This document shows positions 1 through 64,000 of a stretch of DNA of 64,000 nucleotides, one piece after another. The stretch's first letter is position 1. The number at the start of each line of letters is the position of its first letter. A program made the position numbers and the translations under genes. The stretch lies in the NCBI RefSeq assembly GCF_000385925.1, contig NC_021175.1, positions 317,501-381,500 of the forward strand, in the 5' to 3' direction. The notes below the pieces were generated by a model, which saw only the letters and a list, made by a program, of their open reading frames with translations, was not told the origin of the DNA and searched no databases. The DNA comes from Streptococcus cristatus AS 1.3089. GTDB taxonomy: Bacteria > Bacillota > Bacilli > Lactobacillales > Streptococcaceae.

Positions 1-1
1 T

Positions 2-736
2 TATCGGATTGGCGATGTCATGGGTGCTTTTGTGGAATTTTATCTCTGGAAGGCTGTCTTTGATTCCTCGCAAGAGTCTTTGATTCAGGGTTTCAGTATG
101 GCAGATATCACCCTCTACATCATCATGAGTTTTGTGACCAATCTCTTGACCAGATCGGATAGCTCCTTTATGATTGGTGAGGAGGTCAAGGATGGTTCCA
201 TTATCATGCGTTTGTTGAGACCAGTGCATTTTGCGGCTTCTTATCTTTTCACAGAACTTGGTTCCAAGTGGTTGATTTTTATCTCTGTTGGACTGCCATT
301 TTTAAGTGTCATCGTATTGATGAAAATTTTATCTAGGCAAGGGGTTGTAGAAGTGCTAGGATTAACCATCCTTTATCTCTTTAGCTTAATCCTAGCCTAC
401 CTGATCAACTTTTTCTTTAATATCTGTTTTGGATTTTCAGCCTTTGTGTTTAAAAATTTATGGGGCTCTAATCTGCTTAAGAATTCTCTGATTGACTTTA
501 TGTCTGGGAGTTTGATTCCCTTGGCTTTCTTTCCAAAGATCGTATCAGATATTCTGTCCTTCTTGCCTTTTTCATCCTTGATTTATACTCCAGTCATGAT
601 CATTGTTGGAAAATACGATGCCAGTCAGATTCTTCAAGCACTCTTGCTACAGTTCTTCTGGCTCATAGTGATGGTGGGCTTGTCTCAGTTGATTTGGAAA
701 CGAGTCCAGTCATTTATCACCATTCAGGGAGGTTAA
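2..736 (+). CDS. ABC-2 type transporter permease, 5' end outside window
   Basis: The reading frame is open at the left edge (Y-R-I-G-D-V-M...), so the first visible ATG at position 20 is probably internal and the gene begins upstream. The product is very hydrophobic with about five to six membrane segments. It has the character of the ABC2_membrane_6 (DUF990-like) permeases, which are encoded in pairs next to an ATPase. The partner permease follows one base after the stop at 738. The ATPase is presumably upstream, outside the window. The substrate is unknown. Family assignment is from overall protein character and gene pairing, not from a catalytic motif. Confidence 0.75.
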   Translation, partial: YRIGDVMGAFVEFYLWKAVFDSSQESLIQGFSMADITLYIIMSFVTNLLTRSDSSFMIGEEVKDGSIIMRLLRPVHFAASYLFTELGSKWLIFISVGLPFLSVIVLMKILSRQGVVEVLGLTILYLFSLILAYLINFFFNICFGFSAFVFKNLWGSNLLKNSLIDFMSGSLIPLAFFPKIVSDILSFLPFSSLIYTPVMIIVGKYDASQILQALLLQFFWLIVMVGLSQLIWKRVQSFITIQGG

Positions 737-737
737 T

Positions 738-1522
738 ATGAAAAAATATCAACGCATGCATCTGATTTTTATCAGACAATACATCAAGCAAATCATGGAG
801 TACAAGGTCGATTTTGTGGTTGGTGTTTAGGTGTTTTCCTGACTCAAGGGTTGAACCTCTTGTTTCTCAACGTACTCTTTCAACACATCCCCTCGCTAGA
901 AGGCTGGACATTTCAAGAAATTGCTTTTATCTATGGCTTTTCCTTGATTCCCAAGGGACTGGACCATCTCTTTTTTGACAATCTCTGGGCACTGGGGCAA
1001 CGCTTGGTGCGAAAGGGAGAGTTTGACAAATACCTGACTCGTCCTATCAACCCTCTCTTTCACATCCTAGTCGAGACCTTTCAGATTGATGCTTTGGGAG
1101 AACTCTTGGTCGGTGGAATCCTACTGGCGACAACGGTCACCAGTATTAGCTGGACCTTTCCTAAATTTTTGCTTTTCCTAGTTTGTATTCCTTTTGCGAC
1201 ATTGATTTATACTTCCTTGAAAATTGCGACAGCCAGTATCGCTTTTTGGACCAAGCAGTCAGGCGCGATGATTTACATTTTCTATATGTTCAATGACTTT
1301 GCTAAGTATCCGATTTCCATTTACAATTCGCTTCTTCGTTGGTTGATTAGCTTTATCGTTCCCTTTGCTTTTACAGCCTACTATCCTGCTAGCTATTTCT
1401 TGCAGGACAAGAATGGACTCTTTAACATTGGTGGTTTGATCCTGATTTCTCTTATCTTCTTTGTCATTTCCTTGAAACTCTGGGATAGGGGCTTGGACGC
1501 CTACGAAAGTGCTGGTTCGTAA
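738..1522 (+). pseudogene. Second ABC-2 type permease, frameshifted
   Basis: The gene starts at ATG 738, directly after its partner permease. It reads MKKYQRMHLIFIRQYIKQ... for 30 codons and hits TAG at 828-830. Adding one T to the T run at 826-828 restores a continuous frame (VVGVLGVFLTQGLNLLFLN...) to the stop at 1520-1522, giving about 261 residues, a normal length for the family. The rest is intact and hydrophobic, with the typical LTRPINPLFH segment of this permease family. Either the strain has lost this exporter or one base was dropped in the sequence; a single homopolymer change cannot tell these apart. Confidence 0.8.
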
Positions 1523-1592
1523 GGGTGAGTATAAATAAAGGGTGATATTCATTCAGAAAGTCTATGAATAAGAGAACTATTAGATACGGTAT

Positions 1593-1622
1593 AAAGACAA
1601 GGTTTGCTGCCTTGTCTTTTCT
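1593..1622 (+). terminator. Rho-independent terminator of the ABC permease operon
   Basis: A perfect 10-bp stem (AAAGACAAGG at 1593-1602, CCTTGTCTTT at 1610-1619) with a 7-nt loop is followed by a short T run. It lies about 70 bp behind the second permease. Confidence 0.85.
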
Positions 1623-1742
1623 AATATATTTTAAGGTAGCTATCTTTCAAATTTTTACTTTTGGAATGAATAAATTCTACTTATCTTGCTAAAATGGTAG
1701 AATAGGTTTAAGATTTGTTTGATAAGTAAGAAGGAGACTCTA

Positions 1743-2153
1743 ATGAAATTGAGATTGGAAAATAAAGAATCTGAACAAGTCCAGGAACTTGGGAATTTAA
1801 TCCGAGCTTATAATCGCTCTAAAAGGGAAGCTTCAATAAGTGAGCCTCTCAATATCTTTGTCGAAGATGAGGACGGAAATTTAATGGGCGGTCTGGTAGC
1901 CGAAACGTTTGGTTATTGGCTTGAAATTGAGTATTTATATGTGAGTGAGGCGTTACGAGGGCAAGGGTTGGGCTCGGATATTTTGCAAAGGGCGGAAGAG
2001 GAAGCTCGTGAAAGGAAGTGTAAGTATTCATTTGTGGATACCTTTCATTTTCAAGCGCCAGACTTTTATAAGAAGCATGGTTATGAAGAAGTGTTTAGAT
2101 TAAAAGAATATCCTTATACAGGTGAGCGATACTATTATACGAAAGAGTTATAA
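1743..2153 (+). CDS. GNAT-family N-acetyltransferase
   Basis: This 136-residue protein has the acetyl-CoA binding signature of the GNAT fold: the V-S-E-A-L-R-G-Q-G-L-G-S-D-I-L segment near residue 70 gives the R/Q-x-x-G-x-G/A pyrophosphate loop. A C-terminal YKKHGYEEV motif is typical of small-molecule acetyltransferases. The ATG at 1743 is chosen because AAGGAG lies 7 bases upstream; a TTG 24 bases earlier is also in frame but lacks a good SD. It stands alone between terminators. The acceptor substrate cannot be read from the sequence. Confidence 0.85.
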   Translation: MKLRLENKESEQVQELGNLIRAYNRSKREASISEPLNIFVEDEDGNLMGGLVAETFGYWLEIEYLYVSEALRGQGLGSDILQRAEEEARERKCKYSFVDTFHFQAPDFYKKHGYEEVFRLKEYPYTGERYYYTKEL

Positions 2154-2183
2154 TTTATCAAAGGACGGATAGCAGATTTCTAC

Positions 2184-2212
2184 CTGACAAATGTAGGGAT
2201 TTTTGGTATAAT
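2184..2212 (+). promoter_or_regulatory. Sigma-A promoter for zapA-cvpA
   Basis: CTGACA at 2184-2189 and a perfect TATAAT at 2207-2212 are separated by 17 bp. They lie just upstream of the zapA SD (GAGGTG) and start. Confidence 0.8.
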
Positions 2213-2228
2213 ATCATGAGGTGATTTT

Positions 2229-2531
2229 ATGGCAAATTTGAATAGATATAAGTTTACATTTGGAAACAAAACCTTAACTTTAACAACAGAACACGATAAT
2301 CTTTTTATGGAAGAAGTGGAGCGGGTTGCTAAGGAAAAATATAAGGCTATTAAAGAGCAGATGCCTGCGGCAGATGATGAAGTCTTGGCCATTTTGTTGG
2401 CGATTAATAGTTTATCTACTCAGCTCAGTCGCGAGATTGAATTTGATGATAAGGAAAAAGAATTGGAAAGTCTTCGTCGCAAAATGCTTAGCGAATTAAG
2501 AGAAAAGTCAGCTAATACAGGGGAAAGATAG
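2229..2531 (+). CDS. zapA: Cell division protein ZapA
   Basis: This is a 100-residue protein with the ZapA layout: a short beta-rich N-terminal head (NRYKFTFGNKTLTLTTEHD) followed by a long acidic/basic coiled-coil helix to the C terminus. ZapA bundles FtsZ filaments at the division site. Length and sequence pattern fit the Gram-positive family. It overlaps the GTG start of cvpA by one base, so the two are translationally coupled, and mutS2 follows. This order is conserved in streptococci. A perfect -10 box sits just upstream. Confidence 0.8.
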   Translation: MANLNRYKFTFGNKTLTLTTEHDNLFMEEVERVAKEKYKAIKEQMPAADDEVLAILLAINSLSTQLSREIEFDDKEKELESLRRKMLSELREKSANTGER

Positions 2532-3082
2532 TGTTTGCAATTATTATTTTACTAATATTAGCTTGGAGCTTTTATATTGGCTACTCGCGTGGGATTGTTC
2601 TGCAGGGATATTATGCTGCGATGACGATTGTATCCATGCTGGTGGCTGGAGCTCTATATCAGGGCTTGGCTAAGTCTATCAGCTTGTGGGTGCCCTATGC
2701 TAGCGCTGTCAAAGGCAGCTCGACTTATTTCTTTGCAAATTCCCAACTTTTCCATTTGGATAAGGTTTTTTATGCGGGGCTGGCTTATCTTCTTGTTTTC
2801 AGTCTTGTTTATATAGTAGGCCGCTTTTTTGGGATTTTTGTAAATTTAATTCCCTATCCGAATAAGTGGGATACCAAAGTTTTCAATATGGTTAGTGGGG
2901 CTATTGCGGTCTTCATCTCACTCTTTGTCATCGAGATGGGACTGACTATTTTAGCTACTGTACCCATGTCCTTTATCCAAGAACGCTTAAATTCGAGTTT
3001 GCTGATTCGGTTTATTATCAATCACACGCCTGTAACTTCATACATTTTACATGACCTTTGGGTCACAAAAATTATCGGATAA
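2531..3082 (+). CDS. cvpA: CvpA family membrane protein
   Basis: This 183-residue integral membrane protein has about four hydrophobic segments and the CvpA-type N terminus (ILAWSFYIGYSRGIVLQGY). In E. coli CvpA is needed for colicin V production; in Gram-positives its role is unclear but it is consistently found upstream of mutS2. It starts with GTG, sharing one base with the zapA stop codon, and is probably cotranscribed with zapA. A hairpin with a T-rich tail lies between it and mutS2 and may attenuate read-through. Confidence 0.8.
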   Translation: MFAIIILLILAWSFYIGYSRGIVLQGYYAAMTIVSMLVAGALYQGLAKSISLWVPYASAVKGSSTYFFANSQLFHLDKVFYAGLAYLLVFSLVYIVGRFFGIFVNLIPYPNKWDTKVFNMVSGAIAVFISLFVIEMGLTILATVPMSFIQERLNSSLLIRFIINHTPVTSYILHDLWVTKIIG

Positions 3083-3088
3083 TTAAGA

Positions 3089-3119
3089 CTCAGTTGCCCT
3101 GTAGCTGAGTTTCTTTTTC
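3089..3119 (+). terminator. Hairpin between cvpA and mutS2
   Basis: ACTCAG and CTGAGT form a 6-bp stem around an 11-nt loop and are followed by a T-rich stretch. The weak stem suggests partial termination or attenuation, not a hard stop. Confidence 0.55.
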
Positions 3120-3151
3120 AGTTTAAATCATATAGAAATAGAATGAACATG

Positions 3152-5485
3152 ATGAATCATAAAATTTTAGAAACATTGGAATTTGATAAAATCAAGGAGC
3201 TTTTTTCTCCCTATCTGCTGACTGAGCTGGGAGAATTGGAGTTGAAGCAGCTCCAGCCAAACAGTAAAAAAGAATCAATTGCTGCCTCTTTTTTGGAAAT
3301 GTCCGATATGCGGCAGATTTTTGTGCAACATCCGCACTTTAGTTTGGGAACGATTCAGGATATTAGGGGCTTGACCAAGCGCCTAGAGCTGGATAGTGAC
3401 CTGAATATTGAGGAGTTTTTAGCCCTCAAGAGGGTCTTGGCTGTGACGCATGAGCTGGTGTCCTTCTACGAGGACTTGGAAAATGTCCAATTGGAGCGTT
3501 TGGATCGTCTTTTTAACAATCTAGTAGAATTTCCTAGTATTCAGGGAAGCCTGCAAGCTATCAATGATGGGGGCTTTCTCGAAAGTTTTGCTAGTGAAGA
3601 GTTGAGTCGTATTCGCCGGAAAATCCAAGAAAATGAAGTTCAGGTTCGAGATATTCTTCAAGAGATTCTCAAAACCAAGGGTGACATGCTGGCAGACCAA
3701 GTGGTGGCCAGTCGGAACGGCCGTAATGTGCTGCCTGTGAAAAATACCTACCGCAATCGTATTGCGGGCGTCGTTCACGATATTTCGGCCAGCGGTAGTA
3801 CGGTTTACATTGAGCCGCGGGCGGTGGTTAATCTCAATGAAGAAATTGCTAGCAGTCGGGCGGACGAGCGCTATGAAATTCAGCGGATTTTGCAGGCCAT
3901 GTCGGATATGATACGGCCTCATGCGGCTGAAATTGCCAACAATGCTTGGATTATTGGACATCTGGACCTGGTGCGTGCCAAGGTCCGCTTCATGCAGGAG
4001 ACGGGAGCGGTGGTGCCAGACCTGTCGGAGGAGCAGGATATTCAGCTACTTAGTGTCCGCCATCCCCTGATTGAAAATGCAGTGGCTAATGACCTGCATT
4101 TCGGGCCGGACTTGACAGAAATTGTCATTACAGGCCCTAATACGGGTGGTAAGACCATCATGCTGAAGACCTTGGGCTTGGCTCAGATCATGGCCCAGTC
4201 AGGCCTTCCGATTCTGGCGGACAAGGGTAGCCACGTCGGGATTTTCAGTCAGATTTTTGCAGACATTGGTGATGAGCAGTCCATTGAGCAGAGCCTGTCG
4301 ACTTTCTCCAGTCACATGACTAATATCGTCTCTATTTTAGAGCAGGTTGATAGCGAGAGTCTGGTTCTGCTGGATGAGCTGGGAGCTGGGACTGACCCTC
4401 AGGAGGGAGCAGCTCTGGCCATTGCTATCTTGGAAGATTTAAGGCTAAGACAGATTAAAACCATGGCGACGACCCACTATCCTGAGCTCAAAGCCTATGG
4501 GATTGAGACGGACTGGGTGGAAAATGCCAGCATGGAATTTGATACAGATAGTTTGCGGCCGACCTATCGCTTTATGCAGGGAGTACCTGGCCGCTCCAAT
4601 GCCTTTGAAATTGCTCGGCGTTTGGGCTTGTCGGAAGTTATCGTTAGCCACGCCCAAGAGCAGACCAACACAGACAGCGATGTCAATCGGATCATTGAGC
4701 GTCTAGAGGAGCAGACGCTGGAAAGCCGTAAGCGCTTGGATAATATCCGTGAGGTCGAGCAGGAAAATCTCAAATTTAACCGAGCCCTCAAAAAACTTTA
4801 CAATGAGTTTAATCGAGAAAAGGAAACCGAGCTCAATAAGGCGCGCTTGGAAGCCCAGGAAATCGTTGACATGGCCTTGTCAGAGAGCGAGAGCATTCTC
4901 AAAAATCTCCATGATAAATCCAGTCTCAAACCGCATGAGATTATTGAAGCCAAGGCCCAGCTTAAAAAGTTGGCACCAGAAACGGTTGATTTATCAAAGA
5001 ATAAGGTGCTCAAGCAGGCCAAGAAAAATCGGGCGCCCAAGGTGGGAGATGATATCCTGGTGACCAGCTATGGTCAGCGGGGAACCTTGGTCAAGCAGCT
5101 CAAGGACGGACGCTGGGAAGCTCAGGTCGGTCTTATCAAGATGACACTAGAAGAGCAGGAGTTCAACTTACTCAAGGCTGAAAAGGAGCAGCAACCTAAG
5201 CGCAAGCAGGTCAATGTGGTCAAGCGAACCAATACCAAAGGTCCAAGAGCCAGATTGGATCTGCGTGGCAAACGCTATGAAGAGGCCATGGAAGAACTCG
5301 ATGCCTTTATCGATCAGGCCCTTCTCAATAACATGGCTCAGGTGGATATTATCCACGGTATCGGAACGGGTGTTATCCGTGAAGGGGTGACAAAATACCT
5401 CCGCCGCAACAAGCAGGTCAAGTCCTTCGGCTATGCACCGCAAAATGCTGGTGGCAGTGGCGCGACGATTGTAATCTTTAAGTAG
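3152..5485 (+). CDS. mutS2: Endonuclease/ATPase MutS2
   Basis: This roughly 777-residue protein is full length for MutS2. The Walker A motif GPNTGGKT lies near residue 328 and the Walker [12 protein letters not shown] near 410. A long coiled-coil clamp follows, and the C-terminal Smr endonuclease domain starts near residue 700 with LDLRGK and carries HGIGTG. MutS2 suppresses homologous recombination and in Firmicutes helps rescue collided ribosomes; it is not a mismatch-repair MutS. Three ATG codons are available (3143, 3149, 3152). The last is chosen because [13 protein letters not shown] aligns with the usual streptococcal N terminus; the SD is weak for all three. Confidence 0.92.
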
Positions 5486-5578
5486 GGAAGCATCGGGTAC
5501 TCCGTAGCAAATATTTTCTTTTCCTCTGGGTTTGGTGTACAATATTATCAAAAGTAAGCTATTCAAAGGAGAAGATTT

Positions 5579-5893
5579 ATGGTAGCAGCAGTTACAGATG
5601 CAACATTCGCTGAAGAGACAAAAGACGGACTGGTTCTGATTGATTTTTGGGCAACTTGGTGTGGTCCATGCCGCATGCAGGCGCCTATCTTGGAGCAGTT
5701 GGCGGAGGAAGTTCATGAAGATGAACTGAAAATCCTTAAAATGGATGTGGATGAAAATCCTAATACTGCCCGTGAATTCGGCATTATGTCCATTCCGACC
5801 CTTCTGTTCAAGAAAGACGGTCAAATCGTTAAGCAAGTAGCTGGTGTTCATACGAAGGAGCAACTGAAGGCGATTTTGGCAGAATTAAGTTAA
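5579..5893 (+). CDS. trxA: Thioredoxin
   Basis: This is a 104-residue thioredoxin with the active-site WCGPC in the context FWATWCGPCRMQAP near residue 30, the cis-proline loop MSIPTLLF near residue 70 and a GVHTKEQL C-terminal helix. It is a cytoplasmic disulfide reductant recycled by thioredoxin reductase. It has a strong SD (AAAGGAG) and its own probable promoter in the 90-bp gap after mutS2. Position behind mutS2 is conserved in streptococci. Length and motifs are standard. Confidence 0.95.
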   Translation: MVAAVTDATFAEETKDGLVLIDFWATWCGPCRMQAPILEQLAEEVHEDELKILKMDVDENPNTAREFGIMSIPTLLFKKDGQIVKQVAGVHTKEQLKAILAELS

Positions 5894-5896
5894 GAA

Positions 5897-5968
5897 AGAA
5901 GCCTTAGGCTGCGATTCAGGTTGAAGACAAAGTTCTTAGAACACCAGTTTCTAAGGGCTTTTCTTTGT
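5897..5968 (+). terminator. Terminator behind thioredoxin
   Basis: AAGCCTTAG just behind the stop pairs with CTAAGGGCTT followed by TTTC about 50 bases later, with one bulge. The loop is long, so this is a moderate prediction. Confidence 0.55.
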
Positions 5969-6194
5969 GTAAAATTGAATAAAAGATGTAAGAAGAGTTG
6001 CGAGGTGTTTTCCATGTTTCACAAAGAAAAACAAGACTATAATCGTCTCTAATATAGTTTTTATACAATAGACGAATTGCCCTAAAAGATTACTTCCATT
6101 GACAAGTAGAATCAAGGATTGATTTGGCTATATATGACTTGGTTGAAGATACCTGTGGCCCAGTTATAAGTTATAATGGATCGTAAGCCAAAGA

Positions 6195-6690
6195 AAATCT
6201 GAGAGGAGATGAGACATAACTAAAAGCTCTTCAAGCAGAAAATGAATGCCTAAGAGCGAAGGATGCTGTTCTAAAAAGTTTATAAAATTTCAATTGAAGG
6301 AGGAAAAGAGAGAAGAAAAACGGAAATTATCCAAGAATTGCTAATTGAGTTTTTTTTGATATTCTTCTAAAGATTGTCGAAATTACTCGCTCACCGAACT
6401 TGGAACAAGTGAAAACTATGTTGGAGGAAGCATTTACAGAGAAATATCAGGGAAATACCATTCTTTACAGAGACCAAGTCTGATAATATCAACACGCTTC
6501 TTATCATCAATTTTTGGAGAAGAAGGGGATTCAGCCATCCATGTCACGCAAGGGAAATAGCCCTGACAACGGTATGAAGGAGTCCTTCTTTGGAATTTTA
6601 AAATTAGATATCTTTCGTTGATGTCAAACTAAAAGGACTCAACTCTGAGCAATACAGAACTAAGTCCTTTACTTAAATTATAGTCTAACC
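6195..6690 (+). pseudogene. IS3-family transposase remnant
   Basis: Conceptual translation in shifting frames gives pieces of an IS3/IS150-type transposase. First comes the OrfA coiled coil (LQAENECLRAKDAVLKK), then OrfB fragments (NLEQVKTMLEEAF; HQFLEKKGIQPSMSRKGNSP; MKESFFGILK; QYRTKSF). The last pieces match the C terminus of the transposase in the IS element at 32.5-34.0 kb, but this copy lies in the opposite orientation. Stops and frame changes are numerous and no intact ORF remains, so it is a dead copy. AGTCTAACCTTTT near 6680 resembles a decayed terminal repeat. The stretch from 5969 to 6194 holds no recognisable gene. Confidence 0.75.
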
Positions 6691-6731
6691 TTTTGAGATT
6701 GGTAGGTTTTTTGTTGCTATGAGAAAGTTTT

Positions 6732-7007
6732 CTATTGCCAGATGTCCTGTATTTGTGCGATTTGAGCCTGGGCTTGTTTTTCGAAAACCTTGTATTTGTA
6801 AGTCAGATCCTGCGCCATCTCTTTGATATTGTCTCGCTGTTCTTGGATAATGGCGATGTTGTGCTGGATGTTAGCTAAATTGTCCTGAATTTTGTCCAAG
6901 ATATCGGATGTTTCGACGACTTCTTGGCTAATTGCCTTCCGGTTTTTGACCAATCGGTAGCTGGTCCAGGCAGCACCTGTGAACAGCATAAGATTTGAAA
7001 ATTTCAT
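6732..7007 (-). CDS. Small membrane-anchored coiled-coil protein, function unknown
   Basis: This 91-residue protein has one short hydrophobic N-terminal segment (NLMLFTGAAWTSYRLV). After it comes a long predicted amphipathic helix rich in Ile, Gln, Asn and Asp (ILDKIQDNLANIQHNIAII...), which suggests a membrane anchor with a cytoplasmic coiled coil. It lies 9 bases behind hit on the same strand, so the two are probably one operon. The 'AGGAGG' SD is visible in the gap. I recognise it as a conserved streptococcal companion of hit but know no function. Confidence 0.65.
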   Translation of the reverse strand: MKFSNLMLFTGAAWTSYRLVKNRKAISQEVVETSDILDKIQDNLANIQHNIAIIQEQRDNIKEMAQDLTYKYKVFEKQAQAQIAQIQDIWQ

Positions 7008-7016
7008 AGTTCCTCC

Positions 7017-7427
7017 TTAAGCTTGGGTAATTTTTTCAGCCAATTGAGCCAAGGCTGGAAAATCTGGTTCGTGGGCTTCAAAGCTGATTTGTAAGCCGTC
7101 TGTCTCATCGTAGCGAGGGGCTAGATGGACATGTGTATGGAAGACGGTCTGGCCGGCAATTTCTTCGTTGTTATTAAGAATGTTCATGCCTTTGGCACCT
7201 GTTGCTTTCATGACCTTGCGGGCGATGTCTGGGACACGAGCGAAGAGCTGGCTTGTGCTATCTGCATCCATTTCTAGAAGGTTTCTGAAGTGCTGTTTGG
7301 GAACGACCAAAGTATGGCCTGGAGTGACCTGAGAAATGTCTAGAAAGGCTACTACCTGGTCGTCTTCATAAACTTTATAAGAGGGGATTTCCCCTGTGAT
7401 AATCTTACAAAAAATGCAATCAGCCAT
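7017..7427 (-). CDS. hit: HIT family protein (Hint-type nucleotide hydrolase)
   Basis: This 136-residue histidine-triad protein carries the signature H-T-H-V-H-L-A near residue 98, whose middle histidine is the nucleophile for purine nucleoside phosphoramidate hydrolysis. The N-terminal DCIFCKIITGEIPSYKVYED block is classic for the family. An SD (AGAGGT) lies just upstream of ATG 7427. It is divergent from ecsA, sharing a 75-bp intergenic promoter region. Length and motifs are standard. The in vivo substrate in streptococci is not established. Confidence 0.93.
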   Translation of the reverse strand: MADCIFCKIITGEIPSYKVYEDDQVVAFLDISQVTPGHTLVVPKQHFRNLLEMDADSTSQLFARVPDIARKVMKATGAKGMNILNNNEEIAGQTVFHTHVHLAPRYDETDGLQISFEAHEPDFPALAQLAEKITQA

Positions 7428-7502
7428 AAATGATACCTCTATTCGCTAGATTTTTGTTATAATTTAAAATATAAGAACATTATACCAGAATTTGGAGAAA
7501 AT

Positions 7503-8234
7503 ATGTTAGAAATCAAAGGCCTTACAGGAGGCTATATTAACATTCCTGTTTTGAAAGATATTAGCTTTGAAGTGGGCGATGGTCAGCTGGTTGGGCTGAT
7601 TGGTCTCAATGGTGCTGGTAAATCCACCACCATCAATGAAATTATCGGTTTATTGACGCCTTATAAGGGAGAAATTCGGATTGATGGTTTGCAGCTGCGA
7701 GAAAATCCTAGTGCCTACCGTAAGAAGATTGGTTTTATCCCAGAGACACCGAGTCTCTACGAAGAGCTGACCCTACGTGAGCATATTGAAACGGTGGCCA
7801 TGGCTTACGATATCGAGCAGGAAGTTGCTTTTGAGCGCGTGGAGAGCTTGTTGACTATCTTCCGACTGAAGGATAAATTGGACTGGTTTCCAGTGCATTT
7901 CTCTAAGGGGATGAAGCAGAAGGTCATGATTATCTGTGCTTTCGTGGTAGATCCTAGTCTTTTTATCGTGGACGAACCCTTTTTGGGGCTGGATCCGGTA
8001 GCTATTGCAGACCTTATCCAGCTCTTGGATGAGGAAAAGAAAAAAGGTAAATCCATCCTCATGAGTACCCACGTACTGGATTCGGCTGAGAAGATGTGTG
8101 ATAGCTTTGTGATTTTGCATAAAGGGCAGGTGCGCGCTAAGGGCAATTTAGCTGAGTTGCGAGTGCAATTTCAGATGCCGGAAGCTAGTCTCAATGACAT
8201 CTATCTTGCCTTGACGGAAGAGGTTGCCTTATGA
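7503..8234 (+). CDS. ecsA: ABC transporter ATP-binding protein EcsA
   Basis: This 243-residue ATPase has Walker A GLNGAGKST near residue 37 and a Walker B FIVDEPFLGLDP near residue 160. The signature loop is atypical (HFSKGMKQKV), as usual for Ecs-type ATPases. The stop overlaps the start of ecsB by 4 bases. In Bacillus and streptococci the EcsAB exporter influences secretion and peptide export; the substrate is not proven. Divergent from hit. Confidence 0.9.
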   Translation: MLEIKGLTGGYINIPVLKDISFEVGDGQLVGLIGLNGAGKSTTINEIIGLLTPYKGEIRIDGLQLRENPSAYRKKIGFIPETPSLYEELTLREHIETVAMAYDIEQEVAFERVESLLTIFRLKDKLDWFPVHFSKGMKQKVMIICAFVVDPSLFIVDEPFLGLDPVAIADLIQLLDEEKKKGKSILMSTHVLDSAEKMCDSFVILHKGQVRAKGNLAELRVQFQMPEASLNDIYLALTEEVAL

Positions 8235-9277
8235 AAGAAGTATTTGCTAAACGCAAGCAGGATTTCCGTCAGCGCTGCCTGAAGTATTTGCGCTATGTTC
8301 TCAATGATCACTTTGTCCTGTTTTTATTGATTTTTCTCGGATTTCTGGCGGTTCAGTACAATCAATTGCTGCGGAATTTCCCTAGTCAGTCTTGGCCGAT
8401 AATAGTAGGATTAGTCTTGTTTTCTGTGCTCATTCTTCCTTTTGGCGGTATTGCAACCTATCTGGAGAAGCCAGACATGCTCTTCTTGCTGGTGCAGGAG
8501 CAGGCAGTCATTGAGTTTGTTAAGGGACAAATCCAGCGGTCTTATATCCTCTTTGGCCTACTACAAACCTTGTTGCTGCTTTTGTTAGCGCCCCTGTTTT
8601 TGGCTCTAGGTTTGCCAATCTGGGGCTTTGGGCTGTACTGTCTCCTTATGTTATTGCTAAAATGGCTAGTCTTTCAGTTCAAGGGACGTCGCTTTTTCTT
8701 GGTTGACCGCCTCGATTGGCAGTTTGCAATTGCAGCTGAGGAAGGGCGCAAGCAGAAAGTTCTTCGTTTCTTCGCCCTCTTTACAAATGTAAAAGGCATT
8801 TCCAATAGTGTTAAAAGAAGAGCTTACTTGGACGGGCTGACGAGACTTTTGCCTAAGATCCATGCCAAGACTTGGCAAAATATGTTTCTGCGCTCTTATC
8901 TTCGCAATGGCGATCTATTCCCTCTGACCTTGCGTCTCCTGCTTTTAGCCCTGCTGACAATTGCTTTTGTTAGCCAGCCTTGGATTGCTGCAGGTTTTGT
9001 CGTCCTATTCAACTATCTGTTGCTCTTTCAGTTGCTGGCCTTGTATGAAGCCTTTGATTATCAGTATCTAACCCAGCTTTTCCCGCTGGATAGCAGGTCT
9101 AAAATCAAGGGATCAAGACAGGTTATTACAGGGATTGGATACAGTGTCTTACTGTTTGAAACGCTAGTAGCAGCGCTTTGTTTTCAAGATAAAATAGCTG
9201 TGCTAGCATTGCTTGGGATGACGACCTTCTTGTATCTTGTCTATTTGCCATATAAGCTGAAAAGATTGGTTGACTAA
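8231..9277 (+). CDS. ecsB: ABC transporter permease EcsB
   Basis: This is a 348-residue membrane protein with about six to eight hydrophobic segments and the charged N terminus (KEVFAKRKQDFRQRCLKYLRYVLNDH) typical of EcsB. It overlaps ecsA by 4 bases, consistent with a two-gene exporter. It is followed 50 bp later by ccrZ, an order shared with pneumococcus. Identity rests on the ecsA neighbour and the hydropathy/length pattern. Confidence 0.88.
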   Translation: MKEVFAKRKQDFRQRCLKYLRYVLNDHFVLFLLIFLGFLAVQYNQLLRNFPSQSWPIIVGLVLFSVLILPFGGIATYLEKPDMLFLLVQEQAVIEFVKGQIQRSYILFGLLQTLLLLLLAPLFLALGLPIWGFGLYCLLMLLLKWLVFQFKGRRFFLVDRLDWQFAIAAEEGRKQKVLRFFALFTNVKGISNSVKRRAYLDGLTRLLPKIHAKTWQNMFLRSYLRNGDLFPLTLRLLLLALLTIAFVSQPWIAAGFVVLFNYLLLFQLLALYEAFDYQYLTQLFPLDSRSKIKGSRQVITGIGYSVLLFETLVAALCFQDKIAVLALLGMTTFLYLVYLPYKLKRLVD

Positions 9278-9327
9278 AAGAATGAAAATTAGTAAAATAG
9301 TAAGGAAACTTTTTAAGGAGGGGAATC

Positions 9328-10122
9328 ATGGTCTTGGTTGATAACGAGCTAACCCTGACACCAATAGCTGGTAAGAGCGGAAAGGCCTATATGGGAACTT
9401 ATCCAGACGGGGGGCGAGTTTTCGTCAAGATGAATACGACCCCGATTCTGGCAGGTTTAGCCAGAGAACAAATTGCTCCGCAACTTCTGTGGAGTCGACG
9501 CTTGCCAGATGGCAATGTTATGAGTGGCCAAGAATGGCTTTCAGGTGCCATTTTAACACCAAATGACATGTCGAAAAAGCAAGTAATCAATATTTTAACG
9601 CGTTTGCATCGGTCGCGCCCTCTGATGACTCAGTTGGCTAAATTGGGTTATATTTTGGAAACGCCGATCGATTTAATCAATAGCTGGCTCAATCAAGCGC
9701 CGGTCGTTTTGAGGAACAATCAGTACCTGCAATCTATTATTCGGGATTTGCGGCAAACGGTCCCTGCTTTCCGTGAGGACTATGCGACGATTGTCCACGG
9801 GGATGTGCGCCATAGCAACTGGTTCCAGACGGACAGTGGCTTGATTTATTTGGTGGATTGGGATTCCGTTCGCTTGACGGATAGAATGTTGGATGTGGCT
9901 CATATCTTGAGTCACTATATCCCAGATACCAATTGGCAGGAGTGGCTGACCTACTACGGTTATAAGTACAATGACAAGGTTGTCAAAAAACTGTATTGGT
10001 TTGGTCAATACTCTTATCTGATGCAGATTGCTAAATATTACGAAAACAATGATTTAGAAAATGTGAACCGGGAGATTTACGCTCTACGCAACTTCCGTTC
10101 TAAGTATGGAAAGGTAAGATGA
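9328..10122 (+). CDS. ccrZ: Cell cycle regulator CcrZ (phosphotransferase family)
   Basis: This 264-residue protein of the aminoglycoside/choline-kinase-like fold has the catalytic loop [10 protein letters not shown] near residue 155 and the metal-binding [11 protein letters not shown] near residue 175. The sequence closely follows pneumococcal CcrZ (N-terminal [27 protein letters not shown]), a septal protein that couples division with DNA replication initiation and has been reported to phosphorylate ribose-type substrates. It overlaps trmB by 4 bases. The SD AAGGAGGGG is strong. An older name for this family is a generic 'phosphotransferase'. Confidence 0.9.
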
Positions 10123-10757
10123 GAGTAAGAAATCGTAAGGGGGCGACTGAACTATTAGAAGCCAACCCCCACTATGTAATTCTAAATCCAGCTGATGCCA
10201 AGGGAAAGTGGCGGGAAATTTTTGGTAATGACCACCCTATCCACATTGAAGTCGGAAGTGGCAAGGGGGCCTTTATCACAGGAATGGCCAAGGCTAATCC
10301 AGATATCAACTATATCGGAATTGACATTCAGAAGTCTGTTCTCAGCTATGCTTTGGATAAGGTTTTGGTGGCTGATGTACCCAATATTAAGCTGCTCTGG
10401 GTGGATGGTTCAGATTTGACCAACTACTTTGCAGACGGAGAGATTGATCGGCTTTATTTGAATTTCTCTGATCCGTGGCCTAAGAAGCGGCATGAAAAAC
10501 GCCGGCTGACCTATAAGTCTTTCTTGGATACGTTTAAGCAGATTTTGCCAGAAAAAGGAGAAATCCACTTCAAGACGGATAATCGTGGCTTGTTTGAATA
10601 CAGTCTGGTCAGCTTTTCGCAGTATGGCATGGTTCTCAAAGGTGTTTGGCTGGATCTTCATGCCAGTGACTTTGAAGGCAATGTTCTAACCGAATATGAG
10701 CAAAAATTCTCTAGCAAGGGTCAGGTTATTTACCGAGTTGAAGCAGAGTTTCAATAA
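10119..10757 (+). CDS. trmB: tRNA (guanine-N7-)-methyltransferase TrmB
   Basis: This 212-residue SAM-dependent enzyme makes m7G46 in the tRNA variable loop. It shows the SAM-binding motif [11 protein letters not shown] near residue 45, and the TrmB signature [17 protein letters not shown] near residue 120. It is coupled to ccrZ by a 4-base overlap and followed by a strong terminator. In many streptococci rimP-nusA come next; here an adhesin gene follows instead. Confidence 0.95.
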
Positions 10758-10766
10758 AAATTGAGA

Positions 10767-10847
10767 GAGTCCTAAGCAGGGAATGTGTCTTAATTGTTAG
10801 ATTTTGAGTCTAATTTTTGGTACACATTCCTGTTAAGGATTCTTTTT
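10767..10847 (+). terminator. Long-stem terminator behind trmB
   Basis: The left arm at 10767-10788 (containing GGGAATGTGT) pairs with a right arm at 10822-10842 (ACACATTCC, then TGTTAAGGATTC) with small mismatches, and is followed by TTTTTG. Confidence 0.8.
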
Positions 10848-11146
10848 GTTTTGGCTTATTTTTAGTCTGGAAGGATGATTTTTCTTTAAGGGTAGCGTTT
10901 TCAAGATAACAAAGGCACAAGAACTCCTTGTTCCAATAATAATATATGTCACTTTTGTTACAGAAAAAATTAGATAGAAAAATCCTTGATATAATAGGAG
11001 AAAAACGGTATAATTATAGGTATGGTTTGATGTTCAAATTTTGGCATTATAACCACCAATCATATATTATAAAATACTTTGCTGCTCAGGCGTTAAGGTG
11101 TTGAGTAATAGGTGGTTGAACTATATTTTAAAAAGGAGAGATGTTC
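10848..11146 (+). promoter_or_regulatory. Upstream region and probable structured leader of the adhesin gene
   Basis: There is no gene here. TATAAT-like boxes occur at about 10987-11015 (GATATAATAG, GGTATAATTATAGG). Downstream, AACCACC at about 11050 is complementary to GGTGGTT at about 11111, which could close a long hairpin in the 5' untranslated region just before the SD AAAAAGGAGAG. The pairing suggests, but does not show, control of translation or mRNA stability. Confidence 0.45.
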
Positions 11147-14100
11147 ATGGATAAAAATGCGAGACGCAGATTAAACCGTGCGAGTGCTGAGAAACGACTT
11201 CGATACTCAGTTCGTAAGTTTAATGTGGGCGTGGCTTCTGTAGCAGTCGCAGCTTTCATGTTCTTTGGGGGGAATGTTGTCTCAGCCGATACGCTAGCTA
11301 AGACAGATTCTTCAACCACCTCTACGGAGAAAACGACCTCTGTGCCGGATTCAGGGAAAGATTCGGGAACGGATGACTCTGATTCTGAGTCGGCCATAGG
11401 TAAGGATTCAACCGTAGCAACTGTTGCTGAAAGCAATACAGTTTCAAGTGCTGTTTCTACAGCATCTTCTACCTCTGCTGAGGACTTGTCTAGCAAAGTA
11501 GAAGACAAGACTGTTAAATCAGAAGCTGCTTCAAAAAGTGAAGCAGTCTTGAAAGAAGCTACTTCACAAGCATCTAAAGCTTCAGTAGCGACTAGTCAAT
11601 CAGCTGCCCCTGCAGCTCAGTCTGAGGCTCCAGCAGCTTCACCAGCTTCTTCAGCTACTGCAGAGTCAACTGCGGTTTCATCTGAAGCTGCAGCAGAATC
11701 AACTGCTGCTGTGGAACCTAAAGTATCAGTTGAAAAAGCAGCTAGCCAAGCAGCTAGTTTGGCAACAGCTAGCAAAACACCAAATGCAGTAGCTAAGAGT
11801 GAGGCTAATTCCACATTAGCAGCAGCTCAAAACGAAGTAAATAAAGGTTACGCTGATTTCCGTAAATCAGGAGAAAGCGGCTTCCGTTCGTTTGACCCAC
11901 AAACAGGGAAAACAACTGTAACGAAAGAAAACTTCCTTGACTACTTCAGATTGAATGGTTCAGCTACCTATAATTCATACGATGGTATCGTAACCCTTAC
12001 TCCAGATGAAAACTCTAAGACAGGTAACTTCAGTCTGAAGAGTAAGATTAATATGAACCAAAGCTTCAAGCTGACTGGAGGAGTTAACCTTGGTAGCAAG
12101 ACTCAGGAACGTTATGGTGCCGATGGTATCGGTTTTGCCTTCCATACAGGGAACACAACAGACCTAGGTGCTGATGGTGGTAACCTTGGTATCGGTGGTT
12201 TGCGTAATGCGACTGGTTTCAAACTGGATACTTTCTGGAACGTCCACACCCCGCCAAAAGGAAATCGTTTTGACACTAGCAATACGGATTCCTTCCAATA
12301 CGGTTGGGCTGAAGACCCTCGTCTGGGACAGTTCGGTGCTTGGGTAAATACCACTCATAAACAAGTTCCTGGTGCTCGTGGTCTCTTCGGACCTAGTGGC
12401 ACATATGAGCGTTGGTGGGCTGAGACAGACGCTGGTAGTGCTCAGCGCCTGGACTCAAGTGACTTGGATGGTCGTTTCCACAGATTTGCTATCCAGTATG
12501 ACGGTGTAACCAAGGAATTAACTGTCTCTTACGAAAGTAATCTTGGTATCAAGCAATGGAAGAAGAAAGTTTCTACTCCAGAAGAACTGATGTCCATGGT
12601 GGTTACGGCGACGACGGGTAACTACAAGAACTTGCAACAGTTCCAAATCAAGCGTTTTGATTTCTATCAAAGTGCCTCTGTTGACGTACGTTATGAAGAT
12701 GAGCAAGGTCGAGAAATCGCTGAAGGCTCAGTAGCTTATCCACAAGGTGCCTTCAAAGGTAAACCTTATACCACTGAACAAAAAACAATCCCAGGCTATG
12801 GCTTTGTCCGGATGAAAAATGGTAGTTTGCCACCTTCAGGAACTCTGGCTGACTGGGGTACCAACGGTACAGTAACCTACGTTTACCGTAAAGGTGCAAC
12901 TGATACGAAGACAGAAAAGAAGACAGTCTCTCGTACTATTTATTATAAATATAAACCAGGTGTGACAGGACCGACACTTCCGCCAGCTTATACTCAAACA
13001 GCTGAGTTCACTCGGACTGTGACAGGTGGTCGACCAGGTCCATGGAGTCCTTCATCTAAGAATTTTGCGCCTGTAGATTCTCTAGATGTACCAGGATATA
13101 CACCAGATATAGCGACAGTTCCAGGGCTTACAGTAAATCCAGGTTCTACCCCAAGTGATGTAACAGTATACTACGACAAGATTGCGCCAAGAGTAACAAC
13201 TGAAACAAAAGACGTCACTCGTACAGTAGTTTACGAATACGAAGATGGTGTGACTAGAAATCGTCCAGCACTTCCACGTGAAGTACAACAAAATGTACAA
13301 TTTACTCGTCAAGTGTCAGAAGACCCAGCGACTGGTAGAAAGACATACGGCAATTGGACACCAAGTCGTCAAACTGTAGATGCGGTTGATACACCAGCGA
13401 TTAAAGGCTTTACACCAAATAAAACTCGTGTAAATTCAGCCTCTGTTTCACCAACAGACCCAAGCTGGCGTGAAATCGTTTCATACCGTAAGAATGATCC
13501 GAAAGTAACAACTGAAACTAAGGATGTTACTCGTACAGTCGCTTACGAATATGAAGACGGTGTGACTAGAAATCGTCCAGCACTTCCGCAACCGGTTGAG
13601 CAAACAGTTCAATTTACTCGCCAAGTGTCAGAAGATCCAGTAACTGGTCAGAAGACATACGGTAACTGGACACCTAGCCGTCAAAATGTAGCTGCTGTTG
13701 ATAGTCCAGAAGTAGCAGGCTTTACACCAAATAAACCACGTGTAAATTCAGCCTCTGTTGCTCCAACAGATCCAAGTTGGCGTGAAATTGTAAGCTATTC
13801 TGCTGCAACTCAAAAGGGAAGCATCGTTTACCGTACAGATGGTAAGAATGGTGTTGAAGCTAAGACTCTCCACACAGATAACGTAACAGGTAATTCAAAC
13901 ACTCCTGTCAACTACACAACAACTGCGAAAATCAATGAATTTAAACAGTTGGGTTATGATCTTGTTAGCGATGGCTTTACTAAAGCTGGCGGTCAAAAAT
14001 TTGACAGCAATAACAATGTAGATCAAACATGGGAAGTTGTTCTTACTCCACGTATTGAGACAAAACAAGAAACAAAAGATGTTACTCGTAACGTTCGTTA

Positions 14101-14929
14101 CCAATACAAGGATGGAGTGACCACAGGTCGTCCAGCACTTCCTCGTCCAGTTACTCAAACAACAACATTTACTCGCCCAGTTTCTGTGAACAAGGTGACA
14201 GGTGTTGAAACTCCTGGACAATGGAACAAGCCAAGTGAAGAACTTCCAAAGGTTGATTCTCCAGCAGTTACTGGATTCACCCCAGACAAACCAAGCGTTC
14301 CAGCTGCAACTGTTACTCCTACATCTCCTAATGAAGATGAAGTAGTAAGCTACAGCCAAGATGATCAACGCGGTATCATTGAGTATGTGACAGATGGACA
14401 AAACGGTGTTCCAGCTAAGACTCTTTACACAGACGGTGTTACAGGTAAATCAGGTGAAGATGTTGTTTATTCAACTGCTAGCCGTATCGCTCAACTTCAA
14501 CAAGCAGGTTACAAACTTGTAAGTGATGGCTTCACTCAACCAAGTGGTCAGAAGTTTGATAACGATAAGACAAAAGACCAAGTTTGGAAAGTTGTCGTAA
14601 CCCCACGCGTGGATGACAATACGAATCCAGCTGATTTGAACAGCAAGGTTACACGTACCATCAAGTATCAATACGCAGATGGTCAAACAGCGGGTCGTCC
14701 AGCTCTGAAAGCTCCTGTAACTCAAGAAGCAACCTTCACACGTACTGGTAAAATAAATGCTGTAACTGGTGAAAAGACCTTCACTGCATGGACACCAGCT
14801 ACGAAAGAATTGGCTCAAGAAGCTACACCAGTTGTAACTGGATTCGTGGCAGATAAGGCTAATGTAGCAGCGAAGACAGTGAAAGCTGGCGACGCTAACA
14901 GTGAAGAAGTTGTACAATACAAGAAGCTC

Positions 14930-15328
14930 GGTTCATACGTACCAAATGTACCAGACGGACTTCCAAAAGTACCAAATCTTCCATATCCAAACGATCCGAA
15001 AGATCCAAGCAAGCCAGGCACTGACCTTCCAGTGATTCCACATGTACCAGGCACTACACCAGTAGGCCCAGATGGCACAACACCATTGACACCGAAAGAT
15101 CCGAGCGATCCAAGCAAGGGTTACAACCCACCACCAATTCCAAGTGATCCAACTAAGGATACACCAATCAACTTCGTGAAGGATGGTCAAAAAGCGATTA
15201 TCAGCTTCGTAGACCAAACTGACGGTAATAAGGAATTGACTAAGGTAGTTGAAAGCGGTAAGTCAGGTGAGCCAATCGGTACAACTAACTACGCAGCCCG
15301 TCTGAAAGAATTGACAGACAAGGGTTAC
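14930..15328 (+). repeat. Adhesin internal repeat, copy 1 (Pro-rich linker plus start of MucBP-like module)
   Basis: This 399-bp stretch is identical base for base to 15740-16138 (period 810 bp). It encodes the linker with VPNLPYPNDPKDPS, the GTTPVGPDGTTPLTPKDP run and the module beginning INFVKDGQKAIISFVDQTDG. Confidence 0.95.
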
Positions 15329-15739
15329 GAAATTGTGAACGATGAGTTCAAGGGACCTAAGACCTTCGATAATGACGATAAGAAGGATCAAACCTTCACC
15401 GTTACTCTTCGTCAAGGTACAGAGAAGATTACAGACCCAGCTAAGCTCAACAAGAAAGTATCACGTACGATCAAGTACGAATACGCAGATGGTCAAACAG
15501 CAGGTCGTCCAGCTCTGAAAGCTCCAGTGACTCAAGAAGCAGCCTTCACACGTACAGGTGAACGAAACCGTGTAACTGGCGTTGAAACCTTCGGCGCATG
15601 GACACCAGCTACGAAAGAATTGGCACAAGAAGCTACACCAGTAGTAACTGGATTTGTGGCAGATAAGGCCAATGTAGCAGCGAAGACAGTGACTCCTGAC
15701 GATAAGGATAGCGAAGAAACAGTTAAGTACAGCAAACTT

Positions 15740-16138
15740 GGTTCATACGTACCAAATGTACCAGACGGACTTCCAAAAGTACCAAATCTTCCATATCCAA
15801 ACGATCCGAAAGATCCAAGCAAGCCAGGCACTGACCTTCCAGTGATTCCACATGTACCAGGCACTACACCAGTAGGCCCAGATGGCACAACACCATTGAC
15901 ACCGAAAGATCCGAGCGATCCAAGCAAGGGTTACAACCCACCACCAATTCCAAGTGATCCAACTAAGGATACACCAATCAACTTCGTGAAGGATGGTCAA
16001 AAAGCGATTATCAGCTTCGTAGACCAAACTGACGGTAATAAGGAATTGACTAAGGTAGTTGAAAGCGGTAAGTCAGGTGAGCCAATCGGTACAACTAACT
16101 ACGCAGCCCGTCTGAAAGAATTGACAGACAAGGGTTAC
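15740..16138 (+). repeat. Adhesin internal repeat, copy 2
   Basis: Perfect copy of 14930-15328. The flanking parts of the 810-bp unit differ by several percent, so identity is highest in the linker. Confidence 0.95.
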
Positions 16139-16343
16139 AAGGTTGTGAATGATGAGTTCAAGGGACCTAAGACCTTCGACAACGACGATAAGAAGGATCA
16201 AACCTTCACCGTTGCTATGCGTCAAGTTGTAGTACCATTCGATCCGAATAACCCGCCGAAACCAGATACTCCAATGGATCCAAGCAATCCAGGGGGACCT
16301 CAGTGGACAGATGATAAGATCAAGTCAGCTCAACAAGAAAGCA

Positions 16344-16624
16344 GTGAAAGAATTGAGCCGTACGATTAAGTACGTATACGAAGATGGCAAGGAAGCAGCA
16401 CCAAGCTTCACAGACAGCGCTAAATTCACGCGTATTCTGAAGATCAATGTCGTAACGAAACAAATCGTAGAAAAAGGCCCATGGACTTCACAAGATGACG
16501 TGATCAAGGGACAAACTTCACCAGACATCAAGGGTTACGTAGCGGATAAAGCAAGCGTAGCAGATGTGAAGGTTACAGCAGACTCAGCTAAACCAGCAGA
16601 TGAAGTCGTAACTTACAAGAAGGC
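16344..16624 (+). repeat. Adhesin C-terminal repeat, copy A
   Basis: Nearly identical to 16968-17248 (period 624 bp), encoding VKELSRTIxYVYEDGKEAAPSF and the following module. The first frame break lies at the left boundary of this copy, where it can be compared with the intact second copy. Confidence 0.9.
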
Positions 16625-16967
16625 TGATCAAAAAGCAACCATCACCTTCGTAGACCAAGCTAAGAAAGAATTGGCGAAGATCTCAGAAGGTGGTAAGTCA
16701 GGCGAACCAATTAGCCGTGACCAATACCTTGCGAAGTTGAAAGAATTGACTAACCAAGGTTACAAGGTTGTGAATGATGAGTTCAAGGATCCACAAAACT
16801 TTGATGATGATGCAAGCAAGGACCAAAACTACACTGTTCAACTGGAAGAAGGCGTAGTACCATTCAATCCAAATAATCCACCGAAACCAAACGATCCAAT
16901 GGATCCAAGTAATCCGGATGGACCTAAGTGGACAGATGATAAGATCAAGTCAGCTCAACAAGAAGCT

Positions 16968-17248
16968 GTGAAAGAATTGAGCCGTACGATCACTTACGTA
17001 TACGAAGATGGCAAGGAAGCAGCACCAAGCTTCACAGACAGCGCTAAATTCACGCGTATTCTGAAGATCAATGTCGTAACGAAACAAATCGTAGAAAAAG
17101 GCCCATGGACTTCACAAGATGACGTGATCAAGGGACAAACTTCACCAGACATCAAGGGTTACGTAGCGGACAAAGCAAGCGTAGCAGATGTGAAGGTTAC
17201 AGCAGATTCAGCTAAACCAGCCGATGAAGTCGTAACATACAAGAAGGC
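16968..17248 (+). repeat. Adhesin C-terminal repeat, copy B
   Basis: Second copy of the 624-bp period unit; only a few bases differ from copy A. Confidence 0.9.
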
Positions 17249-17540
17249 TGAGGTTCCACCAACACCAACTCCGGAACCAAAACCTGTTCCACCAACACCA
17301 GCTCCGGTACCAAATAAACAAGTACCGAACAAGCCGGTGGAACCAAGAGTTTCTGGAACTACTGCTCTGCCAAATACAGGTGAGAAATCATCGTCTGCAG
17401 CAGTACTTGGTTAGGAATTGTTGCGACACTCGCAGGTGTCAGCTTGATTAAACCAAGATTGAAAGAAGAAGATTAATTCTTTCTAACTTGGATAGTAATC
17501 ACTAAAGAGTTGTGAACGATGAGTTAACAACTCAGAAAAA

Positions 17541-17573
17541 GCGATAACTTCGTAAAGAAGTTATCGCTTTTTT
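17541..17573 (+). terminator. Terminator behind the adhesin gene
   Basis: A perfect 11-bp stem (GCGATAACTTC at 17541-17551, GAAGTTATCGC at 17557-17567) is followed by TTTTTT. Confidence 0.93.
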
Positions 17574-17931
17574 GTTTATGTGCGCACTTAGTTTTAGTAG
17601 TAACAAAAGAGAGAATATTTCGGCAAGGTAGGTATATTACTGTCAAACAGGCCTAAAGGATGTGATTTGTTAGAAGACCTGGGAAATGATGCATTGATCC
17701 TTTTTATCTCAGTTATACTGCTATATAGATGGGGTGCTACAAAATTTTAGCAAAGTAGAGTAGATAAGGAGCCCGTAAAGCAGATCAGAGGTTATTTTGA
17801 TTTAAGTTCGTATTTGGCTGGATTATTTTAAGGAATTGAGAAGATTCCTGTTTTTGTTGGATGATTTTTCGTCTTTCCTGTGTTATAATAAGGAAGATTA
17901 AAAATGTAGAATGGTTAAAGGAGAAATTCCA
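17574..17931. other. Intergenic region without recognisable gene
   Basis: About 350 bp hold no ORF with an SD and no transposase signature that I can see. The last part carries a -10-like TATAAT at about 17884-17889 for yebC and its SD AAAGGAG. Confidence 0.5.
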
Positions 17932-18648
17932 ATGGGACGTAAGTGGGCCAATATTGTAGCTAAGAAAACAGCTAAAGACGGCGCAAACTCAAAAGTTTAT
18001 GCTAAATTCGGTGTAGAAATCTATGTAGCAGCGAAAAAAGGCGATCCAGATCCTGAGTCAAATACAGCCCTTAAGTTTGTTATTGATCGTGCTAAGCAAG
18101 CGCAAGTACCAAAGCATGTTATTGACAAGGCGATTGATAAGGCTAAGGGAAATACGGATGAAACCTTTACAGAAGGTCGTTATGAAGGCTTTGGACCAAA
18201 TGGTTCTATGCTGATTGTTGATACCTTGACTTCGAATGTCAACCGGACTGCAGCCAATGTTCGTGCAGCCTTTGGGAAAAATGGCGGGAACATGGGGGCT
18301 AGTGGCTCTGTATCTTATCTTTTTGATAATAAAGGTGTCATCGTTTTTGCTGGGGATGATGCAGACAGTATCTTTGAATTGCTTTTAGAAGCAGATGTAG
18401 ATGTGGATGATGTGGAGGCAGAAGATGGAAGCATCACCGTTTATACAGCACCAACTGATCTGCATAAAGCAATCGTGGCCTTGCGTGAATCTGGTATCCA
18501 AGAATTCCAAGTGACAGAGCTTGAAATGATTCCTCAGTCAGAAGTGGAGTTGACTGGTGACGACCTCGAAACCTTCGAAAAATTGTATAGCGTCCTTGAA
18601 GACGATGAAGATGTCCAAAAAATCTACACCAACGTAGATGGCTTCTAA
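17932..18648 (+). CDS. yebC: YebC/PmpR family regulatory protein (TACO1-like)
   Basis: This 238-residue protein begins [17 protein letters not shown], the family N terminus. It has the TACO1/YebC blocks [19 protein letters not shown] and [13 protein letters not shown]. Members act as DNA-binding regulators and, in recent work, as translation factors easing ribosome stalling at proline stretches. The ATG at 17932 is chosen over 17911 because AAAGGAG lies 8 bases before it and the conserved N terminus starts here. It shares a bidirectional terminator with queG. Confidence 0.93.
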
Positions 18649-18661
18649 TTGAATAACATAA

Positions 18662-18728
18662 AAATACAGTTTGATTTAGTATGAGGCTGCGCCTTGAAGC
18701 AGTTTCTAAATCAGACTGTATTTATTTT
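18662..18728. terminator. Bidirectional terminator between yebC and queG
   Basis: AAATACAGTTTGATTTAG and CTAAATCAGACTGTATTT form a long stem with one mismatch and are flanked by T runs on both strands, serving the two convergent genes. Confidence 0.85.
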
Positions 18729-19852
18729 TAGTTGGTTAAGTGGAATTTCTTTAGGAATTGAGCTTGTTCTTCTTTGATCGCTTCTGTTGGATTTTTCACA
18801 GCGAGAATCATCTCAATCATTTCAGGATTGGTTTCGCGCACCAGTTGACCCAATGCCCAGATAGCCGTAGCGATATGGATAGGGTTTTGCCCCTTGTCGA
18901 TAATTTCCAGTAGTTTGGGAATAGCAGAGCGGTCATTAGCATTGGCTAGAGCAATGATGGCATTGCGCTGCAAGATGTTTTTGCCCCGCCAGCTACCTGC
19001 TATATGACCAAATTTCTCCTTAAACTGACCATTAGAAAGTTCCAAGAAAGGCAGGAGCTCAGGATGAGCTAGTTCAGGGTCAATCTCTGTTGCAAGCGGA
19101 TTGTCCAAGCCTTTATTATAGGGGCAGCAGATTTGGCAGATATCGCAACCATAGATGACTGTTTTGATTTTCTTTCGAAATTCCAGATCCATGACGCCCT
19201 TGTCTTGGGTCTGAAAGGATAGACAGCGTTTGGCATTCATAGTTCCATCGCCAATGAGGCAGGAGGTAGGACAGGCTGTCACGCAACGATTGCAGTCTCC
19301 GCAGCCATAATCGACAGGCTGATCAGGTTCGATGTCCAGATTGGTGATTAGCTCTCCTAAAAACATATAGGAGCCAAATTCTTTGGAGATGACCAAACCG
19401 TTCTTGCCGATAAAGCCGATTCCTGCTCGTCGTGCTACGGCGGTGTCTACCAGAGCACCTGTATCTACCATGCCCTTGTACTCAAAGTCAGCGGTCAGCT
19501 CTTCGATTCCCTTGGCTAGTCGGTCCAGCTTGTCCTGAAGGACATAGTGGTAGTCCAGTCCCCAGCTGTTGGGAGTGAATTTTCCCCGCTTGTAGGCTGT
19601 TTTTTGCGGCTGCTGCTTGAGCTTGTGGGGATAGGCGACAGCGATAGAGATAATGGTCTTGGCCGATGCTAGACTCAGCTTAGGCTTGATTCGCTCCTCA
19701 ATGTTTTTATGCTCAAACCCTGAATTTCGCTCTTCTTCGACAGCCAAGCGCAGCGACTTTTCCAGATAGTCAAAGTCATCTGCTGTTGTAAAGCCAATCT
19801 TAGAAATGCCAATTTCTTTTGATAATTTGATAATTTCTTCTTTGATATTCAT
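18728..19852 (-). CDS. queG: Epoxyqueuosine reductase QueG
   Basis: This 374-residue cobalamin-dependent iron-sulfur enzyme performs the last step of queuosine synthesis in tRNA. Two ferredoxin-type clusters are visible (CGDCNRCVTACP and CDICQICCP), and a C-terminal HEAT-like repeat (RNAIIALANANDRSAIPKL...IATAIWALGQL) binds tRNA. The start MNIKEEIIKLSKEIGI at 19852 is chosen; the frame is open upstream but that part is not conserved and would overlap the secA promoter region. Divergent from secA. Confidence 0.93.
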   Translation of the reverse strand: MNIKEEIIKLSKEIGISKIGFTTADDFDYLEKSLRLAVEEERNSGFEHKNIEERIKPKLSLASAKTIISIAVAYPHKLKQQPQKTAYKRGKFTPNSWGLDYHYVLQDKLDRLAKGIEELTADFEYKGMVDTGALVDTAVARRAGIGFIGKNGLVISKEFGSYMFLGELITNLDIEPDQPVDYGCGDCNRCVTACPTSCLIGDGTMNAKRCLSFQTQDKGVMDLEFRKKIKTVIYGCDICQICCPYNKGLDNPLATEIDPELAHPELLPFLELSNGQFKEKFGHIAGSWRGKNILQRNAIIALANANDRSAIPKLLEIIDKGQNPIHIATAIWALGQLVRETNPEMIEMILAVKNPTEAIKEEQAQFLKKFHLTN

Positions 19853-20008
19853 TGCTATTATTATATCTAAATTATGAGAATTTTGCGAGAAACTACTTTC
19901 TAGAAACCATGATTCTTTAGTAAGTTTTGCTCTGGGATAAGCTAGGCAGATAGGCTTGTAAATAGAGAACTGACGGCCTTTTAGACCAGTTGCTAAATGG
20001 ATTATTTC

Positions 20009-20037
20009 TTGAAAGATATGGGGAAACATGCTATAAT
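20009..20037 (+). promoter_or_regulatory. Promoter of secA
   Basis: TTGAAA at 20009-20014 and TATAAT at 20032-20037 have 17-bp spacing, 45 bp before the secA start. Confidence 0.8.
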
Positions 20038-20081
20038 GAGAGGAAACATTTATAAACAGAACATAGCGAGTAAGGAATAAA

Positions 20082-22601
20082 ATGGCTAATATTTTAAAAT
20101 CAATCATCGAAAATGATAAAGGTGAAGTAAGAAAATTAGAAAAGATGGCAGACAAGGTCATGTCCTATGAGGATGAAATGGCGGCCTTGACTGATGCAGA
20201 ACTGCAAGCAAAAACGGTTGAGTTTAAGGAACGCTATGCAAAAGGTGAAACTTTAGATCAACTTCTGTTCGAAGCATTTGCGGTTGTCCGTGAAGGAGCT
20301 AAACGTGTTCTTGGTCTCTTCCCCTATAAGGTTCAGATTATGGGAGGGATTGTCCTTCACCACGGAGATGTACCCGAAATGCGTACAGGGGAAGGAAAAA
20401 CCTTGACAGCGACTATGCCGGTATATCTGAATGCCTTGTCTGGAAAAGGCGTTCACGTAGTAACGGTCAATGAATACCTGTCAGAGCGTGATGCGACTGA
20501 AATGGGTGAACTTTATTCTTGGTTGGGACTTTCTGTTGGTATCAACCTGGCATCTAAGTCTCCGATGGAAAAAAGAGAAGCTTATGCTTGTGACATCACC
20601 TACTCAACTAACTCTGAGATCGGTTTTGACTACCTTCGTGATAACATGGTGGTTCGGGCTGAAAATATGGTACAGCGTCCGCTTAACTATGCCTTGGTTG
20701 ACGAGGTAGACTCTATCTTGATTGATGAGGCCCGTACGCCTTTGATCGTGTCAGGACCGACAGCATCTGATACCAATCAGCTTTATTACAGAGCGGATAG
20801 CTTTGTGAAAACACTTCAGAAAGATGACTATATTATCGATGTTCCGTCCAAGACTATTGGTTTGTCAGATTCTGGTATTGACAAGGCTGAAAGTTACTTC
20901 AACTTAGAAAATCTATACGATCTTGAGAATGTTGCTTTGACGCACTTTATCGACAATGCCCTGCGTGCTAACTACATTATGACCTTAGACGTGGATTATG
21001 TCGTGAGCGAAGAGCAGGAAATCCTCATCGTTGACCAATTTACTGGACGTACAATGGAAGGTCGCCGTTTCTCTGATGGGCTCCACCAAGCGATTGAAGC
21101 AAAAGAAGCTGTACCTATCCAAGAAGAATCAAAAACATCTGCTTCCATTACCTATCAGAACCTTTTCCGTATGTATAAAAAGCTTTCAGGGATGACAGGT
21201 ACTGGTAAAACAGAAGAAGAAGAATTCCGCGAAATTTATAATATTCGCGTTATCCCAATCCCAACGAACCGCCCAGTTCAACGTATTGACCATCCAGATT
21301 TGCTCTATCCTAGCTTGGAAGCTAAGTTTAAAGCAGTAGTAGAAGACGTCAAGGAGCGCTACAAAACAGGTCAGCCTGTCTTGGTCGGTACAGTATCGGT
21401 TGACACGAGTGACTATCTTTCTCAAAAATTAGTGGCTGCAGGAATTCCTCATGAAGTTTTGAATGCTAAAAACCACTATAAAGAAGCACAGATTATCATG
21501 AATGCTGGTCAACGTGGTGCTATTACCATCGCGACCAACATGGCTGGACGTGGTACCGATATTAAGCTAGGTGAAGGTGTGCGTGAATTGGGTGGACTTT
21601 GTGTCATCGGTACAGAGCGCCATGAAAGCCGCCGGATTGATAACCAGCTTCGTGGACGTTCAGGTCGTCAAGGAGACCCGGGTGAATCACAATTCTACCT
21701 ATCTCTAGAAGACGATTTGATGAAACGTTTCGGTTCAGAGCGCATTAAGGCCGTGCTAGACCGGATGAATCTGAGCGAAGAAGAGTCCGTCATCAAGTCT
21801 CGGATGCTGACGCGTCAGGTTGAAGCGGCTCAAAAACGGGTTGAAGGAAATAACTACGATACTCGTAAGCAAGTCCTTCAATATGACGATGTCATGCGTG
21901 AGCAACGCGAGATTATTTATTCTCAACGCTATGATGTCATCACAGCAGACCGTGATTTAGCTCCAGAAATTCATGCTATGATCCGTCGGACGATTAATCG
22001 GATCGTAGATGGTAGCAGCCATTCAGACCATGATGAAAGAATTGAAGCGATTCTGAATTTTGCTAAATATAATCTTGTACCAGAGGACTCTATCTCAGCT
22101 GATGATATAGAAGGTAAATCCAAGCAAGAAATCAAAGATTACTTGATGGAGCGAGCTTCTGAAGTTTATGACAATCAGATTTCTAAGCTTCGGGATGAAG
22201 AAGCAGTCCAAGAGTTCCAAAAAGTGCTGATTCTCCGAGTGGTAGATAGCAAATGGACAGATCATATCGACGCCTTGGATCAATTGCGCCAGGCTGTGGG
22301 ATTGCGCGGTTATGCTCAGAACAACCCAGTTGTTGAGTATCAGGCAGAAGGTTTCCGGATGTTTAATGATATGATTGGCTCTATCGAGTTTGATGTGACT
22401 CGTCTCATGATGAAAGCACAAATTCATGAGCAAGAACGTCCACGTACAGAGCACAGTATCAGCACGACAGCTACTCGCAATATTGCTGCCCAAAATCCAA
22501 ATCTTCCAGAAAATGTTGATTTGTCTTCTGTTAAAAGAAATGATTTATGTCCATGTGGTTCAGGTAAGAAATTTAAAAACTGTCATGGTCGCAAGAAGTA
22601 G
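20082..22601 (+). CDS. secA: Preprotein translocase ATPase SecA
   Basis: This 839-residue motor drives Sec-dependent export across the membrane. It shows Walker [13 protein letters not shown] near residue 100, and [15 protein letters not shown] near 207. The second motor domain has [13 protein letters not shown] and [11 protein letters not shown], and the C-terminal zinc motif is [14 protein letters not shown]. Length is normal for the housekeeping SecA. It begins the conserved streptococcal block secA-aroG-aroF-acpS-alr-recG. Confidence 0.98.
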
Positions 22602-22617
22602 TTTATAAGGAGAGAAG

Positions 22618-23649
22618 ATGACCTTTAAAGCAACTAGTCAACCAATCAATGTAGCAGAAGTGCGTCAGCTTGCTAAGTTAGAAGGTTCTATTCTGGCTCG
22701 TAAGCAAGAACGAGATCGCCAACTAGAAGCTATTATCCGTGGTGAGGATGATCGTATCCTTTTGGTCATCGGTCCTTGCTCCTCAGACAATGAAGAAGCT
22801 GTCTTGGAATACGCTAAGCGTTTGGCAGCTCTTCAGGAAGAAGTCAAAGATCGGATCTTTATGGTCATGCGGGTCTACACTGCCAAGCCACGGACCAATG
22901 GCGATGGCTATAAGGGCTTGATTCACCAGCCTAATGCGACAGCGGCACCTAGCCTAATCAACGGGATTAAGGCGGTGCGCAACCTGCATTACCGTGTGAT
23001 TTCAGAAACTGGAATGACGACGGCTGACGAGATGCTTTACCCGGAAAATCTCCCCTTAGTAGATGATTTGATTTCCTATATGGCGATTGGTGCTCGTTCT
23101 GTTGAAGATCAGCAGCACCGCTTTGTAGCCAGTGGAGCAGATTTCCCGACTGGTTTGAAAAATCCAACATCTGGCAATCTGAATGTCATGTTTAATGGCA
23201 TTTATGCGGCTCAAAACAAACAGAGCTTTCTCTTTGCAAATCGAGAAGTAGAGACGAGTGGAAATCCCTTGGCTCATGCCATTCTGCGCGGTGCCATCAA
23301 TGAATATGGGAAGAACATTCCAAACTACTATTATGATAATCTGCTGGACACAATCGCCCAGTATGAAGCAATGGGATTAGAAAATCCATTTATCATCATC
23401 GATACTAACCATGACAACTCTGGCAAGCAGTATTTGGAGCAAGTCCGTATTGTTCGTCAGACTTTGATCAACCGCGACTGGAATGATAAAATCAAGAAGG
23501 TTGTTCGTGGCTTTATGATAGAATCTTACTTGGAAGACGGCCGACAAAATGAGCCAGAAGTCTTTGGCAAATCTATCACAGATCCATGTCTAGGTTGGGA
23601 CAAGACGGTCGAGCTCGTCCATGAGATATACGATACACTAGGTAAATAA
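22618..23649 (+). CDS. aroG: 3-deoxy-7-phosphoheptulonate synthase (first copy)
   Basis: This 343-residue type I DAHP synthase condenses PEP and erythrose 4-phosphate, the entry step to aromatic amino acids. Signature blocks are LLVIGPCSSDN, MRVYTAKPRTNGDGYKGL and IDTNHDNSGKQ. It lies 16 bp behind secA with SD AAGGAG and one base before its paralogue, so it is cotranscribed. The two copies are about 70-75 percent alike by eye. Such pairs usually differ in feedback inhibition; which amino acid inhibits this one cannot be read here. Confidence 0.93.
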   Translation: MTFKATSQPINVAEVRQLAKLEGSILARKQERDRQLEAIIRGEDDRILLVIGPCSSDNEEAVLEYAKRLAALQEEVKDRIFMVMRVYTAKPRTNGDGYKGLIHQPNATAAPSLINGIKAVRNLHYRVISETGMTTADEMLYPENLPLVDDLISYMAIGARSVEDQQHRFVASGADFPTGLKNPTSGNLNVMFNGIYAAQNKQSFLFANREVETSGNPLAHAILRGAINEYGKNIPNYYYDNLLDTIAQYEAMGLENPFIIIDTNHDNSGKQYLEQVRIVRQTLINRDWNDKIKKVVRGFMIESYLEDGRQNEPEVFGKSITDPCLGWDKTVELVHEIYDTLGK

Positions 23650-23650
23650 T

Positions 23651-24688
23651 ATGGCATTTATAGAAAAAGGTCAGGAAATTGACATCGAGCAGATCAAGTC
23701 TGCAACGATTTTGTCAGACCAAGCTTTACAAAAGAAGAATCAGCGCGATCAGGAATTGGCCGCCATCATCAAGGGAGAGGATCAACGCTTGCTCCTGGTT
23801 ATCGGTCCCTGCTCATCTGACAATGAAGAAGCGGTGCTGGAGTACGCTCGCCGCTTGGCTGACCTGCAGCAGAAGGTGGCAGATAAGATTTTTGTCGTCA
23901 TGCGGGTTTATACTGCCAAGCCACGGACCAATGGTGACGGCTATAAAGGGCTCGTCCACCAGCCGGATACTTCAAAAAGTCCAAGCTTGATCAATGGGTT
24001 AAAGGCAGTGCGCCAGCTTCATTACCGAGTAATTACTGAGACAGGCTTGACCACAGCTGACGAAATGCTCTATCCTTCTAATCTAGTGCTGGTGGATGAT
24101 TTGGTTAGTTATCATGCTGTAGGTGCTCGTTCGGTCGAAGATCAAGAACACCGCTTTGTAGCTTCTGGTATTGATGCGCCGGTCGGTATGAAAAATCCAA
24201 CCTCTGGCAATCTTGGAGTCATGTTTAATGCCGTTTACGCTGCACAAAATAAGCAAATCTTCCTTTACCATGGTCAGGAAGTGGAAACTCTAGGTAATCC
24301 CCTGGCGCATGTGATTTTGCGTGGTGCGTTAGATGAGTACGGTAAGAACAAGCCTAACTTCTATTACGAGAATCTTCTGGATGTGATCAAACGCTATGAA
24401 GATATGAAGCTGTCCAATCCTTTTATCATAATTGATACCAACCACGATAATTCTGGCAAGCAGTATCTGGAGCAGGTGCGGATTATCCGTCAGACTCTGA
24501 TCAACCGTGCTTGGAATGAGCAAATCAAGAAGTCGGTGCGTGGTTTCATGATTGAATCCTATTTGGAGGATGGCCGCCAGAATGAGCCAGAAGTCTTTGG
24601 TAAGTCCATTACTGATCCTTGCTTGGGCTGGGACAAGACTGAACAGCTCATTCAGGAAATCTATGAGACCTTAGAAAAAGAAGCTTAA
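23651..24688 (+). CDS. aroF: 3-deoxy-7-phosphoheptulonate synthase (second copy)
   Basis: This 345-residue paralogue of the preceding enzyme has all the same core motifs (VIGPCSSDN, RVYTAKPRTNGDGYKG, TNHDNSGKQYLEQVR). It differs mostly in the N-terminal 30 residues and in the segment around residues 185-235, where allosteric differences would be expected. It starts two bases behind the aroG stop. Tandem duplication followed by divergence is the likely origin; the pair is conserved in streptococci. Confidence 0.92.
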   Translation: MAFIEKGQEIDIEQIKSATILSDQALQKKNQRDQELAAIIKGEDQRLLLVIGPCSSDNEEAVLEYARRLADLQQKVADKIFVVMRVYTAKPRTNGDGYKGLVHQPDTSKSPSLINGLKAVRQLHYRVITETGLTTADEMLYPSNLVLVDDLVSYHAVGARSVEDQEHRFVASGIDAPVGMKNPTSGNLGVMFNAVYAAQNKQIFLYHGQEVETLGNPLAHVILRGALDEYGKNKPNFYYENLLDVIKRYEDMKLSNPFIIIDTNHDNSGKQYLEQVRIIRQTLINRAWNEQIKKSVRGFMIESYLEDGRQNEPEVFGKSITDPCLGWDKTEQLIQEIYETLEKEA

Positions 24689-24753
24689 AAAGAAAGGATT
24701 AGGAGGCTTTTGATAGGAGTCTGCCAACGAATATAGGCAAGCTCATACTCTAT

Positions 24754-24838
24754 GAAAATCTAATTTTGATGATGTTAAACCTCTTTGATACATTTCAGTG
24801 TCATTCTCATCGGTTTGCCTTGTCGAAATTAGATTTTC
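24754..24838. repeat. Intergenic inverted-repeat element between aroF and acpS
   Basis: GAAAATCTAATTT at 24754-24766 is the perfect inverted complement of AAATTAGATTTTC at 24826-24838. The unit resembles small dispersed intergenic hairpins of streptococci and probably separates acpS-alr-recG from the upstream operon. Confidence 0.7.
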
Positions 24839-24888
24839 TTTCAATCTCCTTGGGGGAAGGGGGCTTACCTCGTATTCCTAATAGAAGT

Positions 24889-25251
24889 ATGATAAGAGGA
24901 CACGGAATAGATATAGAAGAGATTTCCAGCATTGGTCGAGCCTACGAGAAGAATGCGCGCTTTGCTGAGAAAATTTTGACGGCTCAGGAGTTGGCTCGGT
25001 TTGGCTCCTTGAAGGGCAAGCGCAAGCTAGAATATTTGGCAGGTCGCTGGTCAGCCAAGGAAGCCTTTGCCAAGGCTTGGGGGACCGGTATTGGCCCTGT
25101 GACTTTTCAAGATTTGGAAATTTTAAATGATGATAAGGGGGCACCTTATTTTAGTAAGTCCCCCTTTGCTGGTTCAGTATGGCTATCAATCAGTCATGCT
25201 GGAAATCTGGTAACCGCCAGTGTGATTTTGGAGGAAGACAATGAAAGCTAG
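24889..25251 (+). CDS. acpS: Holo-[acyl-carrier-protein] synthase
   Basis: This 120-residue enzyme moves phosphopantetheine from CoA to ACP. The AcpS motifs are GHGIDIEEI at the N terminus (metal-binding Asp), [15 protein letters not shown] near residue 55 and [15 protein letters not shown] near residue 100. The start at 24889 gives the normal length; an upstream extension would run through the inverted-repeat element. The SD is weak. The 3' end overlaps alr by 11 bases. Confidence 0.93.
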
Positions 25252-26347
25252 TCTACATAGACCCACTAAAGCAGTCATAGACTTGTCTGCTATTGCATTT
25301 AATATTGAGCAAATTGCGGCTCATATTCCCCAGTCGGTCCAGAAGTGGGCAGTAGTCAAGGCTAATGCTTATGGACATGGTGCAATTCCTGTCTCTCAAC
25401 ACGTTCAGGGCCTTGTAGACGGTTTTTGCGTATCAAATATTGACGAAGCTCTCGAACTACGAGAAGCTGGCATTGCTAAACCAATTCTTATTTTGGGTGT
25501 TTCTTCACTAGAGGCTGTGCCTTTAGCGATCCAGCAGCAGATTACCTTGACGGTGGCCAGTCTAGCTTGGCTGGAGGAACTCTTGAGCCAGCAACCTAAT
25601 CTGACGGGCTTGACTGTTCATATCAAGATTGATTCAGGCATGGGACGCATTGGCTTCCGTGATAGTCAAGAAGCCCAGCAAGCAATTAGCCGCCTGCAAG
25701 CAGCAGGAGCTGTGGTAGAAGGGATTTTCACTCATTTTGCAACTGCTGATGAAAGAGATGCGAGTCATTTTGTAGCCCAATTAAGTCGCTTTAAAGAGAT
25801 TTTGAGTGGGTTAGCTTTCTTGCCGCCGATTGTGCATGCTAGTAACTCTGCCACAACTCTCTGGCATAGTGAAACGATTATGAATGCTGTTCGGCTGGGT
25901 GATATTATTTACGGTCTGAATCCTAGCGGACGAGTGCTGGATTTGCCTTATGAGGTTAAACCAGCTTTGAGTTTAGAATCTGCCTTGGTTCACGTCAAAG
26001 AAATTCAAGCGGGCGCCCATGTCGGCTATGGGGCGACCTATACCAGTGATAGCCTGCAAATCATTGGTACCATTCCTTTGGGTTATGCTGATGGCTGGAC
26101 CCGAGATATGCAGGGCTTTGATGTTTTGATTGATGGTCAGCGCTGCCCAATTGTCGGTCGGGTTTCAATGGATCAGATCACGGTGCGTCTGCCTCAAGTC
26201 TACCCTTTGGGAACGCAGGTGGTTTTGATTGGTAATAGTGGCGCCGAGCTTATCACAGCGACGGATGTGGCGGACAAACGTGGTACGATTAACTATGAAG
26301 TGGTCTGCTTAATCAGTGACAGGGTACCGAGAGAGTATAAAAAGTAA
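25241..26347 (+). CDS. alr: Alanine racemase
   Basis: This 368-residue PLP enzyme makes D-alanine for peptidoglycan and teichoic acids. The PLP lysine lies in [11 protein letters not shown] near residue 40, and the second catalytic base, a tyrosine, in VGYGATYTS near residue 265. [12 protein letters not shown] and GRVSMDQ are further family blocks. It overlaps acpS, an arrangement conserved in streptococci. Length is standard. Confidence 0.96.
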
Positions 26348-26378
26348 AAGACAATTAAGAAGAAGGAAAGGAGACAGG

Positions 26379-28394
26379 ATGAATCTGCATCAGGCTTTGA
26401 CGGCCCTGCCAGGAGTGGGGCCAAAATCGGCTGAAAAATTTAAAAAACTAGGCCTTGAGAGCCTGCAGGATCTCCTGCTCTATTTTCCTTTTCGCTATGA
26501 GGATTTTAAGAGCAAGAATGTCCTCGACTTGGAAGATGGAGAAAAGGCAGTTATTTCTGGGATAGTCGCGACTCCAGCTAATGTCCAGTACTATGGCTAC
26601 AAGCGCAATCGCCTGCGTTTCACAATCAAGCAGGGAGAAGTCGCGATTGCAGTCAATTTTTTCAACCAGCCTTATCTGGCAGATAAGATTGAGCTGGGAG
26701 CAACGGTGGCTATTTTTGGTAAATGGGATAAGGCCAAGGCCAGTCTAACGGGGATGAAGGTTTTAGCTCAGGTCGAAGACGACTTGCAGCCAGTTTATCG
26801 CGTTGCCCAAGGAATTAGTCAGGCCAGTCTAGTCAAGCTGATTAAGGTGGCCTTTGACCAAGGTCTGGATCAGTTATTGGAGGAAAATCTTCCCCCTATC
26901 CTTCTGGAGCGCTACCAGCTTTTAGGGCGCACTCAAGCTGTGCGTGCCATGCACTTTCCCAAGGATTTAGCAGAATATAAGCAGGCCTTGCGTCGAGTCA
27001 AGTTTGAAGAACTTTTTTACTTTCAGATGCAGCTGCAGGTTCTAAAGCATGAAACCAAGGATATCAGCCAGGGACTTGCTATCCCTTGGCAGGAAAAAAT
27101 GCTGGCTCAAAAGAAGGCTGCATTACCATTTTCTCTGACGGAAGCTCAAGAGCGGAGTCTGGAAGAAATTCTCAGTGATTTGCAATCGCCTGCCCATATG
27201 AACCGTCTCCTACAGGGAGATGTTGGCAGTGGTAAGACCGTGGTGGCTGGCTTGGCCATGTATGCCGCTTATACGGCAGGTTACCAGTCGGCTTTGATGG
27301 TTCCGACAGAAATCTTGGCTGAGCAGCATTTGGATAGCTTGACTCAGCTCTTTCCTGAGCTGAATTTGGCCCTTCTAACTGGTGGTATGAAAGCCGCTGA
27401 ACGCAGAGAGACTTTAGCTGCCATAGAGTCGGGGCAAGTAGATATGGTGGTCGGCACCCATGCCTTGATTCAGGAAGGAGTAGTCTATCATCGACTGGGC
27501 CTGGTCATTATTGATGAGCAGCATCGTTTTGGGGTGGACCAGCGTCGGATTTTGCGGGAAAAAGGAAATAATCCAGACGTTCTCATGATGACAGCCACGC
27601 CTATTCCTCGAACTTTGGCCATTACCGCTTTTGGCGATATGGATGTCTCCATCATTGACCAGATGCCGGCTGGTCGCAAGCCTATCATTACCCGCTGGGT
27701 CAAGCATGAGCAGCTGGAAGTGGTCTTGGACTGGATGAAAAAAGAGCTGGCCAAGGGCGCCCAAGTCTACTTTATTTCTCCCTTGATTGAGGAATCAGAG
27801 GCCTTGGACTTGAAAAATGCGATTGCGCTAGAGGAAGAGCTCAAGGCCTATTTTGCCAATCAGGCTCAGGTGGCTCTCCTTCACGGTCGTATGAAAAATG
27901 ACGAAAAAGAAGCCATTATGCAGGACTTCAAGGATGGGAAAACGGATATTCTAGTGTCGACTACAGTCATTGAAGTTGGCGTCAATGTTCCGAATGCGAC
28001 CATCATGGTTATCATGGATGCTGACCGCTTCGGCCTCAGCCAGCTTCATCAGCTACGGGGACGAGTTGGTCGGGGAAATAAGCAGTCTTATGCCGTGCTA
28101 GTTGCCAATCCCAAGACGGAGTCTGGGAAGAAACGCATGAAAATCATGACTGAGACGACAGATGGCTTTGTTCTGGCTGAGGAAGACCTCAAGATGCGTG
28201 GTTCAGGTGAAATTTTTGGGACCCGTCAGTCTGGTATTCCAGAGTTTCAGGTAGCGGACATTGTGGAGGATTATCCCATTTTGGAAGAAGCGCGCAAGGT
28301 AGCCAGCCAAATCGTTGCCAATCCTAGCTGGCGGCAGGATGCCAATTGGCATCTGGTATCCCTGCATTTAGAAAAACGCGATTATCTGGATTAG
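26379..28394 (+). CDS. recG: ATP-dependent DNA helicase RecG
   Basis: This 671-residue replication-fork helicase has an N-terminal wedge/OB domain, Walker A GDVGSGKT near residue 283, DEQH box IIDEQHRFGVDQR near 380, and the C-terminal helicase motifs TTVIEVGVNVPNAT and QLRGRVGRG. ATG 26379 is preferred: GGAAAGGAG lies 6 bases upstream and MNLHQALTALPGVGPKSAEK is the family N terminus. It remodels stalled forks and Holliday junctions. Confidence 0.97.
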   Translation: MNLHQALTALPGVGPKSAEKFKKLGLESLQDLLLYFPFRYEDFKSKNVLDLEDGEKAVISGIVATPANVQYYGYKRNRLRFTIKQGEVAIAVNFFNQPYLADKIELGATVAIFGKWDKAKASLTGMKVLAQVEDDLQPVYRVAQGISQASLVKLIKVAFDQGLDQLLEENLPPILLERYQLLGRTQAVRAMHFPKDLAEYKQALRRVKFEELFYFQMQLQVLKHETKDISQGLAIPWQEKMLAQKKAALPFSLTEAQERSLEEILSDLQSPAHMNRLLQGDVGSGKTVVAGLAMYAAYTAGYQSALMVPTEILAEQHLDSLTQLFPELNLALLTGGMKAAERRETLAAIESGQVDMVVGTHALIQEGVVYHRLGLVIIDEQHRFGVDQRRILREKGNNPDVLMMTATPIPRTLAITAFGDMDVSIIDQMPAGRKPIITRWVKHEQLEVVLDWMKKELAKGAQVYFISPLIEESEALDLKNAIALEEELKAYFANQAQVALLHGRMKNDEKEAIMQDFKDGKTDILVSTTVIEVGVNVPNATIMVIMDADRFGLSQLHQLRGRVGRGNKQSYAVLVANPKTESGKKRMKIMTETTDGFVLAEEDLKMRGSGEIFGTRQSGIPEFQVADIVEDYPILEEARKVASQIVANPSWRQDANWHLVSLHLEKRDYLD

Positions 28395-28440
28395 TGAGAT
28401 AAAGTTTGGATTTATTTGTTTAAGCTTTCTGCAAGAAAAT

Positions 28441-28473
28441 TCTAAGCCTTCCTTAAGCTTTGAAGTCTATAAT
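28441..28473 (+). promoter_or_regulatory. Probable CiaR-controlled promoter
   Basis: TCTAAG (28441-28446), five bases, and CTTAAG (28452-28457) form the direct repeat (T/N)TTAAG-N5-(T/N)TTAAG known as the CiaR site of streptococci, with one mismatch in the first half. TATAAT at 28468-28473 follows 10 bp later, the geometry seen in CiaR-activated promoters where the repeat replaces the -35 box. Confidence 0.6.
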
Positions 28474-28503
28474 AAAAGCATCAAAAGAAACGAGGTGGCA
28501 AAA

Positions 28504-28581
28504 ATGAAAGTAGCAGTTAAAGTAACCTATAAAAAAGAATTCAAACAGATGCGCCGCGTGAACAAGACTTATGGAATCTAA
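28504..28581 (+). CDS. Micro-ORF of 25 codons, basic peptide, unknown function
   Basis: The ORF reads MKVAVKVTYKKEFKQMRRV..., is strongly basic (about 9 Lys/Arg) and has no signal peptide or membrane segment. Translation is plausible because GAGGTGG lies 5 bases before the ATG. A -10 box sits 30 bp upstream and a good terminator 27 bp after the stop, so it would be the only content of a roughly 160-nt transcript. I do not recognise the peptide. Alternatives are a small regulatory RNA of the CiaR regulon, whose members are of similar size, or the stub of a decayed gene. Confidence 0.45.
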   Translation: MKVAVKVTYKKEFKQMRRVNKTYGI

Positions 28582-28607
28582 TATTTCCAAGTGAAAGATA
28601 AAAGAAG

Positions 28608-28638
28608 ATACCTCTGGAAGAAATTCTGGAGGTATTTT
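28608..28638 (+). terminator. Terminator of the micro-ORF transcript
   Basis: ATACCTC (28608-28614) and GAGGTAT (28629-28635) form a stem with partly paired interior and a TTT tail. Confidence 0.7.
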
Positions 28639-28708
28639 GCTATTGAATCAAGGCTTTCTTACAATTTATGTTATAATATAGAATAACTATGATAAAAGGA
28701 GCTCAATT

Positions 28709-30169
28709 ATGTTTCTAGATGACAGTTTGACTTTACATACAGACTTATATCAAATCAATATGATGCAGGTTTATTTCAACGAGGGTATCCATAATAAGCG
28801 TGCTGTTTTTGAAGTCTATTTTCGCAAGAATCCTTTCAATAATGGCTATGCCGTTTTTGCGGGCTTAGAGAGGATTGTGGCTTATCTGAATGATTTGAAA
28901 TTCAGTCAGACAGATTTGGACTATTTAGCGTCCTTGGGCTATAACGGAGCTTTCTTAGAGTATTTACGTGATTTCAAGATGCAGCTGACCGTGCGTTCTG
29001 CTAAAGAAGGAGATTTGGTTTTTGCCAATGAACCGATTGTTCAGGTCGAAGGGCCGCTGGCACAATGTCAGTTGGTGGAAACAGCGATTTTAAATATCGT
29101 GAATTTCCAAACCTTGATTGCGACCAAGGCAGCTCGCATCCGCTCTGTGATCGAAGATGAGCCGTTGATGGAGTTTGGTACCCGTCGTGCTCAGGAGATG
29201 GATGCAGCGATTTGGGGTACTCGGGCAGCTGTTATAGGTGGGGCCAACGGTACCAGCAATGTTCGGGCTGGCAAGCTCTTTGATATTCCTGTTCTGGGGA
29301 CGCATGCCCATGCACTTGTGCAGGTTTATGGCAATGATTACGAGGCTTTTAAGGCTTATGCGAGCACTCATCGGGACTGTGTGTTCTTGGTAGACACCTA
29401 CGATACCCTTCGGATCGGGGTTCCTACGGCCATCCGTGTAGCGCGTGAATTTGGGGATAAAATCAATTTCTTGGGTGTGCGGATCGATTCTGGAGACCTA
29501 GCCTATATTTCCAAAAAAGTTCGCCAGCAGTTGGATGAAGCGGGCTTCCCAAATGCTAAAATCTACGCTTCCAATGATTTGGATGAGAATACCATCCTCA
29601 ACTTGAAAATGCAAAAGGCCAAGATTGATGTCTGGGGCGTAGGGACCAAGCTGATAACTGCCTACGATCAGCCAGCTCTGGGTGCGGTTTACAAGATTGT
29701 AGCGATTGAAGATGAGAATGGGCACTTGCGCAATACCATCAAGCTGTCTAACAATGCTGAAAAGGTTTCGACTCCGGGCAAGAAGCAGGTTTGGCGGATT
29801 ACCAGCCGTGAAAAAGGCAAGTCTGAGGGCGATTACATCACTTATGATGGCGTTGACGTTACCCATCTGGCAGAGCTGGAGATGTTCCATCCGACTTATA
29901 CTTATATCAATAAAACAGTCAAGAATTTCGATGCGGTGCCGCTCTTGGTGGATATTTATAAAGAAGGTCAGCTCGTTTACGAGTTGCCGAGTCTATCAGA
30001 GATTCAGGATTATGCCCGCCGAGAATTTGACAAACTCTGGGACGAATACAAGCGGGTCCTCAATCCACAAGATTATCCGGTCGATTTGGCGCGTGATATT
30101 TGGCAGGACAAGATGGACTTGATTGACCAGATGCGCAAGAAAGCCTACCAAACAGGAGCAGAAAAATGA
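28709..30169 (+). CDS. pncB: Nicotinate phosphoribosyltransferase
   Basis: This 486-residue enzyme converts nicotinate and PRPP to nicotinate mononucleotide in NAD salvage. The N terminus [12 protein letters not shown], the MEFGTRRAQ block near residue 155, GTHAHALVQ near 195 and the VGTKL segment near 310 are those of the family. SD AAAGGAGC precedes ATG 28709. It overlaps nadE by 4 bases, so the two steps of the salvage route are coupled. Length is typical. Confidence 0.95.
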
Positions 30170-30990
30170 GCCTACAAGAAGAAATCATCCGTCAACTAGG
30201 CGTCAAGCCCGTCATTGACCCAGAGGAAGAAATCCGCAAGACGGTGGACTTTCTCAAGGCCTATCTGAGAAAACATCCCTTTTTGAAAAGCTATGTTCTG
30301 GGCATTTCTGGTGGGCAAGACTCAACCTTGGCTGGTCGCTTGGCCCAGCTAGCCATAGAAGAAATGAGGGCTGATACAGGAGATGACAGCTATCGCTTTA
30401 TCGCTGTCCGCCTGCCTTACGGCGTTCAAGCGGATGAAGACGATGCCCAAAAGGCTCTGGCTTTCATCCAGCCAGATGTCAGTCTGACAGTTAATATCAA
30501 GGAATCCGCTGATGCCATGACAAAGGCCGTAGAGGCAACGGGTGCCAAAGTCTCTGACTTTAACAAGGGCAACATCAAGGCACGTAGCCGCATGATTGCC
30601 CAGTATGCATTGGCTGGTTCATATAGCGGAGCTGTCATTGGAACCGATCATGCAGCAGAAAATGTCACGGCCTTTTTCACCAAGTTTGGGGATGGCGGAG
30701 CAGATATTGTGCCCCTCTATCGTCTCAATAAACGCCAAGGCAAGCAACTTTTGATTGCCTTGGGAGCCGATCCAGCTCTTTATGAGAAGGTTCCTACGGC
30801 TGATCTGGAAGAGGAAAAACCCGGGATTGCTGATGAAGTCGCATTGGGTGTGACCTACAATGAAATTGACGACTATCTAGAAGGCAAGTCCGTTTCGGCT
30901 CAAGCCCAAGCGACTATTGAATCCTGGTGGCACAAAGGTCAGCACAAACGCCATTTGCCGATTACAATTTTTGATGAATTTTGGAAATGA
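30166..30990 (+). CDS. nadE: NH3-dependent NAD+ synthetase
   Basis: This 274-residue enzyme amidates NaAD to NAD+. The PP-loop [14 protein letters not shown] lies near residue 47, and the C-terminal [12 protein letters not shown] is typical. There is no N-terminal glutaminase domain, so ammonia is the nitrogen source. Start overlaps the pncB stop (ATGA). A perfect 17-bp terminator hairpin follows. Confidence 0.96.
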
Positions 30991-31034
30991 AAAGCTCTTT
31001 CGAAACTTTTTAGTCTGAGCTAAGAAACGAGAAA

Positions 31035-31080
31035 GCAAGTAAAAAGTTAGGCTTGCCTAACTTTTTACTTGCGCTCTTTT
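31035..31080 (+). terminator. Strong terminator behind nadE
   Basis: A perfect 17-bp stem (31035-31051 and 31056-31072) with loop CTTG is followed after a few bases by TTTTTTT. Confidence 0.95.
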
Positions 31081-31122
31081 TTTAAAGTTCTATAATAGAT
31101 GTATAATGACAAGGAGGATTCT

Positions 31123-32469
31123 ATGAATTCATTAAAACAAGATTTTACAGATAAGTTGTATGCTGCTTACGAGGCCAATCCCAAGTATGCAGCGATGGAA
31201 AATGCTATTAGTCACAATGGTCTCTTGACATCTTTGGAAAAACGGACTGCTGCTGTAGAAAATGCACCTGTTTTCTCACTGGATCTCACCAAAGACAAGG
31301 TCAGTGACCAAAAAGCTTCTGGTCGTTGCTGGATGTTTGCAGCTCTTAATACCTTCCGCCACAAGATGATTGCGGGCTTCCAGTTGGAGGACTTTGAACT
31401 GTCTCAAGCTCATACCTTCTTTTGGGATAAGTATGAAAAATCCAACTGGTTCTTAGAGCAGGTTTTGGCAACGGCTGACCAAGAACTAACCAGCCGCAAG
31501 GTCAAGTTCCTCTTAGATACGCCTCAGCAGGATGGAGGTCAGTGGGATATGGTCGTGGCGCTTTTTGAGAAATACGGCGTTGTACCCAAGTCAGTTTATC
31601 CAGAATCAATTTCTTCCAGCAATAGCCGAGAGCTCAATCAGTTGCTCAATAAACTCTTGCGTCAGGATGCGCAAATCTTGCGTGAGCTGGCCCTGAGTGG
31701 TGCAGATGAAGCTAGTCTACAAGCCAAGAAAGAACTTTTACTACAGGAAATTTTCAACTTCCTAGCGATGTCGCTGGGCTTACCTCCTCGGAAGTTTGAC
31801 TTTGCTTATCGGAACAAGGACGGCAACTACCATAGTGAAGCTGATTTGACTCCGCAGGCCTTTTACCAAAAATATGTGGACCTCAAGTTAGATGACTATG
31901 TGTCTATTATCAATGCGCCAACAGTCGATAAACCTTATGGCAAGTCTTACACGGTCGAGATGTTGGGCAATGTAGTCGGCAGTAAACCAGTTCGCTATTT
32001 GAATGTAGAAATGAAACGTCTCAAGGAATTGGCTATTGCACAGATGCAGGCTGGTGAGACTGTTTGGTTTGGCTCTGATGTAGGTCAATCCAGCAATCGC
32101 AAGGCAGGGATCATGGAGGAAGGAATGCATGATTTGACTGCCAGCATGGATATCCAGTTGACCCAAGATAAGGCAGGCCGTCTTGATTACAGCGAAAGCC
32201 TTATGACCCATGCTATGGTACTGGCTGGAGTGGATTTGGATGAAAAGGGTCAAGCCAAAAAATGGAAGGTGGAAAATTCTTGGGGTGAAAATGTTGGAGA
32301 TAAGGGCTACTTTGTCGCCAGCGATGCCTGGATGGATGAGTACACTTACCAAATCGTAGTCAGAAAAGACTTCTTGACACCAGAAGAACTGGCAGCCTAC
32401 AATGCTGAGCCAATTGTCCTAGCGCCTTGGGATCCAATGGGAGCCCTAGCGAGTGGCAAAATGATTTGA
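31123..32469 (+). CDS. pepC: Aminopeptidase C (bleomycin hydrolase family)
   Basis: This 448-residue cysteine peptidase removes N-terminal amino acids from peptides in the cytoplasm. The catalytic Cys is in KASGRCWMFAALN near residue 70, His in LMTHAMVLAG near 365 and Asn in WKVENSWGE near 385. ATG 31123 follows AAGGAGG at the right distance; an in-frame ATG at 31099 is not needed. It lies alone between terminators, with an IS element behind it. Confidence 0.95.
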   Translation: MNSLKQDFTDKLYAAYEANPKYAAMENAISHNGLLTSLEKRTAAVENAPVFSLDLTKDKVSDQKASGRCWMFAALNTFRHKMIAGFQLEDFELSQAHTFFWDKYEKSNWFLEQVLATADQELTSRKVKFLLDTPQQDGGQWDMVVALFEKYGVVPKSVYPESISSSNSRELNQLLNKLLRQDAQILRELALSGADEASLQAKKELLLQEIFNFLAMSLGLPPRKFDFAYRNKDGNYHSEADLTPQAFYQKYVDLKLDDYVSIINAPTVDKPYGKSYTVEMLGNVVGSKPVRYLNVEMKRLKELAIAQMQAGETVWFGSDVGQSSNRKAGIMEEGMHDLTASMDIQLTQDKAGRLDYSESLMTHAMVLAGVDLDEKGQAKKWKVENSWGENVGDKGYFVASDAWMDEYTYQIVVRKDFLTPEELAAYNAEPIVLAPWDPMGALASGKMI

Positions 32470-32559
32470 TAGAATAAGCAAGTTCAGAAGGATGTTTATC
32501 TAGTTAAATATAAAAAAGAGGCTGGGACTGTACTGACCCCAAAAAGTTAGACAATTAAT

Positions 32560-33400
32560 TTATCCAAAGGATTTAGTTCTGTATTGCACAGGGCTAAGTC
32601 CTTTTAGTTTTACCTTAATCCGTTTGTTGTTGTAGTAATCAATATAGTCTACAATAGCTTGTTCCAATTGCTCAAGTGATTTAAACGACTTCTCATAACC
32701 ATAAAACATCTCAGACTTAAGAATACCAAAGAAGGACTCCATCATACCGTTATCTGGACTGTTTCCTTTACGTTGACATGGACGGTTGGATTCCTTTATC
32801 CTCTAAAAAACGAATGATAATACTGATGTTGATACTGCCATCCTTGATCACTATGGAGGATGGTATTTGTGTAATGTTCCTCTGTAAATGCCTGCCTCCA
32901 GCATATTCTTTCTACTTGTATACAAAGTTCGGTGACGTAGAAAGATTATAGGCGATAATTTCGCTATTAAAGCCATCTAAAACTGGTGATAAATAGAGCT
33001 TTTGACTGCTTATCGGAATGGCAAACTCTGTCACATCTGTATAGCACTTTTCCATTGGTTTGGATGCTTCAAATTGGCGTTGAATAAGGTTATCTGCTTT
33101 CTTGCCAACTTCTCCTTGGTATGAAGAATACTTGCGTTTACGACGAATCCGAGCTGTTAGACCAAGGCCTTCATTAGACGTTGGACCTTTTTATGGTTCA
33201 CTACAAAACCACGATTCCTTAATTCGAGTGTTATTCGGCGATAACCATAATTTCCTTTATTGCTCAGTAAAATAGCTTGAATTTCAGCCTTAATATCAAT
33301 GATTTTTATCGCTTTTTATCTAATTGCTTTAGCTGGTAATAATAGGTTGAACGAGCTAGCTTAATAATCTTTAGAAGAATCTCTAAGGCAAACTCTGTTA
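32560..33400 (-). pseudogene. IS3-family transposase OrfB, broken
   Basis: The C-terminal 61 codons (32560-32745; MMESFFGILKSEMFYGYEKSF...) are intact, including the family end VKLKGLSPVQYRTKSFG. Upstream, the frames must be changed several times to recover GNYGYRRITLELRNRGF, an N-terminal helical part and the DDE-domain pieces with SDQGWQYQH. The enzyme is therefore inactive as written. Confidence 0.8.
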
Positions 33401-33916
33401 CTAATCCTTGAACAATTTCTGCTTTTCTTCTTGATCCTTTTCGTCCCTCAATCGGAGTTCTCTCAACTTTTTTAGAATGGCATTCTCCGCTCTCAAATAT
33501 TCTAATTCTTCCTGAAGTCGCTCTAGCTCTGTCATCTCTTCGGGTTTCTTTTTTGGTTTACGTCCCATTTTAGGCGGTCTCCCTCTTGTTTTCTCAACAA
33601 TAGTATACCCGTTTTTCTTATATTGTGCTATCCAATTAGGCAACATTCCAACACTTGGAAGAGCATAATCTAGAGACACCCTTATTTGTGAACGACCTTC
33701 AAGTAGAACTTTATCAATGATCTCTTGTTTTAGTTCAGGTGAATAGTAGCAATTCTTTCCTTTTTTGACGATTTCTATTCCATAACGATCAATCAATTTA
33801 ATCATGTACTGAAGATTGGAAATTTTTATCCCAAATATATTTGAGAGCTCTTTGAAGCTTCGCCCTTGTTTTCTAAGTTCATAGATCTGAACTTTATCTT
33901 TATAAGTTAATTTCAT
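33401..33916 (-). CDS. IS3-family transposase OrfA (helix-turn-helix)
   Basis: This 171-residue protein has two helix-turn-helix segments ([43 protein letters not shown]) followed by a basic linker and a leucine-zipper coiled coil ([22 protein letters not shown]), the usual OrfA layout that binds the IS ends. In intact relatives OrfAB is made by programmed -1 frameshifting; here OrfB is broken, so this protein cannot mobilise the element itself. Confidence 0.88.
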
Positions 33917-33973
33917 AATAAAAACACCCCAAAAGTTAGATTTTTTTCTGTCTAACTTTTGGGGTGCAGTTCA

Positions 33974-34300
33974 ACAGTTACCCCTTTAATTGATAGTGAT
34001 TACATGTTTACGTTTGTTGATCGAGACGGAAAGATAGAACCTTTATATCAGGACTATATAAATAGTGTTCTAAAGCGGATCATCAGGAAACATGGCTTGA
34101 AGAAGATAACTCCTCATGGCTTCAGGCATACTCATGCAACCTTGATGATTGAAGTAGGGGTTGACCCTGTCAATGCGGCCAAAAGGTTGGGGCATGCAAG
34201 TAGTCAGATGACCTTGGACACTTATAGCCATTCTACAATAGCAGGAGAGGAGAAAGCTATCAAAAAATTTGTAGATTACCTGGATAGTGCAAAAGGTTAG
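33974..34300 (+). pseudogene. int: Tyrosine recombinase (phage/ICE integrase), C-terminal remnant
   Basis: About 108 codons survive: ITPHGFRHTHATLMIEVGVDPVNAAKRLGHASSQMTLDTYSH contains the catalytic R-H-x-x, the second H/R region and the nucleophilic Tyr of the integrase family. The N-terminal two thirds, including the first catalytic Arg, are gone at the IS boundary, so it is dead. It marks the border of a lost integrated element between pepC and rpmE2. Confidence 0.85.
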
Positions 34301-34335
34301 TTTTCCAAGACGGTACCAAAAACGGTACTAAAAAC

Positions 34336-34372
34336 AAAAAAAGCCAAATCCGATTTCTCGGAAATGGCTTTG
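34336..34372. terminator. Bidirectional terminator between the integrase remnant and rpmE2
   Basis: AAAGCCA-AATCCGA and TCGGAAATGGCTTT form a stem flanked by A and T runs, able to stop transcription from both sides. Confidence 0.8.
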
Positions 34373-34404
34373 TATCAACATTCTTTTTAATGTCAATACG
34401 GTTC

Positions 34405-34647
34405 TTATTTGAGACCGTATTTTTTGTTGAAACGATCCACACGTCCATCTGCTTGAGTGAACTTTTGACGTCCAGTGTAGAATGGGTGTGAGTCTGATGA
34501 AATTTCGACACGGATCAATGGGTAAGTTTCGCCTTCGAATTCAACAGTTTCGTTAGAACGCTTAGTTGAACCGCTAAGGAACTTGTAGCCAGTAGTAGTG
34601 TCCATGAATACAACAGGGCGATATTCTGGGTGAATGTCTTTTCTCAT
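34405..34647 (-). CDS. rpmE2: 50S ribosomal protein L31 type B
   Basis: This 80-residue L31 lacks the four-cysteine zinc site, so it is the zinc-free (C-) form. It has the [16 protein letters not shown] start and the [28 protein letters not shown] end that define type B. SD AAGGAA lies upstream. In pneumococcus it also neighbours the DHH phosphodiesterase gene. Confidence 0.96.
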
Positions 34648-34751
34648 TTTAAAAATTCCTTTCTGCCATGGTCTCTTTGCGAGCCATAGATTCGTTACTT
34701 TGATAGTTTATCAAATTCTAATTGATTTGACAAGTCTTTTGGATGATTTTC

Positions 34752-35687
34752 TTACTTTTTTGCTTTTTCTTTTAATTTTTGATAAATCAAGTCAACCTCA
34801 TCTTTGGAATAAGCATTAGCACCGCTGGCAAGTGGATGGCCGCCGCCATTGTGTTGCTTGGCAATTTCATTGATTGGAGTAAATTTACTGCGCATGCGAA
34901 CACGATAATGGCCGTCAGGCTGCTCTACAAAGATAGCCCACATCTGGACATCTTCAATTCGTCCAGGTGCACCTACAATGGCTGAAGTATCAGCGTCAGT
35001 CAATCGATTTTCTTTCAATAATTGCTGTGATAGGATGACACGCGCAGCACCATTTTCATCCACTTCCAGATTATCGTACACATAACCTTGGAGTTTGGCA
35101 ACTTGATGGGTGATGGAGTCCATTTTTCGAGAAAGCTCTGAGAAATTAAAAGCATATTGGCGAAGTTTTCCAGCAACCTCAAATGTGCGTGCAGTAGTCG
35201 CTGGATAGAGGAAACGACCTGTATCTCCGACAATACCAGCATAGAGGAGTTTGGCGATAGAGTCATTTACTTCTAAGCGATTTTCGAAGGCAAAAAGAGC
35301 GATAAGCTCGCTGGTACTGCTAGCATCTGTATCAACCAGCAGCAGGTCTCCGTAGAGATCGTCGTTGGGATGATGGTCGATTTTAATCAAAAAGTCGACC
35401 ATGCTGTAGCGCTTATCATCAATACGAGGAGTGTTGGCTGTATCGCACACGATTACCAGGGCTTGCTCATAGTCAGAATCGGCCACCTCATCCATCTTGG
35501 CTAGCCAAGTAAGGGTTGGTTCGTCGTAACCTGTTACTTTGATGGATTTTTCAGGAAAGTTGAGTTGGAGAAGCTTTTGTAAACCGACTTGACTGCCAAT
35601 CGCATCTGGATCAGGGCGCATGTGGCGGTGGATAATAATTTTATCGTATTCTTTAATTTTTTTCAGAATTTTGCTATAGATACTCAT
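34752..35687 (-). CDS. pde2: DHH/DHHA1 phosphodiesterase (Pde2/NrnA type)
   Basis: This 311-residue enzyme has the DHH-family motifs IIIHRHMRPDPDAIGSQ near residue 16, VCDTAN near 80, IKIDHHPNDD near 105 and the DHHA1 glycine motif HNGGGHPLASG near 285. Streptococcal Pde2 degrades pApA, the product of c-di-AMP hydrolysis, and NrnA relatives degrade nanoRNA. GAGGT precedes the ATG. The neighbourhood (rpmE2 on one side, flavodoxin on the other) is the same as in pneumococcus. Confidence 0.9.
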   Translation of the reverse strand: MSIYSKILKKIKEYDKIIIHRHMRPDPDAIGSQVGLQKLLQLNFPEKSIKVTGYDEPTLTWLAKMDEVADSDYEQALVIVCDTANTPRIDDKRYSMVDFLIKIDHHPNDDLYGDLLLVDTDASSTSELIALFAFENRLEVNDSIAKLLYAGIVGDTGRFLYPATTARTFEVAGKLRQYAFNFSELSRKMDSITHQVAKLQGYVYDNLEVDENGAARVILSQQLLKENRLTDADTSAIVGAPGRIEDVQMWAIFVEQPDGHYRVRMRSKFTPINEIAKQHNGGGHPLASGANAYSKDEVDLIYQKLKEKAKK

Positions 35688-35791
35688 TGTAGACCTCTTA
35701 AACTTTCTCTAGTTATTGTAGCACAAGAATTTTTATTTTTAAAATAAAAAGATGTGTTATAATGAATGAAGATTATAATTTGGAGGAAACT

Positions 35792-36235
35792 ATGACCTTA
35801 GCGAAAATTGTATTTGCCAGCATGACTGGAAATACGGAAGAAATCGCAGATATTGTTGCTGATAAATTGAGAGATTTAGGTGTTGATGTCGATGTGGATG
35901 AATGTACGACAGTTGACGCAGAGGACTTTCTGGAGGCCGATATTGCCATTGTAGCGACCTATACCTATGGGGATGGCGAATTGCCAGATGAAATGATGGA
36001 TTTCTACGAAGATTTGGCTGGTTTGGACTTAGCTGGAAAAATCTACGGTGTGGTTGGTTCTGGAGATACTTTCTATGACGAATTCTGTAAAGCTGTGGAT
36101 GATTTTGATGCAGTGTTTGCAGGAACAGGTGCTGAAAAAGGTGCGGAAAGTGTCAAAGTGGACCTGTCAGCTGAGGATGAAGATATTGAGCGCCTAGAGG
36201 CTTTTGCGGAAGAGTTGGTCAGCAAACTTGCCTAA
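35792..36235 (+). CDS. Flavodoxin
   Basis: This 147-residue acidic FMN protein has the phosphate-binding loop FASMTGNTEEIAD at residues 7-19 and the two aromatic-flanked flavin loops TYTYGDGELPDEM and GSGDTFYDEFC. It is an electron carrier for as yet unassigned partners. ATG 35792 follows GGAGG; an in-frame ATG at 35762 lies upstream but is less well placed. It is divergent from pde2. Confidence 0.93.
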   Translation: MTLAKIVFASMTGNTEEIADIVADKLRDLGVDVDVDECTTVDAEDFLEADIAIVATYTYGDGELPDEMMDFYEDLAGLDLAGKIYGVVGSGDTFYDEFCKAVDDFDAVFAGTGAEKGAESVKVDLSAEDEDIERLEAFAEELVSKLA

Positions 36236-36339
36236 GTACAGAGTTTTAGAAGCTCTAAGTGAATGACCTTAAGAACTGAAATTTATCTTATTTCAGCTAC
36301 TAATGAGCTTTATTTGTTAAATAGAAAGTGAAATTAAGT

Positions 36340-36514
36340 GAGGCTGGGACAAAAGTCCTAGCCTCTCAATTGTCTTTGGATTGTCGAGCAAGACGCAGTG
36401 GTTGAGTGGGCTCTATTACGCTGATTTCATCAACTTTTACAGCCCTACTCAACTGTGCGGAGGTGGGACGACGAAATCGAATTCTAACGAATTACCGATT
36501 TCTGTCCCACTCTC
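36340..36514. repeat. Three-hairpin intergenic repeat element
   Basis: About 175 bp hold three consecutive inverted repeats. They are GAGGCTGGGAC/GTCCTAGCCTC at the left end, GGTTGAGTGGGCT/AGCCCTACTCAAC in the middle, and GTGGGAC..AAATCG/CGATTT..GTCCCAC at the right end. The ends start GAGGCTGGGAC and finish TGTCCCAC. The first bases recur at about 32518-32528. It looks like a small non-autonomous dispersed element of streptococci. Confidence 0.7.
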
Positions 36515-36589
36515 TACTTTTTCTTTGCAAGAAGCCTAGAAGATTTTACTAATTTTTGTTATGATAGATAGCATACAAGGAGGAAGTAG

Positions 36590-36857
36590 ATGAAGCTAGA
36601 AGAAATTAGACAGGAAATTGATCAAGTGGATGATGCGCTCGTTGCCTTACTAGAGAAACGCATGAATCTGGTCGGCCAAGTTGTGGCTAGTTAAAAAATC
36701 AAATGGGAAGGCCGTCGCAGATCCTAAACGAGAAGAAAGGATTTTTGCTAAAGTTGCGAGTAAGATCGAAAATAAGGATTATCAAGAGCCGATTCTTGCG
36801 ACCTTTGCGGATATCCTAAATCATTCACGCGCTTTTCAGGAGAAGCAAATAAGATGA
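36590..36857 (+). pseudogene. Chorismate mutase (AroQ class), frameshifted
   Basis: MKLEEIRQEIDQVDDALVALLEKRMNLVGQVVAS runs into TAA at 36692-36694. In the next frame the protein continues KKSNGKAVADPKREERIFAKV...YQEPILATFADILNHSRAFQEKQIR to a stop at 36855-36857, overlapping crcB. The full product would be about 88-89 residues, the usual AroQ length, with the helix-1 Arg and DxxRE equivalents present. The break lies at an A6 run. As written, the strain would lack this step from chorismate to prephenate; a two-base loss or one-base gain explains it. Confidence 0.8.
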
Positions 36858-37228
36858 GCGAAGTAAAAAATTCTTTAGCAATCTTCTTGGGAGCTATGCT
36901 AGGCGGCTTACTTCGTTATCAATGCTCATCCTTTTTCACATTTACGGGACATTTTCCGCTAGCTACACTTTTGGTCAACTATTTGGGAACTTTCTTGTTA
37001 GTCTATTTGGTTAAAGGCTATCTCAGTCGCAAGCAAGTTTCCAAGCGTTTGTTATTGGCTTTGTCGACGGGATTTTGTGGCGGCTTGACAACTTTTTCAG
37101 GTCTTCTATTAGATTCGCTCAAATTGTTGGATTTAGGCCGTTATCCAGAATTGATCGTATATCTAGCCTTGAGTATCGGCGGTAGCCTTTGCATTGCCTT
37201 ATGGGCTGGAAGGAAGGTGACCGCATGA
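36854..37228 (+). CDS. crcB1: Fluoride channel CrcB/Fluc, first subunit
   Basis: This 124-residue four-helix membrane protein has the Fluc signature STGFCGGLTTFSG near residue 75 and the GGLLRYQ motif near residue 18. Fluc channels export fluoride as antiparallel dimers. The gene pair suggests a heterodimer. It overlaps the chorismate mutase frame (ATGA) and crcB2 (ATGA). No fluoride riboswitch is visible upstream. Confidence 0.9.
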   Translation: MSEVKNSLAIFLGAMLGGLLRYQCSSFFTFTGHFPLATLLVNYLGTFLLVYLVKGYLSRKQVSKRLLLALSTGFCGGLTTFSGLLLDSLKLLDLGRYPELIVYLALSIGGSLCIALWAGRKVTA

Positions 37229-37551
37229 TTTGGTTTTTGCTCATTGCTTGCGGTCTAGGAGCTCTTGTCCGTTACTTTTTTTCTAAGGTCAATAGCAGAG
37301 CTGCTCTGCCAGTAGGCACCCTGTTGGCTAATGTACTGGGAGCCTTTTTGATTGGATATTTTTACAATCACATCCAAGATAAGCAACTGTATAGCATTTT
37401 GGCAACGGGTTTCTGTGGCGGTTTAACAACTCTTTCCACCTTTAATGCGGAATTAGCAGAGCTGTTCTCAGATAAGAAGAAGTTTAGCTTCTATCTGATG
37501 TTGACCTACCTTTTAGGATTTTTAGCGATTCTTTTAGGAATTTTTATCTAA
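37225..37551 (+). CDS. crcB2: Fluoride channel CrcB/Fluc, second subunit
   Basis: This 108-residue paralogue carries GALVRYFFSK near residue 11 and ATGFCGGLTTLSTF near residue 66. ATG 37225 is preferred over 37189 because it overlaps the crcB1 stop as ATGA and starts with the proper first helix. Two-gene Fluc loci in streptococci usually make opposite-topology partners. Confidence 0.9.
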   Translation: MIWFLLIACGLGALVRYFFSKVNSRAALPVGTLLANVLGAFLIGYFYNHIQDKQLYSILATGFCGGLTTLSTFNAELAELFSDKKKFSFYLMLTYLLGFLAILLGIFI

Positions 37552-37619
37552 AAATCTTTACTTTTACTAGAATTTTGATATAATATACTTTGTGCATAAA
37601 TGGATGCACTAAAAAAACG

Positions 37620-37654
37620 GCTAATCCGCTGTTGTCTAGAGCTACAAGATTAGC
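37620..37654 (+). promoter_or_regulatory. Probable ribosomal protein L19 leader hairpin
   Basis: GCTAATC (37620-37626) and GATTAGC (37648-37654) form a 7-bp stem just before the rplS SD. TATAAT at 37579-37584 with TTTACT 16 bp earlier is its promoter. Position and size fit the L19 leader that allows feedback control in Firmicutes; a covariance search has not been done. Confidence 0.5.
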
Positions 37655-37669
37655 AAGATAGGAGAAAAA

Positions 37670-38017
37670 ATGAATCCATTAATTCAAAGCTTGACTGAAG
37701 GTCAACTTCGCTCAGATATCCCTGCATTCCGTCCTGGTGACACTGTCCGCGTTCACGCGAAAGTTGTCGAAGGAACTCGCGAACGTATCCAGATCTTTGA
37801 AGGTGTCGTTATCGCTCGCAAAGGTGCTGGAATCTCAGAAAACTACACAGTTCGTAAAATCTCTAACGGTGTAGGTGTTGAACGTACTTTCCCAATCCAC
37901 ACTCCACGTGTTGACAAGATTGAAGTCGTTCGTTACGGTAAAGTTCGTCGTGCTAAATTGTACTACCTTCGTGCATTGCAAGGTAAGGCAGCGCGTATCA
38001 AAGAAATCCGTCGCTAA
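37670..38017 (+). CDS. rplS: 50S ribosomal protein L19
   Basis: This 115-residue L19 has the conserved [33 protein letters not shown] start and [11 protein letters not shown] end. It binds 23S rRNA at the 30S-50S interface. SD AGGAGA lies at the right distance. A tRNA-Arg gene follows 40 bp later. Confidence 0.98.
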
Positions 38018-38057
38018 TATCAGAAATGACTCTGTCACTTGGCAGAGTTTTTCTCTA

Positions 38058-38129
38058 GTCCCCTTAGTTCAATGGATATAACAACTCCCTCCTAAGGAGT
38101 AGTTGCTGGTTCGATTCCGGCAGGGGACA
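38058..38129 (+). tRNA. tRNA-Arg, anticodon CCU
   Basis: A complete cloverleaf is visible: acceptor GTCCCCT/AGGGGAC with discriminator A, D-arm GTTC/TAAC-like, anticodon arm ACTCC-CTCCTAA-GGAGT giving anticodon CCT, and T-arm GCTGG-TTCGATT-CCGGC. CCA is not encoded. The island starts directly behind it. Confidence 0.95.
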
Positions 38130-38141
38130 TTGAATTATGCT

Positions 38142-38169
38142 TAAAACCCTTGTTTTACAAGGTTTTTTC
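38142..38169 (+). terminator. Terminator behind tRNA-Arg
   Basis: AAAACCCTTG-TTTTA-CAAGGTTTTTT: a short stem with a T6 tail. Confidence 0.75.
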
Positions 38170-38935
38170 TATATTTGCCCCAAATTCGCCCCAAAAGTTT
38201 CGAAAATCTTTCTTATTCGATTATGATTTTTTCTTTTTGTTACTCTAGTTAATGGGCATAGACTTCTGCATGCCCAAAATAGATTGCTCTATCGAAAGCT
38301 AGATGATGAAAGTAAGTTCTTTGCAGTGGGGAACATAAGCACTAGCGGTCACTTTTTTCTAAAAAAGTAAGAGGACTGTGGACAAAAGATTGTTCATAAA
38401 ATTATTCTAGAATAATTACAATAAAACTATTTTCTTCTAGGGTTAGTGGAAATCCTCAGATGGCTTGCCGTCATTACCGAATAACGAGAGTAATATCATT
38501 CTTTATAACTGCAGATATGGAGATATAGAAGAATGGAAAATGAGTGCTATAGCAAATGTTGCAGCGTTTTTTAATAGAAAGTAACAAAAATACTCATTAT
38601 CTATTGAAATTTTTAGTTTTTAAGTTTACAATGATATTAATATAGTGTTCTAAATATGTTCCTATGAAGATTATCAGTGGATTTTTATTAAAGCTAAAAA
38701 CTTATAGTATAGGTGATTAGTAATGTCTTTATCTATATGGTTACCTTGATAAAGAATTCGTTTTTTAGGACTAAGATATTATTCATTTAAATATTTTGTA
38801 GTCTGTCTATAATACTTCAGAAATTATTTTCTTTAAAAATGAAAGCGCTTTAATTTTTAGACGCTTTAATCTAAATTAGAGATTTAAGATTGGATTATTT
38901 TTCCAACATTTACACTAAATGAAATGAGGATAAAA
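38170..38935. other. AT-rich gap between tRNA-Arg and cas3
   Basis: About 760 bp contain no ORF that I can support. TTTGCCCCAAATTCGCCCCAAAAG near 38176-38197 is of the kind found at integrase-gene ends and attachment regions, which with the tRNA suggests an old integration scar. A cre-like box is at 38840-38853. The rest shows nothing beyond AT-rich sequence. Confidence 0.5.
38840..38853 (+). promoter_or_regulatory. Catabolite-responsive element (cre)-like site upstream of cas3
   Basis: TGAAAGCGCTTTAA matches the cre consensus TGWAARCGYTWNCW at 13 of 14 positions, about 85 bp before the cas3 start. CcpA binding at this spot is an inference. Confidence 0.45.
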
Positions 38936-41350
38936 ATGATAAAAGCTCATTATAATCGTGATACGAACGAAATGCAATCGCTAAAAATACATTTAACAAA
39001 TGTTGCTGAAAGTGGAAGAAAAGAAGCGGAATCTTTAGGACAAGGTGATGTGCTTTTTTTACTAGGCTTATATCATGACTTAGGCAAGGCAAATAAAGCT
39101 TTTCAAGATAAATTGGAAATGCATCCTAGCAAGCATGTTGATCATTCGTCTGCAGGAGCTAGATATCTCTTTCAGAATATACAAGCATGTTTAAAAAAAT
39201 CAAGCATTCCGTTGGCAGACAGGGTACTTTTTCAGGAGATCAGTGCCTATGTTATTTCAGCTCATCACGGTATGTATAACATTCCTCTGCAAGATGAAGA
39301 TGTTCAAGCAGAACAATTTGCATTTAACAAGTTGAGGCATCGAATTATAGAAGGTATAGCGAACGAGCCTTACCAAGAAGATATTCTACCTTTTGCTCAA
39401 GAATTAGAAGATGAATTAAGCATCTATGGTTACAGAGATTTAAACGATTTAATCGAAAAAGCATTTGCAAATTACCAGCAAGCTTGGTCTAAACTTAGTT
39501 GGTCTGATGAAAGTGAGAAAGAATATTATAGTGGTTGTTTTATTCGGATGTACTTATCCTTTTTGAAGAATGCAGATATATTAGATACTATCAATGCTTA
39601 TGGCTTACTCATTGAACCTTTAAAAGACGAAGAAAAACAAAAACTAAATGAGTCTTATCTTGAAGCTATTGAGCGAAAATATCGTAGCTTTAGTCATCCA
39701 ACTACAAGACTTAATGAGATTCGTTCACAAATTGGTGAACGAGTTAAGAGTAGGGGTGAAAAAGATTCAACGGGAATCTATCGTTTGGATCTGCCAACTG
39801 GCGCTGGAAAAACGAATCTTAGTATGAGATATGCCTTTCATCAGTTGGTTGATCAAAATAAATCAAGATTTTTCTATATTACCCCATTTTTATCTGTCCT
39901 GGAGCAAAATGCTTCTGAAATTAGAAAAGTAATTGGCGAGGTAGGTGTTCTAGAGCATCATTCAAATGTTATACAGAACAAACAAGAGAACGAGGATAAG
40001 GGAGACGAAAAAGAGAGCTTATTAGCAGAGTACCTGATAGAAAGTTGGGATAGTCCAGTCGTTTTGACATCAATGGTTCAATTTTTTCAAACTTTATTTA
40101 AAACTAAATCAGCAAATATCCGTCGTTTTTCCAGTTTAGCGAATAGTGTTTTGATTTTAGATGAAGTACAATCATTGCCTATTGAGGTGACAACTTTATT
40201 TAATTTAACCATGAATTTCTTAAATAAAGTTATGAATACGACTATCATCTTATGTACAGCTACACAGCCTGCTTATGATTCTACTGCAATTAATCATAAA
40301 CTTTCTTATGGTGGAAAAAATGGTGAGGCTACTGATATAGTCGAGTTAATTCATGACGAAAAAGAAGTCTTTTCAAGAACAGAACTTAGAAAATTTGATG
40401 AAAATAATCAACATTCGAACCTGTCAGATTTAGTAGATTTTGTACTGGAAAATGACGAGTCTATTCTTGCGATTTTTAACACCAAAAAGACAGTTGATAA
40501 ATTATATATGATGTTTGAAGGATTGACTGATAGACCTATTTATCAACTTTCGACTAATATGTGTGCTCAGCACAGATTAGACATTATATCGGAAATTAAA
40601 CAACATCTAAAAAAAGGAATACCTATTATTTGTATTAGTACGCAACTAATTGAAGCTGGAGTTGACATTGATTTTAATCGTGTCATCAGATCTTATGCAG
40701 GAGTTGATTCAATTGTGCAAGCTAGTGGACGATGTAATCGTGAAGGTAAACGTGATAAAGGTCAGGTTACCTTAGTCAATCTTACCGCTGAAGAGGAAAA
40801 TCTATCACGCTTGAAAGAAATAAAAGCTAAGAAAGACGCCACAGAGCATATTATCCATAAGATTTCATCGCCTATTGAAATGTCGCTTTTAAATCGGGAT
40901 TTTTTTGAATATTATTACGCTAATAATCAAGGTTCAATGGATTATCCTTTATCGCATGGTGAATCAGTTTACGATTATTTAAGCACAAATTCATATCAAG
41001 ACAGAAATAATTTTAAGGGAAAGTTAAAGCAAGCCTTTAAAACTGCTGGTTTGAAGATGAATTTAATAAACAATGACACAATAGGGGTGTTGGTTCCGTA
41101 TGGAGACGCTATTGATAAGTTGTTGTTTTTAGAAGAATTGTGTGAATATGATTACCCATCTGTTGAAGACTATCAAACGATAAAAGCTCTTTTAAAGGAA
41201 TTGCAGCCCTATACGGTAAACGTTCGTAAGCACGATCAAGTGCTTGAAGCGACAAAACCATATTTGAATGGGCAAATTCAGATATTGTCAGATGGTTATT
41301 ATGATGAGAAAAAGGGGATTACCCTAGATTCAGGAAGTTTCCTGATGTAA
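38936..41350 (+). CDS. cas3: CRISPR-associated helicase-nuclease Cas3 (type I-C)
   Basis: This 804-residue effector nuclease has an N-terminal HD domain (LGLYHDLGKANKAFQDKL near residue 45; VDHSSAGARY near 70; SAHHGMY near 100). An SF2 helicase follows, with Walker A LPTGAGKTN near residue 286, DEVQ box LILDEVQSLP near 407 and VQASGRCNREGKR near 600. Cas3 unwinds and degrades DNA after Cascade binding. ATG 38936 is chosen because GAGG lies 6 bases upstream. It is separated by 244 bp from cas5c, unlike the tightly packed rest, and that gap carries regulatory features. The frame is intact. Confidence 0.96.
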   Translation: MIKAHYNRDTNEMQSLKIHLTNVAESGRKEAESLGQGDVLFLLGLYHDLGKANKAFQDKLEMHPSKHVDHSSAGARYLFQNIQACLKKSSIPLADRVLFQEISAYVISAHHGMYNIPLQDEDVQAEQFAFNKLRHRIIEGIANEPYQEDILPFAQELEDELSIYGYRDLNDLIEKAFANYQQAWSKLSWSDESEKEYYSGCFIRMYLSFLKNADILDTINAYGLLIEPLKDEEKQKLNESYLEAIERKYRSFSHPTTRLNEIRSQIGERVKSRGEKDSTGIYRLDLPTGAGKTNLSMRYAFHQLVDQNKSRFFYITPFLSVLEQNASEIRKVIGEVGVLEHHSNVIQNKQENEDKGDEKESLLAEYLIESWDSPVVLTSMVQFFQTLFKTKSANIRRFSSLANSVLILDEVQSLPIEVTTLFNLTMNFLNKVMNTTIILCTATQPAYDSTAINHKLSYGGKNGEATDIVELIHDEKEVFSRTELRKFDENNQHSNLSDLVDFVLENDESILAIFNTKKTVDKLYMMFEGLTDRPIYQLSTNMCAQHRLDIISEIKQHLKKGIPIICISTQLIEAGVDIDFNRVIRSYAGVDSIVQASGRCNREGKRDKGQVTLVNLTAEEENLSRLKEIKAKKDATEHIIHKISSPIEMSLLNRDFFEYYYANNQGSMDYPLSHGESVYDYLSTNSYQDRNNFKGKLKQAFKTAGLKMNLINNDTIGVLVPYGDAIDKLLFLEELCEYDYPSVEDYQTIKALLKELQPYTVNVRKHDQVLEATKPYLNGQIQILSDGYYDEKKGITLDSGSFLM

Positions 41351-41360
41351 AAGTTAAATG

Positions 41361-41460
41361 AAAATAGGCCAACGAGAGTCAGTAGAGGACTTTGTTGACC
41401 TGTAATTCAGTATAAATAAGCACTAAATATAATTTCAATCCACATAGATAGCACTATGAT
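41361..41460 (-). ncRNA. Candidate Cas-regulating RNA (CreR/CreA-like, degenerate single repeat plus pseudo-spacer)
   Basis: A minus-strand transcript is predicted from about 41460 to about 41361. It contains a 5-bp hairpin, CATAG-TGCTAT-CTATG (41458-41443), followed by TGGATTGAAAT (41442-41432). With the preceding G this equals the last 12 nt of the array repeat, i.e. the complete 5' handle that Cas5c leaves on type I-C crRNAs. A 31-nt pseudo-spacer (41431-41401) follows, then a terminator hairpin (41400-41368) with a TTTT tail. The pseudo-spacer matches a site beside the cas5c promoter. No ORF fits. It is absent from the array itself and lies inside the cas operon. Known CreR/CreA RNAs have this layout; the function here is inferred. 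Confidence 0.75.
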
Positions 41461-41466
41461 GGCTAG

Positions 41467-41495
41467 ATTATATCAAAATTGATTCATATAATCAA
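41467..41495 (-). promoter_or_regulatory. Promoter of the candidate Cas-regulating RNA
   Basis: On the minus strand TTGATT (41495-41490) and TATAAT (41472-41467) are exactly 17 bp apart, with an extended -10 TG (TGATATAAT). The start point would fall 7-8 bases later, just before the pseudo-repeat hairpin. Confidence 0.75.
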
Positions 41496-41524
41496 CAGCC
41501 ATTTTATAATCACTATATATAGAA
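41491..41524 (-). promoter_or_regulatory. Predicted partial-match Cascade target (operator) between divergent promoters
   Basis: On the minus strand a TTC PAM (41524-41522) is followed by TATATATAGTGATTAT. Against the pseudo-spacer TATATTTAGTGCTTAT, 14 of 16 bases agree and the mismatches are at positions 6 and 12. Pairing fades after position 16, which should allow binding but not Cas3 cleavage. The site covers a plus-strand TATAAT (41505-41510) and most of the -35 box of the RNA's own promoter. Confidence 0.7.
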
Positions 41525-41532
41525 ACAAAAAA

Positions 41533-41561
41533 TTGACTTTTGAAGTTTCAAGTGCTAAGAT
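41533..41561 (+). promoter_or_regulatory. Putative promoter of the cas5c-8c-7c-4-1-2 operon
   Basis: TTGACT (41533-41538) and TAAGAT (41556-41561) have 17-bp spacing, 9 bp beyond the PAM of the predicted target. An alternative is TTCATA (41483-41488) with TATAAT (41505-41510), 16-bp spacing, which lies inside the target. Either supports separate transcription of the operon from cas3. Confidence 0.55.
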
Positions 41562-41594
41562 AGGTCTATAGAATCACAGAAGGAGGTTTTAACC

Positions 41595-42323
41595 TTGTAC
41601 AGATCAAGAAATTTCTATGCGAAAATACGTAGTGAACAGGCTCTATTTACAAATCCTGCAACTAAAGGTGGTGGAGAGAGATCATCATATCCTGTTCCTA
41701 CTCGGCAAGCTCTCCAAGGCATAATTGATGCTGTGTACTACAAGCCGACTTTCACAAATGTTGTTACTGAAGTTAAGGTCATGAATCAAATTCAGACAGA
41801 GCTACATGGTGTTCGTGCTTTGTTACATGATTACAGTGCGGATTTGAGTTATGTTTCATACTTGAGTGATGTGGAATATCTAGTGAAATTCCATTTCATT
41901 TGGAATGAAAATCGTGAAGATTTGATGCAAGATAGGTTACCTAACAAGCATGAGGCTATTATGGAACGTTCTATTCGAAAGGGTGGACGACGAACTATTT
42001 TTTTAGGGACCAGCGAATGCTTTGGCTTAGTCGATGAAATTAGTCAGGAAGAGTATGAAAACACCCCTTCTTACTACGATGGTGTTACTATTGATTTAGG
42101 TATCATGTTCCATTCTTTTGCTTATCCCAAAGACGAAACGACACCATTAAAATCTTATTTTACAAAAACAGTGATGGAGAATGGGTTGATTAAGTTTAAG
42201 TCTCAGTCTGATTGTGAAATTGTAAATACTTTGTCTAGTTATACTTTCAAGACACCTGGCCAGATTAAGTCCGTTGATGATGAACTTAAGGAATACGAAA
42301 CCATGGAGAAAGGAGAAGGATAA
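41595..42323 (+). CDS. cas5c: Cas5c (type I-C crRNA endonuclease and Cascade subunit)
   Basis: This 242-residue protein replaces Cas6 in type I-C by cutting the repeat at the base of its stem and holding the 11-nt 5' handle. It shows the Cas5 N-terminal RAMP core (MYRSRNFYAKIRSEQALFTNPATKGGGERSSYPVPTRQA) and the glycine-rich region near residues 130-140 (RKGGRRTIFLGTSEC). It begins at TTG 41595, 8 bases behind the strong SD AGGAGG; no in-frame ATG lies upstream. The stop overlaps the cas8c start as TAATG. Frame intact. Confidence 0.95.
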   Translation: MYRSRNFYAKIRSEQALFTNPATKGGGERSSYPVPTRQALQGIIDAVYYKPTFTNVVTEVKVMNQIQTELHGVRALLHDYSADLSYVSYLSDVEYLVKFHFIWNENREDLMQDRLPNKHEAIMERSIRKGGRRTIFLGTSECFGLVDEISQEEYENTPSYYDGVTIDLGIMFHSFAYPKDETTPLKSYFTKTVMENGLIKFKSQSDCEIVNTLSSYTFKTPGQIKSVDDELKEYETMEKGEG

Positions 42324-44252
42324 TGGATTTTTTTACTTCTCTACTTAAAAACTTATGAAAAAGCAGAAGAAATTGGCTTAGTTGACCAACAAAAAGGAGA
42401 CAATCCTGTTTTGCTACCGATTTACCATGATAATAAGGTAATAAAAAATAATGATATCTATATCGAAATATTATTAGATAATGAAGGTGCTTTTTTTAAG
42501 GCAAGGAAGTTTGAAATTGGTGAAAATGTGATTTTCCTGTAACCTATGAATCTAGTAATAGAACGAGCACTAAGATAGCACCACATCCAATCGTAGATAG
42601 TTGGTACTATGTCATGTATTCGGAATTAAGAAAAGAGAAGCATCAAAGGTATCTACAAAATTTAGATAACTGGATGATCCAAACTGAAAATAATAAAGTA
42701 GAAATTTTTTTAAAAATAATTAAAAAATTTGTTGAGAATCCAGAATCAGTTGAATTAGTTTTAAATAGTGCATTTGGTTCAGATTGCCAAATACAAGAAG
42801 AGTTTGTTGATAATAACGGAAAAATTCAAGAAGGTTCACTTATTTTTGGAGAAAAAAACAAAAAATAGCTTTAAAAGATATTAAATTATCATTTAAAATT
42901 TTAGAGTTTGATGGTTTGAGAGACGTTTCAGTTTCAAATTTTAATGAAATGCATCATGATTTTATTAACTATATTAATAATAATTCAACTGAAATTGGCA
43001 TTGGAATATGTAATATTAGCGGAAAAGAAGACAGGATCATTAAAAATCATCGTAAACCGAAAGGTGTATTTTCAAATGGAAAACTGATTTCCCAAAATAA
43101 TAAAATAGCATACCTTGGTGATAGATTTCCAAATGAAAATGCTTCATCAGACATAATTAAAATTGGCTATGAAACCTCAGAAAAAATACATTTGATGATT
43201 AAGTATCTGTTGGAGAACAATAATAGTCATACTTGGTTAGGTACCTCTCAATATTTGATCAATTGGTTTAGTGATGATTTGTCAAATGATAGTCAGTTAG
43301 ATATTGTCAAACCAGAGTTTGATGATTTATTTGAAGATGATGAAGAAGAAAAACAAGTTTTTATTAAACCGAATGAAGAGAATAAAAAATTGGTTCATCT
43401 TTTGTTAGAGGTCAGAAATTATTCAGCAATAATGCTACTTATAATATTGCTATCCTGAATGAAAATAAAGGTCGTATTGCTTTAAAATATTTCCGCCAGC
43501 TTCAAGTTTCACAGCTGCTGAAAAATCTGGAAACTTGGCAGGAAAACTATTCTTGGAAGGCAAAAACTAAATCTGGAAATTATAAATTAAGAACACCTAC
43601 TTTTAATGACATAATCAACGCTGCCTACGGTATTGACAGAGAACGTTATTTGGAATTGGACAATGACAGTTTTAAGAGTGATCAATATCAGCAATTAGTA
43701 ACAGCTTTGATTGATGGGAATCCAATACCTAGTACTATCGTTAAGAAGTTAGAAAAGAATATTAAACAGCGACAAAAGTACCCTAATCACTGGTCTCAGG
43801 TGCAGCAAATAAGTTTAGCGATTTTACACAAACAATATGGAAGGGAGTTTAAACCAATGTTAGATCATGAAAATACTAATCGTTCCTATCTCTTCGGAAG
43901 ATTATTAGCTATTTTTGAGCTAATTGAAACTCAGCGATATCGAATAGATGGTAATAATCAGGAAAGAATTACAAATGCCGAGAGGTACTGGAACGCCTAT
44001 ACCAGCCAGCCAGCCAAGTTAATGATGAATTTGACAAATAAAATTAAACCTTATGAAGAAACTGTAAAGTTAAATGCTCATGGAATTTTTAATAAATTGG
44101 ACAAAGAGCGAGCAGAAATTGTCCAATTACTCAGCCCCCTAATGGCAAAGAAGGATATCAATGATCCCTTGGATTATCAATTTATTTTTGGTTACTATGC
44201 TGAAAAGCAGTTCTTTTATACAAAACAAGAAAAAAATGAAAGTGAGGAATAG
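42323..44252 (+). pseudogene. cas8c: Cas8c (Csd1, type I-C large subunit), four frame breaks
   Basis: Joining five frames gives a normal Cas8c of about 643 residues, the subunit that reads the PAM and opens DNA. The breaks are: an extra A in the A run near 42350 (MDFFTSLLK then TYEKAEEIGL); a missing T near 42533 (VIFL then PVTYESSN); a missing A near 42865 (EKNK then IALKDIKL); and a missing G in GAGGTCAG near 43410 (LLLE then GQKLFSNNATYN). The longest intact part is the C terminus from 43650. All breaks are single bases in short homopolymers. Flanking cas genes are intact. Confidence 0.88.
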
Positions 44253-44255
44253 CAG

Positions 44256-45107
44256 ATGTTGGAACACAAGATTGATTTTATGGTAACGGTTGAAGTGAGG
44301 GAAGCTAATGCAAATGGTGATCCTTTGTCAGGAAATATGCCAAGAACAAATGCAGCCAATCAAGGCTTAATCAGCGATGTAGCCATCAAGCGCAAAATCC
44401 GCAATCGGATACAGGATTTTGGCCACACCATCTTTGTACAAGCAAATGATCGCATTGAGGATGGGCTTAATTCACTTGAGAAACGGTTTAAGACTCAATT
44501 TACAGGAAAAGAATCAGATGAAGAAATTAATGAAAAAGCCAATCAATTATGGATGGATGTCCGTTCGTTTGGTCAAGTGTTCACTTATCTAAAAGATCGC
44601 TCGTTTGCTATTCGTGGACCGGTTTCTGTTAGCATGGCTAAATCTTTGGATCCAATCATCATCTCTAGTTTACAGATTACTAGAAGTACAAATGGTGTCG
44701 AACCTAAAAAAGCAGGTGGACGTTCATCTGATACGATGGGGACTAAGCATTTTGTGGACTATGGCGTCTATGTCATCAAAGGTTCGATTAATCCAAATTT
44801 TGCTGAAAAAACAGGATTCTCTAACGAAGATGCTGAAGTTATAAAGGAAGTTCTCGTTAGTCTTTTTGAAAACGATGCGTCATCCGCTCGTCCTGAAGGT
44901 TCTATGCGAGTAAGGGAAGTCTTCTGGTTTACACATTCTAATAAGTTAGGAAATGTTTCCAGTGCTCGTGTTTTTGATTTGTTTGAATTTGACAAAGAAA
45001 AACAGGATAAGGATAGTTATGAAGACTATGCTATCCATCTTAATCAAGAGAAATTGGCAGAATATGAGGCTAAAGGATTGACAGTTGATATCTTAGAAGG
45101 ACTGTAA
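44256..45107 (+). CDS. cas7c: Cas7c (Csd2, type I-C backbone subunit)
   Basis: This 283-residue RAMP protein polymerises along the spacer to form the Cascade backbone. The family N terminus is clear: DFMVTVEVREANANGDPLSGNMPRTN, with DVAIKRKIRNR, and later the RSFGQVFTYL and TRSTNGVEPKKAGGRSSDTMGTKHFVDYG block containing the thumb loop. It lies 3 bases behind cas8c. Frame intact and length normal. Confidence 0.96.
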   Translation: MLEHKIDFMVTVEVREANANGDPLSGNMPRTNAANQGLISDVAIKRKIRNRIQDFGHTIFVQANDRIEDGLNSLEKRFKTQFTGKESDEEINEKANQLWMDVRSFGQVFTYLKDRSFAIRGPVSVSMAKSLDPIIISSLQITRSTNGVEPKKAGGRSSDTMGTKHFVDYGVYVIKGSINPNFAEKTGFSNEDAEVIKEVLVSLFENDASSARPEGSMRVREVFWFTHSNKLGNVSSARVFDLFEFDKEKQDKDSYEDYAIHLNQEKLAEYEAKGLTVDILEGL

Positions 45108-45108
45108 T

Positions 45109-45780
45109 ATGGTTTATGCTGAAAGTGACTATTTGATGTTGTCTGGAATTCAGCATTTCCAATTCTGCAAGCGCCAATGGAGTTTGATTCATATTGAGCA
45201 GCAGTGGGTTGAAAACGAAGCGACAGCTCATGGGCAGATTTTACATCAAAAAGCAGACAATCCATATATCAAGGAAAAACGAAAGGATGTTATTAGCTCG
45301 CGAGCTATGCATGTCTCGTCAAGAGAGCTTGGTCTCTATGGAATATTGGATGTGGTTGAATTTCATAAGGATGAAAAAGGAGTTTCGTTAAAAGGGAAAC
45401 ATGGCAAATGGCTCCCTGTTATTATTGAATATAAGCGTGGAAAACCAAAAAAGGATACTCGTGATATTGTTCAGTTGGTTGCTCAAACGATTTGTCTTGA
45501 AGAAACTCTTGGATGCGAAATCGAGTATGGTTATCTTTACTATCATAGTGTAAATCAAAAGAAGCGAATAGAAATCACTTCTGATTTACGAAAAGAAGTA
45601 GCTGAGCTGGCTTGCCAAATGCATCAATATTATGATAAAAAGCTTATTCCGAAAGCTGAATATTTTAAAAACTGTCAGTTATGCTCCTTAGTTGATATTT
45701 GCATGCCGCGTCTGAGCAAGAAGTCACGCAATGTTGACAATTATATTTTCCAAGCACTAAAAAGTGAGGATAGCTTATGA
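45109..45780 (+). CDS. cas4: Cas4 (spacer-processing nuclease)
   Basis: This 223-residue RecB-like iron-sulfur nuclease trims prespacers and enforces the PAM during adaptation. The nuclease core (LGLYGILDVVEFH with the catalytic Asp, then VIIEYKRGKPKK with Glu/Lys) and the cysteines of the cluster (FQFCKRQW at the N terminus; CQLCSLVDICMP at the C terminus) are all present. It overlaps cas1 as ATGA. Confidence 0.95.
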   Translation: MVYAESDYLMLSGIQHFQFCKRQWSLIHIEQQWVENEATAHGQILHQKADNPYIKEKRKDVISSRAMHVSSRELGLYGILDVVEFHKDEKGVSLKGKHGKWLPVIIEYKRGKPKKDTRDIVQLVAQTICLEETLGCEIEYGYLYYHSVNQKKRIEITSDLRKEVAELACQMHQYYDKKLIPKAEYFKNCQLCSLVDICMPRLSKKSRNVDNYIFQALKSEDSL

Positions 45781-46802
45781 AAAAGCTACTTAATACTCTA
45801 TATTTGACTCAAGATAATTTTTATTTAACGCGTGAAAGAGATAATATCGTTATCAAGCAAGAAGGTAAGGTTGTCAGTCGTTTTCCATATCGGATACTTG
45901 ATGGCATTGTTTGTTTTTCTTATTTGGGAGCGTCTCCTTCTTTGATTGAACTATGTGCCAAAAATCAGATAAATTTGTCCTTCCATACACCACAAGGGCG
46001 CTTTTGCGGTCGATTTGTTGGGCAAACAAATGGGAATGTTTTGCTAAGGAGACAGCATTATCGTTTGGCGGATGAAGAAAAATCTCTAGAATATGCAAAA
46101 CACTTTATTCTTGCTAAGATTTCAAATTCTAGAAAATATTTATTACGTTTCAAGCGTGACCATCGCGATCGAATCGATAGCCATCTCTTTGAAGAGGTGA
46201 ATACGGAATTAACTTGGGCCTTGGAACAGGTTCAAGCAGCTGAAGACAAGGATTCTCTATTAGGAATTGAAGGTCAGGCAGCAAATCAATATTTTCGTAT
46301 TTTTAATGATTTAGTATTAACTGATAAGGAGACTTTCCAGTTTAATGGGCGAACCAGACGACCTCCCTTAGATTGTGTCAATGCTTTATTATCATTTGGC
46401 TACAGTTTGTTAACATATGAATGCCAATCTGCTTTGGAAGCAGTGGGACTGGATAGTTATGTTGGCTTCTTCCATACGGATAGACCAGGTCGTGCTAGTT
46501 TGGCATTGGATTTAGTCGAAGAATTTCGTGCTTATATAGTTGATAGATTTGTATTTTCTTTGATAAATAAAGGTCAGCTGACAAAAAAACATTTTGAATA
46601 TAAGGAAAACGGCAGTGTCATATTAACAGAAAAAGGTCGTGCGACCTTTATTGAAGCATGGCAAAAGCGGAAACATCAGGAAGTAGAACATCCTTTTACT
46701 AAAGAAAAGGTGAAATTGATGTTACTGCCCTATGTCCAAGCACAGTTATTGGCTAAGACAATCCGTGGGGAATTGGAATCCTATCCACCGTTTTTAATAT
46801 AG
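45777..46802 (+). CDS. cas1: Cas1 (CRISPR integrase)
   Basis: This 341-residue metal-dependent integrase shows the three active-site parts: Glu in LLGIEGQAANQYF near residue 163, His in VGFFHTDRPGRASLALDL near 230 and Asp/Glu in LVEEFRAYIVDRF near 245. With Cas2 it inserts new spacers at the leader end. Overlaps cas4; frame intact. Confidence 0.97.
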   Translation: MKKLLNTLYLTQDNFYLTRERDNIVIKQEGKVVSRFPYRILDGIVCFSYLGASPSLIELCAKNQINLSFHTPQGRFCGRFVGQTNGNVLLRRQHYRLADEEKSLEYAKHFILAKISNSRKYLLRFKRDHRDRIDSHLFEEVNTELTWALEQVQAAEDKDSLLGIEGQAANQYFRIFNDLVLTDKETFQFNGRTRRPPLDCVNALLSFGYSLLTYECQSALEAVGLDSYVGFFHTDRPGRASLALDLVEEFRAYIVDRFVFSLINKGQLTKKHFEYKENGSVILTEKGRATFIEAWQKRKHQEVEHPFTKEKVKLMLLPYVQAQLLAKTIRGELESYPPFLI

Positions 46803-46812
46803 GAGCCGGTTT

Positions 46813-47106
46813 ATGATGGTATTAGTAACATATGATGTGAATACTGAAACTGCGCAAGGCAGGAAAAGATTACGTCATGTGGCAAAATTATGCGTTGATT
46901 ATGGGCAACGCGTTCAGAATTCAGTTTTTGAATGCTCAGTAACTCCTGCAGAATTTGTAGAAATAAAGGCTAAGCTTTTGAGTATTATTGACACTGAGTC
47001 TGACAGTATTCGTTTTTATTTGCTAGGAAAAAACTGGCAAAATCGTCTAGAAACGATTGGACGTAATACAAGTTATGATCCTGATATAGGGGTATTACTC
47101 CTTTAA
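46813..47106 (+). CDS. cas2: Cas2
   Basis: This 97-residue ferredoxin-fold protein forms the centre of the Cas1-Cas2 integration complex. The LVTYDVNTET start holds the conserved Asp, and the QNSVFECSVTPAEF strand and SIRFYLLG are typical of the I-C family. The SD AGGAG lies before ATG 46813. It is the last gene of the operon; the array leader follows directly. Confidence 0.96.
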   Translation: MMVLVTYDVNTETAQGRKRLRHVAKLCVDYGQRVQNSVFECSVTPAEFVEIKAKLLSIIDTESDSIRFYLLGKNWQNRLETIGRNTSYDPDIGVLLL

Positions 47107-47252
47107 ATAGTCTAGTGCGAATAGGTGTTGCTCATAAAAAAGAAGGACTTTCGCGCAAAAAATAAACAAAAACAAGGCAAAAATTCGAAATTTTAGAAGA
47201 ATTTTCTTCTCTCGAAAGATAATGTTTGCTTAAAACAGTGCAACTACGCGCT
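47107..47252 (+). promoter_or_regulatory. CRISPR leader
   Basis: This 146-bp AT-rich, non-coding stretch lies between cas2 and the first repeat. It contains a palindromic AGAAGAATTTTCTTCT core near 47196-47211. As in other I-C loci this is where transcription of the array starts and new spacers enter. Confidence 0.8.
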
Positions 47253-50165
47253 GTCGCTCCCTTCACGGGAGCGTGGATTGAAATTATACGTGTGTTTGAT
47301 AATAGCTGTCTCAGGGACGTCGCTCCCTTCACGGGAGCGTGGATTGAAATCCCAAACCCATAAATGAGTTACAGCATGGCGAAGTCGCTCCCTTCACGGG
47401 AGCGTGGATTGAAATGGAAGTTACTGGTGAAAATTATTATATGTGAGCAAGTCGCTCCCTTCACGGGAGCGTGGATTGAAATATTTTAGGGTGGAAGGTC
47501 TTCCAACGTTCAGCCATGTCGCTCCCTTCACGGGAGCGTGGATTGAAATAAACCAAGTTATCACCGTGACAAGAATGTATGAGTCGCTCCCTTCACGGGA
47601 GCGTGGATTGAAATGTTCCAATGTCACTTGATGTTACTTTCCACTTGGTCGCTCCCTTCACGGGAGCGTGGATTGAAATTGATATAAGCTGATAGGGAGA
47701 AAAATTGAACTGACGTCGCTCCCTTCACGGGAGCGTGGATTGAAATCAGATAATTTTGAAAAACCCTTTATCTATTAAGGGTCGCTCCCTTCACGGGAGC
47801 GTGGATTGAAATAACAAATTTAGTGCCATCTGGCAGACCAGCTAATGTCGCTCCCTTCACGGGAGCGTGGATTGAAATAACGTTATGGTGATTTGGTTTA
47901 TTCTAAGACTAAGTCGCTCCCTTCACGGGAGCGTGGATTGAAATATCCTATCCTTATGTGATGTATGGTCACAAAATGTCGCTCCCTTCACGGGAGCGTG
48001 GATTGAAATATCAGGGATGAACTTTTTAGGAATGATAATGCACGTCGCTCCCTTCACGGGAGCGTGGATTGAAATGAAATCAATATAATTTCCTTTATAA
48101 TACGCTACAGTCGCTCCCTTCACGGGAGCGTGGATTGAAATCTGTTGTTTCGGACACATTCTCACCGCTTGAATGTCGCTCCCTTCACGGGAGCGTGGAT
48201 TGAAATTATGCTAGGTTTGAACTCATTAGGTGTTGATAAGTCGCTCCCTTCACGGGAGCGTGGATTGAAATACCATCCGCTACGAAGACCTGAACAAGCT
48301 AATAGGTCGCTCCCTTCACGGGAGCGTGGATTGAAATCTCAACAACTACCATTTTTATACGATTGATAACTGTCGCTCCCTTCACGGGAGCGTGGATTGA
48401 AATTGAGAACCTTTTTGAAAGGGTCAGCGCCAGAATGTCGCTCCCTTCACGGGAGCGTGGATTGAAATGGAAAAGCCTGGTTATTGAAAATATTTAGTTT
48501 GTCGCTCCCTTCACGGGAGCGTGGATTGAAATCAGATGAATTGAAAAAGTATGCTCTTGATCCAACGTCGCTCCCTTCACGGGAGCGTGGATTGAAATTT
48601 TGGTTGAAGCAGATAGGCTAGATTGACCGTCGTCGCTCCCTTCACGGGAGCGTGGATTGAAATCACTGGTCTAGGGTGTCTAATAGACGACTGCGAGTCG
48701 CTCCCTTCACGGGAGCGTGGATTGAAATCTAGCAGAAGAAAGCCTTATGCTTAACATCATCTTGTCGCTCCCTTCACGGGAGCGTGGATTGAAATTTATG
48801 TTGACATAAAATCTCTTGTAAACGGTAAGGTCGCTCCCTTCACGGGAGCGTGGATTGAAATAACGATGGATGTAGTGTATGTGAGCATGACTAAGGTCGC
48901 TCCCTTCACGGGAGCGTGGATTGAAATGAGTTACTGGCGAAAAAACAATTTATGCAGTAAAGTCGCTCCCTTCACGGGAGCGTGGATTGAAATATAAAAC
49001 ATAGCATATATACCACGTGAAAGAATAGGTCGCTCCCTTCACGGGGGCGTGGATTGAAATTCAATCATCTTCCAAGCAAGAAAGTTCCTTATCTTGTCGC
49101 TCCCTTCACGGGGGCGTGGATTGAAATAGAAAGCTGCATCAAGCTTATTTGATACTTTTACGTCGCTCCCTTCACGGGGGCGTGGATTGAAATTAGTTGG
49201 TGCAAAAGAAAGCCAGATGTAAAAATCGTCGCTCCCTTCACGGGGGCGTGGATTGAAATCAGTGTTTATCATAGTAGGAAGCTCATCGAACTGTCGCTCC
49301 CTTCACGGGGGCGTGGATTGAAATGTTTCAAAGAAACAACAATCACAAAACAAAATCCGTCGCTCCCTTCACGGGGGCGTGGATTGAAATACATAAACTA
49401 TTGACATTATTTTCATTTATATTGTCGCTCCCTTCACGGGGGCGTGGATTGAAATTTAAAAAGCTCTAAATCAAAATTAGTTAGATAAAGTCGCTCCCTT
49501 CACGGGGGCGTGGATTGAAATACTCCACCCTTTAAGAGCGTCATAACCAATGGTTGTCGCTCCCTTCACGGGGGCGTGGATTGAAATGAAGGAATGTTAC
49601 ACATCCAAGTGCGATTAAACCAGTCGCTCCCTTCACGGGGGCGTGGATTGAAATTCCTCAACTATACCTAAAGGCTTAATAAGTTCATGTCGCTCCCTTC
49701 ACGGGGGGCGTGGATTGAAATGTAACTTGAGAAGACTGCTCCTGCTGTTGGGGTTGTCGCTCCCCTTCACGGGGGGCGTGGATTGAAATACTGATGGTTT
49801 ATAATGAATAATAAGTAATATAGAGTCGCTCCCTTCACGGGGGCGTGGATTGAAATATTGTTTAGGTAGTTCAATGACTTCGAGATAAAAGTCGCTCCCT
49901 TCACGGGGGCGTGGATTGAAATATACATTGCCCGTTTAGCTTCATCTAAATAATACTGTCGCTCCCTTCACGGGGGCGTGGATTGAAATTGGTTGTTGAT
50001 GAAATTAAGTCCACCCAAATAGTCGCTCCCTTCACGGGGGCGTGGATTGAAATATGACCTGCATTACGGCCTTAATGATGCCTAATACGTCGCTCCCTTC
50101 ACGGGGGCGTGGATTGAAATAACACCCTCACGCTTGATAACCTCAAAATAACCAGTCGCTCCCTC
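47253..50165 (+). CRISPR. Type I-C CRISPR array, 44 full repeats plus a terminal partial
   Basis: The repeat is 32 bp: GTCGCTCCC, TTCA, CGGGAGCG as a 7-bp hairpin, then TGGATTGAAAT as the crRNA handle. Spacers are mostly 33-36 nt. I count 44 full repeats (first 47253-47284, last 50089-50120) and a decayed last one at 50155 with only GTCGCTCCCT left. Repeats 1-27 carry CGGGAGCG; repeats 28-44 (from 49029) carry CGGGGGCG. Repeats 38 (49689) and 39 (49756) have one or two extra bases in the G/C runs. The leader and cas2 are on the left, so the youngest spacers are at the left end. Confidence 0.98.
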
Positions 50166-50232
50166 CCAGAATGGAACCTACTGCGGTTAACAAAGAGCTA
50201 ACCTCTCCTTTTGGTTGGAAGGTTATTTGTCA

Positions 50233-50268
50233 GTTTTAGAGCTATGTTGTTTCGAATGGTTCCAAAAC
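50233..50268 (+). CRISPR. Solitary type II-A (Cas9-type) CRISPR repeat
   Basis: A single 36-bp sequence begins GTTTTAGAGCTATGTTG and ends GAATGGTTCCAAAAC. By my recollection it differs at one position from the Streptococcus thermophilus CRISPR3 repeat and at three from the S. pyogenes II-A repeat. No second copy, cas9 or tracrRNA is in the window. It lies 68 bp behind the last I-C remnant. Confidence 0.85.
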
Positions 50269-50298
50269 CAAGCGCCCCAGATTCAAATAAATCCGATT

Positions 50299-50325
50299 CT
50301 TAAAAAGAGGGTCGGATTTTAGTTT
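50299..50325 (+). terminator. Hairpin behind the CRISPR region
   Basis: AAATCCGA and TCGGATTT form an 8-bp stem with a purine-rich loop and a T-rich tail; likely the end of the array transcript. Confidence 0.7.
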
Positions 50326-50426
50326 TGTTTGATTTCGATTTTCTCCCTATAAATTTTTTGCAATATCTGCCTGTATTTTCCTGAGATTCTGTTATAATGG
50401 TAAAATATTTATTTAGGAGGAAGAGA

Positions 50427-51068
50427 ATGAACTATATTTTGGAAATTTTACCCAGTCTTCTAAGTGGAGCGGCAACTACCTTGCAAGTGTTTGCTTTGGT
50501 CTTGGTTTTTTCGATTCCTTTGGGAATTATGCTGGCTTTTTCGATGCAAATTCGCTTGAAGCCCCTGCAATGGCTGCTTCATATTTACATTTGGATTATG
50601 CGTGGGACGCCGCTTTTATTGCAGTTAATCTTTATTTACTATGTTTTGCCAAGTATCGGAATTCGACTGGATCGGATTCCGGCAGTGATTATTGCCTTTA
50701 CACTAAACTATGCCGCTTATTTTGCGGAGATCTTCCGCGGCGGCATTTCTTCCATTCCGACTGGACAGTATGAAGCTGCGAAGGTTTTGAAGTTTACTCC
50801 AGTTCAGACGATTCATCTAATTATTTTGCCGCAAGTCGTAAAAATTGTGCTACCAAGCGTATTTAATGAAGTCATGACTTTGGTGAAAGATACCTCTTTG
50901 GTGTATGCTTTAGGCATTTCAGACTTGATTTTGGCCAGTCGTACAGCGGCCAACCGAGATGCAAGTCTAGCACCGATGTTTGTTGCAGGCTTGATTTATT
51001 TACTCTTAATCGGTCTGGCTACGCTGGTTGCAAAACAGGTCGAAAAGAAATTTAGTTATTATAAGTAG
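50427..51068 (+). CDS. Polar amino acid ABC transporter permease
   Basis: This is a 213-residue HisM/GlnP-type permease with about five membrane segments. The EAA loop YEAAKVLKFTPVQTIHLIILPQ, which docks to the ATPase, lies near residue 120. ATG 50427 is chosen because GGAGG lies 6 bases upstream; an in-frame ATG at 50397 lies before this SD. It begins a three-gene uptake operon with the broken ATPase and the binding lipoprotein. Confidence 0.9.
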   Translation: MNYILEILPSLLSGAATTLQVFALVLVFSIPLGIMLAFSMQIRLKPLQWLLHIYIWIMRGTPLLLQLIFIYYVLPSIGIRLDRIPAVIIAFTLNYAAYFAEIFRGGISSIPTGQYEAAKVLKFTPVQTIHLIILPQVVKIVLPSVFNEVMTLVKDTSLVYALGISDLILASRTAANRDASLAPMFVAGLIYLLLIGLATLVAKQVEKKFSYYK

Positions 51069-51076
51069 GTGCTATT

Positions 51077-51705
51077 ATGTTAGAATTACGAAATATTAGT
51101 AAAAATTTGGTGATAAGCAGATTCTAAAGGATTTTAATTTAATCGTGCCTGAAAAGCAAGTATTGGCCATTGTTGGACCTTCAGGCGGAGGGAAGACGAC
51201 CCTTCTGCGTATGCTGGCAGGTTTGGAGACAATTGATTCGGGACAAGTAATTTATAATGGAGAGATTTTGGCTGTCGCAGAGCTTGAAAAGCGTAATCTT
51301 CTAGGCTTTGTCTTTCAAGATTTTCAGCTCTTTCCTCATTTGTCTGTCTTGGAAAATTTGACCTTATCACCAATACATACAATGAACATTTCCAAAGAAG
51401 AAGCTGAAGAGAAGGCGCAGGGCTTGTTGGCTCGCTTAGGCTTGTCCGAGCATGCCAATGCCTACCCTTATTCGCTGTCAGGAGGGCAAAAACAGCGGGT
51501 CGCTTAGGCTCGTGCTATGATGATTAATCCAGAAATTATCGGATATGATGAGCCGACTTCTGCCTTGGATCCTGCCTTACGCTTGGAAGTAGAAAAACTT
51601 ATCCTTCAAAATCGTGAAATGGGAATGACGCAGATTGTGGTCACACATGATTTGCAGTTTGCGGAAAACATTGCGGATTCTATTCTCAAAGTCATACCAA
51701 AATAA
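51077..51705 (+). pseudogene. Polar amino acid ABC transporter ATPase, frameshift plus nonsense
   Basis: MLELRNISK breaks at the A5 run 51101-51105, where a sixth A restores KKFGDKQILKDFNL. Walker A VGPSGGGKTT and the signature YSLSGGQKQRVA follow in one frame, but then an in-frame TAG occurs at 51505-51507 where Leu (TTG/CTG) is expected before ARAMMINPEIIGYDEPTSALDP. The end, with Walker B and the H-loop VTHDLQFA, is intact. Repaired length is 209 residues. Two independent lesions, one a substitution, argue for a real pseudogene. Permease and binding protein are intact. Confidence 0.88.
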
Positions 51706-51716
51706 GGGAGGTCCGA

Positions 51717-52565
51717 ATGAAACTAAAGAATATTCTTTTGACCTGTTTGACCCTGATCCTAACCTTTCTGCTCAGTGCTTGTAGTTCCAATGTCAGTGAT
51801 CCCAGTTTAGATAACTGGAGCAAGTACGAGGAGAAAAAACAGATTACAATCGGCTTTGATAATACCTTTGTCCCCATGGGATTTGAGCAAAAAGATGGCA
51901 CTTATGCAGGGTTTGACATTGATTTGGCCAATGCCGTTTTTAAGGAATATGGGATTGAGGTGAAGTGGCAGCCGATTGATTGGGATATGAAAGAAACAGA
52001 GTTGACCAACGGCACGATAGACCTTATTTGGAATGGCTATTCTGCGACGGATGAGCGAATGGAAAAGGTACAATTTACCATTCCTTATATGAAAAATGAG
52101 CAGGTTTTGGTCAGCAAAAAATCCTCTCATATCTCACAGACCAGTGATATGGCAGGAAAAGTATTGGGTGCCCAAACGGGATCTTCTGGCTATGTAGCTT
52201 TTGAAAGCAATCCTGAAATATTGAAAAACTTTGTCAAAAATCATACAGCGACCCAGTACCAAAGCTTCAACGAGGCTTTGATTGATTTGCAAAACGACCG
52301 GATTGATGGACTCTTGATTGACCGCGTTTATGCCAATTATTATCTGACAGAAGAAGGAATTTTAGATCAATATTCAGTCTTTTCAGTTGGATTTGAGAGC
52401 GAGGCCTTTGCGGTCGGGGCTAGACAGGCGGACCGTACTTTAGTGGAAAAAGTAAATGCTACTTTCGGGCAATTATACCAAGAGGGAGAATTCCAGAAAA
52501 TCGCTGAAAAGTGGTTTGGAGAAGATATTGCAACAGACCAAGTGAAGGCATATAAAAACAACTAG
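51717..52565 (+). CDS. Polar amino acid ABC transporter substrate-binding lipoprotein
   Basis: This 282-residue family 3 solute-binding protein has a lipoprotein signal (ILTFLLSAC; Cys 22 lipidated) and the domain start ITIGFDNTFVPMGFEQKDGTYAGFDIDLANAVFKEYG. The GFDIDL and WNGYSATDERMEKVQFTIPY blocks mark glutamine/polar amino acid binding proteins. SD GGGAGG is strong. With the ATPase broken, transport may rely on another ATPase or be lost. Confidence 0.9.
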   Translation: MKLKNILLTCLTLILTFLLSACSSNVSDPSLDNWSKYEEKKQITIGFDNTFVPMGFEQKDGTYAGFDIDLANAVFKEYGIEVKWQPIDWDMKETELTNGTIDLIWNGYSATDERMEKVQFTIPYMKNEQVLVSKKSSHISQTSDMAGKVLGAQTGSSGYVAFESNPEILKNFVKNHTATQYQSFNEALIDLQNDRIDGLLIDRVYANYYLTEEGILDQYSVFSVGFESEAFAVGARQADRTLVEKVNATFGQLYQEGEFQKIAEKWFGEDIATDQVKAYKNN

Positions 52566-52572
52566 TTTTCTG

Positions 52573-53763
52573 CTAGTTGTTTTTTCGTGTTTCTTGGTGG
52601 AAGATGTTTTGCCAGACTTCGTGGCGGCGCCAGAGGCTGGTATGGATGACATCCCCGATTTGATAGCGAATCAGCTTGGTCTTTTGGCTGACGGATGTAA
52701 TTTCTAAATTTTTGATAGGAGAAGTTTGGGCTCTCTCTAGTTGAAATTCCTCTTTGTTTAGCTGGCGACCGTCTTGGGAAATGTAGATAAAATCGGAAGA
52801 TAAGAGTGCATCCAATTGACTACCTTGGTCGACTAATTGCTCACGCATCAGGAGCTTTTGATAGACATTATCCAGAATCTCATCTTCAGGAATAGGGGCT
52901 GGCTCAATATGAATATCAATGTCGAAGACGCCAAAGTCTTCCTTGAGCATATCCTCTACCTGATCAGCGATTTCGTGACTTTCAAAGACGGAGAGGTCAG
53001 GATTCATTTCCAGTATAATATCCAGATAGATATTGCTACCATAGGTTCGGCCACGCTGGGATTTGACGCGTGTTATTTTAGGAATTTCCAGAATGGCACG
53101 CTTGTAATCATCTAAAATGTCTTGATCAAAGCCGTCTGACAGGCTGAAGGAGGATTCCATGAAAATATCATAGGCCGTTTTCAGAATGAAAAAAGTAATA
53201 ATGATGGCTGCTAGCCTATCAACGATAGGAAACTTCAGGGAGCTGGCAATAATGGCAACAGAAGTGCCCAGAGAAGTGATGGCGTCCGACAGATTGTCTT
53301 TAGCAGCCGCATCCAGAGCTTTGGATTTCACTCTTTTGGCTAGATTTTTATTGTAAAGATAAACACCAAACATGATGATGGCCGATACAATCCCGACGAT
53401 GGCTCCCACAGGATCAATCAAGGTTTCTTCCTTATTAATGATTTTTTGAGCTGTATCAATGAGGACATTGAAACCGACAAAAAACATGATGAAAGAAGTA
53501 ATTAGGCTGGCCAGATCTTCAATCTTCCAATGGCCGAAGCGGTGGTCCTTATCCGCTGGTTTTCTTGCCATGCGTAGGCCGATTAAGACTGCTAGATTGG
53601 CAACGATATCGGAGACGTTGTTGAAACCATCCGCCGTCAAACTGGAGGATGTCAGTGTCGCACCTGCAATGATTTTTGTAACGGATAGGCCAATGTAGGT
53701 GGCAATTGCTAGGAGGGCGCCTCGTTCGGCAAGTTTGAGATTGTCACTTGGATGATTGTGCAT
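52573..53763 (-). CDS. mntE: Cation diffusion facilitator, probably manganese exporter MntE
   Basis: This 396-residue CDF protein has six membrane segments and a cytoplasmic C-terminal domain. The second helix has TADGFNNVSD and the fifth AAKDNLSDA, the metal sites; the DGFNN/D pattern and about 100 extra C-terminal residues match the streptococcal manganese exporter. It protects against Mn excess using the proton gradient. Convergent with the binding protein gene. Metal specificity is inferred from motif and length. Confidence 0.82.
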   Translation of the reverse strand: MHNHPSDNLKLAERGALLAIATYIGLSVTKIIAGATLTSSSLTADGFNNVSDIVANLAVLIGLRMARKPADKDHRFGHWKIEDLASLITSFIMFFVGFNVLIDTAQKIINKEETLIDPVGAIVGIVSAIIMFGVYLYNKNLAKRVKSKALDAAAKDNLSDAITSLGTSVAIIASSLKFPIVDRLAAIIITFFILKTAYDIFMESSFSLSDGFDQDILDDYKRAILEIPKITRVKSQRGRTYGSNIYLDIILEMNPDLSVFESHEIADQVEDMLKEDFGVFDIDIHIEPAPIPEDEILDNVYQKLLMREQLVDQGSQLDALLSSDFIYISQDGRQLNKEEFQLERAQTSPIKNLEITSVSQKTKLIRYQIGDVIHTSLWRRHEVWQNIFHQETRKNN

Positions 53764-53910
53764 GGCTACTCCTTTCTAAACTACTATTATAGCTTTTTCA
53801 CACTCTAATTTCAATTGAGGACAGTTGCCTTTTCGATAACAAATTCACTCGAATTTTGATATAATGGAAGCATTGATTTTCAGTTTGATTTTACATTGAA
53901 AGGATAGAAG

Positions 53911-56199
53911 ATGAATCCCTTATTAAACGGTATGAATGACCGTCAGGCTGAGGCGGTGCAAACGACAGAAGGCCCCTTATTGATTATGGCGGGGGCTGGT
54001 TCTGGAAAGACCCGAGTTTTGACCCACCGTATTGCTTATCTGATTGATGAAAAAATGGTCAATCCTTGGAATATCTTGGCCATTACCTTTACCAATAAGG
54101 CGGCTCGTGAGATGAAAGAGCGTGCTTATGGTCTCAATCCAGCTACTCAGGACTGTCTGATTGCAACTTTTCACTCCATGTGTGTTCGTATTCTGCGTCG
54201 TGATGCGGATCATATCGGCTACAATCGTAATTTTACTATAGTGGATCCAGGAGAGCAACGAACTCTCATGAAACGCATTCTCAAACAGTTGAACTTGGAT
54301 CCGAAAAAATGGAATGAACGGACAATCTTGGGAAGTATTTCCAATGCTAAGAATGACTTGATTGATGATGTGGCTTATGCTTCCCAAGCTGGCGATATGT
54401 ACACGGAGATTGTGGCCAAGTGCTACACGGCCTATCAAAAGGAATTACGCCAGTCTGAGGCCATGGACTTTGACGATTTGATTATGCTGACCTTGCGGCT
54501 TTTTGATCAAAATCCTGATGTTCTGACCTACTACCAGCAACGTTACCAGTACATCCATGTAGACGAGTATCAGGATACCAACCATGCCCAGTACCAGCTT
54601 GTCAAGCTCTTGGCTTCCCGCTTTAAGAATATCTGCGTGGTCGGAGATGCTGACCAGTCTATCTATGGCTGGCGGGGAGCGGATATGCAGAATATCTTGG
54701 ACTTTGAAAAGGATTATCCAGAAGCTAAGGTAGTCCTGCTTGAGGAAAATTATCGCTCGACTAAGACCATTCTTCAGGCGGCTAATGAAGTCATCCGAAA
54801 CAACCGCAATCGCCGTCCGAAAAATCTCTGGACTCAAAACGAAGACGGTGAGGAAATTGTCTACTATCGGGCTAATGACGAACAGGACGAAGCTCTCTTT
54901 GTTGCCCGAACTATTGATCAGCTGAGCCGAGAAGGATACAGTCATAAGGATTTTGCAGTCCTTTATAGGACCAATGCCCAGTCACGTACGGTAGAAGAAG
55001 CCCTGCTCAAGTCCAATATTCCTTATACTATGGTCGGCGGAACCAAATTCTACAGCCGTAAGGAAATCCGTGATATTATCGCTTATCTCAACCTCATCGC
55101 CAATCCTAGCGATAATATCAGTTATGAGCGCGTGGTCAATGAGCCTAAGCGTGGTGTCGGACCGGGAACGGTAGACAAGATTCGGAATTTTGCAGCTACT
55201 CAAGAAATCTCTTTGCTGGATGCGTCAGCCAATATCATGCTTTCGCCAGTCAAGGGTAAGGCGGCTCAGGCGGTCTATGAGTTTGCCAATCTGATACTCG
55301 ACTTGCGGGATCGTTTGGATGACTATAGCGTGACTGAACTAGTCGAGCTTGTTCTGAAAAAAACAGGTTACTCAGCCGCTTTGGCAGCTCAAGCAACCTT
55401 GGAAAGCCAAGCTCGGATTGAAAATATCGAAGAATTCCTATCTGTGACCAAGAACTTTGATGAAAATCCAGACAATCCTGCTGATGAGACTGGTCTTGAT
55501 AAGCTCAGCCGTTTTCTCAATGACCTAGCCTTGATCGCAGACACAGACGACGGAGATCAGGAGAGTTCTGAAGTAACTCTGATGACCCTCCACGCAGCCA
55601 AGGGATTGGAATTTCCAGTCGTTTTTCTGGTTGGTATGGAGGAAAATGTCTTCCCTCTGAGCCGAGCATCTGAAGATGAGGATGAGCTGGAAGAGGAGCG
55701 GCGTCTGGCCTATGTCGGTATTACCCGAGCAGAGAAAATTCTCTATCTGACCAATGCCAATTCCCGCCTGCTTTATGGCCGAACTAACTACAATCAGCCG
55801 ACTCGTTTCTTGAGGGAAATCAGCTCAGACTTGCTGAACTATCAGGGGCTGGCTCAACCGGCAAATAGCTCCTTTAAGGTCAGTTACACCAATAGCGATA
55901 CTAGCAAATTCGGTCAGGGCATGAGTCTGGCTCAAGCCTTACAGGAGAGGAAGCGCCAGGCAGCTCCTAGTTCGATTTCTACAAATAGTCTGCCTTTTGG
56001 AAAGAGCAGTCAGAGCCAGCCATCTAAGCCTGAAGTTGCTTGGGCTATTGGAGATATTGTCCACCATAAGAAATGGGGCGATGGAACAGTTTTGGCAGTC
56101 TCTGGCAGCGGAAATAGTCAAGAGCTCAAGATTAATTTCCCAGAGGTCGGTCTGAAGAAAGTGCTGGCCAGCATAGCACCGATTGAGAAAAAATCATGA
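53911..56199 (+). CDS. pcrA: ATP-dependent DNA helicase PcrA (UvrD/Rep family)
   Basis: This 762-residue SF1A helicase has Walker [16 protein letters not shown] near residue 30, motif [14 protein letters not shown] near 220, [14 protein letters not shown] near 247, and motif [11 protein letters not shown] near 600. The C-terminal tail ends with the Tudor-like [11 protein letters not shown] segment that contacts RNA polymerase. It is essential in Firmicutes for repair and for removing RecA. SD AAAGGA precedes ATG 53911. Confidence 0.97.
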
Positions 56200-56594
56200 T
56201 GAGGCGGTCGATTGAAGCCTGGATCTATCATCCAGAGGATGGAGAAATCTTGCTCTTGAAAGTTGAGGATGAGAATGTTTCCTTTTGGCAGCCCATTACT
56301 GGAGGGATTGAGAGCGGAGAGAGTCCAGAAGAAGCTTGTCTTCGTGAAATAAAAGAAGAGACTGGCTTGCTCTTAGCTTGTTCAAGTCTGACGGGTTTTG
56401 GAGATTTTACGGTAAAGATTGATGAAAATCTGTTTATCCACAAGAATCTTTTTCTAGTTCTGACTGAACAGAAAGAAATCCAGATTTCTGATGAGCATGT
56501 AGGAGCTCAGTGGGTAGCTTTAGACAAAGTTTCGTCGCAGCTGTACTGGCCAAGCAATCAGACGACTTTTGAGATTATATCTGAGAAGCTATAA
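56196..56594 (+). CDS. Nudix hydrolase
   Basis: This 132-residue protein has the full Nudix box G-x5-E-x7-R-E-x-x-E-E-x-G ([20 protein letters not shown], then TG) near residues 38-60. It overlaps the pcrA stop (ATGA). Such enzymes cleave nucleoside diphosphates linked to other moieties; the substrate is open. An overlapping hairpin at the stop codon terminates the operon. Confidence 0.9.
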
Positions 56595-56611
56595 GATATA
56601 GCTTCTCTTTA
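56583..56611 (+). terminator. Terminator overlapping the Nudix stop codon
   Basis: GAGAAGCTATA (56583-56593) and TATAGCTTCTC (56597-56607) form an 11-bp stem with a 3-nt loop and a TTT tail. Confidence 0.9.
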
Positions 56612-56692
56612 TTTCTTTTGATAAGGAAATTCTATTAGTCAAGCGGGGCGTTTAATGGTAGACTTATCACATAACTATAGTGAGGTGACCTT

Positions 56693-57973
56693 ATGACACG
56701 TGAATTTAAATTTGAAACTCTGCAGCTTCATGCTGGACAAACAGTCGACCCGACAACCAAGTCACGGGCTCTGCCTATTTATCAGACAACTTCCTATGTG
56801 TTCGACGATACCCAAGAGGGGGAAGATCTCTTTGCCCTACGCAAACCGGGAAATATCTACACTCGGATTACCAATCCGACCCTGTCTGCTTTTGAGGAGC
56901 GGATTGCGGCTTTGGAGGGTGGAGTCGGAGCTCTAGCGACAGCTTCTGGTATGGCGGCCCTTACCTATACTATTCTGGCTTTGGCGCATGCTGGCGACCA
57001 TGTAGTGGCAGCCTCCACCATCTACGGCGGCACCTTTAATCTGCTCAAGGAAACCCTGCCTCGCTATGGCATTACCACGACTTTTGTCGATATTGAAAAT
57101 CTGGCTGAAGTAGAAGCAGCCATTCAGGATAATACCAAGCTGGTTCTGATTGAAAGCTTGGGCAATCCTCTGATTAATATCCCTGACTTTGAAGCATTGG
57201 CAGAGCTGGTTCATGCTCACAGGATTCCGTTGATTTCCGACAATACCTTTGCAACACCTTATCTGATCAATGTCTTTTCTCATGGAGTGGACATTGCAGT
57301 GCATTCGGCGACCAAGTTTATCGGCGGTCACGGAACCAGCATCGGTGGTGTGATTGTGGACAGCGGTCGTTTCGACTGGGAAGCTTCTGGCAAGTTTCCG
57401 CAGTTTGTTGACCCAGATCCGAGCTACCACGATATCAGCTATACGCGCGATGTTGGAGCGGCAGCCTTTGTCACTGCTGTGCGGACCCAGCTCTTGCGCG
57501 ATACGGGCGCAGCTATGTCTCCCTTCAATGCCTTTCTCTTCTTGCAAGGGTTAGAAACACTCTCTTTGCGCGTAGAGCGCCATGTGTCCAACGCAGAGAA
57601 GATTGTAGATTTCCTAGCAGGGCACCCTAAGGTCGAGCAGGTCAATTATCCGAAACTTGCTGACAGTCCTTATCATGCTTTGGCTAAAAAATATTTCCCT
57701 AAAGGCGTGGGCTCTATCTTCACCTTTAATGTCAAAGGTGGAGAGAAAGAAGCTCGTAAGGTTATTGACAGCTTAGAGATTTTCTCTGACTTGGCCAATG
57801 TAGCTGATGCTAAGTCTCTGGTTGTCCATCCAGCTACGACGACTCATGGTCAGATGTCGCCAGAGGCTCAGCTGGCAGCAGGTATTACGCCAAATCAAAT
57901 CCGTCTCTCTATCGGCTTGGAAAATGTGGATGACTTGATTGAGGATTTGAGAATCGCCTTGGAATCTATTTAA
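56693..57973 (+). CDS. metY: O-acetylhomoserine sulfhydrylase
   Basis: This 426-residue PLP enzyme of the Cys/Met metabolism family makes homocysteine from O-acetylhomoserine and sulfide. The PLP lysine lies in VHSATKFIGGHGT near residue 208, and further blocks are YTRITNPT near 62, ASGMAALTY near 87 and SDNTFATP near 182. The length above 420 with the insert around residue 235-270 (FPQFVDPDPSYHDISY) marks the MetY/OAH subclass, not cystathionine gamma-synthase. SD GAGGTG. No T-box or S-box is visible upstream. Confidence 0.92.
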   Translation: MTREFKFETLQLHAGQTVDPTTKSRALPIYQTTSYVFDDTQEGEDLFALRKPGNIYTRITNPTLSAFEERIAALEGGVGALATASGMAALTYTILALAHAGDHVVAASTIYGGTFNLLKETLPRYGITTTFVDIENLAEVEAAIQDNTKLVLIESLGNPLINIPDFEALAELVHAHRIPLISDNTFATPYLINVFSHGVDIAVHSATKFIGGHGTSIGGVIVDSGRFDWEASGKFPQFVDPDPSYHDISYTRDVGAAAFVTAVRTQLLRDTGAAMSPFNAFLFLQGLETLSLRVERHVSNAEKIVDFLAGHPKVEQVNYPKLADSPYHALAKKYFPKGVGSIFTFNVKGGEKEARKVIDSLEIFSDLANVADAKSLVVHPATTTHGQMSPEAQLAAGITPNQIRLSIGLENVDDLIEDLRIALESI

Positions 57974-58006
57974 TTTTCAAGATCTCTAGACAGAGCAAAT
58001 AAGATT

Positions 58007-58031
58007 AAAACTAGGTTTTTGCCTAGTTTTT
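58007..58031 (+). terminator. Terminator behind metY
   Basis: AAAACTAGG, loop TTTTTG, CCTAGTTTT: a 9-bp perfect stem with T tail. Confidence 0.9.
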
Positions 58032-58070
58032 GTTATAATGAAAGATATAAAAAAATAGCAGGTAATCAAA

Positions 58071-58997
58071 ATGGCAATTTCAGTGATTGTTCCGTGCTTC
58101 AATGAAGAAGAGTCTATTCCTTTGTTTCATGAAGCCATGGAAGCGGTGAAATATCAAATCCGTGACCAGTTCGAATATATTTTTGTCAATGACGGATCGA
58201 CGGATCGGACCTTGGATGTTTTGCGTGAGCTCAGTAGTCGCTGTCCAGATGTTCACTATTTGTCCTTTTCTCGTAATTTCGGAAAAGAAGCAGCCCTCTA
58301 TGCTGGTCTGCAGGAAGCAAGCGGGGATTTGGTGACAGTCATGGATGTAGATTTGCAGGATCCGCCCGAGCTTCTGATTGAGATGAAGGCAATGCTAGAC
58401 ACGAATCCCGAACTGGACTGTGTGGGGACCCGTCGGACTACTCGAGAGGGAGAGCCGCCAATCCGAAGCTTTTTTGCCAATTTGTTCTATAAGCTGATTA
58501 ACAAGATTAGTCAGGTAGAGATGGTAGATGGTGCACGTGACTTCCGACTGATGCGCCGCCCAATGGTAGACGCTGTTCTGGAAGTTTCAGAGTACAATCG
58601 TTTCTCCAAGGGGATTTTTGCCTGGGTTGGCTTCAATACCGAGTACTTGGAATATAAAAATGTCGAACGAGTGGCTGGCAAGACCTCTTGGAATTTCTGG
58701 TCTCTTTTCAACTATTCTTTGGAAGGCATCGTCAATTTCTCTGATGCGCCGCTCAACATTGCCTTTTTAGGAGGTATCTTGTCTTGGATTTTAGCCTTCA
58801 TCCTGATGGCGGTGATTATTATCCGTACCTTGGTTTTTGGTGACCCAACATCGGGCTGGCCGTCCCTTATGACCGTCATTCTCCTTATCGGCGGCTTCCA
58901 GCTGCTGACCATAGGCATATTGGGCAAGTACATCGGTAAAATCTTCATGGAAACCAAGAAACGACCGGTTTATGTGGTTAAGGAGAAGAGTAAGTGA
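58071..58997 (+). CDS. GT2 glycosyltransferase, GtrB-like (undecaprenyl-phosphate sugar synthesis)
   Basis: This 308-residue enzyme has a GT-A domain (SVIVPCFNEEESIP; FVNDGSTDRT; VMDVDLQDPPELL with the metal-binding D-x-D region) and two C-terminal membrane helices. This is the layout of GtrB/DPM1-like enzymes that load glucose or another sugar onto undecaprenyl phosphate for surface polymer decoration. The next gene encodes a DUF6056-like polytopic protein, a plausible transferase partner. Confidence 0.88.
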   Translation: MAISVIVPCFNEEESIPLFHEAMEAVKYQIRDQFEYIFVNDGSTDRTLDVLRELSSRCPDVHYLSFSRNFGKEAALYAGLQEASGDLVTVMDVDLQDPPELLIEMKAMLDTNPELDCVGTRRTTREGEPPIRSFFANLFYKLINKISQVEMVDGARDFRLMRRPMVDAVLEVSEYNRFSKGIFAWVGFNTEYLEYKNVERVAGKTSWNFWSLFNYSLEGIVNFSDAPLNIAFLGGILSWILAFILMAVIIIRTLVFGDPTSGWPSLMTVILLIGGFQLLTIGILGKYIGKIFMETKKRPVYVVKEKSK

Positions 58998-59051
58998 ACC
59001 TTTGAGAGAGTTTTTAGGACTTGAGTAGCCTATATTAGCTGAGGAGAGATT

Positions 59052-60260
59052 GTGAAAAATAAAAAAATTAATATTGTCTTATGCTTATCTTCGTTTATTT
59101 ATGCGATACAGTTTTATATCAATAATAAAATCACCCCAGTAGGAGACCAAACAGCCTTTTTAGAATATGCTAAGGAATTTCATTATAATTATTTATTCTT
59201 TGGGATTGATCGTTATTTTACTTGGAGCAGTAGACTGCTCATTGAGTCAGCTACCTTATTATTTTCCGTTCACGAAAAGCTGTTCATAGCAGCAGCCTTT
59301 CTGGCAACGTTGCTTTTGGTTTATGCTTTAAGGAAGCTGACCCCTTCCTTGCCTTGGCTGCCAGCTTTACTAATTTTTATATTCCTTCCGGCAACTGAAT
59401 TTTTAAGCGCGGGCTCTATTCCGACCTATGTTAATTACATTTTCCCTGCTTCCTTGTTGTTTTTTGCACTTTTTTTCAGAGAATCTAAAAATACTTTGAT
59501 TAATATAGCTAGCCTTTTGTGCTTTTTAGTTGCTATCATGCAAGAACAATTAGCTGTCTACGCTTTTTTGTGGCTTCTGTTTGAAACTGCCCTTGCGAAG
59601 AAAGATAAAAAAACTTTACTGGGTAATCTATGCTATTTGGCACTAAGCGCTTTAGGAATTTTATCAGCTAAGCTGTCTCCAGGGAATGCCCTACGTTTTG
59701 AAAAGAATATTGTCAGTTGGTTCCCCAACTTTCCGAACTTGAATATCTTCCAAAAGCTTGGGCTTGGCTTTCTGGAGACAGGGGATAATCTGCTTTCCAC
59801 ATCCTTTGCCTTTGTGATGGTCTTCTTGCTTGTGCTTTTTGTTTATGCTCTTCACAAGAAAAATGTAACAGCCATAGCTCTGAGCGGTTTTGTCATACTC
59901 AATATTTTTTCACAAAAAATGGGCTGGAATACTATTTTTGGTACCTTAACAGGTATCAGTAAAGTAGCCAGAGAATCAGGGACATTTTCTTTTAATATTA
60001 CTTATCTGAGCGCGGTCGCTTTTTATGGCTTGCTGCTATTAATGATTCTTTACGCTTTATGGCTCGTCATTCCTGATTTTAGAGAAAAAATATGGCTGAC
60101 CTATTTATTTGTAATTGGCTTTATTGGCCGCATGGTTATTTCATTATCTCCAACTCTCTACGCTTCAAGCACTCGAACCTTTTTGCCATTGATGATAAGT
60201 CTATTCATTGTTACTTGCAGATTATTGTATCATTTATATACAGAGTATCAAAAGGAATAA
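59052..60260 (+). CDS. Polytopic membrane protein, DUF6056/GtrC-like
   Basis: This 402-residue protein has about ten hydrophobic segments. After the first helix comes an extracellular loop with an acidic motif (KITPVGDQTAFLEYAKEF) and further on YFTWSSRLL, features of GT-C type glucosyltransferases. It starts with GTG after GAGGAGAG. Directly behind the GtrB-like gene, it probably transfers the lipid-linked sugar to a cell-wall polymer outside the membrane. Family assignment is by pattern, so moderate. Confidence 0.7.
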   Translation: MKNKKINIVLCLSSFIYAIQFYINNKITPVGDQTAFLEYAKEFHYNYLFFGIDRYFTWSSRLLIESATLLFSVHEKLFIAAAFLATLLLVYALRKLTPSLPWLPALLIFIFLPATEFLSAGSIPTYVNYIFPASLLFFALFFRESKNTLINIASLLCFLVAIMQEQLAVYAFLWLLFETALAKKDKKTLLGNLCYLALSALGILSAKLSPGNALRFEKNIVSWFPNFPNLNIFQKLGLGFLETGDNLLSTSFAFVMVFLLVLFVYALHKKNVTAIALSGFVILNIFSQKMGWNTIFGTLTGISKVARESGTFSFNITYLSAVAFYGLLLLMILYALWLVIPDFREKIWLTYLFVIGFIGRMVISLSPTLYASSTRTFLPLMISLFIVTCRLLYHLYTEYQKE

Positions 60261-60383
60261 GAAACTATACTTTTGTGCTCCTACTGAATAGATTTTCCGA
60301 TAGTGATTAGATCAAGCAGATTTTTTCAGCTTTTTTTGGTATAATAAATTCATCGAATATTTATGATCTGAAAGGAAAAACAA

Positions 60384-61238
60384 ATGATTTTAATTACAGG
60401 CGCGAATGGACAGTTGGGAACAGAGCTCCGCTATCTTTTAGATGAGCGTAACGAGGAGTATGTGGCTGTTGATGTGGCGGAAATGGATATTACTAATGCC
60501 CAAATGGTGGACAAGGTCTTTGCGGAAGTCAAGCCAAGCTTGGTCTATCACTGCGCAGCCTATACTGCAGTTGATGCGGCTGAGGACGAAGGAAAAGAGC
60601 TGGACTATGCCATCAATGTGACCGGTACCGAAAATGTGGCAAAAGCAGCAGAAGAACACGGGGCGACCATGGTCTACATCTCGACAGACTATGTCTTTGA
60701 CGGACAAAAACCTGTCGGCGAGGAATGGGAAGTAGACGATCGACCAGATCCACAGACTGAGTATGGACGTACCAAGCGCATGGGTGAGGAGCTGGTTGAG
60801 AAATATTCTAGTCGTTTCTATATTATCCGTACTGCCTGGGTCTTTGGTAACTACGGTAAAAACTTTGTCTTTACCATGCAAAATCTTGCTAAGACGCACA
60901 AAACTCTGACTGTAGTCAATGACCAGCATGGCCGTCCGACTTGGACTCGTACGCTGGCTGAATTTATGACCTATCTGGCTGAAAATCAAAAGGAATTTGG
61001 TTATTACCATCTATCCAATGATGCGGCAGAGGACACAACTTGGTATGACTTTGCAGTGGAAATTCTCAAAGACACAGATGTGGAAGTTCAACCAGTTGAT
61101 TCCAGCAAATTCCCAGCTAAGGCTAAGCGACCTTTCAACTCCACTATGAGCCTGACCAAGGCTAAGGAAACAGGCTTTGTCATTCCGACTTGGCAGGATG
61201 CTTTGAAAGAGTTTTACAAGCAGGAAGTAAGAAAATAA
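60384..61238 (+). CDS. rmlD: dTDP-4-dehydrorhamnose reductase
   Basis: This 284-residue short-chain dehydrogenase has the NAD(P) loop ITGANGQLGTEL at residues 4-15, HCAAYTAVDAAE near 62, YISTDYVFDG near 98 and the catalytic Y-x-x-x-K in TEYGRTKRMG near 127-134. It makes dTDP-L-rhamnose, a precursor of the rhamnose-rich wall polysaccharides of streptococci. TATAAT near 60340 suggests its own promoter. A polysaccharide cluster follows. Confidence 0.96.
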   Translation: MILITGANGQLGTELRYLLDERNEEYVAVDVAEMDITNAQMVDKVFAEVKPSLVYHCAAYTAVDAAEDEGKELDYAINVTGTENVAKAAEEHGATMVYISTDYVFDGQKPVGEEWEVDDRPDPQTEYGRTKRMGEELVEKYSSRFYIIRTAWVFGNYGKNFVFTMQNLAKTHKTLTVVNDQHGRPTWTRTLAEFMTYLAENQKEFGYYHLSNDAAEDTTWYDFAVEILKDTDVEVQPVDSSKFPAKAKRPFNSTMSLTKAKETGFVIPTWQDALKEFYKQEVRK

Positions 61239-61330
61239 ACATTGAGCAACCTTGTGGTTGCTTTTTTTAAGGGGAATTTATGGTATAATTGAATATGGTT
61301 TTATTTATATTGAAAGAGGGTTCTATCAAA

Positions 61331-62584
61331 TTGAAAGAGAGATCATTGCCTAAAATTTTCTTTTGGAATATGCTCGGTAGTTTATCTTCAGCAGCTGTAT
61401 CCGTTATTTTATTATTTATAGTTACTCGCACCTTATCTAATGAATCAGCTGATCTTTATAGCTTTGCTTATGCAATTGCAAATTTGCTAGTTATTGTCGC
61501 AGGCTTTCAAGTTCGAGATTTTCAAGCGACAGATATTAAAGAAAAATATTCATTTGATACCTACTTAGCTACTCGGTTTCTAACTAATATTTCAATGATA
61601 CTAATTTTGTTAGGCTATTTAATTTTAAATCCTTCGACTTATGAAAATTTTTGGATTATATTTTGGGTATCTTTTTTCAGAGTTAGTGAAGCACTGTCTG
61701 ATGTATTTCAAGGTTTGTTTCAGCAGAAAGAACGATTAGATATAGCTGGTCAATCATTATTTTTTAGAAATATAATTTCAACAATAACATTCACTGTTCT
61801 GTTATTATTTTCTAAAAATCTTCTTTTATCTATTGTTTTTCAAACACTCACCTCTTTCATAGTAGTTCTTTTTTTTGATTTTCCAAAATCTAAGTTGTTT
61901 CATCGTATTAATATCTCTACAGTAAAGCTAAAAGATATTTATAGTATTTTAAAGGATTGCTTACCTTTATTTATAAATGCTTTTTTATTAGTTTCAATCT
62001 ATAACCAACCTAAGTATGCATTAAACGATATTTTTAATAGGGGATTGATTGAAGCGGGAGTACAGAGAGACTTTAGTATTTTATTCACTCCAATTTTTGC
62101 AATGAATCTAATGATTGTTTTTTTACGCCCTATGATTACACAACTAGCAATTTTCAAGGAAGAGAATAAAATTTCTCATTTTATTACGTATAAAAATAAC
62201 TTGTTTAAGATTCTGTGGGGAACAAGTATCTTGATCTGTATTGCTGGGGCAATTGCTGCTATCCCTATTTTAAATATTGTTTACGGAACCAATCTGAATC
62301 AATATCAAATGAGTTTCTTTATACTGTTGTTAGGAGGCATTGCTAGTACGTTTTCTACAGTATGTGATAATATTTTAACTGTTTTTAGAAAACATCATTA
62401 TTTAGTCATTTCATTCTTAGCGGGGTACCTTGTATCCATTCTTACAGCTGAACCACTAGTATCCCAATATGGAATTTTTGGAGCCTCTTTGTCCTTTCTT
62501 GTTTCTATGATTGCTTGGTTGAGTGTCTCGCTAATTATTTATTTTATGACCAATCCGTATACTTTTTTGAGAAGGAGAAGATAG
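61331..62584 (+). CDS. Polysaccharide flippase (Wzx/MATE-like)
   Basis: This membrane protein of about 417 residues has about 12 helices in the MOP exporter style (LPKIFFWNMLGSLSSAAVSVILLFIVTRTLS...). It would flip lipid-linked repeat units across the membrane. TATAAT at 61284-61289 implies that transcription starts near 61296, so earlier in-frame TTG codons cannot serve. TTG 61331 is taken as start because GAGGG lies 11 bases upstream; this remains uncertain. The DNA is more AT-rich than in rmlD, as is common in variable capsule-type clusters. Confidence 0.85.
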   Translation: MKERSLPKIFFWNMLGSLSSAAVSVILLFIVTRTLSNESADLYSFAYAIANLLVIVAGFQVRDFQATDIKEKYSFDTYLATRFLTNISMILILLGYLILNPSTYENFWIIFWVSFFRVSEALSDVFQGLFQQKERLDIAGQSLFFRNIISTITFTVLLLFSKNLLLSIVFQTLTSFIVVLFFDFPKSKLFHRINISTVKLKDIYSILKDCLPLFINAFLLVSIYNQPKYALNDIFNRGLIEAGVQRDFSILFTPIFAMNLMIVFLRPMITQLAIFKEENKISHFITYKNNLFKILWGTSILICIAGAIAAIPILNIVYGTNLNQYQMSFFILLLGGIASTFSTVCDNILTVFRKHHYLVISFLAGYLVSILTAEPLVSQYGIFGASLSFLVSMIAWLSVSLIIYFMTNPYTFLRRRR

Positions 62585-62590
62585 AGAAGT

Positions 62591-63565
62591 ATGAAATTTT
62601 CTATTGTAGTTGCTGCATATAATGTTGCAGAATATCTGAATGAGTGTGTTGATAGTATCGCAAATCAAGATTTTGATGCTTCGAATTTTGAAGTTATACT
62701 AATTGATGACGGATCTACTGATCAAAAGACTAGTAAAATTTGTGATGATTTGTCTGATAAATATAGTGTTGTGAAGGTTATACATCAAGAGAATCAAGGT
62801 CTTTCTTCTGCAAGGAATACTGGAATTAAAAATAGTCAAGGAGAGTATATTCTTTTTGTAGATGGGGATGATTTTTGGAGTAATAAGGATTTTTTATCAA
62901 ATTTATCAGTTCAGTTGAAAAAAAATAAAAGTGATGTCATTATTTTCCCGTATTCCAAATATTATGGTATAGATAACTATAAAACGACTACTTTAAAAAC
63001 TAATTTTGATTATAATAGCTATTACGAAAATGTTATACAATTGGTTTCTAATGAGGTGATGATAGCACCAGCTTGGAATAAGTGTGTAAAAAAAGAGCTG
63101 TTTGATAGGGGCTTGAGTTTTCCTGTTGGCTTATTATCTGAAGATTGTTTGTATTGTGCGGATTTACTAAAACAAATGAATTCTTACTCTATTCTAAATA
63201 TACAGTGTTACATGTATAGACAAAATAGAGATGGAAGTATAACAAATATTGTAAAAGAGAAAAATGTAATAGATATTTTGGAAAGCATTAAAAAAGGAAT
63301 GGATGATAATACTCAATATAATAACAATCTGCGCCAAGCTTTAAATATCTATTTTGCAATCTCATATATCTCTATATTACCTTATGTAAATCAATACATT
63401 GAGAATTTGAAAATTAAGGAGTTGCTTTATCAGTATAAGTATTTACTGAAGTATGCAAAATATATAGAGAACCGAGCATTTAAATTAACAGGTCTATTAG
63501 CCAATTTATTGGGGATAAAATTTTCAATAAAACTATTTCCTGTTTTATTGAAGTTTTATAAATAG
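62591..63565 (+). CDS. GT2 family glycosyltransferase
   Basis: This 324-residue GT-A enzyme has FSIVVAAYNVAEYLNECVDSI at the N terminus, IDDGSTDQKT near 38 and LFVDGDDFW near 92 with the metal-binding Asp pair, then the acceptor-side EDCLYCADLL near 185. It is probably involved in building the surface polysaccharide repeat unit; the sugar cannot be read. It lies 6 bases behind the flippase, in the same operon, and is strongly AT-rich. Confidence 0.9.
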   Translation: MKFSIVVAAYNVAEYLNECVDSIANQDFDASNFEVILIDDGSTDQKTSKICDDLSDKYSVVKVIHQENQGLSSARNTGIKNSQGEYILFVDGDDFWSNKDFLSNLSVQLKKNKSDVIIFPYSKYYGIDNYKTTTLKTNFDYNSYYENVIQLVSNEVMIAPAWNKCVKKELFDRGLSFPVGLLSEDCLYCADLLKQMNSYSILNIQCYMYRQNRDGSITNIVKEKNVIDILESIKKGMDDNTQYNNNLRQALNIYFAISYISILPYVNQYIENLKIKELLYQYKYLLKYAKYIENRAFKLTGLLANLLGIKFSIKLFPVLLKFYK

Positions 63566-63591
63566 AGTGGATTAGTTATGAAAGGAAAAAT

Positions 63592-64000
63592 ATGTCTAAA
63601 CCAGCTATTTCAGTTATTATTCCAGTTTATAATGCACAAGACGGGATTAAACGCTGTGTAGATTCTCTTTTGAATCAATCATTTAAGAATTTTGAAATTA
63701 TTCTACTGAACGATGGTTCGAAAGATAACTCTTTAAATATTTTAAAAGAATATGAATTGAAGTATAGTTTTGTGAGAGTAATTGACAAACAAAATGAAGG
63801 AGTTGCAGTAACTAGAAATAAGGGGATTCTTCTAGCTGAGGGAGAATATACTATGTTCTTGGACAATGATGATTTTGTTGATAGTGATTACATTGAAACT
63901 TTTTATCAGTCCATCCATGAGAAAAAGCTAGACTTGGTTATTGGTGGGTACAAACGTGTCAATCAGGGTAACCAGATTATCTTTAGTCAAGATATACAGC
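63592..64000 (+). CDS. GT2 family glycosyltransferase, 3' end outside window
   Basis: The gene starts at ATG 63592 with AAAGGA upstream and is open to the window end (136 codons). ISVIIPVYNAQDGIKRCVDSL, LNDGSKDNS and FLDNDDFVD give the GT-A nucleotide-sugar site. It belongs to the same polysaccharide operon. Product specificity cannot be judged because the acceptor half is missing. Confidence 0.9.
   Translation, partial: MSKPAISVIIPVYNAQDGIKRCVDSLLNQSFKNFEIILLNDGSKDNSLNILKEYELKYSFVRVIDKQNEGVAVTRNKGILLAEGEYTMFLDNDDFVDSDYIETFYQSIHEKKLDLVIGGYKRVNQGNQIIFSQDIQ

Follow-up and report, generated by a model that had tools for sequence, protein, structure and literature searches.

Genomic context of the cas3-cas5c gap

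The type I-C CRISPR-Cas subtype lacks Cas6. A locus of this subtype lies in the window, by which we mean the whole 64-kb stretch of DNA analysed, and the gap between its cas3 and cas5c genes holds a crRNA-like RNA gene hidden on the minus strand (Table 1). Among the genes of the cas operon, cas8c alone is broken, reflecting either decay or a sequencing or assembly error, and the others are open; in all 12 named relatives examined (of 13 loci), cas8c is uninterrupted, measuring 627-658 codons from stop to stop in a single frame. In the S. henryi locus (L008), cas8c is open and cas1 looks split, as two frames (196 and 156) stand at about 10199-11168 where the other named loci have a cas1-sized frame of 342-356 codons. 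Within the array of the window, the listed repeat copies change from GGGAGCG to GGGGGCG from 49029 on, forming a sharp variant boundary.

Table 1. Features of the type I-C locus and of the RNA gene in its cas3-cas5c gap (window coordinates)
Feature	Coordinates	Strand	Remarks
cas3	38924..41350	+	TIGR01587, TIGR01596; convergent with the RNA gene
cas3-cas5c gap, type I-C locus	41351-41594		holds the RNA gene on the minus strand
crRNA-like RNA gene	41495-41361	-	promoter, degenerate repeat, pseudo-spacer, terminator hairpin
RNA-gene promoter	41467..41495	-	TTGATT 41495-41490, 17-nt spacer, TG-extended TATAAT 41472-41467
Degenerate repeat hairpin CATAG/CTATG	41443..41458	-	predicted Cas5c substrate
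Repeat 3′ end GTGGATTGAAAT	41432..41443	-	exact match to the final 12 nt of the array repeat
Pseudo-spacer, 31 nt	41401..41431	-	guide: positions 1-16
Terminator hairpin (41400-41367) and T tail	41360..41400	-	faces the cas3 3′ end
Guide target	41506..41524	-	PAM TTC 41524-41522; protospacer positions 1-16 at 41521-41506
cas5c promoter	41533..41561	+	TTGACT, 17 nt, TG-extended TAAGAT; begins 8 bp past the target PAM
cas5c	41595..42323	+	TIGR01876, 299.7 bits; head of the presumably repressed operon and presumed processing enzyme
cas8c	42323..44252	+	four frame changes; last fragment matches TIGR01863 below cut-off
cas7, cas4, cas1, cas2	44256..47106	+	NCBIfam
CRISPR array	47253..49922 (at least to 49922)	+	repeat GTCGCTCCCTTCACGGGAGCGTGGATTGAAAT supplies the handle sequence

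Architecture of the RNA gene

The sequence-only reading had proposed a promoter with 17-bp spacing and an extended -10, a CATAG/CTATG hairpin, the exact last 12 bases of the array repeat, and a pseudo-spacer of 31 nt followed by a terminator hairpin with T4. All of these lie where it had placed them, and the 12-base identity was confirmed against the array repeat. The promoter carries 10 of the 12 consensus bases, but by itself it says little, since in 900 bp, where 3.7 promoter-like sites would be expected, the same consensus scan returned six. With the consensus threshold set loosely, a corresponding promoter is present in 18 of the 19 handle-bearing Streptococcus loci described below, with none in L038.

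The 5′ hairpin stops directly 5′ of UGGAUUGAAAU, as does the stem of the array repeat when both are folded. Folded on its own, it is no more stable than shuffled sequences (-3.5 kcal/mol, z -0.2), and its support therefore comes from the comparison of species: among the 24 loci compared, the two arms covary (CATAG/CTATG, CATAAC/GTTATG, CATGG/CCATG and CTCTTCAT/ATGAAGAG), with 3-4 pairs only in L036, L056 and L058. The predicted crRNA 5′ handle of the RNA is presumably 11 nt long (41442-41432), the length known from type I-C work. The terminator hairpin, at -13.1 kcal/mol, has a z of -3.6 against shuffles and is followed by TATTTTC; a consensus terminator scan flagged nothing at this hairpin, and the T tract is short. 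An Rfam search of positions 38000-48000 returned no family at the RNA gene. Allowing up to two mismatches, the 12-nt repeat end occurs in a single copy upstream of cas5c in the window, and a second loose match is found there in L027 and L038.

A guide target beside the cas5c promoter

The sequence-only reading did not contain a further element of the gap, namely a TTC-flanked target for the RNA's own guide (41524-41506). Pseudo-spacer positions 1-16 agree with this site everywhere but at 6 and 12. The complete site occurs once in the strain's own genome, at 41521-41506, and none of the other TTC sites in the 64-kb window exceeds 10 of 14 matches. Near-matches in the genome number 14, the guide itself being one, against 25 for a reversed control pattern, which gives no ground for claiming a second regulon. 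Near the cas3 start, a TTC site noticed by eye does not line up in register with the guide and was set aside.

A 34-nt protospacer starting from the target would extend to 41488 and cover the -35 of the RNA gene itself. This -35 falls within the 34-nt footprint in seven of the eight loci of the window's type, being just outside it in L027, and the cas5c -35 starts 8-9 bp past the PAM in all eight. Cascade bound at the target would sit between two divergent promoters, that of the RNA gene and that of cas5c. Across the 19 streptococcal loci, where promoters were taken as consensus matches only, the spacing to the downstream promoter is 7-9 bp in L029, L033 and L036, whereas the footprint overlaps the downstream -35 in L034, L035 and L037-L040 and touches it in L031 and L032 (offsets -11 to 1). 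As the cas5c -35 of the window lies downstream of the target without overlap, a block of this promoter is a reading of the geometry.

Pairing rule and co-variation

Pairing was analysed in 24 distinct guide/target pairs from 25 loci, including six non-Streptococcus loci picked for a score of at least 12. Matches fill 13 of 48 cells (27%) at positions 6 and 12 and 318 of 336 at the remaining 14 positions of the first 16 (p about 1e-25, Fisher), with the qualification that the cells are not independent and that the targets were chosen by a 14-position score, so that the latter value is partly due to selection, for which shuffles and swapped pairs serve as controls, while the figure at positions 6 and 12 is unselected. 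With one pair per distinct seed, the corresponding values are 9/34 and 222/238 (p about 2e-17). Beyond position 16, each position matches in 4-9 of 23-24 pairs.

Over 17 distinct guide seeds, own pairs match at 12-14 of 14 positions, whereas swapped pairs average 5.3 of 14 (38%) and reach 12 in 8 of 272 combinations. Positions 6, 12 and those past 16 match no better than in swapped pairs, indicating that they are free, and guides and targets of different species are generally unmatched, indicating that both sides have changed together. For haloarchaeal CreA, a rule established by mutation and covering positions 1-12 has been reported, in which the PAM is TTC, positions 1-5 and 7-11 pair and positions 6 and 12 are free (PMC8501985). 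The free positions 6 and 12 may be regarded as an evolutionary footprint of Cascade reading the site.

Distribution across genomes

A Cas5c scan of the genome collection yielded 13 named loci. Among 284 Streptococcus genomes, each representing a different species, 26 proved to contain cas5c. In 19 of the 26, the minus strand ahead of cas5c contains the handle G[TC]GGATTGAAAT (GTGG in 15 loci, GCGG in four), and all 19 also have the guide/target pair, which is therefore found in 19 of the 26 genomes with type I-C cas5c. Targets were evaluated in 20 handle loci, the 19 of Streptococcus and one of Enterococcus columbae. In every Streptococcus handle locus, 12-14 of the 14 positions 1-5, 7-11 and 13-16 agree between the guide and the best TTC site in the vicinity of cas5c; the L020 contig stops 17 nt into the pseudo-spacer, which is sufficient for the match count. 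With 15 positions scored, shuffled guides did equally well in 0 of 1000 trials in 18 loci and in 8 of 1000 in L031. The sequence-only reading had named a lack of conservation of handle and pseudo-spacer in related I-C loci as refuting the idea; the idea withstood this test, and the comparison across loci supports its assignment of the gene to the CreR/CreA kind of solitary RNA in a streptococcal type I-C system.

The E. columbae locus has a clear handle and hairpin upstream of cas5c and no convincing TTC target nearby: the best local site reaches 6/15 (L014), equalled by 956 of 1000 shuffles, and a longer stretch of the same locus (L041) gives 10/14 at best. Its PAM or target site may be different. 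A de novo scan of other Lactobacillales recovered the pair at 12/14 or better in five of 28 loci (L042, L048, L056, L058 and L068), with 1 of 560 shuffles passing under a looser rule; L059, which reached 12 under that looser rule only, was left out of the count. A phylum-level scan recovered it in two of 29 loci, one from the same genome as L048 (shuffles 0/580). These scans did not detect the arrangement in 23 of the 28 and 27 of the 29 loci; they accepted only handles with TTGAAA or ATTGAAA at the end, and other repeat types could therefore escape detection.

Guide-less loci and a peptide-bearing sister clade

Seven of the 26 Streptococcus loci (L022-L026, L028 and L030) lack the handle, their sole matches within two mismatches lying 511 bp upstream, inside cas3, in L028 and L030 (a single match per locus). 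None of the seven has a target at the 12/14 level, the best sites reaching 8-11 of 14 over all guides. By eye, L023, L025, L026, L028 and L030 retain scars of the pseudo-spacer tail or terminator, with the hairpin and target gone; L025 also retains the last 8 nt of the handle, and L023 may have a remnant resembling the cas5c promoter. The distance between cas3 and cas5c is 46-132 bp in the seven guide-less loci, compared with 244 bp in the window.

In ten other Streptococcus loci (L029, L031-L035 and L037-L040), the target lies 253-1310 bp from cas5c, and between them stands an open frame that is small and hydrophobic, has an LPAIL-like motif and is of type FLETIIIQLPAILIALASLITVISEKK or LIDKLLERLPAILTAVAYLVFACRSGNKDK; it lies within about 300 bp upstream of cas5c and usually has a basic end. 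A strong ribosome-binding site precedes the frame in nine of the ten loci (by eye), and some frames are without a common start codon. Pfam returned no family for the seven small peptides of this clade that were tried. As far as can be judged from such features, these peptides are candidate CRISPR-repressed peptide toxins and thus a possible CreTA. Besides the LPAIL-like frame, L031 and L032 have another small hydrophobic one 350-580 bp upstream of cas5c; in that region L031 also has frames that by eye resemble transposases. In L038 (the L009 locus, S. pseudoporcinus), about 350-480 bp upstream of cas5c, the unit ends a mini-CRISPR (by eye), in which near-intact repeats and two spacer-like stretches precede the pseudo-spacer, as if spacers had been acquired.

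In the Cas5c tree, the ten peptide loci group with L036, which has no such frame, with moderate support (89/89), and the window's type and all seven guide-less loci fall outside this group. The guide has been lost in 7 of 15 loci of the peptide-free group versus 0 of 11 in the other, a pattern suggestive of addiction but no proof of it, as the losses are not independent (three of the seven are close sisters). We give about equal weight for and against the view that one ancient streptococcal type I-C guide-RNA gene has two outputs, serving as a throttle of the Cascade operon (CreR) in the window's clade and, in the other clade, keeping in check a hydrophobic peptide (about 30-50 aa) whose effect would be poisonous if Cascade fails (a peptide-based CreTA). 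Such a peptide would make the guide undeletable, which would explain why losses are confined to the peptide-free clade.

Proposed mechanism and alternatives

Judged on what sequence can test, the conserved crRNA-like regulatory gene is real and is CreR-like in every such feature, and it very probably encodes a CreR-type autorepressor that would act via type I-C Cascade at the cas5c promoter. The gene parts, the guide/target match, its conservation, the co-variation and the joint loss, all seen in the sequences themselves, are the basis on which transcription, processing, binding, lack of cleavage, repression and a sensing role are proposed as follows. The gene's own promoter would yield an RNA of about 100 nt, which Cas5c would cut after the degenerate hairpin, leaving a normal crRNA handle, and the processed RNA would be loaded into type I-C Cascade in the manner of a crRNA. 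Through positions 1-16 of the pseudo-spacer, Cascade would then be led to the TTC-flanked site between the divergent promoters, and since the match ends at 16 nt, binding would presumably occur without Cas3 cleavage. Bound Cascade would block RNA polymerase at cas5c, and hence the expression of the genes for Cascade and adaptation. A block at the RNA gene is probable too, and the outcome would be negative feedback on the level of Cascade. Repression could be lifted by array crRNAs competing for Cascade or by a Cascade-inhibiting anti-CRISPR.

Repression of a promoter by a type I-C Cascade with a TTC PAM has been described for a full-length engineered spacer placed over the -10 (PMC10865793). 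A 2019 review cites work on Cas5c processing and states in its adaptation section that no experimental data are known for the S. pyogenes I-C system (PMC6546361). In the type I-C system of S. mutans, CcpA and CodY sites reported upstream of the first cas gene represent another layer of control (PMC10434267). The cas8c product reads the PAM and stabilises the R-loop, as the same 2019 review describes (PMC6546361). With cas8c broken, the loop may be idle in this strain and, if the gene has truly decayed, cannot work there; guide and target are still matched in the strain despite the broken cas8c.

Three other explanations were weighed. A CreA-type antitoxin, in which the RNA and Cascade repress a toxin gene in the gap and thereby make Cascade addictive, would agree with the hydrophobic frame between target and cas5c in 10 of the 19 handle-bearing Streptococcus loci, nine of the ten with a ribosome-binding site by eye. 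It is improbable for the window, because there and in seven relatives (L016-L021 and L027) the target lies only 73-74 bp from cas5c, a space taken up by the cas5c promoter and leader. The one listed plus-strand frame of at least 22 aa in the window encodes 30 aa, starts 116 bp upstream of cas5c and before the target, and spans target and promoter without a ribosome-binding site; moreover, cas8c is broken in the window, and 7 of the 15 loci of the peptide-free clade have lost the guide. In the window, CreR is favoured over CreA because the site adjoins the cas5c promoter and the stretch from the site to cas5c shows no separate gene preceded by a ribosome-binding site.

Guiding of Cascade to the site could instead activate or insulate the cas5c promoter, or limit only the synthesis of the RNA itself, and the footprint does end 8-9 bp upstream of the cas5c -35 while covering the RNA gene's -35 in seven of eight window-type loci. 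We consider this similarly unlikely, as the known CreA and CreR systems, so far as the sources describe them, repress, and the footprint overlaps the downstream -35 in six of the 19 streptococcal loci and touches it in two more. Least credible of all is a functionless, neutral remnant of an old CRISPR array, which the degenerate repeat and the near-intact repeats and spacer-like stretches still standing before the same kind of pseudo-spacer in L038 (by eye) might suggest, since seed and target have been retained together over 17 distinct seeds, the hairpin arms covary, and the mismatches cluster at positions 6 and 12 and past 16.

Relation to known systems

In Streptococcus pyogenes, the guide RNA tracr-L of Cas9 uses a short match to repress its own cas promoter, but it involves type II Cas9 and a tracrRNA, in contrast to the Cascade expected here. 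CreR has been named for types I-B, I-E and V-A, with autorepression mediated by Cascade, in the accessible text of a 2026 review (PMC13131331). As described there, CreR shares with the window a solitary crRNA-like gene in the cas locus, a PAM with a limited seed match at a cas promoter, and no toxin. Correspondingly, the window has a crRNA-like gene with a degenerate repeat inside the cas locus, a PAM-flanked limited seed match at the cas5c promoter region (the promoter being a consensus match) and, as far as can be seen, no toxin gene under the guide, with only promoter and leader before cas5c. The window differs from CreR in its subtype (I-C), in the expected processing by Cas5c, not Cas6, in having one repeat followed by a terminator, and in a single site common to two divergent promoters.

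CreTA is documented for haloarchaeal type I-B (PMC8501985) and Acinetobacter type I-F (PMC10097628), and the haloarchaeal rule, as far as the source sets it out, has in common with the window the TTC PAM, the paired positions 1-5 and 7-11 and the free positions 6 and 12. Unlike CreTA, pairing in the window extends to positions 13-16, and no toxin gene with the guide target in its promoter is seen there, although the sister clade possibly has one. Most, not all, creA genes have two flanking degenerate repeats according to the haloarchaeal study (PMC8501985), whereas a terminator hairpin occupies the 3′ place in the window. In CrePA, as reviewed, a crRNA-like RNA and a CRISPR effector likewise repress an adjacent promoter, but CreP is a KilA-N type protein, and nothing of such size lies in the gap (PMC12737573). 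The Racr phage RNA anti-CRISPRs, as reported, are also solitary repeat mimics, but they are virus-encoded (PMC10651486), whereas the RNA described here lies inside the cas locus and its exact 22-nt core was found in no viral contig.

Implications

A review describes type I-C as the most commonly occurring CRISPR subtype (PMC6546361). Among the best-ranked matches in the literature searched, which is mostly open-access, no type I-C CreR, CreTA or RNA-guided self-regulation was found, making this the first type I-C case met in that literature; as CreR is called widely distributed in type I by a review (PMC12737573), I-C cases may already be listed, and absence is no proof. The accessible text of a survey of structured RNAs in CRISPR operons reports a palindromic type I-C candidate upstream of cas3, with none between cas3 and cas5c in that text (PMC9067536).

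Collectively, guide, target, PAM and two promoters form a conserved circuit placed to the base, through which feedback control of streptococcal Cascade becomes directly testable. The sister clade provides a natural comparison between a regulator and an addiction module. Most probably, the RNA would serve as the thermostat of the CRISPR system.
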